A stretch of 64,000 nucleotides of DNA from Daphnia pulex. Its lineage: Eukaryota; Arthropoda; Branchiopoda; Diplostraca; Daphniidae. The position numbers were made by a program, and so were the translations under genes. Of the stretch, positions 1 through 64,000 are shown piece by piece; positions within the stretch are counted from its first letter, which is position 1, and each line of letters begins with the position of its first letter. Location: the NCBI RefSeq assembly GCF_021134715.1, contig NC_060027.1, forward strand, positions 2,914,001-2,978,000, read 5' to 3'. The notes beneath the pieces are model-generated. The model had not been told where the DNA came from. It searched no databases and was given only the letters and a program-made list of their open reading frames with translations.

Positions 1-3000
1 TTTTAACGGTTAACAAACGAGCGAGCGAGAGTCGCTCGTTCGAGACTGTTGGTGTGTAGTAATGTAATTTTAAAGAGCGGCCGGGAGAATAAGGAACCCC
101 TCGGTTCTTGATGCTTTTTCTCCCGAGTGTTAACGAGCTTGTTCTACCCAATCACCGGCCAGTTAAAGAAAAAGCAAAATAGAGAAAACCGTCTGCGTGT
201 GTACGGTCTACGGTATGGGGAAAGAGAGAAAGAATAACACACACACACTCTTTTTAAAATGAAAGATGAAATATAAATTCCAAATGTTTGTTGTTCCACC
301 ACGTACATCGTCGACACGCCAACCAACCGGGGGAATGTGCTGTGGAAACAGTTCGTGGACAAACAACAACAACAACTAACCGAGAGATGGGCGGGTCGCG
401 GAGAAATCAACAAGAAAAAAAAATGAAAACTCGGTGGTGTGCCCCTGTTGGCTGCTGCTGCTGCCTGACAGATATACTTGGGGTGTTATTCAAATATGGA
501 TACGCGAGTTGTTTTTGACGTTATTATACGTATATGGCCGTGTAGTCTGGCGCTATGAAGCTAACAAATCTATACGTGTGTGTATGTATATCTAACTGTA
601 GATGTTGTATATGCCCTATCGTCTCCAAATGAACGGCAAGTGCTATATAAGGGGCTCGACTGGGACCGTCTGGGGCTTGTGACACGCAGACGAACCCTCG
701 GGGGTTGTGCAGTAAGTCAAAAAATAAAATGTTTTCGTGTCACTGTGTGCTGTAACAGAAGGAATCACAGAGTTTGGGGAGCTTTTAAAAAGAAGGAAAA
801 GATAAAAGAAAAATTCTGGCCATCAAGTTTATGAATGTAAAAGATAAAAGGCCGCCAAAAAGATTTTTCTTTTCAAATGGGGAGAGAAAATGGGCGTCAC
901 TACCTTTTTTTTCTTCATTTTTTACCCGCAATCGCCACCCCGGTCAACACGGAAACATTCTTCACGGACATAATTCATATTTTCTTTTTTTAAAAAAAGG
1001 TAAAATTGTCCCCGCCCCTCTCCCCCACCCTCCTTTTTAAACATTTCAAAAAATGTTGAATTGAAATTTCTTCAACAAGAAAATTTAACGAAACCATTTC
1101 GAGAAGAATAAATCACGAGTGAATTCACCTGTGGGATAACAATTTCTTACAACATAGTATCAAATAGAGACGGGAGAGAATCCGAACGTTAATGGCATTT
1201 CTCGGCAGTGGTTGGTGACCAGCTGGGCGCTTGAATCACCCCCAAAAGAAACGAATATCAAATACACACGATATAATACCTTATTTGTCAGCAATTGTAC
1301 AAATAGAGAGAAAGAACAACAACAGCCAGTCAGTTGATGTTTGTCGAAGAATAAATCTGTGAGGGAAAAAATAAAAGAAAATAAAAAAGAAGAGGATATA
1401 ACTCATCATCCATCCGATTTTGAAACGTGAGCGGCCACGGGGGAGCTGAGAGCGGCCGTGCTGTGATATGCTCCCCCGATAGGCCTCATAGACTTTTATA
1501 GACATGTATATAGAGACGTTTTCGTCTACCGAAAAACAACCTTAAACTACTACTGGGCTACAGGCTGCTGTGTGAGTGCACAGTGAGCCGTCATGAATCA
1601 TCAGGGCAAACCCAAACTTGCTTGTAACACAACTCGGGGATCAAACAACATTCTTTGGAAAGTTATTTTATTTGATGAGCGTCACATTTTTGTTGTCTTA
1701 TTATCTAGGCTTAGCTTGTTTAAGTATTTTACTACTGCCATCACTTCACATCATCAAAAGTTCTTTTCTTTTAAAGATATTATTTCATTTCCAGTGGAGA
1801 GAGCCCGTTGGTTTCAAGTTACAGTTACTTTTTTTTTTATTTAATATTTGTTTTGTAGAATTCAATTTTCTTTTGGACAGAAAATGTCGAGCCGAATTCA
1901 TTTCGTCAAGTCAAACGTCGACATTTTCTTTGAAACAAAGGGGTAATAAAAAGTTTACTGCACCCAACCAATTTACTTTACTTTTTACTGAAATGCTTAA
2001 CTACAATAACGAAATGAATAGGAATGTGGAACTTACTCATGATTGCCCCAAAATATTCGAAACTTTCTTCAGCACAGTCGTGAATAAAATACAAAGCGAG
2101 AGCCAAAAACCTCACGTGCTCCATCGCCGAACAATACTGACAAATGGCGGGATTGCGATTCGACCGGTGCTGTGTTGCAATTTCCAACAATGATTTAATT
2201 TCATTTTCATTTTCATAAAATTTATGTAATTAAATTCCTTAATTTGTTGACCATCCTTTAAAAATTCTTATGTAATTTGAAATACAAAATTGAATGCAAC
2301 GTGGGCATTGGCAATGTGGTATGGAAGGGTTGAGAAATGGGAAGGGGTAAGAAGTGGCATCTGCCAATCACAAATCAGCATTCATAAAATTCGAACAGAC
2401 AAGTATTTGAATGATCGAATGTGACATTTTGGTGCTACGCTGAAATGGGAATTGATTCAATCAATTTTAAAATAATACCCGAAAATGTTCAATTTTGTTT
2501 TCTTTTTTCTTATGGGTTTATTTTGATTTGAAGTGTGTTGGCATAGAGAAGGAAGAACACGTTCTCGTGATGATGTAAATGATGTTATTTTTGTTCCCTT
2601 CCATCACGGAATGGAAGTGCGCCTGCTGCCATGGCCCGTTTCGGCATCAGTTATTATAATATTCCAGGGCCATCAGCCCATCAAGCAAAAATGGTTATTC
2701 AAATATCCATCATCTCTTCGACGGCCTCTCTTTAAAAGCAAGATAAAAGAATCTAACTGGCAACCAACATTTTTTTCTCTTTCTCAATAGATAAATAAAC
2801 GACCATTTCTATGCTGAGAGAGAAAAACCGGACAAAGTCACATGTGTGGCCACCGCAGATGGCCAATAACAGTGGCCAAAAAAAAAGGTGGGAATTTTGA
2901 AAACATTTCCAAATAAAGCAAGTTATATAGTCGGACTGAAAGAAAAATTTGCATATTCAGCTCGGATAAATAGTAGTCCATAGTGAAATAATCCGACCGG

Positions 3001-3661
3001 ATATGGAGCGCGGAGGACGTTTCAAAAAGGATAAATCATTTGATGGACTGTGACTGTGTGTGTGTGTCGAGTTTGGCATTCATAAAATAAAAGAAGATGA
3101 TCATTTCACTCGAAGTTGAAAGAATGTGCAACCTAACGACCCCATACATACACACGACCATATGCCCTACCAACTTTATTTCATCCGCAGTCAAGTCAAA
3201 CAGGATGAATATTATTCTTTTCTTTTTTTAAAAAAAGAAATAGGTTATGACTTGGATATCATTTCCTCGGTGAAATGGCCGGTGATTGGTCACAGTGGAG
3301 ATTTTGAAAGAAAAAAAAAGTGGGGAAGAGCTCTAGAATAATCTAAGCTCCGCCGTAAAAAAAATAAGAAACGTGTTACGAATGGACAATCAAATCTTTT
3401 CCGTATTCGTTCGAGTGGAGATTTTCACCTTTTCTCTTTCCCTTTTCAAAATAAAAACCTTCTCTCTCTCCTCATTGACCCGGTAACCGATATAACGCCT
3501 CGATTCACACACCACCCATATTTACACAGCAGTCGGGAAAAACTTGTAATTTTAAAAAAATAATTTCATTCGGAATGAAACTCAATTACACGGGTGGATG
3601 ACTTGTTAGTTTTGTTGGTTAGAAACATTTGGGTGGTAGGGATATTCGTCTGTACACTTAC
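1..3661 (-). other. Peroxidasin first intron (partial, runs off left edge)
   Basis: This stretch follows the splice donor of the peroxidasin first coding exon on the minus strand, and I find no second LRR exon in it. The intron is therefore at least 3.6 kb, far longer than the 55-80 bp introns of the neighbouring genes. It holds AT-rich low-complexity sequence, poly-pyrimidine tracts, short CA runs (about 238-250 and 3055-3068) and a short inverted repeat near 15-42 (arms AACGAGCGA / TCGCTCGTT). A 191-codon plus-strand frame at 1618-2193 has no recognisable domain and looks like chance. Long first introns often carry regulatory sites, but none is identified here. Confidence 0.6.
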
Positions 3662-3852
3662 AGGATGGTGGTGTTGGGCGGGACGGCCGGGACTTGATCC
3701 AGTTCGAGGAACATGCAGCGGACGGTCGAACGGAAGCAGAGACACCTGGACGGGCATCGAATTTCGGCGCTCACAGGAACGATCAAACCCATGGCCATCA
3801 TCACGAAGACCATCATGGTACCTAACAACACCTTCGCCTTATTAGCGCACAT
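3662..3852 (-). CDS. Pxn: Peroxidasin, first coding exon (signal peptide + LRRNT)
   Basis: Peroxidasin is a secreted heme peroxidase with LRR and Ig domains that makes sulfilimine cross-links in collagen IV of basement membranes. Only its N-terminus is here. From ATG at 3852 the exon encodes a signal peptide (MCANKAK, then a Met/Val/Leu-rich core ending VPVSA), followed by a cysteine-rich LRR N-terminal cap, [19 protein letters not shown], and then [11 protein letters not shown]. From memory, this cap closely resembles vertebrate peroxidasin ([15 protein letters not shown]) and is more specific than a generic LRRNT. The exon ends at a consensus GTAAGT donor (3656-3661), exactly where peroxidasin would continue into the LDLRFN repeat. 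The rest of the gene lies beyond the left edge. Slit-like or other LRR proteins are less likely because of the [11 protein letters not shown] match. Confidence 0.85.
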
Positions 3853-5105
3853 TTTGTTTTGTCAATTGAACGGTCAGTTCGGTCGGGAGAAATGTTCACA
3901 CAATCACGAAATTTGTTCAACACACCATAATTAAAACGACGACTAATAACCGGAGACCAGACCATCAACTTGTTTGTTCGACCGAAATATTTTAGACGCG
4001 TCCCAACAGCCCGGCGGTCGGAGGCAGACTGAAGAAAGTGAAGGGTCCTCCTCCTTCCCCAACACACGAACCTTTAGTCAAATGGCGCTGCTGGTTGTCT
4101 ATAAGGTAAGGCAACACACCACCGAATCGTTTTTTCGAATTGCTGAACCCCAATGATGGCCCAAAGGGACAGCTAAGAAGGAAAGCAACTTTTACCTAAA
4201 AGTTTTGTTCACCCCTCAACTATAACTCTATGGATGGGTTTGTTCGGCACCCCACTAAACAAGGGTGAGGAGCAGGGATATGTAGCATGAGGAAAGGGGC
4301 CAAAAGTGTCGAATAACTGTCACCGGATGGGAAATGCGCATCAAGCAGCAGCACTTCAAATATAAGAACCTTTGACGGACACGTACACACACACACAAAT
4401 GGCGAGGTTAAAATAACATTTATGTGCGGTGTAGCTAGATGTTATTTGAAACCGATAATATGCACTCGTCTCGTCGTCAACTTGATGTTGATATTTCAGC
4501 TAGGAAAGAGATAGATCACGTCCGTTTGTCCAGTCTGCTCGTCACGGTACCTCACCGGCATTTTTCTCTTTGCGGATTTGTTGGTGAGGCGCTAGATGTT
4601 ATAGGCTGTATAATACAGGAATTGTTGATTCGACCGGATTCCTCCGGCGGATGATGGATCGTCCTCCTAAATAAAGCGCACGGAATTCTTTCGTGCGGAA
4701 GAAAATAATGCTGCACACGACATTAGATAATACCATGCAGTCAATTCCACAGCCTGCTTGGGTGTATAATATCGTTTGACTCCACAACAGTCTGAGACAC
4801 TCCGGAAGAAAAACGATTGCCAATAACTTGCTCGTTTAAATTCTTCACGCTCGTGTCCCGAACTCTCTACAACATAACTTTTCCTTTGACACTGGCATCT
4901 TTAAAAAAAGAGTTTGGAAATGGTTAGTTTTTGGTTATTGTTCCACGTCTTTCTATAGGCTTTAAGACTTCTTCTGTACACAATATAAAAATAAAATAAA
5001 AAACCCCTTCTAGCTAGATGCTTTGATTGCATCTTATTTGTGTGTGTGGCGTCGCTTTTGATGATGGTTATCGTGACTCAGTCTCTCATTGTTAAGCATC
5101 GACGC

Positions 5106-5113
5106 TATAAATA
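5106..5113 (+). promoter_or_regulatory. TATA-like box (TATAAATA)
   Basis: TATAAATA sits in the context ACGCTATAAATAC. A very similar context, ACGCTATAAAATG, recurs at 8381-8393. No downstream coding exon was found, so a non-coding transcript or an unused site is equally possible. Confidence 0.2.
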
Positions 5114-6080
5114 CACCAGCGACTGTATAGCTAGCTAACATCAAAGACGGAGTCAAGTTTTATATACTATAGTATTTAGTGTGGACTCTATTGGGTTATT
5201 ATAATAGGTAAGTACGTGAATAAATCTCACTACGGGACAGTTCAATCAATTCCAACCATCTCTGAAATCTAGATGCACATCCCCGTGTGTGTACTGCCTA
5301 TATATAATTCTTTTCTTATTTTCAATTTTTATGACTTAATCGAGAGATTATGATAATTTCAAACCATCGCGGGGCGGGTTTTTTGTGATTTAGACGCCAT
5401 AGTGATTACGTATTCCACCAAACTCAATTTTTGGTTTATAACAGTTCGACTACACGATAGGTAGTATAGACCCAACGATGGCTTCTTCTTCTTACACAAG
5501 TTTAAAAAAAAAAAAAAAAAAAAACCTTCCGGAAATAACAGCATACAAAATACACGTTTGGTTACATCCATCCGCCTCCTCCCCCCTTTCTTTAACCGAT
5601 AGCACGAGCCAGCGGGGGCGCGTGATGGCGGCGAGACTCTCAGAAGCCCTTTCTTTTTTCTCCCTTATTCTTATTCTTATTTTTTCTGATTTGGAGAGGG
5701 TAATATATTATTCAATAGATATAGCCCCGGCTTATCTAATCCGATACACAATGGGTTGCGCCGCCTATTATGTACATATATATACAGCCGAGAGAGAGAG
5801 AGAGTGAGTGAGACGAACACCCATTGGGCCAATTTTTATACGACTCGTTCGGTTGACTGTGTATGTACGTGTTTGACTATTTGTCTGGCGTTCGGTTTTT
5901 GGTCTATCTATCGAAACCATCGCAAGAGTTGATTCAACTTTGATAGTAGTTAGATATAGGCCGGGAAATAGTGAAGACATTTGTACTACAAGACGCGTAT
6001 ACCAAACAGATTCAAAAGAAACCAACAAGACTCTGTTGAATACAGCTCACACATATTTCTCCAGTTGACTAGCGGCCGGC

Positions 6081-6088
6081 TATAAAAG
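6081..6088 (+). promoter_or_regulatory. Canonical TATA box (TATAAAAG)
   Basis: GGCTATAAAAGTGG is a textbook TATA element. An initiator-like TCAATTC lies about 25 bases downstream (near 6105). No plus-strand coding exon follows before chitin synthase, which runs the other way, so any product would be non-coding or start outside what I can recognise. Confidence 0.3.
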
Positions 6089-8384
6089 TGGCCACAAACA
6101 ATCTCAATTCAAACGATCAAAAGAAAAATCAGAAAAGAAATTTTTCTTTCCATCCGCCCACTGAAAACTAAAAGCCATTCATCCCATCCGTAGTAAAAGG
6201 AAGCCCAGACTTAAATGACACATCTCGCCGATATCCACCAACTTTGTAATTTAATTCTTTATTCAAAAAGAAAAAGCGTTTATAGCCCGTCGTCTTGTTA
6301 GCGCACAGAGAAAAAAAAAAGGTCCAACAGCCCCAGTCTTTTGTGTATATGTATACATAAAAGGTTATTCACAACAGCAGCAGCTCCCTGGTTCGGGTTT
6401 ATTTTTCAGACACTTTCAATAGTTTCTCCATGGCGTCTCTCCCGTTTTTTAACCCGCCGTTTGGGTTTTCGGTTACTTTTTTAACGAGTCACGACCGTTT
6501 TTTTTTTCTGAAGGGGGGAAACCGAACAATTTGATTTAAGAAGGAACTTTTGGTGTGGTGTGTGTGTGTGCAACAATCTATCGCAAAAGCAAACGCAGCT
6601 GAAAAAGAAGGATTTTGTTCGACCGATACACGGCGTGTGTGTGTTATCGGGAGCGTTACACTGCGCCACTCGACGCCATAAACCAAATACAATGGCCGGC
6701 AACATCAGGAGGATCGAGACTTTTTTTTCTTTTCTTTACACAGCAAATCACCTGTTGAATAATACATTGGCAGCGGCCAAATAGATTGTTCTGACGTGTT
6801 CTTTACCCGAGAGAGAGAGAGAGAATCAGCTGATATGTACATAACAAATCGCTGGCGTGCGTGAGCGTGAGGTTGTTCACCTCTCCCACTGCAAAAGTTC
6901 ACCGATAAACTAACCGATAACGAAATAGAATTCGCTTGAATTAAAAAAAAAAAAAAACATTTTCGTCCATGTCAAATGTCAAGAAATATTGGGAGAGCTG
7001 ATCAGCTGACAGCTGATGGGATAGGTCACTCCCGCTAGAGTACTTCCGGTCATTTTTCATTGCGTCAGCTCGACCATCTTTAAAAGTCTACTGCCAAACT
7101 CCAAACCAGCATCCGTCAGCAATCTCCCATCAACGACCGTGACTTTTGCGCTATCAATGCAAATTCCATTGGCGGAAGTGAGAAACTTGTGAAACTGAAT
7201 AAAAAACAAGAAAGAAATAGATAAGGGCAGCATCTATTAAAAGTGAAAATCCCTGATGCTGGCTGGCTGGCTGGCCTTATCGAGAAAAAAGAAACTTTCG
7301 ATTCGCTGATGAGGCCGGCACGTCTACGACAGATTCTCCTGCGATATTCCATGACGCTGTTTGAATCCACAATCAGCAAAAGAGAACACACACATGTTGG
7401 CTGCGAAAACATGATCATATCTTCTTTCTCTACGTATCCATTTCTATAAGAATGGACAATGGAGAGACTGGACGAGGTTGCAGCGGCCATTAAACCAAAG
7501 AAGAAGGTCCTTTTCAAGGTAAAAAAGAAATTAGACGAAAAGATACAACAACAACAACAACACGCCATAGCAGCACCGAATGGCGATTGGAGCTTGACAC
7601 GGAAATGTACGACGCCGTTTTCAAACCCAAAAGTGCTTTTCTCTATTTCTTTCTTTTGGCCGGCGCATAGACTTTCTTCCGTGTTTCTTCCGTTGCTATG
7701 CAAAAACAACAAGAGACGAGTGTGTTGTACTTATAGTCACCTAAGAGTGAAGAATTTTTGTCCATAAATAGCCAGTGACTTTTGCTGCTGCTGCTGCTCT
7801 CCTACACTTGATTCGTGTGCGTGTCGGGTTCACTCGAGTCTGCGGGGGAGGGGATGGAAGCGCACAAGATGGATGCGAATTCCGGATGACAAACGGAAAA
7901 ACCAAACCCAGCCAAATAACTCTCGCCGCCACCAACACCGTGAAACTACACAGGGAAATTGGGGAAATGTTTTTAAATCTTTTAGTGACTTTGCGACTGC
8001 GCTCCTTAAATACTCGCTCCCCCCTAAAGTTAAAAAAAAAAGTCCTGAAATGGGAGGGCCATCGATAATAAGATTAAGGATAAGGAATTAAGACACAACT
8101 GTGCGAATAATGGCGATGAAAAATTATTCGCTATGAAAGAATCTAAGGGGCAAATGAATTAAAAATTCCAAAATTATTTAGCTGTGAAACAGTCGCACTA
8201 TAATGTTTCATTTTGGTATATAGTGTCTGTTTTCTTTTTTCGCGTGTACTTGTCGACGAGCAGAGTCAGCCAAAAAATGCTGCTGCGGGGGATCTGATTA
8301 CGGACGTTGTGAGCAAATTTGTTTTACGGGCGACTTGCTACCACGGTGACACATTTCACACACTTTCTTCACGGTCAGTCACGC

Positions 8385-8391
8385 TATAAAA
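8385..8391 (+). promoter_or_regulatory. TATA-like box (TATAAAA) facing the chitin synthase 3' end
   Basis: The context is CGCTATAAAATGACGC. TTCATTTCAATCATTC follows about 25-40 bases downstream. A transcript from here would run antisense into the 3' end of chitin synthase (stop codon at 8573-8575). This is a sequence match only. Confidence 0.2.
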
Positions 8392-8572
8392 TGACGCATT
8401 TCGATCGAACCATGTTCATTTCAATCATTCAACAAGAAAAAGGAAATGGAATATTTTGTTTAGATTAACGAAGTGAAAAATCTAATTATTGCGAATAATA
8501 ATATTAGGTAAAATAAAGGTGAATTTAATAATAATGCTTAGTATGTAATTCCCCCGTGTGTTCGCCTGTTGG

Positions 8573-11500
8573 CTAGTCAGAATCCTCCTCCTGAGTTCCC
8601 GCAATGGCCATGCTGGACCGGCGTTTATTGTTGTCCTGGAAAGCCACGGACGATCTGCGGCGCATTTCGTGCAGGACGGTACTGCGACGGCCGACCATCT
8701 TATGGAGCGTGTCCCGTCGCATGGACATCCTGCCCCTCACGGCAGGATCTTGAAAAAAAAAAATTCATTTGAAAATGTTTCAATCCAGCAAACAACAAAT
8801 TCAAAAAAGTTCATTTTTTCTCTTACCGTTCATATCGACGTTGGCTGCGATGGAATCGATTCGCTTACGGAACTGGGAATCCAGATTGCCCGTGAATTGC
8901 GGCTTCTTCTGCGATTCGGTTAACCGGTGGATGGTCTGGCGACGGCTGACGTGATCCTTCCTTTTATAATCGCCGTAGACACCGTAATGATCATCTTCAC
9001 CTTTGATTTGCTGAAATTCTTTGGCGATTTTGACGGCGTTCTTCTCCAGGTAGGCGTCGTCGGAGACGTCTTCGATCTGTCGGGAAATGTTTTAGATTAT
9101 TTGCTCACAAAAAAAACAAAACAGAAAGTTGGAAAAGAGACGCACCTTTTTGGTGCAGGACTTGATTTCGGTGGTGGCGATAATTTGGGAGAGCGTTCCG
9201 AAGCGATGGAAGAACATGGCCACAAACTGGATGATCATGACCGAAGCGAACATCAAGAGGAAGACCATACCAATGGGCTCGAGTTGGAGGTACGTCATCT
9301 CCACGTTGACCTAATTAGAGTCGATCGTAGAAATCGTGTTGATAATTGGTGTAATTGATTTATTCTTACCGTCGGCCAGCTGGGAGATTCGAAATATTCG
9401 TAGCTGACGTTATATTGAACGCCGAGCGGCCAGTTGAGATGGACTTTGTCCTTCTCCAGCGTCATCAAGAAGATAATCGTCACGTAGAGCGCGTTCAGAA
9501 TGAAAAACGTAAACACGCTCTTGTTACGGAGGTCCTTGAGGGCCGCTGCGATTTTAGCCTAATCGTCAATCACAGTTAAATGAATGAATGAATAAATCGC
9601 AATCATTTAGTTACCTGTTCGGCCTTGTCCTCGTCGATGGGGTACAAATACTTTTCGAGCATGTCCTTCCAGAATTGAATTTCGTTTCCAGTCAAGAAAT
9701 CGACGACACCGCGGACGAGGGCCTTGTCCTCCAGCCAATAAGGATTGACCAGATTGTCTCGCTCTTCTTTCATAACTAACAGATGGCACCACTCGTCAGC
9801 GGAGAAATTTTTTAAAAATTTGATAATATTATCCCAAATTATTTACCAATCATTTCGCTGCTTTGGCTGTCGCTGTCATTGTACTCTTCGTAAATGTCAT
9901 TGTCTTCCATCTCGTTGACAGCGCTCAGATTGTTGGAATCCGTGGCGCTGGAAGTCGAAGCAACCGGAACTCCGCGGACGGAGCCCCGAACCGAACCGCG
10001 AGTCGATCCGCCGCGAGAGAAGCTCTTCCGCGGGCCGTTAAAGTTCGGATTGATGATCCTGAACATTGATTGAACAATTCAAAATTAATCAAAGAACGAA
10101 CCATTTTTACTTATTGATATTCACCTCTCGATGGTGTCCAGCCGTTTGTTGAGGGCCGTCAGCGATTCGGAAATGCAAATGAGTTGGTGTTTCTCGCCGT
10201 TGTCCGGCTTGCGGTGGACGCAGCACATGATTTTGAAGAGTCCGGCCAGCGAGAACTCGAGCGATCCTTCGTCTTCCGGCTTGTTGCCCGACGTCTGTTG
10301 GAAGAAGCTCAACAGGGCGTTGCCCTTGTTCTTCTTTTGAGCTGCCGCCATGGCGGCGGCGGCGGATTCGGCGTTGTCGTCGGATTTCTTCTTCTTCTGG
10401 GGAGCTTCGCGGGTGCCCCACGAGACGTTGTTGAGGTTGCAAACCGAGTAGATGATGAGCAGCAAGTACATGGACGGCACCGTCAAGTAGTAGACCAATC
10501 CGCACGGCAGACACCAAAATTCCTGCGGGTGCAGTATGGCGGCCACGATGAAACTGGAAGCGGTGAACACCAAAAAGATGCCGGAAGGTGAGAGCCATCC
10601 GTCTTCCGATAATTGAAGGATGATGCCCACCATGACGGCCATCATGACAATCGAATAGGCGACGCTCATAATTTGGGCCACAAAGACCTTCAAAGGTACG
10701 AAAATCAGATTTAAAAATCTATTCGATTACATTAAGACAATGAGTATTTACCTGGAATTTGGCTTTGCATGTTAGACAGATGATGATAAACAACATGATG
10801 GGTACCAAGTTGATCCAGAAACTGGTCCAGTTGTCAACGTGGAAAGCCACGCTCCAGGAGCCGACAATCATCAGAAAAATGGTTCCAGGTCCGATAACAG
10901 TTCCGACCATCAACAAAATCTACAATGCGGATGTGATGAATAATTCTATTCGGAAATTTAAACATGGAACTTACGTGGTAGCAAATGTAAGGGAATGAAA
11001 TGTTGTCATTGACTTTGGTGACGCTCTTGTAGTCGCCCAGGAGATCGAGAATGTTGGCCGTGGTGGACGGTACCCAGCGACGGCGCTGGTTGTAAAATTC
11101 GTCGAATCCTTCCGGACAGTGGGTGAAGGCGTCGCTGGCGGCGCAATACTCGACCCGGTAGCCGCGCTGAAGGAGGAGCGTGCACAGCCAACGATCCTCG
11201 CCCTGATCGTACTGGACGTAGTGACGGGCTTCGCTCGATTTCGTCGTGTACTTGGCCATGACGTTGTCGTCCATCAGACATTTGCCGCGGAAGAGCGAAA
11301 AGCATCCGGGACTGCAGAGGACGCAGCCAATCATGTGCTCAGTAGCCTTTTGAAGCCAATGGCCGATGGCGTATTCGAACATTTGATACCAGGCCATCAA
11401 ACCTGTTGTGTCATTTTCAATTGCATTAAAACTATTAAATTTAAAATGAATTAATTTCTTTTTTACCGGATCCGACGGGATGGATGCGTCCGCAAGCAGC

Positions 11501-14432
11501 CGCCAAATTCTGATTCCTTTTCATCAAATCAATGAGGAGCTGGACGGCGTTGGGCATGAAATCAATGTCGCCATCGAGGGCCAGCAAATAGGTATTCTGA
11601 GCGATGACGGCCTTGCGATCAACCGAAATGGGCAGTTCCATGAGCTTGTGGCCCAGCAAGTAGTACATGTACATGACTTGACTCCATCTCTTCCTGTTCC
11701 GGATTTTCTGCTTGTCTTTCAAATGGCAAATGATTTTCGTTTTGCCCGGCAGGGTCCAAACCAAGCGGCCGCCGTAAGGCGTCGGGTACTTTTTGGGAGC
11801 GCGGATGCGCATGTTGGTCTGGTGGACGAACGAGGCCGCCTCGTCCATGCATCCGATCAACATTTTCACGTAAGAATTGACCACCATTTCATCTTCGTCT
11901 TCGTCGCTCAACTCGAAGGCGTCGTCAAAGAAGATGTGCGTCTCGATTTCGTAATAATCCGGATCGACTACCTGTTGATTGAATCATTTACGTAATTCAA
12001 ATTCAAAATTCAAAATCAATCAATTTCATACCTTCAAGTACTGCTGGGCCAATCGTCTGGCGCACTGGTCGTCGTCCAAGTAGAAAATGGACTTCAAGAA
12101 GGTGACCTAAATAAATCAAATCAAATAATAATTCATAAAAATAAAATAATAATAATGAATTAACCGTCTCTTCGGCGTTTTCGTGCCACATGGTGGCGCA
12201 GGTGTAGATGCGGGTGATGTAATCGGTCGGATTGACTTTGTTGGCCACCGAGTCGGCGCTGCTCTCGGAATCGGAATCGCTGTGGTTCGGATCGATGGGT
12301 TTGTCGTAGCCGTACTTTTGGCTCAGCTCCACATCGGTCGAGTCGATCTGCTTGAGCTCTTCCGTCTCCACTTCGACATCGTCGTCCCGTCTCCGGTTCA
12401 TGGCCATCGACTGGTCGACCAGGAAGGCGTTGTAGAACGGGTGGACGAAGAGTTTCTCCGTGGTTGCAAGTCGCCCGCACTTTGGCGTCCAGTTGTGAGC
12501 CGTGATCCAGGCTTGAGAAATGAGCCAAAAGACCCAGGCCCAGGCGTGTTGATTGGTCAGGGTGTCCAGGAGATATCCGCCGTCCGGGCACTCGAAGAAC
12601 AAGTGCGGAGGGATGACGTCGGAGAAGTAGCAAGCGTTGCCCATTCTCAATCCGCAAAAGGTGATGAGCAGCGTGATGGTCGTCGGGACGGCCAAATTGA
12701 TGGGCAGAGCGAAACCGACCAGTTGGATCCGGATCTTGCAGGCGAATTTGCCGGCAAGGAAACAAGCCAGAGCTGTTCCGGCCTGGATGCAGAAAACGTA
12801 GGCAGCCGTGTTTGGCAATGCGATCAAAGTTTCGGTTTGCGTCACCGTTCCGGTGGAACCGGTGACTGTGCTGGTCATGCGAGTCCCTTGATCGGGCAGC
12901 TGGACCTCGGTCACGTTGTACGGATGCTCATGGAACGCGACGTAAAAGTAGTCGAACAAATGATTCACCGATCCGACAACGATCCAGTCGATGCACAACA
13001 TGGAAACGAAGAAAAGGAGGACCTTCCAGACGGTCAGGAACATGTAGCTGAAATATCTGATGGATTTCATGTTCTCTTTGATGCCTCCCAAATATTTGAT
13101 GACAACTGGAAGAAATAAAATGAAATCGTTATTGATAAACATTTGCTGGGAAAAAAGGGCTGTTGGTTAATACCAAAGGGAGAGTCTTTGTCCACGTAAT
13201 TCTCCCACCAGCCGAATGAAGTGAGCAGGAGTGAAAAGGGCAAGATCCAGACGGCATTGTTGGTTGCAGTCCAGCCAATTGCAGCCCATAAAAAGAGACC
13301 GCTCAGCTGGGCGACGACGGCCAAACCGTCGGCGGTGAGTAACAAGTTGCGGGTCCGGTCGCTGTGTTTCTCGTTGAAACGGGAGAAGATTTTCAAAATT
13401 CCCGGTATGAGGCAGACGCAATTGGTCAACATGACGGCCTCGACCACTTTGAGGTTGGGCAGGACCAGGTAGACGAGAAGAGCCAGGCCGATCACGTGAA
13501 GCGTTTCGAATGTCGTCAGGATGAGGAATTCCAATCCGGTGGGTTTCCTCCAGGTGCGGAAGAGGCAAATTCGAGTCGAACGGAACCACATGAATAATTC
13601 CGGAACGACAAAAGAGAAAAAGATGGCCCAGACCCAGCCGACTCGCTCTTCCATGCTGACGGACGCTTCAATTTCTCTTCCGGCTCCTATTTGATCCAGT
13701 TTCAGATATTTCAATCATTCATGACCGTAATATTATCGTGACAAATTCTAATTACGTGTGCTGCAGTATCCATGTTGAACGTCGGGTTTCTTGTCCGTGA
13801 TTTTAATTTGTGACGTCATAAACAGGAGGGTGCCCTTAGCAATAACGGCGCCCGTTATAAAGATGAGGAAAGTCACGATGTAGGCAATGATTTTGGCGAT
13901 TTTCGAAAAGGCCTTGACGGTGGCGGCGCTGGCCAAGGATCCCGTCGTGTCTTTGGGCGGCTTCGTCCGAAAGAGATCCCATCCTTTCCTTTCCTCTTCA
14001 CTGTGATGGGAAAGGAGGAAAACAAATAAGAAAATTATAAACAGCCGATAATAACAGGGAAAACTTTGCAAAGGTCCAAGGAATGTAAACGTTGAATTGA
14101 GCAACTCATATGAGCTCCTAATCTCAGACGGAATTATATGACGCCTTTCGTGACATTTACCATTGCGATATCGGGGATAGTTGCTCTTATCATCTGTTAA
14201 CAAACCCTCGGGTGGTCTCGTAAACTTTGATAACATGATTAATATACAAAGCTTGCGAAACAGGCACATTATATCAAATAATTGCCCTGGAACATGTGTA
14301 GGGGAAAGCAATTTCAAGTCGAATATTTTTAAAAATGGGTCATGCATACCTGGAAGGTCCATTGAGAGGATTTTCCTCTTCGTCGCTGAATTCAATGTCT
14401 TCTTCCATTAATTTGGAGGCACCGACGGACAT
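8573..14432 (-). CDS. chs: Chitin synthase, cuticle type (class A, kkv-like), complete, 15 exons
   Basis: This is a membrane-bound family 2 glycosyltransferase that polymerises UDP-GlcNAc into chitin for cuticle. Coding exons in transcript order: 14432-14350, 14000-13756, 13686-13174, 13105-12165, 12106-12032, 11971-11467, 11402-10975, 10919-10752, 10687-10125, 10058-9847, 9775-9615, 9558-9370, 9310-9146, 9076-8827, 8748-8573. They sum to 4674 nt (1557 aa), the usual arthropod length of about 1550-1600. An in-frame stop upstream supports the ATG at 14432. Visible hallmarks are an acidic N-terminus, a multi-span N-terminal membrane region, the catalytic core with GEDRWL (about 856-861) and QRRRW (about 893-897), SWGTRE (about 1075), a following charged segment where class A enzymes carry a coiled coil, further membrane segments, and an Arg-rich C-terminal tail. 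A good splice acceptor just upstream (exon from 14483) and a CAG|GTGAGT donor at 14924 suggest a 5' UTR intron. No break is visible. Confidence 0.95.
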
Positions 14433-15762
14433 TTCGTTGTCAGTGGATGGGGTGCCAGCCAATCAGACTACTGCTATTTTCTCCTGGAGGGAAAAAATAA
14501 ATTTAGAAATGACGTAAACTACTTGTAAGATAAACGCTCGGCACAGGAATGACGACGAGCATATTGAAAAAGCCCCGAAATTGGAAAATTCTTTGTTTGC
14601 GCTGGACTGTGATAACAACAAAAGTCGATTAAAAGGTCTTGAGCAATCAACTGTCATAAAAATACTAACACGACGTACGTGTTGAAAACCTTGTCACATA
14701 AGCTATAACGATGAAATTGTGATTAAGGCATCTAAATTAAATTACTCGAATGAAAAATAACATTTCGTTAAGAAAATCAAATTATAAAGAGATTATCACA
14801 AATTCAAAAGATCAGTCAACATTTTACGCATTTGTAGTTGTGACATGTTACATAACCCAAATATTCCAAATAAGAAACAACTAAATGTGGTGCAATCAAA
14901 GAATGAAAAAATGAAACACTCACCTGTATGAGTAGATGTGCAGCTCTCTAATGACTCGAAAGGGAAGATGTGTTCGACTTATTACAAAAGTAGTCCAGAG
15001 GCAATGTCAAATCGACCTTGCTCTAGTAAGATACTTGACACCACTGAAAAATTGCCCTTGTAGCTCCCGACGTTACTTCCACACTAGCCTGTCCATTTGT
15101 AAGATAACGCGAAAAAATCCTTTGGCCGGGGGATTAATCTTCTCTGCGACGGTGAGCTCGGATAGGTCGCCTTATCTCATCGTCATCACAGTCTATATCA
15201 TTCCATTTCAGATTTCACGCCTCGTCTGCGTTATAGATGTGATATGATGTGCTTAATCTACTGGAAAATTTTACACTTGGCCTTGTCCAGAGATCAGGGT
15301 ACATTTGAATCCAGCTGATGTGCGCTTCCTGTCGTCGAAGAAAGGTACAAATACGATATTATTTGAATGCATAGTTAAGTGAATAAATTTTTGCTTGGCT
15401 AATAATAGGTGGAATTCTGTGATTGAATTGAATTCAAAATTATTAGTTAGGATATAAAGACAAAATAAGGCTATAATTTTGACCAGCTGTCTACACTCAA
15501 CATGTTTTGGAAATATTCGTTATCAGAATATCTGCATACACAAACTGGCTAAAGATCAAGCATGTCTGGAGAAAATCGTATAAAGCTGACAAGCTGTTGC
15601 TTCGCTTGCCTTAGTCGATCTAGAGCAGCCAAGAAAGTGATTAACGCTCTAAAAAGTAGCTAAAAAGAGTTTTAGCAATCAACTTGGAAGGATTAACTTA
15701 ATTACAGCTGAATCAGAAGAAAATAGGAAATCTGATTCAGATATTTTTTCAATACTTTTGAA
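14433..15762. other. Divergent intergenic region: chitin synthase 5' end / cue1 promoter
   Basis: The region lies head-to-head between chitin synthase (minus) and cue1 (plus). Minus-strand splice sites (donor after 14924, acceptor before 14483) fit a non-coding first exon of chitin synthase above about 14,924. The 103-codon plus-strand frame at 14936-15247 has no domain and overlaps this presumed leader. Nothing else is recognised. Confidence 0.45.
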
Positions 15763-17984
15763 ATGTCATTAAAGACAATCTTGATGTGCTTTTCTTTCAC
15801 GCTGGTAGCCGGCAGCATCCTCAAACACGATGGTAAGTAAAATCTTACATAATTTCTTACATAATGTTACATAGTAAAATCAACAATATTTTAAAAAATT
15901 GTAGTTCAATGTTGTGTGAAGAATACTAGAGTAACATTTAATCCAACTGACGTAGAAGTTATTAAATTGTACGACTTGGTGCGAATTAACTTTGCTATTT
16001 TTACGTAACTGATTCGTACCGATTCAAATTTCGGACATGCCTTTAGTCACGTACTCACCCCCCTACACGTACACATGTTACCCAAAACTCACGTATTAAG
16101 TACGTTCTTGGAAGCCAAGACCTTCCCAAAACACACATTATCTTATCTGTAAACAGCTGGAGAGTGTCACTCACGTATTAAATATCGTCTTCCGTAAACA
16201 CGTACAGATCTCATCATTGCCGTTGGCGATCAGCTTGAAATCCTCGCCAATGGAAGTGAATCCCGAACGCTGACGTTGGATTCCTACAATGCGTCCAAGT
16301 TGTCCGCTCTCTCCTACGATGCCACAACAAAGAAACTTTTCTTCTCCGACCGGCGTCATCGTCATGGCCACATTTTCAGCGTCAAACTCGACAAAGAATC
16401 TCGTCAGAATCCTGTTGAAGATATCGTTGAAAGTAATTAAATATTCTTCATAATTAAATTAATTATTATTCGAAAAGTCAAATATATAACTACCTTTTGT
16501 TTGATGACGCAGAGAACAATAACGAAACTGTCGAGGGCTTGGCGTACGATTCTGTGGATCAAATGCTGCTCTGGACAGACGGGTTTAATCGATCCATTCG
16601 TCGAGTTCAAATCGATCACGACGGCATTCACGTAGAAGAGAATGCAGCTGTTGAAGTTGTCCACTTTTTAAACAGTGAAGAGAAACCACGTGGCTTGGTG
16701 ATCGATCCTTGTACGAGGTAAGAATTCCATTAAGTTTTATTGCGATGACGTATAAGTAAATTCATTCTTACTTTTCCAGGAAAATGTATTGGACAAATAG
16801 GAACATGTCTCGTCCAACTATTGAGCGTTCACATTTAGATGGCAGTCGGCGTGAAATCCTTATCGAAGACGATCTGTTGTTACCGAACGCACTCGATCTG
16901 GACGTGACCGAGCAAATGCTCTACTGGGCTGACAACCATCGCAACGGTTATTTTCGTATTGAAAGGAGCTTCGTGAATGGAACTGCAAGACAAGAAATTT
17001 ATCGAGGCATCGGTCAGTTCATCGTCAGTCTCACGGTATACAGCCATCGACAATTTGAATTTTCTCAACATAGATTATAATATGAATTAATGTAAAAGGT
17101 GGGATCTGATTACGTGTACTGGAGCGACTATGATCACAAGAATGTTTGGTCTCTACCAAAGGATGGCTCTTCGAAAAATCCTATAATCCTTCGAAAATTC
17201 ACTCAACCAGCCATGGGTTTAGTGGTGTTCCGCCACGAGCCTCTGAACTGCAGCAGCAAATTTTTGTCTGCTGAAGTTGATCAGTCAATCGATCAATCTG
17301 ATTTATCGATACATGAGCAGTCGCCATTTCTGCAAGAGTACGACGTTGCCGATTTGTGTTTAGGGTTTTGCTACAACAACGGGGAATGTGTTCACGTGAA
17401 CTCTGATCTGCGATGCAGGTAATTAAAAAAAAACAAACCAATATGTAATATCTTAATTTACAAAATACCTTACGTTGTTAATTAATCGCAGTTGCCCAGT
17501 CGGATTCAGCGGAGAAAGATGTGAATTGGCCAGTGAAAAGTCCGATGCATGGCGGGAATGTGACACTATTGTCGATGACGAGCACAGCAGAGCCGAAATA
17601 ACATCACTGATATGTTTGACCGCAATATGCATTATTCTGTTGGTAGGCGTCGTCATCCTCAGCGTTCAGTTGATGAAACTAACAAATAGCAAGCAACTCC
17701 GAGTGTTCAAAAGGAGAGTTTTGAAACATCGTCCTGATAAAACTGAAAACAGTATGTTAGTTGAAGATTTGGAGAACTGCTGCAACTCGTTTACTTTGTG
17801 TGAAAGGGTAATAGTAATTGCATTAAATTCTACAACAGTTTGCCAGATATTTAATGTTCTGATTGTAATTTTAAAACATTTTCAGTCGTGCCCACAGCAA
17901 CAGGATTTAAACTCTGTTGCTAAGGAGAACAGTTGGAAAGATGGTGGCCGTGATTGTGCTACCTTGCTCAAATGTGAATATTGA
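15763..17984 (+). CDS. Cueball-like YWTD/EGF membrane protein (cue1)
   Basis: Likely a type I membrane protein of the cueball family (LDL-receptor class B propeller, EGF, one membrane segment). Drosophila cueball is linked to germline and blood-cell development; function here is only inferred. Exons: 15763-15832, 16208-16432, 16513-16717, 16780-17035, 17099-17418, 17492-17807, 17886-17984, giving 1491 nt and 496 aa. In order it shows a signal peptide (residues 1 to about 19), five YWTD-like motifs (LFFSD, LLWTD, MYWTN, LYWAD, VYWSD), an EGF module across the exon 5/6 junction (FCYNNGEC, then CPVGFSGERCE), a membrane segment (about 396-417), and a short cytoplasmic tail ending ATLLKCEY. All junctions follow GT-AG. 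It is the first of six paralogues and one of two that keep the EGF. It could instead be called a generic LDL-receptor-like protein. Confidence 0.85.
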
Positions 17985-18917
17985 TGCTGCTCAAGAGCTA
18001 GGTTGCTCCACAAGTAAATGAATTTTTCGTGACATAATCATTCATAGCCTTGTTAGGGTCTAAATCACCATTGTAAACTATGATCATTCATTTTTTCCCC
18101 CTACTGTATGTGTTAAAATCGCACGTGGGAGTTGCTTACCGTTTTAATAATCGTTTTCGCTAATCGTTCGTGGTTGTATTTTAAAAATACAAAATCAGGC
18201 GACCTGTTACAAGGTTTAAATTTGTTCATAATTAATCATTTGCATATTGATGTACTCGTCCTATGTGGGTATGCAAAAGAAGGGGACCCGTCTGAAGGTC
18301 AAAATGTTTTTGTTTCGAAGTTAATCTTGTTTGATCTTGTCTCTATTTTCCTCGCCCATCCCCTAGTTTCGAGAAAGAAAATGGAAAACTGTCATCCGCC
18401 ATAATGGATTTCCATTTCGCGCGTTTTCGAAAAGGAAGTTGAGTTTAGGGGGGGAGGGGAGAGAAATTTGATTAATTTAGATTCGTTCTCTTCCTTTCCC
18501 AAATTTGCATATTTTTATCTGATATTTAAATTTTAATTGAGAACTACCCCTGTTTTTCACGAAAGTATTCATATTGGAATATTGGATGACCTTCTCAAAT
18601 GATTGTTAAATGATAGTTCTACTAATTCACTTGCAACTCTAATTTTCAGTACACACCAATAGGCTACATTTTATTTTATTTGAGACGTAATTTGAGTACA
18701 GTATCAAATGTCGAGACGCTTTTGTTTGCACTTGATTCCATAATCGTGTATCAAGGATAAAACAAAAGTGACTGAATATAGGACTTTTAACACAGTCTAT
18801 CAAAACACACGTAATCTTGTTTTGAATATCAAACGCGTTATATTGACATGATATGTGAAAGATAGTTCGGGAATTTCCAAAACGAATCATTTGAGCTCTA
18901 GACGGTCGACAACTAAG
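17985..18917. other. Intergenic spacer, cue1 to DPEP-A
   Basis: AT-rich spacer holding the 3' UTR of cue1 and the promoter side of DPEP-A. Short frames at 18132-18404 and 18639-18890 have no recognisable domain. A G-rich run lies near 18446-18462. Confidence 0.5.
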
Positions 18918-20712
18918 ATGAAGCTAATTTTCGTTCACCTCGTCATCCTGTTGGCGGCGGAGCAGATCCGGAGCTCTCCCACTCGTCGTTTAGACCAGTT
19001 TGCATTCGAAAAGTATTTGACTAGGGCAAGAGCTGTCCTGGATCGAGTTCCTCTTATTGATGGGTAAATAACAGAATTAAATTTATTTAGTTGTGCCATC
19101 TATTTAATGTTTTTCTCGCAATGACAGGCACAATGACTTCCCAATGACCCTGCGTGACTTTGCAAGAAACCAGGTAGGAGACTTGGACATTAATGACTTG
19201 ACAACATCCGAGCCATGGGCCAGTTCTTCCTCGTCGCATACAGACATCAACCGACTGCGCACGGGCAAAGTTGGAGCTCAGGTGATTTTGCCAGCAACAG
19301 TGTTTCACAATCTCATTTGTTGATAATAATGTCCATTGTGATTTCTTTATCACATTTTCAGTTTTGGTCTGCCTATGTTGGTTGCACTACCCAATACAAA
19401 GACGCCATCTCCAAGACGTGGGAACAGATTGACGTTGTGCATCGAATGGTGGAGGCCAATCCAGCTACTTTCGAGTTTGTTACATCTGCACAAGGTCCGC
19501 ACTTGCTAGTTTACAAAGTTTGGAACGTGAAAATTGATTTTTTATCATTACAGGGATCGAGGATGCTTTCAGCCAAGGAAAAATCGGAAGTCTCATCGGA
19601 GTGGAAGGTGGACATTCCATCGACAGCTCGTTGGCCGTTCTTCGCATGATGTACGACATGGGTGTTCGCTACATGACGATGACCCATTCATGTGCTACTC
19701 CTTGGTAATGGGTGAAATTTATCTTTATAGAACATTGAAAATAATAATAAAATCTCTTGATTTAGGGCGGATAATTCGCAAGTGGACAACCCAGGAGGCG
19801 TGGCCGTTCATGATGGTCTAACACCGTTTGGAAAGGTACGCAGATTTGTAATAAAAATAAAATTATTACGTAATTATTAAATTGAAATTGTAATTGCCAC
19901 AACAGACTGTGGTTGCGGAAATGAATCGATTGGGAATGCTGATTGATTTGTCGCACGTTTCACGCAAAACGATGAGAGACGCGCTGGAAACAAGCACTGC
20001 TCCCGTCATTTTCTCTCATTCATCAGCGTACGCATTGTGCAACAACACGCGCAATGTTCCCGACGATATTTTGCAATTGGTGGTAGCAAACGGAGGCGTC
20101 GTCATGGTCAACTTTTTCCCGAGTTTCGTCACCTGCAGTTCGACGGCAACAGTTCAAGACGTCGCCAGTATAAACCCGTTTAATCATTTTAAGTTAAATT
20201 TAGTTAATAAAATAATTAATATGTAACTTTAGACCATATGGATCATATCCGAAACGTTGCGGGAGTTGATAACATTGGTATCGGAGCTGATTACAATGGC
20301 ATAACTGAGTAAAGCTCCAACCTTTAAAAAGTGTTTACATTTGTAACTATTCACAGTTTACCTTTGAAAATGTCTACAGGGTTCCGGTAGGATTGAAAGA
20401 TGTGTCCGAGTACCCGAATTTGTTTGCTGAGCTTCTTGCTCGCGGCTGGGCAGAAGCTGACCTCGAGAAAATTGCGGGACTCAACTTGTTGCGAGTCCTC
20501 AGAGGAGCGGAAGCGGTAGGACTTTTACTCCACTTTAAAAATCGATCCTTTCTTATCTAGAGTCTCTTTTATTTCTTCTACAGGTGCGTGATCAGATGGC
20601 TGCTGACGGAGTAAAGCCGTTTGACGAATGGATTCCACAAGCTGATTTGCCCGCCGAGTCCCTGCCCTGTAGCACCGGCCAGATCAAGTCAGTAAAGTTG
20701 ACGACCGAATGA
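18918..20712 (+). CDS. M19 membrane (renal) dipeptidase, copy A
   Basis: This is a zinc metallopeptidase of family M19 that hydrolyses dipeptides; mammalian relatives also cleave leukotriene D4 and cystinyl-bis-glycine at the cell surface. ATG at 18918 opens a signal peptide ([20 protein letters not shown]). The family zinc ligands are all present across about nine short exons: IDGHNDFP (His, Asp), GVEGGHSID (bridging Glu), LIDLSHVS (His), FSHSSAYA (His), and the downstream Asp in GADYNG. The last exon begins VRDQMAADG and ends [11 protein letters not shown] at a stop ending at 20712. There is no C-terminal hydrophobic tail, so it looks secreted rather than GPI-anchored. Its last exon is almost the same as copy D's. 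Introns are short (about 60-110 bp) and GT-AG. It lies directly downstream of cue1 in the same orientation. Confidence 0.9.
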
Positions 20713-21986
20713 AAACGTTTCTACATTGTACCATTACAATAGAAAATGATTTCCCTACTGTTTTCACATTGGTTCCTTGGAAATTGTCGGGTAATGATTT
20801 TTCTAGTTTTAATTCCTCATTGGAATTTTAATATACAATTAATTGCAGACATTGCAGTTGTACTTTTTTCCTGATTATTTAGTTGCCCTTTTGCTGGACA
20901 CCAATGTCTATACTCTATAGCATATTAATTCGTGTTTAACTTTTAGACTCATTAACACATCCAATTGCGTGTAAATAGGTTCTAGCTGCTTTTAGACGGA
21001 GGAGAAGATTCGGCAAGTGTTTAATGTTTAATCTACTATACTCTACTATTTATTTTTATTGATAAATGTTAACCTCGTTTCTCAAACTGAACCGTACATG
21101 GTTACACAACAGACCGTAATACGGCTGTACTCTTCTGACTTTGGGTGCCTAGAGCAAAGTTGGATTCCAGATTGCGTCCAACTAAACACGAGCTCTCGGT
21201 TCCATAGTCTATGGAAGTCAGATTACCAGTTTATTTTGTTTGTGTTCAGTCACCTACTTAAAAGTTTTGGCTAGCCGACCTTAGGCACCAATGTAATGGG
21301 AAACTATCGATTGAATGGGCGGGGGTACGCCTATAATCCGATTATTTCTTAGTGCGTCGTTCAAGTTGATAACGTTTGTTGCTTTAGGTCAGTTAATATC
21401 ACAAGTTACTGTGCAATAATTAATTTAATTTCTCTATCTTTCACCAGGATCAGTCATACAAATGAAGTGAAAACTTTATTTAACTTGAAAATCGGGTTAA
21501 ATCGTCTATTGCGACGGACGCAAACCGATGGGAAGGGCGTAAGTCTATCACGGTTGTATTTCAAATTTCGTAATCAATCTCTTTTGCGTGTTTACAAACA
21601 CACGGATGTGATGGGTGACACCAGATTACATGTTCCTATACACTGTCCTCTAGGTTCAGCAAACCACAAGTGCGACTACTACGACTGAGGTTTAGCTGGC
21701 CATTTGACTGCGCGGGGTCGACGGTTTCTTACATAACCATCTCGGGTCAAAACTATCCAGCGCTATCCAGCTCATCACTACGTCGTTTCTTCGGCAGCCT
21801 GCGCAGTAAGCCTAACCTATATATACAAGAGCTCAGATTGGTCAGATTACTTGAATGAAAAGCAACACATAGGTTTTTTAAAAGCCACTCCACTCTCAGT
21901 CTCCATCAGTACGAAAGAAGAGAAAGTCGTCAGCCCAAAATCATCATTTTAATCCGTTGCGCTGAGAAGAAGATTTTTTTAAAAGA
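20713..21986. other. Intergenic spacer, DPEP-A to cue2
   Basis: No gene can be supported. It includes the DPEP-A 3' UTR, AT-rich sequence, and the cue2 promoter at its right end. Short frames at 21467-21688 and 21670-21858 look like chance. Confidence 0.5.
21818..21827 (+). promoter_or_regulatory. TATA-like box upstream of cue2
   Basis: TATATATACA lies about 160 bases before the cue2 ATG, a sensible place for a core promoter with a short 5' UTR. No further element is clear. Confidence 0.35.
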
Positions 21987-23470
21987 ATGCTATTGAAAAT
22001 CCATTTAATTTTAATTGTTTTCACGGCTGTGACTTTTGGCAGTGTCCAGCACAACAGTAAGTTTATTTTCATTTTTTACAATGTTATTGTATTTATATCT
22101 TTGTCTGGACTTTCGTTCATGAAATAGCTTATTTTGCAACATTTTTAAATTAGCTACTAAATTAATTTCGCCTTATTTTGTAGATCTTATCATTGCTGTC
22201 GGTGATGAGCTCGAATTTCTCACCGATGGAAATAATTACCGAACGCTGACCCTTAATTCTTACAACGCAACAAAGTTATCGGCCCTCGCTTACGATGCCA
22301 CAACACGGAAACTCTTTTTCTCCGACCAGCGCCATCACTACGGTCACATCTTCAGTGTCAGTCTCGACAATGAATCCCACCGTCCCGTCGAAGATATCGT
22401 AGAAAGTAATTGGATACTTAAATTCATTATCAATTTTATTCTTTAACCTAAACATTTGTTATCGTATCACAGAAAACAATAATGAAACTGTCGAGAGCTT
22501 GGCTTATGATCCTGTGAACAAAATGCTGCTATGGACAGACGGATTGAATCGAGCCATCCGTCGGGTGCAGATTGATAACGACCCCATTCACATTGAAGAG
22601 AAGGACGGAATTGAGATCGTCCACTTTTTGGAAAATGACGCTAAACCGCGGGGATTGGTTTCCGATCCCTGTACAAGGTTCAACAAAATTTATCTAAACA
22701 TTGATAACGACCGAATCTCATAGCGGTTTATATCATTTTCATTTAGGATGTTGTATTGGACAAACATTCATGATTCTAATCCAACTATTGAGCGTTCGTT
22801 TCTCAACGGAAGTCACCGTGAAATCGTTCTTCATTCCGACTTGTTACTGCCCAATGCCTTTGACCTCGATATTATGGAGCAGATGCTCTATTGGGCTGAA
22901 GACCTTCACAACGGCTACTTCCGCATCGAAAGGAGCTACGTGAATGGAACCGGAAGGCAAGAATTTTACCGTGGAATGGGCAGTTTTATCGTCAGTCTCA
23001 CGGTAGTACAGTTAAACATTCATCTCTTCCAGTCCATCCAGATTGATTTATAATAATCTTATTCACGATGAAAGGTGGGCGAGGACTATGTTTACTGGAC
23101 TGATTACAGTCACAAGAAACTCTGGTCGCTACGAAAGGACGGATCTTCAGAGAAACCCATTATCCTTCGAACATTCCGGTATCCAGCGACGGGTGTGGTG
23201 GTGTTTCGTCACCAGCCTCTTGACTGTAGCCTGGTGAAAATTCATCATCAGGCATACAGAGCGGATGGAGAGACATTAACCATCATTTTCTCGACTATTA
23301 CCCTTCTCATGGTACTGGCAATGGCTGCCGTTTTAGTTATCCGATTGAAAGACAATATTAGGGGACCGTTGGTGCTGTCCAAGAAAAACGAGGGCACTTT
23401 CGCCTTCCAGAATTTAGAAAATGGCAGCAGCAATAATAATGTGTACACAGCATGTGAAAGAGCGATATGA
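21987..23470 (+). CDS. Cueball-like YWTD membrane protein lacking EGF and tail exon (cue2)
   Basis: Paralogue of cue1 with the same exon layout through the propeller: a signal peptide exon (MLLKIHLILIVFTAV), then exons with LFFSDQ, LLWTDG, LYWTN, LYWAED and VYWTDYSHKK. The last exon (from 23075) runs from the propeller straight through an extracellular stub into a membrane segment (about LTIIFSTITLLMVLAMAAV). It ends at a stop in the frame YTACERAI, ending at 23470. The EGF-coding half-exons of cue1 and cue4 are absent. The conserved donor after the CER codons is replaced by coding sequence and a stop, so the tail exon ending in ATLxxxE(F/Y) is lost. Length is about 385 aa. No internal break is seen. 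Confidence 0.82.
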
Positions 23471-24290
23471 TATGACAGAATAATCCAGTATTCTTCATAT
23501 TCGCTAAGTATATTTTTTCGTTTTTTATTATCATCATCTTATTTTGTACAAAACCTTGTTGTACTACTTTCTCTAAACGTAACCTATTAACTATCACATG
23601 ACGAAATTTTTGTATCTTTTTATAGAATAATTTGTCGACTATTTTTGTTTTGTTTAATTATTTGAATTTCAAACACAGTTGGGGATTATTGCCTTTCGCG
23701 AAGTGGCGCCAAGTTTGAACTAGTTCACGGAAATTATTGTCTCATTTGATACAGTTGTCAATCAGAGCCCTGTTGAACACGAAATGATTCAAATTCTTGA
23801 AAGGTTACTGACTACCTAGCTATCAGCGGTTGTTTGAGCATCAAGCGCATTATTTCGTGATACCGGAATACTGTGTATACATGCAGTTGAAGGTATGTAG
23901 CGCTTTGAGCGACTTGAAGAAACCGCCCAAGAGAAATATACCCAGAACAAAACAAAAGTAATATGTAAGTCAAATCAAAGTTGCGGCTGATTTCACTAGT
24001 AGCCGGCTCTTTGATTATGGAGGCCACGGCATGAATTTACATATAATTGGTCGTGACTACCGCGGGTGTTCAAACCGGAGGCAAGAAGGGGGGTGCACGG
24101 AACGGGTCCACTTCAAATTGTTTTTGTTTTTTTTGTCTTCACTTCATCTAGAGCAGTCGCAAGAGTTGAGCAGTGAGAAATCCAACAGAGATAATAAACT
24201 ATTCCATCGAATGAAGAGCGAGTTAAAACATCCAAGTGCTGCTGGTTAAAAACTTTTGCAATCGCAAATTTCATTTCTCACATTGCAAAA
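23471..24290. other. Intergenic spacer, cue2 to cue3
   Basis: AT-rich. It contains the cue2 3' UTR and cue3 upstream sequence. A frame at 24031-24249 has no domain. Nothing else was recognised. Confidence 0.5.
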
Positions 24291-25711
24291 ATGCAATTGG
24301 AAGTTTATTATTTTATTGTGTTAGCTTTCACGGTAGTGACCGTACGCAGTATCACGCAAAATGGTAATAATTATTTTATCTCCTTTTTGACGACGTAATT
24401 AACAATTTTCTTTAAATGCAGATCTCATAATTTCCGATGGTGATCAACTCCAATATCTCATCAACGGAAGGGAATCCCGAACGCTGACGTTGGATTCCTA
24501 CAATGCGTCAAAGTTGTCCGCTCTCGCTTACGATCCTGCAGCAAAGAAATTATTTTTCTCCGACCTCCGCCATCTTCATGGACACATCTTTAGCGTCAAT
24601 CTTGACGAACAGTCCCCTCATCTTGTTAAAGATATTGTTGAAAGTAATACCTTTTATTATTTATAAGGAAACGCTTATTGCAATTATAGATTTTCTTTAA
24701 TTTGCTCAACAGAAAATTCTAACGAAACTGTCGAGAGTTTGACGTACGATCCTGTGGACAAAATGTTGTTTTGGGTCGACGGATTCAACCGATCCATCCG
24801 TCGAATCCGGATTGACCATGACAATGATCCCTCGGACGAAAAGACTGGCGTTGAGATAGTTCATTTTCTGAACGACGAAGATAAACCACAGGGAATAGTC
24901 TCCGATCCTTGCACAAGGTAAAAATTTAATCATACTAACATTTTCGCGGTTATTTATACTACCTTTTTCTATTTATAGAATGTTGTACTGGACAAACATT
25001 TACAATTCGCGCCCCGTGATTGAGCGTTCATTTATCAATGGAAGCCAACGCGAAATCCTGATTGAAACCGACTTATTACGGCCAATTTTGTTAGCGCTCG
25101 ACGTGATGGAGCAGAGACTGTACTGGGCCGAGAGTCTCCGCAATGGATACTTCCATATTATGCGAAGCTTCGTGAATGGATCGGAAAGGGAGACAATTTA
25201 TCGCGGACTGGGTCAAATAGTCATCAGTCTCACGGTACGACCGTTATAACCGTATAACCAGATTACATCATTCCTGCTTAATCATAATTCTCATTAAAAG
25301 GTGGGCGATGACTTCGTGTACTGGAGTGATTACAATCACAAGAAAATTTGGTGCCTGCGGAAGGACGGGTCATCTAGGAGTCCTTTATCTCTTGGAAGTT
25401 TTCGCAATCCTGCGTTGGGGCTGGTGGTGATTCGCCATCAACCTGTCAACTGCACTATGATGGCGGAGGAAGGTCAAGCCGAAAAATCGTTCGCTGAAAA
25501 ATCAGAAATAATTACAATTGCTGTTTGTTTGACCGGCACTTGTCTCATTTTAATGGGGATTGTGGCCGCCCTTATCTTTCGAGTGTGGAAATCAATGGGC
25601 TGTCAGCGATTGGCATTCGTTTCTAACAAGAACAATGATGATACTTTCCCATTTCATTATTTCGACGACTATAGTAATTCTTATGCAATGGTTGAGAAGG
25701 CAACGCCGTAG
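24291..25711 (+). CDS. Cueball-like YWTD membrane protein lacking EGF and tail exon (cue3)
   Basis: A signal peptide exon (MQLEVYYFIVLAFTVVTVRS) with ATG at 24291 is followed by propeller exons with LFFSDL, LFWVDG, LYWTN, LYWAES and VYWSDYNHKK. The final exon (from 25301) carries a short stalk, a membrane segment (around ITIAVCLTGTCLILMGIVAA) and a cytoplasmic end, AMVEKATP, with its stop at 25711. Like cue2 it has no EGF module and ends before the conserved tail exon of cue1, 4, 5 and 6. LLWTD has become LFWVD in the second blade. It is about 390 aa. It is the last gene before the 6.4-kb mobile element. Confidence 0.82.
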
Positions 25712-26491
25712 TGCATTGAAATTTCATCCCAAGTCAAATAAATGTTTCATATTGGCTGCTAAAATTAAATTATCTATGACATTGTTTTCAAATAAAGTTT
25801 TAAGATTAGTGTTGTACTTGTAACCTCATTCTCTCTAAGATTGCTAATCATCCTGTACCGGAAGAAATTCCCGTTCATTACTTAAAAATACAAATGAAGG
25901 AACAATCTGTAAGATACCGTACACTTGACAAATCCGACCAGTTTATTAGTCTGAGTTTATTAACTATTTGTAAAATGAGCTCATTCATCATTCACTTTTA
26001 CAAAGGGGAAAACCCACTGGAAAAAGAAACTGCCGCACCTGCACTATAAGTTTTAAAAGTCGGATATCACAGGTATAGAGTTGATAACAAAATCACGTGA
26101 ACTCAATTCTGGTAATTACCCATTTGAACAAATATTTTTGACTTTCCCACAGTTGAGTTGAAAGTTTCGTCAGTCTTTTAGCGGTAAAACCGCCGAAAGG
26201 TCTGCTGCACAGGTGTCGCAATATAAAGTGAAGTTGCATCACCTTCTTTTACCCAGCAGCATATAAATAGAGCAACGCCGCTTCTTAGAATGAACTTTGC
26301 CGAGCGACGTTAGACTTGGATAGTCGCACACAAAGTGCAGTCTATAAAAATCAAGCTTTCACTGACCGGCTTTCGCGAATTATTCGACCGTGAGATCAAT
26401 GAACGGGTTTTTTTGCGCAATCGGTCGTGACAGAAAAATTTTCTGCTACTGCAGTTCAATCGTGCGCAACGACAACACAAGTAACTACCTA
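25712..26491. promoter_or_regulatory. Candidate promoter region left of the mobile element
   Basis: TATAAATAG occurs at 26262-26270 in the context CAGCATATAAATAGAGC, and a second TATA-like TATAAAAA lies near 26343. No plus-strand coding exon follows before the mobile element begins at 26,492. The next coding start is cue4 at 33,016, just beyond the element. The simplest reading is that this was the cue4 promoter or 5' leader before insertion. This is an inference from position; no transcript start is shown. Confidence 0.35.
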
Positions 26492-26604
26492 CCCTAGCGG
26501 CGGTTGTTGGTTGAAAACTGGTAATTTACCGGTGAAAAAAACCGGTAAATGGAATTTTACCGGTATAATTTACCGATTTTTTCCGTAAAGTAACCCCTTA
26601 TGAG

Positions 26605-27535
26605 CGTAAACCCAACCGAGAAGTGCAGTTATAACACCGTGTTTTTACGCGCCTGAAAAATTTGCGATTTTGTAAAAAAGGCGTTTCTTTTACTCGAAAA
26701 AAACCCGTTTTTAAACTAGTAAAATAACCCCTACAGTTCGTAAACCCAACCGACTAGTATGGTTTTCTTTCGTAAGTTTTATTATCAATTACCGGTTACT
26801 TTCCCTCGAAATATACTTGATTTTTTAACGGGTAAATTAACCCCTTAAGAGCGTAAACCCAACCGACTAATACGGTTTTCTTTCCGTAAGTTTAATCTTC
26901 AATATTTAGTTTATTTCACTCGAAATATACCAGATTTTTCAACGGGTTAATTAACCCCTTAAGAGCGTAAACCCAACCGACTATTACGGTTTTCTTTCCG
27001 TAAGTTTAACCATCAATATTCAGTTTATTTTACTCGAAATATACCAGATTTTTCAACGGGTTAATTAACCCCTTAAGAGCGTAAACCCAACCGACTATTA
27101 CGGTTTTCTTTCCGTAAGTTTAACCATCAATATTCAGTTTATTTCACTCGAAATATACCAGATTTTTCAACGGGTTAATTAACCCCTTAAGAGCGTAAAC
27201 CCAACCGACTATTACGGTTTTCTTTCCGTAAGTTTAACCATCAATATTCAGTTTATTTTACTCGAAATATACCAGATTTTTCAACGGGTTAATTAACCCC
27301 TTAAGAGCGTAAACCCAACCGACTATTACGGTTTTCTTTCCGTAAGTTTAACCATCAATATTTGGTTATTTTAGCTCGAAAAAAACCGGATTTGTAAACT
27401 GGTAAAACAACCCCTATAGGTCGTAAACCCAACCGACTAATACGGTATTAATTCCGTAAGTCTACTACTACTCTAAATTGAAATTTGAACTAGAACTGGA
27501 CTAAAGAATTAAAGTCGAAAAGTGTTGGAGGTGAA
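26605..27535. repeat. 114-bp subterminal tandem repeat array (about 8 units)
   Basis: The phrase CGTAAACCCAACCGA recurs at 26605, 26739, 26852, 26966, 27080, 27194, 27308 and 27422, giving spacings of 134, 113 and then five of 114. The units between about 26,966 and 27,308 are nearly identical, while the outer ones are diverged. Each unit also holds ACGGTTTTCTTTCCGTAAG and AACGGGTTAATTAACCCC, the latter containing a perfect palindrome (GGGTTAATTAACCC). Arrays of this kind next to a TIR commonly serve as transposase binding sites; that role is inferred. Confidence 0.9.
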
Positions 27536-27551
27536 GGCTGTATTGAAACTA

Positions 27552-29779
27552 CTACTCCGTTGTGGGTTTGAAAGCGACAATACCTGTATAGATTTCCATG
27601 ACTTTATCATCAACGACGACATAAGTTTCCTCTGCGTCGGATGACTTGCGGCCCTTAACTTTCAGTACAGCTTTCACTTTGTTTTGATTCCGGTACGTCA
27701 TCGACATCTGCTTCCGCAGGTTCTTCAGGTAGCTGCCAACTGTGGTGCTTGAAGGATCCGTTGGTGGGGATGACTTATTCCAAATATTTGCGGCGGCTGA
27801 GTTTTGGAAAAAGAAACAGTAGTAAATATTAGAGAATTGAGCGTATTTTTTCTGAATTAAAAAATCCCAAGCAAAGCAAAAAGTCGGAAACTTCTCGACT
27901 AGAGGTGCGCACTAGTCGAGAAGTCGAACAAATTTTTGCTTTGCGGGTCTGTTGCAACTTCAAAATGGTCTGCATTGCCATGTTACACTTACCTACAATC
28001 ACAGCAAGCAAATTGTGTAATTGGCTAAGGCCAATTTCCTTCACCGTTTTCCACTCAGCATATCCTCGCCATTGGATGATGTCACACAGCTCATCAGAGA
28101 CGAACACTCGGAATATCAGTTTTATAAATTTGTTGACAAGTGTGGCTGACTTGTACTTCATGGACAAGTGGCAAACCTGACAACGAAAGAAAAAGTTACG
28201 TTTGCAACCGGAAAATAGTGATCAAAATTGCATACCGCATTTACTGCTAAGGTCGTGCAGCCAAGTACGGTGTTAAGCGCTTCAATTTCTTGCAGTGATT
28301 TGCACGGGAGTTTTGGAAAAGCTTTTTCAAAGCCTTCTGTGTGTGCAGCAACGTTTTTTTTGGCATACTCGACTACGTTGCAGTGTTGGACTCGATCAAG
28401 CCGACGGTGTAATTTTGCAAACTGGTTGTCGACATGTTGTTTAAATTGGGCCAGTTGTTGATGCACGGCACGTCCAATAACTTCTTCCAGCGTTTGCAGA
28501 TTTACGGAACTTGTCTGATCGCCTGAATGCGAAAAAGAATAATTAATCAACAATTCAAGGTTTAATTCGTCAATTGATTCGGTTTAATTATACTTTTTCA
28601 TACCTTGATTCATGATGTTGCATAACGCTAGCATTTCACCATCGCAAATAACCACGTCTGCTAGTGGGTCAGCTTCTTTCACACCTGCAGCGGCAGCTCC
28701 CTTCTCAGAACCCGAATCGCTATCACTATCACCATCGCGGTTGTTCACACTTGATGAGTCGCCATCATCCGATTCTCCTGAAGTTGACTCTTCAAGCTGC
28801 GGCATAGACTGATTACTATCTTCATCGTCGGCGTGATCGGAATGATCGTATGTTGCCGGTAGAGGGTTAGCTTTGACGAATTTGGGAGAAATTGGTTGCG
28901 GAGCAACTTTCTCGGTGCTGTCAGCATCACCTGATAACGAAGTATTCGCCTTGGCGGCAGAAGCTGGCTTCGAAGCAGAGTCGAGTTTTTTTTTGTTGGT
29001 TTTTTGTCTTTTTGGCGTTGGTGACGCGGTTGGTTGCGGTGCTATAAGAAAGATATCTCGTTATTGACTGATGTTATGCAGAAAGAAAAACTAATTTGGA
29101 GCAATATATTGAAAGCGTGGGATGAAAGAAAACGATATACCTGGCAAGGCTCGTTTTTGTTGCAGATTACGTGTTCGCAAGCTTCTTATTTCCCCTTCTT
29201 TGGCTCGGCCAAGATTTGCATCTGAGTCGAACCACTGTGAAGCATCCGTCTCACCTCGCTGAAGTGCTGTGGCTTTTTTGGAAGCTTTAACCAGTCCCAC
29301 TATGCAATGCGAATAAAAATAAAGTTAGTTAATTTTATAAAACCTGTGGATCCAACAAATACACAACAGGGTAACTTACACCAAGTTTCTTCTGTTTTGT
29401 TGAAAACGTGAGCAACATCGTATTCCATCCATGATGTCTTTGGCCAAATATGTTTCGAAAACTGTTTCTCATTCCACACTGCAGGGGTTTTGATTTGGGA
29501 GTTTTCTGGTGGAGGATAGAGCAAACATTTCAAATCAGTTGACAGCCATGTTTTGGGTATAACGCTGAAAACTTCGACTTCGCCATCTTCTGTTGTTTGG
29601 CAAGTTTTCACAACACAAAAAATTTTGGTCTCTCCAAGTTGAACTTTTTTGCTGGGTATCTCATCCAGTTTTTCATACGTGGAACTGGGACACCAATGTT
29701 CTCGGATTCTTCCAACAGCAAAAACATCCAGTTCATCGGGAACTTTCTTTAGGTTTTTCTTCGATTTCTGAGACGTCAT
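27552..29779 (-). CDS. DUF4806-type protein inside the transposon, intact, 6 exons
   Basis: Exons in transcript order: 29779-29380, 29299-29141, 29041-28604, 28522-28236, 28176-27993, 27796-27552. All have GT-AG junctions and they sum to 1713 nt (570 aa) without a break. The N-terminal region (about 1-135) has Trp-rich blocks (KTWLSTDLKCLLYPP, WPKTSWMEYDV). The middle (about 190-330) is Ser/Asp-rich and acidic, with a basic patch (PTPKRQKTNKKK) that could be a nuclear signal. The C-terminal part reads FPKLPCKSLQEIEALN, then VNKFIKLIFRVFVSDEL, then IQWRGYAEWKTVKEIGL. That order (short helix, K..I..LFS/VSDEL, WKG-like turn) is what I recall for DUF4806, a domain of unknown function expanded in invertebrates. 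No catalytic triad is seen. The role is unknown; DNA or chromatin binding is a guess. Confidence 0.8.
27871..27944. repeat. 74-bp imperfect palindrome in an intron of the DUF4806 gene
   Basis: The left arm starts GCAAAGCAAAAAGTCGG and ends CTTCTCGACTAG. The right arm starts CTAGTCGAGAAG and ends TTTTTGCTTTGC. The inner 12 bp are perfectly complementary around a 9-base loop, and the outer 12 match nearly perfectly. It may be a small fold-back element or a residual tiny MITE nested in the transposon. Confidence 0.75.
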
Positions 29780-30344
29780 GTTCAATTAAAAGTTCCGTTT
29801 GAACGGTAAAGTCAAACCAAAAGCTCACTAAGTAACGCACACTTCAATCGTTCACTTTCAAACCGTTCACGTTCACTTCAAATCGTCAGCACTTTTGCAC
29901 GAAATTCGTCTGCAAATGGCCGCCAGCCAAAACGTGTTTATTGTAGATCGATATATCGTTTCTGCAGCATATCGATATACTTCACCGATGTCATGTATGT
30001 ATGCATGAAAAAGCTTAAAAAGAAAAAAATATAAAGGGGAATTTCAGTCTCGTAATCATAATGAAAATCCATTTATTATAAAAACTACGCCAATAATAAT
30101 TTGGTCAAACTGTAACAGATAATAAGACAAAGAATCGCATTCATATCCATACTCTTTCACTCTCAATCAACTTTAAAACCAATATTTAACATACTGTGCG
30201 TAGCTAACCAAAAATAAAGTAAACATAATCTTTGCAAGTAAAGTAAAGTATTGTAAGTAGAATAATAATAAAGAATTTTGCGTTCCCCTGATTTTAATAT
30301 CTAAAAAAAAAATAGCAGCTAAAACAATCACCAACTCGAAGTAA
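29780..30344. other. Non-coding interior of the transposon
   Basis: AT-rich sequence between the DUF4806 start codon and the importin-like exons. A near-repeat CGATATATCG / CGATATAC lies at 29948-29978. The part next to 29,779 should hold the DUF4806 promoter, but no TATA box is convincing. The part next to 30,345 is the far side of the importin-like 3' end. Confidence 0.4.
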
Positions 30345-30946
30345 CGGTGGCCTTCAGTCAGCGGATTTCCTTCGTGGCCCAGTTAGACAGATACTTTGTC
30401 TTTCCCGTTTTAGATCGTCGTCCAATAGTCAGCATGTCGGTGATTGGTTCAGTGTCAACGAAAGGCAGCAATTGATGTCCAAACACAGAGCAAGGATCCC
30501 TGAGAGAAAATTATATTATATACAAGTACGGGCTAAATCAAAAATGATCCTGTACCCAATAAGACCAGCGACGGCAGAAATGGTTCCATCTCATTTCTCC
30601 CGTCTCTCGCAATCGTAGTTATGAAGTTTATCATGTGTGGAACATGGTGAACATGTGGATGTATTAGCTGGACATCATTTCCAATAGTTTCTTTGTCTTC
30701 CCCTTTGAGACCCTGGACAATTCCAGTGTATGCTTCAAGGCAGCATTCACGCAGTTCATTTAAATAATCCATGATGTCAATATCATTCTGCAAATAAACA
30801 AACATTAAAACCAAACCCTTTGAAATTAAACAAAATTGTAGTTACTCGGTTGACCTGGGCTTGAGATGCTTGGTGTAGCATGCCAATAACTAATTCAAGA
30901 TACTTTTTGAATTCTGGGCTGATTGCCAAAGCCATTTCCTGAACAC
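30345..30946 (-). pseudogene. Captured importin-beta1 3' fragment (three exons with introns), decayed
   Basis: Three minus-strand exons match the C-terminus of the nuclear import receptor importin-beta1 in order and spacing. The first (about 30946-30848) reads MALAISPEFKKYLELVIG then QASQAQVN, compared with DIALAIGGEFKKYLEVVLN and QASQAQVD in vertebrates. The second (about 30794-30541) reads [19 protein letters not shown] then IVQGLKG. The third (about 30499-30345) reads DPCSVFGHQLLPFVDTEPI, then GRRSKTGKTKYLSNWATKEI. Introns between them are kept, so the piece came from genomic DNA, not mRNA. The second exon loses the frame before AGLIG, which appears one base out of phase, so the fragment cannot encode the normal C-terminus. 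The rest of the importin gene is absent. Confidence 0.85.
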
Positions 30947-31300
30947 CAGCAGCACAGCACAATTTGGCTTGTCAATTTGATCTGTTGAACTGACTTCGGC
31001 AACAGAAATTGTCTCTTCTGCTGTGGCTTCGCCTGATTGAAGTACAGAAATGTCAACTTCGGCATTGTTGTTTGATAATTCAACAGCTACATAACACAAA
31101 TAAATGTATTACTTTCAGTAAACAAATTAAAGTAGAAAAAACAGTACCTGATTCAATATTATTTGATTTGCTACTGCCATGTACTTTATTCCAATGGCGT
31201 CTGAATGACAGAAACTTATTACACTGCTGACCACACCCGGCAAACTTGCATGTTACGAATAATTTGGTGCTGAACGAATGATTCCAGTTATTGCGCGACT
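30947..31300 (-). pseudogene. C2H2 zinc-finger gene fragment fused to the importin fragment
   Basis: A minus-strand exon ending at a GTACTG donor (31148) encodes CKFAGCGQQCNKFLSFRRHW followed by NKVH. This fits the C2H2 pattern C-x4-C-x12-H-x4-H. A second exon starting at 31086 joins it in frame and is acidic and Ser/Thr-rich (AEVDISVLQSGEATAEE, then VAEVSSTDQIDK). The frame then enters the importin-derived sequence in the wrong phase and stops. The result looks like the 5' part of one gene joined to the 3' part of another, with no intact product. The parent of the zinc-finger part is not recognised, and its first exon was not found. Confidence 0.6.
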
Positions 31301-31604
31301 AAAAATTAATGGGGTTCTTCATATTTATGGAAACAGAGCAAATCAGACACATAACAGAAGATGTTTACATCTTTTCTTGGCTTGGTTAATGCTTCTTATT
31401 TGCATTGACGGTTGCTATGCACTGACAATGGGCAAGGTTGAGATAAACAGCAGTAGAAAACGCAACAGCGAACGCAATATAGTTCAAACTCTACAGACGA
31501 AAGAAAAATTCCGGGATTTGTAGTACTAGGCCTAAAGTGTTTTCTCTTATTATAGTTTCGATTAGCTTGCTCTTGCACTTCAACTTATTACATTCCATTC
31601 AATC

Positions 31605-31811
31605 ATGAAACAATTCAATGGGAAACCTATCTATGAAATTGATACTGATTTCATTATTTACCGTGATGAAGCTGGAACTGGTTTGAAAAAAGAGACTATA
31701 CCATTGGAGGCCATAAGTTTCGAAGATTATATTGACAACGGTATGACAAGGTTTTTGGTACATTTTGGGATCATGGATCATTGGGATACATTGGGATCAT
31801 GGGATCATTAG
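31605..31811 (+). other. Short open frame in the transposon, unrecognised
   Basis: A 68-codon frame begins MKQFNGKPIYEIDTDFIIY and ends in a small GGATCATTGG-type repeat (about 31768-31808). The first 50 residues have protein-like composition (KKETIPLEAISFEDYIDNG), so it may be a captured exon from an unknown gene. No family is recognised and no splice partner is obvious. Confidence 0.25.
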
Positions 31812-32830
31812 AAATAACCGTTGGTTAACAGCATCAATATGGTTAAAAAACCAGTTACATAACCCTTTGCAAGTTGGTATTTAACAGTTTAAGTTGGTGT
31901 ATATAACCGTTGATAAATTTAATGGAAATGGGTAAAAAACTAGTGGCAATAACAGTTGACAAATGCGGTTTTTTTCGCTAGTAAATTAAGAGTTGTATGA
32001 ACCCCAAAACTACCCTTTGCAAGTTGGTAAAAAAACCTTTGGCAATCCCAGATGAAAACGGATGAAAATAACCTTTTCAAACGTTGGTTTTATATGGGCG
32101 CGGTTTACTTAAGAAAAACTAGTGTCTTTAACCTAAAATTTACCCTATACTTTCAAATTTAATTTGGTGTATATAACCGTTGGCTAACTGAATGAAAACG
32201 GGTAAAAAATTAGTTGCATAACTCGTTTAAAGTTAGACATAGTTTACCGGTAAATTACGAATTACTTGAACCCCCAAAAAATAAATTTGCGTCGGTAGAA
32301 ACAACCATTGGCAAACCGGCAAGCAATGGAGAAAAACACATTTTTAAATTTTAGTTTCAAACTAGTCTAAATTACCGAGAAATTAAGGGTAAATTAGAAC
32401 TTTACCCGACAACATTTGAGTCGGTAGAAATAACCGTTGGCAGAACCATGGGCAAACCGGATGGCAACGGATAAAAAAAAAGTTTTTAAGCGACAGTATT
32501 ATGAAGGATTACATTTACCGGGAAATTTTTAGTTATTTAAACCTTAAATTTACTGGTCTAAAATACGGTTTCAGAACCCGGTGAAAACGGGTTGAATAGC
32601 GCTTTATATTTGTTAGTATTTCTAACCCGTCTACAACCGTTTATTAAGAGGTGATTTTTACACTTCTCTCAAAATAAAGTTTTGGGGTTAGAAATACTGG
32701 GAAAAAACTGAGTTTTAACTGGAAATATTGTGTCTGACTTGTCTTTGAAAAATTTTCAATAACTTTTGGGTAAAGGTTGTTTTTCCCTTCAAATTACCGA
32801 ATTTTGGGCCGTAAAAAAAGGGTAATCACA
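31812..32830. repeat. Diverged subterminal repeats, right arm of the transposon
   Basis: Phrases such as ATAACCGTTGG / AACCATTGGCAAACCGG / AAAACGGGTAAAA recur irregularly (near 31815, 31907, 32175, 32302 and 32429) on a spacing of roughly 90-130 bases. They share the ACCGGTAAAT vocabulary of the far left end but are much more degraded than the left 114-bp array. They are probably old copies of similar subterminal units in a different phase. Confidence 0.55.
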
Positions 32831-33015
32831 ACCATACCGACTTTCAACCGAGAACCACCGCTAGGGTAGTAGACGGGCTTTTGTTCTCGAACGATTTAGA
32901 GCACTAAAAACAGTGACACGAAACGATTAAACAATCGTCATCATCTCTTATTGATCAGTACAGCAACGTTTCCCGGAGCTGAATTAGTTGGATTTAGTTT
33001 CTTGGCTCGCAAAGA

Positions 33016-34986
33016 ATGAAGTTTGGACGTCTACTCATTTTCGTGGCCTTAAAGCTAGCGGCCGTTGTTAGTGTTAAACAAGATGGTAAGTGGCTTCCGA
33101 TTAAATCTAAATAAATTCAATTCAAATAATTACCACAAATATCTTGAGGTGTTATCATAATTTTGTATTATTTACAGATCTGATTATCGCTGTCGGCGAT
33201 AAGCTAGAGTTTCTCAAAGATGGAAGCACATACCAAACACTGGCGCTGGATTCTTACAATGCGTCAAAATTTTCGGCCCTCGCCTACGATGCCACGACAC
33301 AGAAACTCTTTTTCTCCGACATCCGACATCGTCATGGTCACATATTCAGTGTCAGCCTCGACAGTGAATCTCGCCGTAATGTTGAAGACATCGTAGAAAG
33401 TAATTCCATAATTATACGAATCTATTATACCATTCTATGGACGATTAGTAGTGTTGTGTTTAATGTTGAAGTTGTTGATTCATAGAAAAGAGTAACGAAA
33501 CTGTTGAGAGCCTGACGTATGATCCAGTGGATAATGTTTTGCTGTGGACTGATGGATTAAACAAATCCATCCGTCGTATCCAGATTGACCATGACCGAGT
33601 CCACTCTGAAGGAAAGGCCGGTGTTGAGGTAGTCCACTTTTTGGAATACGATGCTAAACCACGTGGGTTGGTTTCTGATCCCTGCACGAGGTAAGAAATC
33701 ATTTTCATTTCAATAATACTGATAGCTAGCAGCATAGTAGTGAGTTCGCAAAGGCATCTGTAGTGCATCTGACATTTTTATCTCGTTACTTTAGAATGCT
33801 GTACTGGACAAATATTCATAATTCTCGTCCAACTATTGAACGTTCGTTTCTCAACGGAAGTCACCGTGAAATTGTTGTTAAAACCGACTTGTTACTGCCG
33901 AATTCTCTAGATCTAGACGTGGTGGAACAGAGACTATACTGGGCAGAGAGTTTGCCTAACGGATATTTCCATATTGAAAGAAGTTTCGTGAACGGAACGG
34001 GAAGACACGAAATCTATCGGGGTACCGGGCAATTTGTCGTCAACCTCGCGGTAGGCTAAACTACCGATATCACATTTTTCTCTTATAGTCGATTAACCAT
34101 TCCTTTAATTATTAAGGTGGGAGTTGACTATGTTTACTGGAGCGATTACGATCATAAGAAACTCTGGTTTCTTAGAAAAGACGGATCATCAAAGCGACCC
34201 TTAAGTCTGGGAACATTTCGTGACCCTGTCATGAGTGTAGTGCTATTTCGTCGTCAACCGATAGATTGCTGTCTGGTTTCCTCATCAGAAACTTGTCAGC
34301 CAACGAAAGAAGTTCTCGTTAAGAGCCAGCCTGTGGTAATTCTGGAATCGACGTCATCCAGACACGACGATGTTGATATTTGTACAGGTTTTTGCTATCA
34401 CAACGGTGATTGTACTATTCTCTTGAATTCCGTTTTGCGCTGCAGGTAATGATCGTAATCATCCGAACAGGTTTAACAAATTTTTACAAAATTGTAGGCT
34501 CACATATCTCGTTTGTTAGTTGCCCAGCTGGATTCAGTGGCGATCGGTGTGAATTACTCGATGGGCAATCAGATGCGTGGTCATATGATAACCCAGAAGT
34601 AGAAGAAATGGACAGAGAAAATGAGACAATGACTCTTGATCAGATGTCATCGTCATTTGAAACGATAGCTAAAACATGCATACCCATCACTTGCTTCGTT
34701 TTAATAGCAATTGTTGCCATCGTCAAACTCCGATTATTCACTACCATTTTCAAGTCTCTGCGAAGAGATAACGACGACAATGCTGCGGTCGTACAAAATT
34801 TGGAAAATTGCTACAAAATGTGTGAAAGGGTAATGCATTCGCTTTCTGGAGGTTTTAAGCAATTAAATTGTTATGCGTTTTAATTTTTAGCCGTTTCCGC
34901 AACTTCAAGCCGTAAGCGCTCCGGTGCCGGACAATAGTTGGAAACAAAGTGGTGACCGTGCTACCTTAATCGAGAACGAATTTTGA
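33016..34986 (+). CDS. Cueball-like YWTD/EGF membrane protein (cue4)
   Basis: ATG at 33016 opens a signal peptide (MKFGRLLIFVALKLAAVVS). Propeller exons follow with LFFSDI, LLWTDG, LYWTN, LYWAES and VYWSDYDHKK, then an EGF split over an exon junction as in cue1 (FCYHNGDC, then CPAGFSGDRCE), a membrane segment (around CIPITCFVLIAIVAIV), and a conserved donor after the CER codons. A final exon encodes PFPQLQAVSAPVPDNSWKQ and ends ATLIENEF with the stop ending at 34986. With cue1 it is the only full-module copy. It starts only 150 bases beyond the right end of the 6.4-kb transposon, so its upstream region was interrupted by the insertion. Length is about 495 aa. No break is seen. Confidence 0.84.
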
Positions 34987-35728
34987 AATGGGAGAAAAGC
35001 TCTCAGTGCAAGTTTTGTACATATTTTTTGGGTCGGTGAATTATTTCAACTGTTTATTCCGTACATTACGGTATAATTTGTGCACTAGTGCTGTAAAATG
35101 ACGCACTCAATAATGGCGTCTATTGATTATGTAATTCCCCTTTTAAAAAATGTAAATCAAATTATTTTTTTAATTTTATCACTTCTTTGCAGACACGTTT
35201 CGTTTTCTTTTGATTCAATTGTTGAAGACAAGCAATCATCATACAATGCCAATTTACCATACAAAGCGTTTGGCTTGCAACACTTTTGAAACATATGATA
35301 GGCCTAGTAATCGATTATTTACTCGGCATTCTTTGCTCGGTTTTTATTGTAAGTCGACAGAGGTCCTGTTGTGTGCACTGTTTACTATTAGAAGTAGAAC
35401 TACACAGTTATTTTTATCTTTTGTGCAATAAATGCGGATCAGACGTTATTTACGAGCGAGATCAAAGCATCTGAATCTGTAATTTGATCAACGAGTTGCT
35501 TATAACGTAACATTTCAGTTTCAGGGTTATAAAAAAATATTACAGAGTCATTCTTCGTCTTTGTAGACTGCCAGATTAAGTTGTTTTCGAGTGCTGATTG
35601 TGTGTAAATTACTGAAAAAAAATGTTGCAGACTTAACACACTTCCAAATCATTCGGGAGATTTTGCTTGCAAGTGACGGACGGAATAAAATACCACTAGA
35701 GACAAATTCACGTTGAAAGGTATACGAA
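34987..35728. other. Intergenic spacer, cue4 to DPEP-B
   Basis: AT-rich. It contains the cue4 3' UTR and DPEP-B upstream sequence. Short frames at 35098-35289 and 35439-35639 have no domain. Confidence 0.5.
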
Positions 35729-37639
35729 ATGAAACTGAGTTTAATTGTTTTATCACTTCTGTTGGTAGCGGAGGGGATCCACAGCTCTCGCTACCGACGC
35801 TTCGATCCGGCTACCAAAGAGAATTATTTAAAACAAGCTAGAGGTGTTCTGGAACGAGTTCCGCTTATTGATGGGTAAGGATGAAACAATTGATTAAATT
35901 TAAAGTGTGTACAAGTTTCTCATTTTATTTTAAATGAATTGCAGTCACAATGATTTTCCGTGGACTCTGCGTAATTATGCCAAAAATCAAATCGCAGCCT
36001 TGAATATAACTGACTTGACCAAATTGGAACCTTGGGCCAGTTCTCCATCGTCTCATACAGACATCAACAGACTGCGCCAGGGTCAAGTCGGAGCTCAGGT
36101 AATGTTAGCAACCCGAAATTATTGAATCCAAATTGAAGTTAAAGTGACACTTTATTTTGTATGTACACCATCTATAGTTTTGGGTGGCCTATGTGGACTG
36201 CAAGACTCAATACAAGGACGCCCTCGCCAAGACATGGGAACAGATTGACGTCATTCATCGAATGGTGGAAGCCAATCCCAGTACTTTCGAATTTGTTACA
36301 TCAGCAAAAGGTTCCACATTGACGATAACTTTTCTTAACGCTAGCTGAAGCCTGAAGGATAGTTTTGACTTAATTTTTTTGACATTTCAGGGATCTTGGA
36401 CGCTTTTAGCCAGGGGAAAATTGGCAGTCTCGTAGGAGTGGAAGGTGGCCATTCCATCGACAGCTCATTGGGCATACTCCGTATGATGTATGACATGGGT
36501 GTGCGCTACATGACATTGACCCATGCTTGTCCTACTCCTTGGTAACAATCTGCTCTTAATATAAGTTTGTTGCGCCATTCTAATCTGACGTTTATTGGCT
36601 TTAGGGCGGATAACTCGCAACTGGACAATCCAGGCGGAATGCCTGTCAATGATGGCCTCTCTTCTTTTGGCAAGGTATGACCCGACTTCATGTTATCTGG
36701 AAAAATAAAAGATTTATCGGAACTTTTTCGCTTTCAAGCTGGTTATTAAGGAAATGAATCGATTGGGAATGCTGATTGATTTGTCGCACGTTTCACGCAA
36801 AACGATGAGAGACGCACTGGAAACTAGCACAGCGCCCGTCATTTTCTCTCACTCGTCGGCGTACGCATTGTGCAACAACACGCGCAATGTACCCGATGAC
36901 ATTCTCAAGTTGGTGGCTCAAAAGGGTGGCGTCGTCATGATCAACTTTTATTCGGACTTCGTGACTTGCAGTATTTCTCCAGCAACTCTTCAAGATGTTG
37001 CAAGTATGTAAACTTGTTTTTAAAAGATAGTGTAAACTGGTTACTTATTGTAACTGATACTGTTTTATTATTAGACCACATGGATCATATCCGAAAAGTT
37101 GCGGGAGTTGATAACATCGGGATTGGAGCCGACTACAACGGTGTCTCAAGGTAAGATTTTTAAAATTTAACGTTATGCCTATAACCTTTGATTATCTTGT
37201 AATATTAAAATACCGATAGGGTACCAGAAGGATTGGGTGACGTTTCGAAATATCCGGACTTGTTTGCTGAGTTAATCGCTCGCGGTTGGACAGAAAGCGA
37301 TCTGGAAAAAGTTGCCGGTTTGAATTTCTTGCGTGTCTTCAAAGGCACCGAAGAGGTTTGATAATTATTTTATTTTTTAAAGTTATTCTTTATTAATTCT
37401 AATTTTCATGTGTGCAGGTGCGAGATCAGATGGCAGCCGATGGTGTGAAGCCGTTCGACAATTGGATTCCGCAGACGGACCTGCCCGTCGAGTCTCTTCC
37501 GTGTAGCACCGGCGATTACAGCAACAACACATACACTAACCCTAACAATAATGCTGGGCGAACTGAATTTTCTTTTCTCTCCTTTTCCTGTCTCTCTTTA
37601 GTTTTTTACTCTTCAACTTTATTCCTCGGTTATCTTTAA
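35729..37639 (+). CDS. M19 membrane dipeptidase, copy B, with GPI-type C-terminus
   Basis: ATG at 35729 opens a signal peptide ([20 protein letters not shown]). M19 metal ligands are all present: [33 protein letters not shown] and GADYNG, spread over short GT-AG exons as in copy A. The last exon starts [16 protein letters not shown] and continues past [12 protein letters not shown] into a Ser/Asn spacer and a hydrophobic end ([15 protein letters not shown]) before the stop ending at 37639. That order (small residues, spacer, hydrophobic tail) is the signature of a GPI-attachment signal, as in mammalian membrane dipeptidase. Among the four copies only this one has it. It is likely anchored at the outer cell surface. 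It lies just downstream of cue4. Confidence 0.9.
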
Positions 37640-40122
37640 TTTGCCTATGAATAATTTGCAAGAGCCTAAGCAAATCTTTATATCTTCCATTCTTCCAGTT
37701 AGATTTTTAAGATTGTATCACTTGACTATGGAATATGGAATATTCATGATTTCATTAAACTTCCTTAACAAACTTTACACCTTCTTTAACTTTAAATATG
37801 TAAATAACATGAAATTTATTTAGAAAATATGTCGAGAATTTTTTAGGCAAATTACAAATAATATAGTGTGGAATGGATAGGTGAATTGGACAAGTCGTTG
37901 CTTTCAGATCAATGACATCTTAGGACCCAAGATTCTTCAGGTGATCAAAGTTAACTTTCCCAATTACCGCCAGATGACGAATGGCAGACTCTAGCCAACG
38001 AGGAGTGATATCCTTCGTGCTTAAGGTGAAAGATTCGCTCTTTCAATAACCGGATTGATTTAACTGTAATATCCCATCGCTAGAGTTGGGTGGTAGTTTT
38101 AGCTACAAGTTTCATGGCCATGGTTACGTGAAACGTAGTGCTGGTGTCAGATAGGTCAATAACCCGTTTGGCATTGAAAAGAATGTTCAATTTACGCTAG
38201 AAATATCTGCTTCGTTCGTCAATGAATTGCAAATTTCTTTTTCTACAGCTGAGCGTACGAAAATTCGTAACTGATGTGTGTGGTGTGTCGGAAATATCCA
38301 CTTTTGGAATTGGCCATGGGCATGGAGAGATGGTTTCCTGTCTCCATATTAAATTTCCCATAAGGGGTTGTCCGCTTTTTTAACGATCAGAGGATTTTCC
38401 AGTGTGCCGCTAGATGGCGTTTGATTGTTTTGAAAATGACGAAATGTGTGAACGAGTTATGTCATCTTCTTTTCTGGTTTGTGTTTGAATTTTGCTGTTT
38501 TACTGCCAAAAATCAACCAATTATATACATGTAAGCTTATTGTGATTATTCTAACTACACAGTAGCAAGTTTTCTATCAGTCACTGTGTACTCGACTAAT
38601 TGGTACATTTGGAATTGTAGAAAATGTACCTGCCGTCTGGTCATCAGATTAATTTGGACCCCATTTTAAGAAAAAATTGCTCAACACTTCTGTAACTCAC
38701 ACCCCCAGCTTCATCTGCATCATCCTCTCACATCTTAGTCAAAACTTTGAGCTGTTTTTCCCAAAAGTTGTGGCGTTGGATGTACAATTACAGGTAAGCA
38801 TAACCTTCCGATTTTAATACCTCATCATCCATCAATGCAATAAAATAATCACAAAATTAATACCCTTTTGTTTAACAGGTTCATTCTTGCCTGAAAGATG
38901 TTTACACCTTTGAACACTTTTTGTGGAGTTGTTGCATCATGAAATTGTATTGCATTGCTGCCATTCTCTTCATCTCCCACTTCACAGCTACAAGAAATGA
39001 GTAATAGGAAGCCTACAACAGATTGAGGTAAAGGTGTGCTTCTATGTTCTCTCTTTATCATGTAATTCACTTTGGATTCCACCTTGGCGGTGGGTATTTA
39101 TGGGCCTCACTGCAATGTTAAAACCTTTTTCTGTTCTTTGATTTCGGAATACATAGGTTGTGTGTATGCCATTGGATCCATTGGATTTTTCGAGTCGGCC
39201 GCCGATGTCAATCTACAACGCAGTTTCTTTATTGGAATTGTGTGGTCCTGGCAGAGATCCTTGATGCTGGGCTTTGTCCATTACAGAAGAGTGACTTCTA
39301 CCAACTTTCTGCTCCATCCTTATCTTCACTACCCACACTCATCTAGCTTCTCTGCTTATTATGCTGCTAATAGTGCTAAACAATTTGTCATACTTCACTG
39401 ACGAGTTAGACCAGTCGCTTCCGTCCGCTTGTCACTCTCCATGGAATTATGCCCAGGTACCCGACAATCGACTTATTTTCTTAGATTATCTACTAGTATT
39501 TAGTAGTCGTAATAATCTACTTGCGTTAAACTCTCTGTCTGTGTAATAATTCCAAAATAATTCCAAAATCAGGCCCTTCTTGCGCGCTTAAGTGTTACTT
39601 GAAACCCGAAAGTGAACTTTGTTCCATGTACAGTTCTGAGTATTGCTAGTTAGGATTCAAGCAAATAAAAGTGCTGTTAAATTTTTTGAGCCAAAAAACC
39701 TGATCAATGTTAGCTTTTTTCAAGTTTCATTGTCATTTCACTTAATAAGAATTGTTTTGTCTTTATTCAGGTAATGAAGAGGAGATGTTGAGAAGATGGA
39801 CACCAGAAGGTCGCCGGTATCTGGAAAAAATCAGCGCGGATCGTCAGGGGAAAAGCTTTGACCACTTTGAGCAGCTTTTTCTTTATCTTCATTATTCGTG
39901 GACACCAACTGACAACGTAAGTTGAAATGACGATAGAATATTTTCGTTCGTAGTAATCTGACTGAAAGATGATTTTATTATCTAATTTAGATGTCTCCGG
40001 TTTCCCATCATGCGATCAGAGACACGATCGCTGTGGGTCCCACTACAAGAACTTCATGGCATATTTACGAGCGGTTCAATGCGGATCATCATTTATTGTT
40101 GGTATATGTTAGTGTTAGTTAA
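37640..40122. other. Spacer with unrecognised exon-like pieces
   Basis: The stretch starts with the DPEP-B 3' UTR. On the plus strand, 39770-39917 looks like an exon: it has a CAG acceptor, reads EEEMLRRWTPEGRRYLEKI then FDHFEQLFLYLHYSW, and ends at a GTAAGT donor. A following segment from 39991 is in frame (MSPVSHHAIRDTIAVGP) and stops near the MITE. Earlier exon-like pieces sit at about 38720-38792 (donor GTAAGC) and 38880-38990 (VHSCLKDVYTFEHFLW). The protein-like composition suggests a real but unidentified gene or an old pseudogene. I cannot name a family. Confidence 0.3.
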
Positions 40123-40449
40123 CCCGTTGGCTGCCACGCCTTTGTTCTCCCCTAGCTCCTTAGCACGGGCCGCGCTGTTCGGTCTCGTGGTTTACATGCC
40201 GCGGGATGGGACAGTCGCACCAGCCCCAGATTCGCCGAAAGGCCCTGTTAGGCAATGCACCATAGGGACTTCCCCCTTGTCGATACGGTGATGGATTCTA
40301 GAGGTTGTGCATTCCATCTTCTCCTGTCACCGTGTCAGCCCGGACTTGTCAGCAATGGCAAGTCCCTCTTTGGTCATGGATCCTTCTGACGTGGCGCGTA
40401 GAGTAGTAGAAAAACAACCTACGGGTTGTATGGCGTGGCAGCCAACGGG
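40123..40449. mobile_element. piggyBac-type MITE with TTAA target duplication
   Basis: Perfect 18-bp terminal inverted repeats (CCCGTTGGCTGCCACGCC at the left, its exact complement at the right) bound a 327-bp GC-richer segment. TTAA lies immediately outside each end (40119-40122 and 40450-40453). TTAA duplications and TIRs starting with CCC are characteristic of piggyBac-family elements. It encodes no transposase and is therefore non-autonomous. The perfect TIRs and target duplication suggest a fairly recent insertion. Confidence 0.88.
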
Positions 40450-43116
40450 TTAACTACTTGTATGTATGTATGTATGTTTGTTTGGTATGTCAGTAAAAAA
40501 GTGGAGGAATTGTGGGTGGAGGCGGGACAATAAATGCAATTCCTTTCAGATGTAATTTACACTTTTATTTATTTTTCATCTAATAATCATTAAGAATAAG
40601 ATAAATCTGTATCATTCAGACCCATTTTTTACATAACTGGTAGGATCTATGATGTAACAAATTTACTTTGAGGAGTGACTGTTTAAGCGTTTACCTATCC
40701 GCCGAACTATTTGTTAAACATCTCGGGTCGATCTAGCCTTTAGAAACACTACAATTGTTGCTAAATCGGCTACATACATAAACGTTTATGTCTTTATTTA
40801 GTTAAACGACAGTGTGAGATCTATTAAAATTGTGCCTAACAAGACCAATAGCTGTTTAGCTTGCTTCCATACGCGAATATACTGAAATACACAAGAGCCA
40901 AAGATCCTTTGTTGGTCTGGTGGGTAATAGTTACAGGTAGTAAAGTTCTTCTGGAAAAGACGAGAAGAAACTGCTGCAGCTGAAGGCCATTCGGTCATTG
41001 CAAAAGTATTAGAATCAGCAGACATCATAACTCGCATTATTTAGAAAATAAGACTTTTGGGCCTGAATGAGGCGTACTCTCCATGAAAGGAAGGAGATTC
41101 CACCCAAAAGAAAAACGACCACAAATAAAAACAATCGAACCAAAATAAATATTAAATATTTCATTTCCATCTTGAGGATGGATCAGCATGGCTGCATCAT
41201 CAGATATCTCATTTGAAGCAGCAGGTATCCTGTAAAAGAAAAAGTGATCTCACAAACAGAATTCAACATTTTTATTAGACACACAAGATTGTTTGAAATT
41301 CTAAATGATACCAAGGAGCTAAAAGTCAGCAAAAACAAAAGAATTCAAAATTGATTGTTACAGAATCTGATTGGTTACGGTTCCTTACTAATTCAAACTT
41401 TCCAATTTCAACACAACAAGTTATTGTGAATTTCTATTTTGAATAGTGCAGTTATTCAGAAGACTCTTTTCTCTAAGAAAGATTTACTTGTTAATTTTAG
41501 TGCAAAACAAAAAACTGAAGAATCTGCATATTTTCAAACCCTTGCAAGCCAAATATACCACCCAAGGAAAACTTTTCATGTTCAAACTTTGCCATTCAGT
41601 TGGAAAGACACAGCCTAAAATTGTGAGTACAAGTTTATTTCTAAGCAGCCTTACCTATATTATCCACCATTCAAATCAGTCATGTTTGGTCTTGATTTTT
41701 CAGCCATGAAAATGTGAATGGAAACACCTGAATGAAACAAATACAAATGAAAATTTAGCATTCAATTTTTTTGTTTTAACCAATGAACATTTGTAAGTAT
41801 GGTTTGGACTCTTTGCGAGAGTAACATTTTTTGTTACAAAACAAATTCAAGAACATTTGAGTTCTAATGGAATGTATGGTTAGTAAGACCCAAAAATTAT
41901 TGAAAACCCGTTTAATATTTCCACACCACTTTTACCACAACAATTTTCAAACAAGAAATCTGTAGTCCTCATTTCCCTAACGCCAACACCACAAAAATCT
42001 TAAGTGAGGAATCAAGAGCGTACATAGTTGAATACTTGAATGTAAATTTAGCATATGGCAAAATTTAAAAATATGGAACATAATAAGTGGCAGTAAGAGA
42101 ATGAAGACGGACTATGCAAGTCTCTAAAAACAGCTAATATTTACTACAACCAAAAGAAGGTAAGAACAATCGAAGTAAAGTTAAATGTATGTAAACTACA
42201 TACCCATGGTATTACCCACTAATTACTTACAACCATTTACGACCATTTATACCATGATGAATGACTACACCCCACAGCACGCGACAAGCCCAATTCCTTC
42301 GAAAAATCCCTTTCCCTCGAAACTCGAAAGAACGAGCCGAAAATCTGTAAGCTAGCCTCTAAGTATTTGGTCTTCAGGTAAAGCTTTCACAAGAACTACC
42401 ACTTCCATGATAAAAGTTTGGCTTTGACAATAAACTGGTTTTCAGGCAAACAAATGAAGCTGAAAAATGTTCTACAAACCAGAACGGCACTCCGGGGATC
42501 TGTCAGCTGCTGTCGAATGTCGATTTTCGTCGAATGCCAGCAGCCATCTTGAAAGTTACGCGCAAGGCGCAACATTGCCATTTTCAGTTTTGCAATTAAA
42601 AACGTCCTCATCCCTCTGCAATTGTAATGACTCTGATGGAAATTTTTTTTAATTATAAAAAAGGTATCATTTCTTATTTTTTGCGAGTAGCATCTGATGT
42701 TGACCTAAATTTGGCCGTTCAAAGTATTAACACACAATTCGGTGTGCGTCACAGCAGTCTTGAACCGCAATTAATGTTGCGACACGATTTAGCGGATCCC
42801 AGTCATCCGAAATCTGAAAAGAAATCAGATACTTCAGCAGATGTCACAATATAAAACGATTACTTACACGCTGCGCACTATCAAGTGCGTAGTGTGAATC
42901 GCGTGCATTAAATTAGCCTACGCCGTAACACACAGACGTTACATCTCTCAAAAGATGACTTTCGTAGCTTTCATGTGAAATCGATCAGTGAACAGAGCGA
43001 TCAGCGCTTTACAAGTCGTGCTAGAGTTTCAACAAGAAGGAAGAACAAACCAAAGTGAAAGCAGAAAATATCTTTTGCAGGCCCATACTTTATTCATTTA
43101 ATTTAATTTTTAAAAT
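40450..43116. other. Spacer with small unresolved open frames
   Basis: A minus-strand piece (41172-41030) reads MEMKYLIFILVRLFLFVVV and continues to a stop, giving a possible small single-pass membrane protein of about 50 aa. A minus-strand frame near 42570 starts MAMLRLARNFQDGCWHS, Arg-rich like a mitochondrial targeting sequence, and is followed by a possible GTTTGT donor. Plus-strand frames at 42467-42854 have no domain. None forms a convincing complete gene. The right end must hold the cue5 promoter. No other repeat or element was recognised. Confidence 0.3.
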
Positions 43117-44888
43117 ATGCAGCTGAAACATTACGTAACTTTCCTTGCAATTGCAATTGCAGTGGTGCGCAGTCTCAAATACGATGGTAAGTGAATGGTG
43201 TGAGTTGAAACGGTCCTTTGCATTTTTTGGGTGTATACATTAGTTGGGTATCACTAGCCTTGTTTGGTAAACCTTTGCTGTGTTTGGTAATAATAATACG
43301 GTTTATTTTCTACGCTGAGTTTGCCAACGAAACATATTATAAGTCCACTGGGTCCTTGATCTTCCTGCTCCCCTTTTTAATATCATTTTTCGTATACAGA
43401 TCTCATCGTTGCCGCTGGTGATCAGCTCGAATTTCTCACCGATGGAAGCGCTTATCGAAGCTTGACTCTCAGTTCTTATAACGCCACGAAATTGTCGGCC
43501 CTCGCTTACGACGCCACGACCCAGAAACTCTATTTCTCAGACCGACACCATCACTACGGTCACATCTTCAGCGTCAGTCTTGGCGATGAATCCAGCCGTC
43601 CCGTTGAAGACATCGTCGAGAGTAATCCATGATCCCATTATTATTACATAAGAAAAAAAGCTGTTATCCTAAAGTATTTGGATTTTTGTTTTGTCACACT
43701 CACATAGAAAGCAACAATGAAACTGTCGAGAGTTTGGCGTACGATTCCGTGAACAAAATGCTGTTGTGGACCGATTGGTTCAATCGATCCATACGTCGAG
43801 TAAAAGTCGCTCAGGAGCATATTCACATAGAAGAGAAGGACGGAATTGAGATTATCCATTTTTTGGAAACTGACGCCAAACCGCGGGGATTGGTATTCGA
43901 TCCTTGCATGAGGTAAAAATCAGTCCAGGAGACTATGACGAAATTTAGTTAATAAAATAGTTGTTTTTTGGTTACTCCCAGGATGTTGTATTGGACCAAC
44001 ATTTATAAATCCCGCCCTACGATTGAACGTTCGTTTCTTAACGGGAGTCAGCGCGAAATCCTCATTCAAAACGATCTGTTTGTGCCCAACGCGCTAGACC
44101 TCGATGTGCTGGAGCAGAGGCTTTACTGGGCAGACAACCTCAGAGAAGACGACTACCACAATTTCCACATTGAAAGAAGCTTCGTGAATGGGAGCGGCAG
44201 AGAGAAAATCTATCGCGGAATTGGGCAATTCATTGTCAGTCTTACGGTATAAAATGCGTTTCGCTTTGGCATATCGAGTTACTTATTCAATTAAAATCGT
44301 TATTCAAACACAAAGGTGGGTGACGACTATGTTTACTGGACGGATTATCACCACAAAAACCTCTGGGCTCTACGGAAAGATGGATCCTCGAAAAGTCCCA
44401 TGATCCTTCGAACATATTCCCGAAATCCAGCAATGGGTGTGGTGATATTCCGTCGCCAGCCACTCGACTGCAGCGCGTGTTTATCACCAGAATTTCACCA
44501 CGGGTCTTCTGAAAGCAAAGAAGAAATAACTGCAGTAATTTTAAGTGTTATGGGCCTCGTCGTAATGGGAATAACCATCACTGTAATTGTTTGGTGGGCG
44601 AGTTTAAAACGGCTCCTCGCTCTGCCTAACAGGAATGAAGGCACTTTCGCTTTCCGTAATTTCCAGAACTGCAGCAGTGCTGTGACCATGTCTGAAATGG
44701 TATAATCTATTATCACTCTGCATACCTTCAAATTAATTTGTTATTTAAGTGATTGAATTTTTGGTTAGATAACAACACACAAGCTGATGACAAGCGAGTC
44801 GACGAAGGAAATCAGCGGAGGCAATGCTATACTACTCATGAATGATAACGACAACGATGGTGGCGCTTTATTGCAATACGAATTTTAA
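43117..44888 (+). CDS. Cueball-like YWTD membrane protein without EGF (cue5)
   Basis: ATG at 43117 opens a short signal peptide (MQLKHYVTFLAIAIAVVRS). Propeller exons carry LYFSDR, LLWTDW, LYWTN, LYWADN and VYWTDYHHKN. One blade has a small insertion (REDDYHNFHIERSF). The exon from 44316 leads into a stalk and a membrane segment (around VILSVMGLVVMGITITVIV). A last exon after the conserved donor position encodes ITTHKLMTSESTKE and ends GALLQYEF at a stop ending at 44888. It therefore lacks EGF like cue2 and cue3 but keeps the tail exon, in a diverged form (Asn/Asp-rich, ALLQYEF instead of ATLxxxE). Length is about 420 aa. Confidence 0.82.
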
Positions 44889-45558
44889 AATCCCAAACGC
44901 TCCGCTTAAACAAAAGATTTTTTTATACTTTTCCATTCCATTAAATATTTCCGCTTGTGATTGGACTATGTACAGTCGACGCATAATCTGTAATATTTTT
45001 GTGTACATCGTTCATTACACTGCCACGCCCTTACTATGGGAATGTGTAAGCATTTTTATAAACTTTGCGTCAGCAGTCCTGATTAGATGCGCATAAGCAA
45101 TGGGCTCTTATATAATTTGCGGACAGTTAAAGAGCTCAAAAATAGGAAAACTACTGTGAAATGAATAAAAAAAACCGGATACGTATCGACGTTTTCTAAT
45201 TGTAGATTTGGAATGAAGTTTGCAAGTTACAACATTGAGCGGAGACTTGGCGATTTCCTAGGCAGCATGAGCAATCACACACAATTCTTTATACTAAACT
45301 CACAGCGATTCTTTACAAAAACACACAAACCAAAGTACACATTAACCAGCCACCATTCGAACTAAAGGGAGAATCAGTGGCGTAAACAAAGACGTCAAGA
45401 CTTCAAGGCCCTTTGAAGTCTTTTCATTTTGGCCGGTTTGTCCGGGCTTCGATCTGAAACGGAAACGTATACATAGTCGTCTTAGTAAATGTTCTTAAAT
45501 TTTATCCGGTTACCAAATAACTATAAGCTTATTTAACAATCAACTCTACAGACTACTC

Positions 45559-45969
45559 TTACTTCGTTACCAAGATATCGACAATGCGTGACAGTCCAGC
45601 CGGTCTTTCCGTTGTGACCGAAGATGAATCTGTGAGGCAAGGCGCGTTAGTGTCGCATTTTTTACTGGCAGGATTGAAACCGTTTCCTGATGGGCAGAAA
45701 ATGTCCGAAATGAGTCCGTCCTCACACATCCAGAAACGGTCGCAACGTCCATCGAGATCGGCCAGATCTATTTTCGGGCTGCCAAATGGACATTCAGGTT
45801 CTTTGGCATGACAGAGGAATGCTAGTGGTTTTAGGTAACGAATAACCATTTGAGCGCGTTAGAAATATTGACCCATAACTTTTGAAAAAAAAAAATTTGT
45901 TCGGTTGTTACCTGATAACGAAAGAACTACCAACAGACAGCAAACGTGATACTCGACTGCACTCGTCAT
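45559..45969 (-). CDS. Small secreted chitin-binding protein (one peritrophin-A / CBM14 domain)
   Basis: Two exons (45969-45912 and 45821-45559) join in frame to give 106 aa. The signal peptide, MTSAVEYHVCCLLVVLSLSA, spans the intron and ends FLCHA. The mature part is a single CBM14 domain with the expected six cysteines and aromatic core: CPFGSPKIDLADLDGRCDRF, then WMCEDG, FCPSGNGFNP, KKCD and APC. A short Ser/Thr-rich end, then LVTK and a stop, follows. CBM14 proteins bind chitin in cuticle or peritrophic matrix. The gene sits on the minus strand between cue5 and cue6, the only opposite-strand gene inside the cluster. Antimicrobial (tachycitin-like) function is possible for such single-domain proteins but is not shown. 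Confidence 0.88.
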
Positions 45970-46842
45970 TTTCTGTTTTGTTCCAGTCGGTTATACCTTG
46001 AAAAGTGAAGATAGCAACACCGAATGTTTCCTTTATATCTCATTGCCATTAGTACACAACCTTCACCCACTTTGGCCTTGTAACGATTTCAGGAACGAAA
46101 GATCATTAGTCAGAAATCTCGCAGGGAAAGTTGAAAGTTTGTAGGAATTGTCAACAAGTAAGGCCGGAGAAAGGTAAACAAACGACCAAGGTGTACGGTA
46201 TACTATCCACAACATTAATGTTAAGATAAGAGTTCGATCAAATAAATGCCTCAAATGAAATTCTTTAATTACATAACATGAACGTCGTTCTACATGGCAA
46301 CCAACGGAGACAAGGAATTCCCGGAATCCCTAAAGTTTATCCAAGTTTATCCGATTAAGAGTTAAGAAAACGATCTGCTCTAACTTAAAAAATAGTAGCC
46401 CACACTAGTCAGCTCCGCATTTAAGTATATATCAAATATCAAAAGTTATCGGTGGTAGTATACAGTTTGTAAAAACCGTTTCAATTTTCAAAGTGTTACG
46501 GATATTGTGGCGGAGGGCAAAATTCATATTTTTTCATTCGCGAGATTTCACAGTGCGCAGTAGAAAGACATTTACATAACGCCTTAACAGATTGCTTTCA
46601 CTGCAAGTTACATGACTCGATCAAGGGCAAAAGGTTTCAAGGGATGTGCGCTTTAAATCAAACCCGGTCGGATCGGAGTGACGGAGTCAGTGCCCACAAC
46701 GAAGAGGAGTCGCGCACAACCTAAACGAAGGCGAGCCGAATCAAGACACAACTGAAATCGAGTCCCACCTTTTTACTCGAAAGATATTCACAAAAATCGA
46801 ATAATAATACTTTGCCTTTGTTCCAAATTATTATTACGAAAA
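45970..46842. other. Divergent spacer, chitin-binding gene / cue6
   Basis: A shared upstream region for the minus-strand chitin-binding gene and plus-strand cue6. No coding frame or repeat was recognised. The stretch 46,660-46,750 is GC-richer than its surroundings and may be the cue6 leader. Confidence 0.45.
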
Positions 46843-48674
46843 ATGAAACTGGAAGCGTTTGTTATTTTCATTTGGCTCACCTTGGCGACAGTCTCTAGCT
46901 ACACTCACGACGGTAAGTGTTCACAAATTTCTCTAATTGTTGATAGCTCGGTTGATTTTAATCATTAGCTTATTCTGAACTGTGATTAAAGTAGATATTA
47001 CGAAATCTGTTTTTAAATTCTATTAAACGCGGTTAAACGTCTCACGTTATTTTTGTATATGAATGCGAAAATGTCTACTTGGGTACTGTTTGATCCATGA
47101 TCCCTTTATCAGCGTTGACATGGCGAATTTCTTGAATGGATTGGGTACATGATCTTACTGGTGCCCTTTTGAAATTGGATTGACGTATACAGATCTTATC
47201 ATCGCTGCTGGCGACCAGCTTGAATTACTCAGCCAAGGAACAACGTACCGAAAACTAACACTCAATTCTTACAACGCCTCAAAGTTGTCGGCCCTCGCGT
47301 ACGATGCCACAAACAAGAGACTCTTTTTCTCCGATATTCGTCACCTTGAGAGTCACATACTCAGCGTCAGTCTCGAAGATGAATCTCCTCGTCTAGTAGA
47401 AGAGATTATCGAAAGTAAAATTTGGCTAATTTAAATTAATGCGCAAGAAAAAGTTGCAATACATTTCTTTCTTTTTCTACCCTGACAGAAAATAACGATG
47501 AAACTGTTGAGAGTTTGGCGTACGATCCCGTGAATAAAATGCTGTTATGGACGGACGGATTCAACCGTTCCATCCGTCAAATTCAGATCGATAACGACGG
47601 CATTCACGCCAAAGAAAATACGTCAGTGGAGGTTGTCCATCTCTTGGAAAGTGACGCTAGACCACAGGCATTAGTTTCTGATCCTTGTACAAGGTATTCA
47701 AACAAATTATCTGACCTCAACTGCCTATTTAGCTGATTACCTGTTTCGTTTTTAGAATGTTATACTGGACAAATATTCACAATTCACTGCCTACCATTGA
47801 GCGTTCGCACCTTAACGGAAGCCAGCGTGAAGTCATTGTTCATTCGGACTTGTTACAGTTACACGCATTCGACCTCGACATTATGGAACAAATGATTTAC
47901 TGGGCCGAAGACCTTCGCAACGGTTTTTTCCTCATCGAAAGAAGCTACGTGAACGGTAGTGGGAGAGAGGAATTTTACCGCGGTTTCGGTCATTTCATCG
48001 CCAGCCTCACGGTGTGTCAATAATCCTAATCATTTTCATTTTAAAAATCATTAGCCCCTTCATTTAATTGTTCTGGTATTATTCTTAAGGTGGGCGAAGA
48101 TTACGTCTACTGGAGTGACTACGATCGCAAGAAGCTTTGGTCGTTACCCAAAGATGGGTCATCGAAAAATCCCGTTAACCTTCGGACCTATCGTAACCCA
48201 GCGATGGGCGTGGTGGTCTATCGTAACGAGCCTTTGAACTGTGATCTCATATCATCGCCAGAAGCCAGCGCCGCAGTTGTTCAAAAAACAGAATTAATCG
48301 AGAATCTGGATTCGTCCTCATCGACTGCTCTTCTGTTGGGGTTCAGTTTTGTCTGCCTCGCCATAATGGCGATGATGATCCTGCTCATCTTACAATTTCT
48401 GAAGTCAAGGGATTGCAAAGGAATTCGAGGGGCCAGCAAAACTGAGGACACTATCCCATTTCAAAATTTCAGCAACACTTTATTCAAAATGAATGAACTG
48501 GTAATATAAACACCCGGCTGGTATTTTGACAAAATTACTTATTCTTTCGTCTTTTTTCAATTTGAACAGTCGCAAATAGAACAGCAGCAAACTGTAAGTG
48601 TACCGATGCCGGAGAACAGCAGCGGCTTGAAACGGGACGATGACTGCGCTACTTTAATCAAATGCGAATTTTGA
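46843..48674 (+). CDS. Cueball-like YWTD membrane protein without EGF (cue6)
   Basis: ATG at 46843 opens a signal peptide (MKLEAFVIFIWLTLATVSS). Propeller exons carry LFFSDI, LLWTDG, LYWTN, IYWAED and VYWSDYDRKK. The exon from 48090 passes through a stalk (SPEASAAVVQKTELIENL) into a membrane segment (around LLLGFSFVCLAIMAMMILLI). It ends at the conserved donor position (NELV), and the last exon encodes SQIEQQQTVSVPMPENSS and ends CATLIKCEF at a stop ending at 48674. No EGF module is present, but the tail exon is almost as in cue1. The first intron (about 280 bp) is longer than in other copies. Length is about 420 aa. It lies upstream of DPEP-C. Confidence 0.83.
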
Positions 48675-50351
48675 TAACTGAGTCGATTAAAAGGTTAGAA
48701 AAATCCTGGTTCCTCAGCTGTTGTTCAAAGCCGTGTGTCTGGCTTCACTTATCGTTTCAAGCTAAAAGAAATTTATGTATATTATCAGTTTATTGATTTT
48801 TGTTAATCTGAAATTCATTTTAATCGTGATGTACAATTTGTCAAACTTCCTTGCTTTTGTTAACGATGGGCTATACAAAGTAAGTGATTCCCTTTTTTTA
48901 TATGTTCAAGAAAGAAATTTCGAAAAAATAAATAAACTCAAAGCTTTGATATCTAATATTCTACATCTTTTACTAAAAACGAGGAGGTGCCGGTGTGGTG
49001 GCAGGTCCCTCTTGGCTCTCAAAATGTCCTAGTTGCACTTTGCTTGAAGTGTTTATAGTAAAAATATTTTTCGAATTTGATTGTTTACCCAGCACAGACA
49101 AAGTTGTGAGGTAGAAAACAAGCCTGATTTGCAGTCATTCTACATATTAGATATTTAAAATAATTGAAACAAAAACCCTGGCTGAGTCTGATAAAGACAG
49201 CAATCGAGAACACCAAGTTCAAGTCAACCGCCTAGCTCAGGAATAATCGTACTCCGTTCTATGTCACGATTTAAAAAATCTACGCCACCAAAAAGTAAAA
49301 AAGGGAGAGTAGAGATTAATTGTTTCTACCTTTAAGCCTGGGAAACACATTCAGGCATCCACAAGTGCCCCATCTGTAGAAAAGTTGAATCCTCCAGGCA
49401 GCTCCAGGTGGGATAGAAAAAAGCCCTCAGACTTGTGAATACACCCACACTTATGTGGGGTGTGTACATGAGAATAGAGAGGATATAAAGAAAGGGGAAT
49501 GTCACCAATCAAACTTGATGCTGTTTACCTAAATCAAAAATAAACAATGGGTTACGTAAAAATCTTGGCAGAAAAAAAAACAAGTAAGGAAAAGTTGAAA
49601 ATCGGACAGTGACCCTAATTGTTAATACACAGGAGAGTTTAAGGTTTACATGTAATACACTGCATTAATGAAAGTTATGCACAACTAAAATGTTAAGCAG
49701 GTCAGAGTTTAATAAAAGTAATGGAAATCATTTACCCAAGCGATGACACTGAGATTGTTGCTTTCAACAGGTCCAACACAAGCAAAACTTGCATATCTTG
49801 TGATTATGATGGCAGGCACAGGTCTCAAATCTGCACAAATGAAAAGGTTACATGTAGTGCAAACAAAATGTCATATGCATCGACAGGGGGCTTACATGAC
49901 CAATGACAAAGTCAGGAACTTACATTTCACAAACTTGAAACAGGTTTATCTTCTATTTAAGCCCCATAATTCCTCCATATTCCCCATATTTGTATTCTTA
50001 GTTTATTTACCTGCTAAACATTGGTCGCATTGGTGTGGATTAAACGATTCGAGAGAAGACCAAAATTGGCACTGCACGACCACATTTTATAATTTTTACG
50101 ACGAAAACGAGAGCAGACGACATATGGGACAGATATATGGACAAACAAAACAATGTCCAAACTCCAAAGAACAAACTGGCGGCAAATAAAGCGTAGATTT
50201 AAAGAGATGGATCCCCTCTAGTCTATACTTTGCGTGATTATTATGCTGATAGTAAATCAGTGATAGTCGGGGTATCTATAGCAAACGAGAGTTACAAACA
50301 CTACTACGGTCCTGTAATTTATTGCCATTTCAATCACAATCCAGCTTCAAA
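48675..50351. other. Intergenic spacer, cue6 to DPEP-C
   Basis: AT-rich. Plus-strand frames at 49721-49906 (CISCDYDGRHRSQIC) and 49743-50189 are short, overlap each other and show no family. The cue6 3' UTR and DPEP-C promoter must lie at the ends. No other feature was seen. Confidence 0.45.
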
Positions 50352-52179
50352 ATGAAAATTGTTTGGATTTTCCTAGTCTGTCTAGCAGTGGATCAAACCC
50401 TAAGCTTTCCTACTCATCAATTTGAAGAAACAAAATTTAAAAAATGCTTGGCTCGTGCTAGAATCATTCTAGATCGGGTCCCTCTTATCGATGGGTAAAC
50501 ACACGCTGATAATTAATTATTTGAATAAAAAATTGTATTTATATTCTTGTCGACGCAGGCACAATGACTTTCCCAACAGTCTTCGAAAGTACGCAAATAA
50601 TCAGGTAGATGACTTGGACATTTACGACTTGACTACCTTGGAACCTTGGGCCAGTTCTTCCTCATCGCATACAGACATCAACAGACTGCGCCAGGGAAAA
50701 GTCGGAGCCCAGGTACAATTCCAGGAAACTAAACATGATAATTGGACACTATTAAGACATTTTGTTGTTATCTACCATCAAACAGTTTTGGTCGACCTAC
50801 ATCCCATGCGCCACCCAGTACAAGGACGCCATCCTAAAGACATTAGAGCAGATTGACGTCGTTCATCGATTGGTGGAAGCCAATCCAGCTACTTTCGAGT
50901 TCGTCACGTCGGCCCAAGGTTCCCCAAATTGATGATAATTGACACAAAATGAACGTCAGAATGTTTAACATCTATTTGACGACACACAGGGATCGAGGAC
51001 GCTTTTAGCCGGGGGAGAATTGGCAGTCTCGTAGGACTCGAAGGCGGACACTCGATTGGCAGTTCCCTGGCCGTTTTGCGAATGATGTACGACATGGGGG
51101 TGCGCTACATGACAATGACTCATTTATGCAATACTCCTTGGTAACAGCGAGAGAAGCTACTTCTTCAAAGTCCAATTGATTCAATGCTAATTTGTCTTTC
51201 ACATTATCAGGGCTGATCATTCGCTGTTGGACGATCCAGGCAACGTAGCCGTTCACGACGGCCTAACTCCGTTTGGCAAGGCATAGCAACATTTTTAAAA
51301 AATTATCTGAAAAACAATTTGAATGAAGAAACTATTCCTCTAACAGACGGTGGTGGCGGAAATGAACCGACTGGGAATGCTGGTCGATATTTCGCACGTT
51401 TCACGCAAAACGATGAGAGACGTACTGGAAACCAGCACAGCTCCCGTCATTTTCTCGCACTCGTCGGCCTACGCATTGTGCAATGACACTCGAAATGTTC
51501 CAGACGATATCCTACAGTTGGTAACTCTAAACGGAGGGATAGTCATGGTCAACTTTTTTACAATTTACGTCTCCTGTGGCCAAACTGCGACAGTTCAACA
51601 AGTTGCGGATCACGTCGAACACATCCGGAATATCGCCGGAGTAGATCACGTCGGTCTCGGATCCGATTTCAACGGCGCTGATAAGTATGTAACGTCAATT
51701 AAGTTCTGTTGTTTGAAAAGTTTAATCGAATCAAAGATTTACCTAATAGAAGTGGTTGTGTAAAACTTTTGTGTTTAGAATTTTATTTAAAATCAAAAGT
51801 CTATAGTTACAAAAGTTTGTGTTGTTTGAATCGCAGGACACCGGAAGGTCTTAAAGATGTGTCAGAATATCCAAACTTGTTCGCCGAGCTACTCGCTCGC
51901 GGATGGACAGAAACCGACCTGGAAAAAGTTGCCGGATGGAACTTGCTGCGTGTCCTCAGAGGAGCGGAAGCGGTTAGATCTCTGTTGATAATTTTCTTTA
52001 CATTTCTGAATTGTCACTTACCTGGTCGTTTTAACGGGGTGCAGGTGCGCGATCAGATGGCAGCCGACGGAGTGAAGCCGTTCGACAATTGGATTCCGCA
52101 GACGGACCTGCCCGTCGAGTCCCTTCCGTGTAGCACCGGCGATTACAGCAACAACACATACACCAGCAATGCGATGTAG
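50352..52179 (+). CDS. M19 membrane dipeptidase, copy C
   Basis: ATG at 50352 opens a signal peptide ([19 protein letters not shown]). Exons encode [17 protein letters not shown] (bridging Glu kept), [16 protein letters not shown] and GSDFNG, so all M19 metal ligands are present. The last exon, [16 protein letters not shown] through [12 protein letters not shown], is nearly identical in DNA to that of copy B but stops at SNAM (stop ending 52179), with no hydrophobic tail. Copy C is therefore predicted to be soluble and secreted. It is the most diverged of the four in the catalytic region (IDL to VDI before [12 protein letters not shown] in place of THSCPTPW). Its penultimate intron is somewhat longer than in the others. 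Confidence 0.88.
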
Positions 52180-52390
52180 AATTATCTATAAATTTTATAA
52201 ATTTTCATGTTATTTTGATCCACTATTATGTAACTATGTAAACAACAGTGGAATTTAGCCCACCGTATCGTACCAATACAAATAATCAGCTCGCCACCTA
52301 TCCAAAACCTTGTGTTTTTTAAAAAGATCGCTTTTATCAGTTGTCACTTATTTAAGTGACGGACGACTTCACAAACTCATCACAACGAAA

Positions 52391-54203
52391 ATGAACTGGT
52401 GCGTAATAGTTTTAGCCCTGTTGCTGTCAGCGCAGAAAAGCTGGAGCTATCCTTCAGCTCGATTCGAAGAAGCTAATTCATTTGAAAAGTATCTGGAAAA
52501 GGCCAGGACTGTTCTGGATCGTGTTCCGCTTATAGATGGGTATAAAGAATGAAAAAGTTTTCAAATAGTTCGAAAATTGCTAACGTTTTCTTTAATGGTA
52601 TTCATAGGCACAACGATTTTCCTTACAGCCTTAGAAGGTACGAAAATAACCAGGTCGGTGACTTGGACATTAATGACTTGACAACATCCGAGCCATGGGC
52701 CAGTTCCTCCTCGTCGCATACAGACATCAACAGACTACGGCAAGGAAAAGTCGGAGCTCAGGTATAATTTAATGTCACTATACACAGGCGGAGTTGTGTT
52801 GACGTTGTTCACTTTTCCCTGATAGTTTTGGTCGGCCTACGTCTCCTGTTCCACCCAATACAAGGACGCCATTCTCAAGACTTGGGAACAAATAGACGTC
52901 ATCCATCGAATGGTCGATGCGAATCCAACGGCCTTTGAGTTTGTCAAATCCGCCCAAGGTTTTGCTATTTAAAAAAATCCCATTAAATGACGTCATACAA
53001 GGGTTGAAATTTGTGTACAATACTCGTTGTACAGGAATTGAAGACGCGTTCAGCCAGGGCAAAATTGGCAGCCTCGTAGGAGTTGAAGGTGGTCATTCAA
53101 TCGGCAGCTCCTTGGCCGTTTTGCGGATGATGTACGACATGGGGGTGCGCTACATGACATTGACCCATTCATGTCCTACTCCTTGGTAAAAAAAAAAGAT
53201 GGCAAGTTGTTGCCCGCCAAATTTAAAATGCCAAAATCTCTTAATTTAGGGGAGATAACTCGCAGCTGGATGACCCCGGAAACGTTCCCATACACGACGG
53301 CCTCACTCCTTTTGGAAAGGTATGCTCAACTTAAGTCATACAAAATCAATAGCCACTTGTTAAAAATGATTACACATGGTAGGATGTGATAGCGGAAATG
53401 AATCGATTAGGAATGTTGATTGATTTGTCGCACGTTTCACGCAAAACGATGAGAGACGCGCTGGAAACCAGCACAGCTCCCGTCATTTTCTCGCACTCGT
53501 CGGCCTACGCATTGTGCAACAACACGCGCAATGTACCCGACGACATTTTACAATTGGTGGCTCAAAACGGAGGCGTCGTCATGGTCAACTTTTTCGTATC
53601 TTACATTTCCTGCGGTCTGACAGCAACAGTTCAACAAGTTGCAGGTTTGGACCCTTCCGCTTGCATTTCCCATTCACTTTCAAATTCATTTTCAAATTTA
53701 ATTCGACCTAGATCATATCGAACATATCCGCAATGTCGCTGGGGCCGATCACGTGGGCATCGGGTCTGACTTTAATGGCGTTGCAAGGTGAATTAATTCA
53801 AAAGAGGTTCACTTACTTTAGAATAGATGTGCACGGTATTATTCCAATCTGAATGTAAACGTCTTCCAGGACACCGGAAGGACTGAAAGATGTGTCGGAG
53901 TACCCAAACTTGTTTGCTGAGCTTCTCGCTCGTGGTTGGGCGGAAACTGATCTGGAGAAAGTTGCTGGACTCAACTTGCTACGTGTCTTCAGAGGAGCGG
54001 AAGCGGTTGGATCTCTAATTCGTTTCTAAATTTGTGGGCTCTCTAAAATTCATGGATGTTTTGGCACCACACAGGTGCGCGATCAAATGGCTGCTGATGG
54101 AGGAAAGCCGTTTGACGAATGGATTCCGCAAGCTGATTTGCCCGCCGAGTCCCTGCCCTGTAGCACCGGCCAGATCAAGTCAATAAAGTTGTCGACAGAA
54201 TGA
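52391..54203 (+). CDS. M19 membrane dipeptidase, copy D
   Basis: ATG at 52391 opens a signal peptide ([19 protein letters not shown]). The same exon order as copies A-C gives [33 protein letters not shown] and GSDFNG, so the active site is complete. The last exon, [16 protein letters not shown] through [14 protein letters not shown], closely matches copy A and stops at 54203 with no GPI-type tail. It starts only about 210 bases after copy C ends, the tightest spacing in the cluster, and suggests a local tandem duplication. A plausible polyadenylation signal, AATAAA, lies just past the stop (about 54268). It is the last plus-strand gene of the cluster. Confidence 0.9.
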
Positions 54204-55208
54204 AATCATTCTCCGATGTCATAATGGAACCCAGAATTAACTGTCAATTTAACATTTAACTGCAAGCAAATAAAGTCTGAAATAAAAAAAAGAACAGGAC
54301 ATTATCCAAAATTTAAACAGAGGGCGCAATATAGGTGCGGCCAATATTGGCAAAAAATATTAAGTCATTCTCGGAAAGAATTGTTACCTCTGGAAGAAAA
54401 AAAAACTTATTAACACCTATGGACAGCCAACTAAATGGGGGCAGCAGCTTTCCGTAAAAATGACTCACGAATACAGCCTGCAGAACTGTCCTGCAAACTG
54501 GTCAGGACTACCAACAATGGGGCATGCAAATTGGCAACGACCGATGGCTGAGCAGTGAGCAATATTACCCCAGGTCTCAGCCAAATGGCATCCAGAGAGG
54601 AGGTTACCATTCCTATAATGAGCCAGTGATTCAATGGACAGAAATAGAATTAAATGACCAAGACCATCAGCACATTTGTGATGACGTTAAGACAGGGGAA
54701 AAGGGGAGCATGCATTCTTCTGGATCTCAGCAATTTCTGTATACTGTCAAGTGCGCGAGTTTGGTGTAGAATTACCTATTCCCCGGCAGTCAACATACAC
54801 GAAATTTTCGTCGGGTGGTAGCTAAAATTTAATTTATTATTTGTTGGGTAAATCGTTGTGGGTATTTAGATCATTTACAGCAGTGACAGCAGCCTCAGTA
54901 AATGAAATCAGTTTCTTCTTAATCTTTCGGCATGCGGGATTTCAATCGTAATTAATTATTACGAATTATTATATAATTGTAAGAAATTAGAATAGTTATT
55001 CAAGTGGTAATATGAATGACTAACTGAAGAAATTGAACTCCTGAATAAGAACGAATGTTATTTCCGACAATGTGGCTTTACCTGAAACGAAATAGAGAAA
55101 TTTGATTTGGGATATCCAAAGTAAATTTCAATAAGATAGAGTTGTGAGAGACTTTGACGAAATATTTATCAAGAAATTCAACTAACCGTTGCACGACGCA
55201 GAAGTGGG
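54204..55208. other. Spacer between converging genes DPEP-D and the MAM-like gene
   Basis: 3' ends of two converging genes. An 81-codon plus-strand frame (54524-54769) and a 67-codon minus-strand frame (54431-54634) overlap here. Neither has a domain I can name. No repeat was recognised. Confidence 0.45.
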
Positions 55209-56464
55209 TTAGTAACAAGGTTCGACCGTAGGACAAGAGCAAGGCTCAGTAGATGTAGTCGTTGATGGAGTAGTTTGTGTTGTTGGGTCGGTTGTAGTCG
55301 TTGATGTAGTCGTTGATGTAGTCGTCGATGGAGTAGTTTGTGTTGTTGGGTCGGTTGGTGGGTCGGTTGGTGGGTCAGTCGGTGGGTCAGTCGGTGGGTC
55401 GGTTGGTGGGTCGATTGTAGTCGTTGGTATAGTCGTCGATGGAGTAGTTTGTGTTGTTGGGTTGGTTGTTGGGTCAGTCGGTGGGTCGGTTGGTGAGTCA
55501 GTTGGTGGGTCGATTGTAGTCGCTGGTGTAGTCGTCGATGGAGTAGTTTGTGTTGTTGGGTCGGTTGTTGGGTCCGTCATTGTATCAGTTGTATAGGCAT
55601 TCAGGGGTTCAGTAGTTGGTTCAGTCGTTGGTTCAGTCAAAAATTTACCCGCTGATTTAGTACTAGTTGGCGATTTAGAAGTTGTCGTCCAAAAAGGCGA
55701 TGTGACTGTCAACTGTTTAGACGAAAATCGTAAATCGTCGATGGCAACAGCATCTTCTTTTTCTGTGCCGCAATAAGCGTAAAACACCAACTGCACACAG
55801 TGGTGAAACAACAATTAAAAATGGGCTTTATATCAATACTTAACGTAACAAGACTTACCGAAACATTAGAAGCTGGTTCACCTTCAAGAAGAACGGATTG
55901 AGATCGCCAAATCCCATTGGTAATGCTCGAGTAATTGTACAAACTGCTGAGCAGCCTTTCGTTTCCATTGTTGGACATGTATAACTACAGAAATATTTTT
56001 AAAAATTATTAATTCCCATTGGAAACAACATGGGACATCTTTCTCTGATGAATAATTACCTCGAGATTGGTGAATTGGGGCCATTTGGAACGTATCCAGA
56101 ACGAGAAAGAGAAATCATTTTGGCATGCTGGAAGTCTAAAGGTCTGGCTCCGAAGAATTGCTACTCCAAACGAAGAAAAAGACTGCCCGCGATGGACTCT
56201 TAGATAATTTCTACCGGTGAGCGGTTGAGGCGCTACATTCTCAAACTCCCAGGGTGATGTCTGGTTTTCGATTTGCCATCGAACGCCAATCTGGGACTCA
56301 TCAACCCACGGGAACACACCATTAATTTCGAAATCATTGTTTAACCGTTCCTTAGCCACTGCTGGATCGCTCTGGGGACACGGCGGACACGACGCAGCCG
56401 AGGATCCGCCAATCAGCAACTGTAGAAGCCTCACTGAAAATAAGAAGAAAATGAGTTTCAGCAT
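55209..56464 (-). CDS. Secreted MAM-like protein with Thr/Pro-rich mucin tail
   Basis: Exons 56464-56060, 55984-55859 and 55790-55209 join in frame to 370 aa. ATG at 56464 opens a signal peptide (MLKLIFFLFSVRLLQLLIGG). Next comes a domain of about 190 residues with a MAM-like plan: an N-terminal DFEI..VFPWVDE block, NYLRVHRGQ, FRLPACQNDFSFSFWIRS, and a closing YCGTEKEDAVAIDDLRFS, which matches the usual MAM end (AIDDI/L.F). The last 170 residues are low-complexity repeats of PTDPPTDPTTQTTPSTTT, a likely O-glycosylated stalk, ending EPCSCPTVEPCY. MAM domains mediate adhesion. It has no membrane segment, so it is secreted. The domain is divergent, so a related beta-sandwich family is possible. 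Confidence 0.78.
55245..55640. repeat. Coding minisatellite in the mucin tail
   Basis: On the plus strand, TCGGTTGGTGGG and GTAGTCGTCGATGGAGTAG motifs recur in multiples of 12 and about 90 bases. They encode PTDP and TTQTTPSTTT on the minus strand. Larger blocks (about 55,320-55,440, 55,435-55,535 and 55,530-55,570) are near copies of each other. Such arrays usually vary in length between individuals. Confidence 0.8.
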
Positions 56465-57653
56465 GGTTGAAACCAAACGTTCGGAACTAAACTGGCATAA
56501 TATAATAAAGCAACGCGTTACAAATGAACAAATCACGTACACAAAATTGAGCAAGAGTAATACAGCTTTGCTTTTTATCTCTGATAAAAACCAAGAGTCA
56601 CGGAAAACGGTCGTTCAAAATTATATTACTTTAACACGACAAACGGGAATTTTGTCGAGGCTTATCTTGAAAGTAATAATTCAGCATTAATAATTAAACA
56701 TTTGATTGGGCTAGACTTGGGACGAAAGTAGTAACACGCATAACTAACCTTTGAAGATGTCAGACGGTTGAAGGAATTGGCACAGATGTCCGTTTTTCAA
56801 TTAAAAAGCCAAGAATGTTCTTTGAAGATTTCAACTAAACCGCTTTTCATTCATAACTACAAAACTAAATCGCGAACGATTACACAAGTCTTCAATCATC
56901 AGCTAGCGATTCAACTTTTATCAAAAAATGGTTGACCTTATGTCATCCAATCAATTTTAAAAAGATCAATCTCCCTCAGATGTCAAGATCGGCAATTGGA
57001 CGATGTTTCACGGTGGACGAGAATCGCCCACAATGCCACAAAGGTTGCCCGAAGGATCACACAGAGACGACGCATTTGAATATTTCGTGAATGATTACAT
57101 TCCTTACGTGTACCCCTTGACAGGACTCTTGGCCAAAACATATTCGCTGGACTCTCATTCAAAACATCCTCCCACATGCAACGACGGTAAACCAATAACG
57201 GGACACGGAGTCGATATCCAATCTTGTCGAACACCGGAAGACGACAGAATACACGTAGGAAGGGATTGCGTCAGAGACCACCCACCGTTTTCCCATTAGC
57301 TGTTTCCAATCTACTGAATCGAACATACGACATGAATATCTAATCGCGCCCAAAAGAGATTGACCTTGCACTTCAAAGTAGTTTAAAAACTCTCGGTAAA
57401 GATTTAATAGACTCCCGGAAAGACTGTCTTGTTACTGTGTCTTGTTTACGTCATCAGCCAAGAGGCGGGATTTTCAAATGCAACTTTTTTTTTTCCAATT
57501 GGCATTTTCTGTATTATTATTTTAGATTCCCTAAAAACAAGACTGGCACTGACAGTTTCATGTCAATTTTGGAAGTTGGCTTCAAATCGGAAAAAAAAGA
57601 TGTAAACGGTCGGGGGTTTGACAACTATACAGCGAGAGAGAAATATATAGTTT
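56465..57653. other. Spacer between MAM-like gene and micropeptide gene
   Basis: Contains the MAM-like gene promoter (right of 56,464) and the micropeptide 3' UTR (left of 57,654). A 98-codon plus-strand frame (57003-57299) and overlapping minus-strand frames have no recognisable domain and no splice support. Confidence 0.45.
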
Positions 57654-58724
57654 TCATTTGTCGCCTGATGGCGGAGGTTTCCTGTACTGCTCCATGATCG
57701 ACTGGATCTTCTCCCACATGACTTTTGGCTCGTCCACTCTCGGAATCTAAAACACACAAAAAACACACACGAAAAACAGTGGAAGAAGATATTATTCACG
57801 GGGTTGTGAAAACAAATTGCCGTCACCGAACGACCGCCATTGACGGGAATCTCCATCGAGAGAGAAAAAAAACATTGGGCAACGAGTCAAAAAACAAGTC
57901 GAAATCACTTGGGAATGATTAAGGTCAAACCATCCAACTCCTCCCTCCTCCCTTTACCAGTTTCCAATCTCCATCGTCAGCGCAGTTAAAAATAGTCTCC
58001 CGACATGATTTCTTATGAGTTTGAAAATGGTATAATGGTGGAGAAAGATCTCTTCTTTCTCTACCATTTTCCTTTTGGAATGATCTCCTGCCCAGATTCA
58101 TTGAATATTATTATTGTTTTACGTCTGTGCAGCCGGCCTCTGCTTTTATCTCTGACTGGAAAAAATGCCCGTCCTGCACGGACTAGCCGGAACAACAATA
58201 CACTCAAAACAATTTCAGAGTTCGGGAGTGGGTGGGAGGTTAGGTTCCGGTCTTGTGACACTGGAATGCCACCGGGAAGAGATAAACCAAGTTTGTTCTT
58301 CTTCTTCTCCATCCATCCTACCGACTCACATAAATGCTTTTGAGTCTGGCGCGTATATGTACGCATACCTAATAGTGTTAAAACCAGACATACCTGGTAG
58401 TTTTGACTGAGGTAGATTCCGGCGTAGATTCCAACACCGAACGTCAACTGTAAAGAAACAAATAAAATAAAACAAATTAAAACGATGTCGATGGTTAATT
58501 TTAAAAACGAAATTGTTTTACAGCTTGGTATCTAATGATTTATTATTAGGGTGCTCTAAAGGAATATGTGAAGATACAAGATAAAGCACACGGGGTAGGG
58601 TGGAGGAAAGAAAAAAAGAGGATGCGATCGGGTTTGGTGTGTCCCTTACTGCGCCACCTACTGCCAAATGTAAGGCGATAAAGAGGATCAGGGCCAGGTT
58701 ATAAACAGCTGCCAGGATCGTCAT
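57654..58724 (-). CDS. STMP1/DUF4535-like mitochondrial micropeptide, 3 exons
   Basis: Exons 58724-58650, 58447-58394 and 57746-57654 are all in phase 0 with GT-AG junctions and give 73 aa. Exons 2 and 3 encode FGVGIYAGIYLSQNYQ, then IPRVDEPKVMWEKIQSIMEQ and YRKPPPSGDK. This matches the plan of STMP1 (short transmembrane mitochondrial protein 1; human FTLGNVVGMYLAQNYDIPN and a Lys-rich end KKKPPSA) and the DUF4535 family of animals and plants. STMP1 sits in the inner mitochondrial membrane and associates with respiratory complexes. Exon 1 adds an unusual second hydrophobic stretch (MTILAAVYNLALILFIALHL). I chose ATG 58724 as the only in-frame ATG in that exon. An alternative first exon is possible. 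Confidence 0.75.
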
Positions 58725-61700
58725 GATCCGATCCAATCAGCAACGAGAGAGAGAGCGACGTGTATATAGAACTGAATGAGAGTGTTCCTGAATGGATGGA
58801 CGCAATCGATTTCTTCTTCAATGTCCAGCTACCGTGAACGTGAAGATGTTGTTCATTTCCCCTCTCTCCACTCCTAATCTGATGAAGAGAACTGCACTCG
58901 TCGGCGATCAACTCGATTGGTGATGTAACAAACACACACACACAAACTCGAGTCGTTTCGGCACTGCGTAACGAAAACACACACACACACAGACACAGGG
59001 AGCAGCTGACACTTGTGTGTTACTCCTATCGGTCGGACGTCGAGAGATCCTTCCTTTTTTATTCCTTCTTCACAATCTCCAGGAAGAAAATGCAAAGAAA
59101 GCAACTCGAAACGACGCGGCTCGAGAGGTTTAGTTTTGAGCAAGTTTCCCCCCTGTGGGGTTTTTTGTTTGTTATCACTTTGACACTGTCAGTTATACAG
59201 CAGCATATAACACGGAAAACAAGAGCAGCAGCTATACGTACGGGAACGCGGAAGAAAGACGATCCCACAAGCTCCCAATGTTCCCAAAAAAAAAGGGGGA
59301 AATCGAATCGAATGTCAACAGCAGCAGCAACAAGAAAATGAAAATTCAATTGAATTGGACAAATAGAAAGGAGGGGGAGATGGCGAGAGTCAAACTGAAT
59401 TGAAAGTAGCCGGAGAGGAGATTGGAATATATAATAAAAACCCGAGAAAGGAAGAGGTGGTGTAGACGTAAGAGAGCCGAGATGAAAGAAATATAAGTGA
59501 CTCTCGCGTTGTTATAGGGACGGGCGAGAAATATACATTCACAAGAGATGGCGTCGCACCGTGCAGACACGACTTTCGTGCGTGTGTCAGCCCCACCACC
59601 ACCACCACCACCCCGGCGTCTATAGTTTGAAAAAAAAAAAACCTCTTGAAAATCTCTCACACTCGGTCCTCGATGTGGCTATTTTTAAAACAGCGCGGTA
59701 TGTGACGTTCCAGACCGACTATACTAGAGAAGCACACACACACCAAATAAAATAAGATTGAAAAAAATAAAATAAAAATAAATTTTTTTTAAGAACCGGG
59801 AAAGAAGAAGGGGACAAGAAAAAACAGGCGAGGGAAAAGAGGCCGAAAGTGAAGAGGTTCCGGACAAATATTCAACATCGCGCATAGTGGAAATGGGATG
59901 AAAGGACGCACCGGTTCGTATATACAAGACCCACAAGCCTTTCAGACAATCGAATAACAAAAAATAAAGTTTGAAAAACCCCTACCACCCACACACACAC
60001 ACACACAAAAAAAGTTTAGTTGAAATTTTCTATAGTGAGAAAAAATGGTGTTTTATTGTTAGTGATGAAGTACCGGGATTTAGAGCATCTGTGGTTATTC
60101 TGCATCTGGGTCAAGTGAGTAAACAAAATGCAACTTACAAGTCCACGAACCATGTTGAGTCCTTTCCAAGGGTTGAAAATGAGGGTTTCAATTGATGGAC
60201 GGCTTCAAGCCCTGAAAACGGGGGAAAACAAAAGATGTGGTTGTTTAGAATCTGAGATTTCACAGCAAGGATTGACGCCACCACACAGAAACAAACAATC
60301 GAGTTCATTATGGGGCTGGCTGCCCACAGTAAACGGGTTAGGTCCTACTGAGATGGATACAAACCAAATGGGGGCAATGAGTGTTTAGGCAAGAACCCCT
60401 TCTGTCTTTGGCCGAGAAAGAAAAAAAAACAAGACCCAACCGCTAATTTAAGACTGCAAGGTTGAGCAAGGAAAATCGTGAGCAACCTTGTAGACAGAGT
60501 GCTTATGCAGTACAAAAACCTACTTTCAGGTTTTTCTCATCATGGTAAACATTTCAATTTTTGTACACAATTCTTCAACAGTTAACATTCAATTTTAAAA
60601 AATCCCGAGACATAATTTACCTCTGAATATTAATAATAAGCTGATGAAACGACGAAAGAAACAAAAAGAAAACACTTGTGATTCTTTCTTAAATTATTTC
60701 GTCTGCTTTGGAAGGTTGGCAGCGGCAGCGCTTCACGTCGGAATTTCATGTCAACTTTTCGGGTTGACAAGATTTTGGCTAAACGCCAGTTAAGTCTAAA
60801 TCAGTCACCCTTTGAACACACACACACACTCGAGAGAGTCAGTTTCAACTCGTCCGATAGTCAATCTACATTCTAATCTCGTTCGAAATCCGTTTCTTTT
60901 TTTAAAGATTAATCGAGCCAATCAGCATGTGTTGACTTAATAACAGATGGCAGCACCGTCTGTTTTGAATGGGGAAATGATCAATTTCTCGCTCCTTTTT
61001 TCTTTTTCTTAAAAAAAAACCACCACATAACAGAGCAGCTAGCTGAAGTGGATGAAGAGCGGGAGGAGGAAGGCAAACTCTCCTATTTTATTATTTTTTT
61101 TGCAACGAGCGCCTGCGCTCGGGATACTCTCCAACCAATAACGAACGGGCCGGCGAATGGGGCGGAGAGAGGCGGACAGACGTCGGAGGTTCTCATCCGG
61201 GCAGCCCAGCAGCGCATGGAACACACACTACGACTAGAGGAAAATCCTACGCAAAGACACACACACAAAGATGACGATTGCCCAGTGAAATATCCAGTTG
61301 CGGGTGGGTTGTCGGTGTTGAACGAGCTCAAAATTGAACTCTCTCTCTCCAATCCATTTCACCGCTCCTCTAATCCCATCCGAAAAACTAAAATTAATTA
61401 TTATTTTGTTTTAAATTCCACCTTTGCAATCATCCGGAAGGTTCATTAGACTAAACTACTCTGCTCTGTGTTTGTTCGGCTATTTTGATTGATCAATCAT
61501 TTGCAGAATTTCGTGAAATTCCAGCCGGAATTGAAAAAAAAGGGAAGGTCTGTCTGTGTGTGCGTGAAGATTGTCGAATAATCATTATGTCGTCGCAATA
61601 AAAAAAGAAAAAAAGACGTGGGGGCCGTGCTGGGTGCCTGGCGCCGAGTGTCGTCGCGAGAATGCGGTAGTTGGTGCGTGTCGTCGTCGCCATTAGACGC

Positions 61701-64000
61701 GATTTGTGTCGTCTCAGTGAACAAACACTTTCTTCTCTCTCTGCTCTGTGTGTTATATAGTCTCCTTTTTGGCTCCTAATAGTGCTGCTGCCAGTGTGTG
61801 TGTGCTCTAGAGAGTGTGTCTAAAGATAATTAAGATCCTAATCCTCCTTCTCCCCCGGCCCCCGACTCTCCTGAAATGCAATCAAAGTGAAAGAGAAAAC
61901 AAATGGAATTGATAATGCCGTCCTTCTGCTGCTGGCCATCATCGATAGTGTCATCGTCTTTGATCGAATTCATGTCCTGCTTTAATAGTGGTAGTGGTAG
62001 CGGTAGAAGTGGTGATGGTAGAGTGTCCGGCTTACCCAATAACGTTGTGTCGCTGATCCAGCTCTTGGTCCAGCGCTTTGATCACCCATCGACGAATGCT
62101 GAACTTCAATTATAGTAAATTTGTTTCTCCTTTTCTTTTCTTTTCACCTTGTCGCTCCATCTGGTAAAAAAAACAAAAATGAAATGTCTGGTTTATCGTC
62201 CCGCAAAACACATACAACCCAGCGGGTCTAACGATATTCCGCACGGTTCGCTTTCCATCATCACGGTCCGTTCGTTATTATCCCGACAAACGCTGTTGCT
62301 TCATATCCCCCCCACCCCCCGCCTTTCATATATCTCTATCTACGAAAAAGAAAAGAGAATCTTAAAAAGGGGAAAAAATGTGTTGCTCTGGCTGGCTGGC
62401 GCTGGCTCGACGCCATGAGACGACGGCAGCAGCGCCAATTCCCTCGACACCAGTTGGATGTGATGGCGTCTCCAGGTATTATCGCGTGCCCTACGACTCG
62501 GCCCGGGTATAGAGAAAGAGACTATATATCCAACAGCCCCCAGTCCACACATATCCGCCAAAAAACCCCCCACCGGAATTTTCGCTTGGGCTCCAATCTA
62601 TTCTACAACAAGAAAGAGAAAACAATTGATATCGTCCAAGTCATTTTGATATCACAACGACGTCCGGTTATTGTCTAATATCGATCAGCGTAAATCAAAA
62701 TCTCAAAAATCATTTGTCCAATTGAATTTTTAACTAAAATGAAAAAGGAATCTGGCCGATGTAATGGCGCCAGCAGGGGGAACAACCCTGGAGCCAACAG
62801 CAGTCAGGAGCTTTTGTGTGTGTGTTAGTGCGTGTGTGTGTCTAGTATATATATCTACCTCGATAGCTCCTAGGCAACGTGTTTGCTGCTGGTGTATTGA
62901 TCGTCTCAGAAAAGCGACGACTCCCGTCTCTCTGTGTGAGCCCGAGCTGTATGCAAGAGCGCCCTTTGCGTGTGTGCACTATAGCCCGGCAGTTTCCCGG
63001 CATCCAGTCCGTTAGGGTGCCAGCAGCGACAGTCCATGAACGGCAGACTCTGCTCCTAATGTCTGATACCCTGGAAAACAAAAAAACCAACGTACATACG
63101 AGCTCCTTAAATATGAAAGATAATTATCCCAGTTTCCTAGTCGGATCGACAAAACCGCAAGGACTCGCTATTCAATTGTCAGTTGATGACATCAGAAAAG
63201 GACTTAAACTCCCACCTGAAAAATCATACACGAGCTTTGATTGAATTAGAGTCGGCCATTTACCTGGGGGGAAACCTGATGGGTCTCAACCCAAATAAAA
63301 ATGTGCGAGGGTGGATTCAATGGCAACAGGCTCCACCGCTACAAAATCCTGAATCCTGAGAGCTTTTGATTCTTTTCTCTCAATAATACGTACCTACTTA
63401 AGAGCTCACCATCTCTTGTTGACATTCTTTCCGATCGCTTTCCCCCATGTAATTTTACATAATATCAAAAGAGAGAAAACAAAACATCTAGGCCCCCCCC
63501 CCCTCTTTTAACACACACAGTGGCTGTGCAGCAGCAGCTGTGGCTGGCGCTGCAGCAGATCAATAAAAGCGGCCCTGCTCTCGCTGGGCTTTTTAGGATA
63601 TCTACTCTACACCCAGTGTGTGTGTACACTAGCGAGTGTCTCAGCAAGGGCTCTCTCTCTCCTACACACTATATAGTTCTTTTGATATGTACCTTATATA
63701 ATACCCTGCAGCCAGAAAAAAGGAAACTGTATGTGGGGGAGCTATATGTTTGCCACTGTGTGTGTGTATATATCCCATCTCTGATCACAGAAAACAAAGG
63801 GAAAAGTTTCCATCTTAGAGATGGAGAGCTGGAACCATCTACTAATACAATCTATGGCAAGAGTGGACACACAATCTTGATAGCCTCTCTATACACAACA
63901 CAAAAGATGTATAGACTGTACGATGGCGAGATCGATTGCTCAATTGAATCGGCTGCGGTTCTTCTTCTTTGTCCAACACAAAAGGAAAAATGTTTTGACT
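58725..64000. other. Gene-poor right end with simple repeats
   Basis: No gene can be supported in this 5.3 kb. It holds CA runs (about 58,930-58,996 and 59,990-60,006), CCA repeats (59,592-59,613), GA runs, TG runs (62,814-62,842 and 63,617-63,626), AT-rich stretches and CAG-rich bits (59,320, 63,527). The part next to 58,725 should contain the micropeptide 5' UTR and promoter. Frames at 60128-60388, 61903-62115 and 62879-63244 look at most weakly protein-like and overlap frames on the other strand. The texture resembles the peroxidasin intron at the left edge, so this may be a long intron or promoter of a gene beyond the window. Confidence 0.45.

Follow-up and report, generated by a model that had tools for sequence, protein, structure and literature searches.

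A 6.4-kb transposon-like element of Daphnia pulex carries an intact six-exon gene beside a decayed zinc-finger/importin-beta chimera

The sequence supports the reading of a 6.4-kb segment of Daphnia pulex (26492-32866 of the window, i.e. the whole 64,000-nucleotide stretch analysed) as a transposon-like element that has no recognisable transposase and carries one intact gene together with a zinc-finger/importin-beta chimera. As the initial annotation had proposed, matching ends, TA flanks and a subterminal tandem array with a 114-bp unit delimit the element, and this structure of ends, arms and cargo is confirmed (Table 1). The left end, CCCTAGCGG, starts at 26492 and its reverse complement closes at 32866. 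The first 30 bases of the two ends are identical at 24 positions, and the addition of three flanking bases gives a run of 12 identical consecutive bases. TA is found on either side, in the context CCTA on the left and TAGT on the right. We consider it probable (about two in three) that a non-autonomous transposon of the cut-and-paste type, with terminal inverted repeats (TIRs) and moved in trans, gave rise to this segment in one insertion event. A transposase from elsewhere in the genome would act on the ends and the subterminal repeats, and the whole unit would have inserted at a C/TA/G site.

Table 1. Parts of the element and its flanks, as positions in the window
Feature	Positions	Strand	Remarks
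Left TA, putative 2-bp target site duplication	26490-26491		C directly 5′
Left terminal inverted repeat, CCCTAGCGGCGGTTGTTGGTTGAAA...	26492-26523	+	24/30 identity with right end
Left composite arm	26492-27465		TIR, ACCGGTAA-type motifs, then 114-bp tandem array
Inner edge of left arm	27366-27404	+	inverse match to 31950-31989
Intact 570-aa gene	27552-29779	-	six exons, stop included
Exons of the 570-aa gene	29779-29380, 29299-29141, 29041-28604, 28522-28236, 28176-27993, 27796-27552	-	
DUF4806-like region (PF16064)	28012-28310	-	residues 404-483 of the 570-aa protein; from the last part of exon 4 into exon 5, across their intron
Importin-beta-1 C-terminal fragment	30361-30938	-	three exons, 30938-30846, 30787-30556, 30499-30361; two introns kept
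Zinc-finger part of chimera	30995-31298	-	exons 31298-31148, 31086-30995
Short ORF from ATG, MKQFNGKPIYEIDTDF..., possible third fragment	31605-31811	+	no family above cut-off
Right composite arm	31809-32866		diverged repeats, apparent inverse counterpart of left arm
Right terminal inverted repeat	32835-32866	-	pairs with left end
Right TA, putative duplication	32867-32868		G directly 3′

No Pfam transposase domain was found in the spliced 570-aa protein or in any of the 28 core open reading frames (ORFs) of at least 60 aa, in agreement with the initial description of a transposon without transposase. The view that the ends and TA flanks do not name a superfamily was likewise borne out: the TA alone fits Tc1/mariner (ITm), whose TA target duplication is present in a weak form (2 bp). 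Two marks of a Pack-TIR were found, namely TIRs with a target duplication (TA on both sides, 2 bp only) and no internal transposase. The target duplication of piggyBac is TTAA. PiggyBac elements, which are described as having CC..GG termini and a 4-bp duplication, were rejected on the target site (flanks CCTA and TAGT versus TTAA), with CC..GG ends being present here. PHIS ISL2EU elements, described with an AT duplication in A/AT/T and ends that are usually GG, were also rejected on the target site; here the duplication is TA and the ends are CCC. A 9-bp target duplication of the Tm1 type was not found, as the flanking 9-mers AACTACCTA and TAGTAGACG differ.

The recognised cargo lies on the minus strand. 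The claim that all cargo shares one strand holds for these genes only, since a short plus-strand ORF from 31605 is also inside the element. The proposed chimera was found, and its zinc-finger and importin parts can be joined by an in-frame 56-nt GT-AG intron. The importin part aligns with residues 719-751, 751-806 and 812-870 of an 876-residue protein (E = 3e-06, 6e-15 and 3e-16) and matches TPR_IMB1 in Pfam (1.4e-21). A frameshift lies within the middle exon, and a TGA immediately follows the fragment. Since two introns (58 and 56 nt) are kept, the sequence gives good support to a capture at the level of genomic DNA; the fragment would have been copied in via template switching or gap repair and would have decayed since. 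In the zinc-finger exon 31298-31148, a C2H2-like C-x4-C-x12-H-x4-H pattern was identified by eye, and the best PDB match of this exon was GLI (E = 0.042). Of the two fragments that had been described as captured, importin-beta is intron-containing host-type DNA, and the zinc finger is a candidate capture from a host gene.

The 570-aa gene inside the element proved complete, as had been claimed. All five introns, of 59-196 nt, are GT-AG. It is open while the neighbouring cargo decayed, and its condition contrasts with that of the frameshifted importin part of the chimera. In codon usage, frame 0 of this gene scored 0.135, compared to 0.059 for the 95th percentile of the controls; since one reverse frame scored 0.18 and the GC3 of the gene (0.42) is lower than that of neighbouring ORFs (0.58), nothing was concluded from codon usage. 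The 570-aa protein had no match in the viral contigs, a viral collection in which a miss carries little weight, and in the genome contigs, from prokaryotic or viral collections, five pattern matches yielded no confirmed relative. Single-sequence structure models, with a mean pLDDT of 37.4 for exon 1 and 56.6 for exon 5, were too poor for a fold search.

The C-terminus of this protein weakly resembles a DUF4806 (BEN-type) domain. The match covers profile positions 7-82 of 90, which is near full length, with a score of 15.8 bits compared to the Pfam gathering cut-off of 25 bits. With the C-terminal fragment of 89 residues as query, no family but DUF4806 was listed (E = 0.018); in the Pfam search of the full-length protein it was not listed. 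None of nine reversed or shuffled controls drew DUF4806, and two of the nine drew an unrelated family (best E = 0.043). For the same C-terminal fragment, the PDB search gave no match and the NCBIfam search gave a single unrelated one (E = 0.099). Equally strong matches in the 570-aa protein, to FSIP1 (16.4 bits) and Mt_ATP-synt_D (16.3 bits), are taken as chance, and because these unrelated sub-threshold matches reach the same score, we lowered our estimate that this is an accessory gene. In a literature search on transposons and the BEN domain, the term 'BEN domain' was absent among the matches listed. If accessory, the 570-aa protein would act on the arm repeats as a DNA-binding factor. By analogy, the only intact gene could encode a DNA-binding protein of DUF4806/BEN type whose targets are tandem and palindromic repeats in the arms of the element itself, such as GGGTTAATTAACCC and TTTACCGGTAAA. 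Its role would be accessory or anti-silencing, as an animal counterpart of plant VANC; this specific reading is rather unlikely.

A DNA-binding accessory gene of the element itself and a captured host gene are about equally probable origins of the 570-aa gene, each at somewhat under even odds. Pack-type capture throughout, which concerns the origin of the gene and not the element, would derive the 570-aa gene as well as the zinc finger and importin from the host, with the intact gene as the latest acquisition, and we hold it tentatively to the same degree. The importin part, clearly host-type DNA with its introns included, agrees with this, as do the short GT-AG introns of the 570-aa gene; animal Pack-TIRs have also been reported, one of them with a TA duplication, in an excerpt of PMC8277862. 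A complete six-exon gene would, however, be unusual beside the cases of Tan et al.

The cargo is flanked near-symmetrically by arms of 974 bp (left) and 1058 bp (right). The tandem array of the left arm (26683-27461) has a period of 114, 6.9 copies and 90% matches (TRF); three inner units are mutually identical at 113-114 of 114 positions, and the outer units less so. The pattern of the array had no match in the viral or genome contigs, collections of prokaryotic or viral sequences that lend this result little weight. The left arm seems to have a diverged counterpart, in inverted orientation, in the right arm. The inverted arm-to-arm score was 44; 270 real control windows gave at most 29, and 300 Markov controls at most 41, which is near the arm score. 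The GC skew switches sign between the arms, reaching -0.267 on the left and +0.190 on the right, with weak values in the outer part of the right arm (+0.011 to +0.099). Since the inner edges match inversely and the skew changes sign, the arms seem to be composite and Foldback-like. The arms have 38 9-mers in common in inverted orientation and 29 in direct orientation, where 179 control windows reach at most 30 and 29, which supports their relatedness only weakly. Six matches of the motif ACCGGTAA or its complement occur in the 64 kb: the left arm has four, and the right arm has two that are a single palindrome. For strict palindromes of at least 10 bases, the left arm has four, every one the same array palindrome, and the right arm has one (0.95 per kb), compared to densities of 1.84 per kb (core) and 1.49 per kb (remainder of the window); apart from the array, the arms show no enrichment. 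The symmetry of the arms argues against an origin independent of transposition, in which an older short TIR element was filled by gap repair with unrelated DNA and the 6.4-kb unit never moved. Tan et al. infer this origin for most single-copy animal Pack-TIRs, according to an excerpt of PMC8277862, but at least two unrelated cargoes would here require repeated or compound filling, and we regard it as improbable.

To assess whether the ends could occur by chance, the window was simulated 40 times with a first-order Markov model and scanned for inverted pairs with an exact seed of 11 bases, 26/32 matches or more and a spacing of 300-12,000 bp. None of the 40 gave an inverted pair of TIR quality, and seven entries, corresponding to four places, meet the same thresholds in the real window; shared TA flanks would arise by chance in about 1 of 16 cases. 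The end pattern has three matches, at the level of the pattern only, in the viral contigs, and a literature search found no paper that links CCCTAGCGG with terminal inverted repeats. When the flanks (25401-26491 and 32867-33966) and the 300+300-bp junction were compared within the window, the insertion point had no paralogous counterpart; besides self-matches, similarity was confined to the part of the downstream gene, with 66-71% identity to five paralogous places and one further match of 35 bp. Since the duplication is a 2-bp TA only and a single copy was observed, the support for mobility is limited. Also improbable is a host locus without a mobile element, in which a satellite array, a lineage-specific gene, a pseudogene and a chance inverted pair at the ends lie together: a single copy and no empty site among the paralogous genes of the window would suit it, and the simulations, the coincidence of TIRs and TA with the outer limits of both arms and the apparent inverse relation of the arms argue against it.

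Under the preferred reading of a TIR transposon moved in trans, the presence of a whole six-exon gene next to a capture that has decayed would allow selection on the two cargoes to be compared. If the intact gene is the element's own, a function could be assigned to a DUF family, and animal transposons may have an accessory system with sequence specificity; if the DUF4806 accessory reading is true, the DUF4806 genes that Hydra and other animals have in multiple copies may travel on such elements.

Among known systems, the element shares the TA duplication with Tc1/mariner (ITm) elements, some of which are reported to have long subterminal inverted repeats (PMC10379824, PMC10045372), and differs from these elements, which use a DDE/D transposase, in that no transposase was found. 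Composite inverted-repeat termini, with a diverged right-arm relation here, are also a feature of the Foldback-like Tm1 of Meloidogyne; one Tm1 member carries the gene Cg-1, which PMC3169594 does not present as its transposase, and Tm1, unlike the present element with TA only, has 9-bp target duplications and transposase-encoding members. VANC proteins of VANDAL bind noncoding tandem repeats, as excerpted from PMC10398659; a non-transposase gene with noncoding tandem repeats resembles this system by analogy only, binding here being presumed and VANDAL being plant elements. The term 'Pack-TIR' was not found in the literature together with 'crustacean', nor in papers on gene capture and Daphnia. 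Tan et al. 2021 (PMC8277862) describe animal Pack-TIRs as fragmented, with none found in insect reference genomes, and report Ssk-FB4, a family from fly populations, as the first coding case that is potentially functional. The present element resembles animal Pack-TIRs as a TIR element without transposase around host-type DNA, here intron-containing importin-beta-1 exons, and resembles a TcMariner case in its TA duplication, whereas the multi-exon gene that it carries whole and its composite arms of roughly 1 kb set it apart from them.

The element occupies 26492-32866, where the initial annotation had placed it: CCCTAGCGG forms its outermost bases at 26492 and recurs inverted at 32866, the two ends are identical in inverted orientation at 24 of their first 30 bases, and TA flanks both edges. 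The flanking 9-mers are unlike each other apart from this TA. Since C-TA precedes the element and TA-G follows it, the empty target would have read C-TA-G. Inverted pairs of such quality, 300 to 12,000 bp apart, arose in none of 40 Markov-simulated sequences modelled on the 64-kb window; the real window holds seven rows of them, which reduce to four places (the element ends, an inner arm pair, a short element near 40.1 kb and the pair at 8327/12477).

The proposed subterminal array was found in the left arm as a 114-bp unit, with 113-114/114 identity among three inner units and divergence in the outer ones. Repeat copies in the right arm are spaced 128/129, 150 and 270 bp, among other spacings, and its inner edge (31950-31989) forms an inverted match with 27366-27404, the inner edge of the left arm. 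The local score between the arms was 44 inverted versus 29 direct; as a control, the inverted score reached at most 29 in 270 real windows, and had a mean of 26 and a maximum of 41 in 300 Markov sequences. GC skew per window ranges from -0.133 to -0.267 in the left arm and runs +0.190, +0.155, +0.011, +0.099 and +0.061 along the right arm. Since the Markov maximum is close to the observed score, the evidence that the arms are related comes chiefly from the skew, the ~39-bp inner match and the mirror position of that match. The 38 inverted 9-mers common to both arms (control maximum 30, 179 windows) give weaker support, and palindromes give none beyond the 114-bp array itself. The window has six matches to ACCGGTAA or its complement, four of them in the left arm and two in the right, where the pair is a single palindrome; GGGGTTA/TAACCCC matches eight times, seven in the left arm and one in the right. 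The arms are probably composite and Foldback-like.

Features of the element and of the rest of the window
Feature	Position	Strand	Remarks
Inverted pair	8327 and 12477		32 bp, 26/32 identical, ~4.1 kb apart
Left arm	26492-27465		114-bp array, 6.9 copies
Palindrome	27866-27947		in intron 5 of the 570-aa gene
Second exon of the zinc-finger part	31086-30995	minus	part of the chimera
C2H2-like exon	31298-31148	minus	zinc-finger part of the chimera
Short ORF	31605-31811	plus	from MKQFNGKPIYEIDTDF; no Pfam family above cut-off
Right arm	31809-32866		own diverged repeats
Short element	40116-40456		~340 bp; inverted ends identical over 25 bases; TTAA at both edges
Tandem repeats	55279-55638		12, 99 and 123 bp; in a minus-strand ORF with a Thr-rich repetitive stretch

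As had been supposed, no transposase was detected by Pfam in the spliced 570-aa gene or in any of the 28 core stop-to-stop ORFs that reach 60 aa, a scan that could overlook a degenerate or shorter piece; TPR_IMB1 was the sole family above its cut-off. Since none was detected inside, a transposase supplied in trans would act on the element. Searches of viral and prokaryotic collections yielded no confirmed relatives, as expected for a eukaryotic element, and this does not indicate that the element is single-copy. It is best read as a non-autonomous TIR transposon.

The complete cargo gene was confirmed: six minus-strand exons, with five GT-AG introns of 80, 99, 81, 59 and 196 nt, splice to 570 codons plus a stop ending at 27552. 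With the full-length protein, three Pfam families appeared, all under their cut-offs, the best being FSIP1 (16.4 bits, cut-off 27), which aligned to the acidic, serine-rich middle. With the C-terminal 89 residues, DUF4806, which we had presumed ahead of the scan, was the sole family (E 0.018, positions 7-82 of 90), at 15.8 bits and thus under its 25-bit cut-off; a longer C-terminal fragment matched DUF4806 at E 0.033, alongside two further weak families. As a negative control, none of nine reversed or shuffled sequences matched DUF4806, and two matched unrelated families (best 13.7 bits, 28 residues, E 0.043). Since an ORF over exon 4 matched Mt_ATP-synt_D (16.3 bits, E 0.0091), DUF4806 is not distinguished by its score; the near full-length alignment and the prior expectation set it apart. 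The C-terminus weakly resembles a DNA-binding domain, and structure prediction of the protein was no help. A published table includes DUF4806 with the domains that have raised numbers in two Hydra genomes, and the table contains many transposase domains as well. Intron 5 contains a strong palindrome, which as single-strand DNA folds at -26.5 kcal/mol (z -5.7; 0 of 200 shuffles equally stable) and is possibly a nested hairpin insertion.

The zinc-finger/importin-beta chimera, upstream of this gene on the same strand, is present and can be joined in frame through a 56-nt GT-AG intron, but its importin part is frameshifted. This part covers residues 719-751, 751-806 and 812-870 of an 876-residue importin-beta-1; the shift falls between residues 806 and 812, and TGA directly follows residue 870, six residues before the vertebrate end. 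Its retained introns of 58 and 56 nt indicate that the fragment is captured genomic DNA. Homology to importin starts close to or at the acceptor (30938), possibly the breakpoint. The open chimeric frame spans 212 residues (TPR_IMB1, 1.4e-21), and no start codon was found for it. The short plus-strand ORF may be a third captured fragment.

Elsewhere, an ATG lies at 33016, ~150 bp downstream of the element end. The gene starting there has five paralogous places in the window, and TATA-like strings occur across the element from it at 26222, 26260 and 26343; the element may separate gene from promoter. The inverted ends of the short element consist of TTAACCCGTTGGCTGCCACGCC plus three outer bases, and we take it to resemble a piggyBac-type MITE. 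The piggyBac target is TTAA, and that superfamily was rejected for the 6.4-kb element, which is flanked by TA; ISL2EU, reported to require AT, was rejected likewise.

The 570-aa frame is intact, in contrast to the frameshifted importin piece beside it. The gene may belong to the element, its product acting on the repeat arms, by analogy with VANC proteins, which act on the noncoding tandem repeats of VANDAL elements (PMC10398659). A younger capture would likewise explain the intact frame, and after the Mt_ATP-synt_D match we place the odds at about even, having earlier slightly preferred the element's own gene.

Among known systems, Tc1/mariner typically shows TA duplication and some members have long subterminal inverted repeats (PMC10379824, PMC10045372), features that the element appears to share; a duplication of only two base pairs does not permit assignment, in agreement with the initial annotation. 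Tm1 of Meloidogyne, with Foldback-like composite termini enclosing a gene, is a close anatomical parallel, although its duplications are 9 bp and not TA (PMC3169594). A survey of 100 animal reference genomes reports 370 Pack-TIRs (323 hAT or TcMariner, 0 in insects) and one further family in fly populations; in its authors' view, Ssk-FB4 is the first coding case with potential function (Tan et al. 2021, PMC8277862). For the importin part, these animal Pack-TIRs are the nearest known kind.
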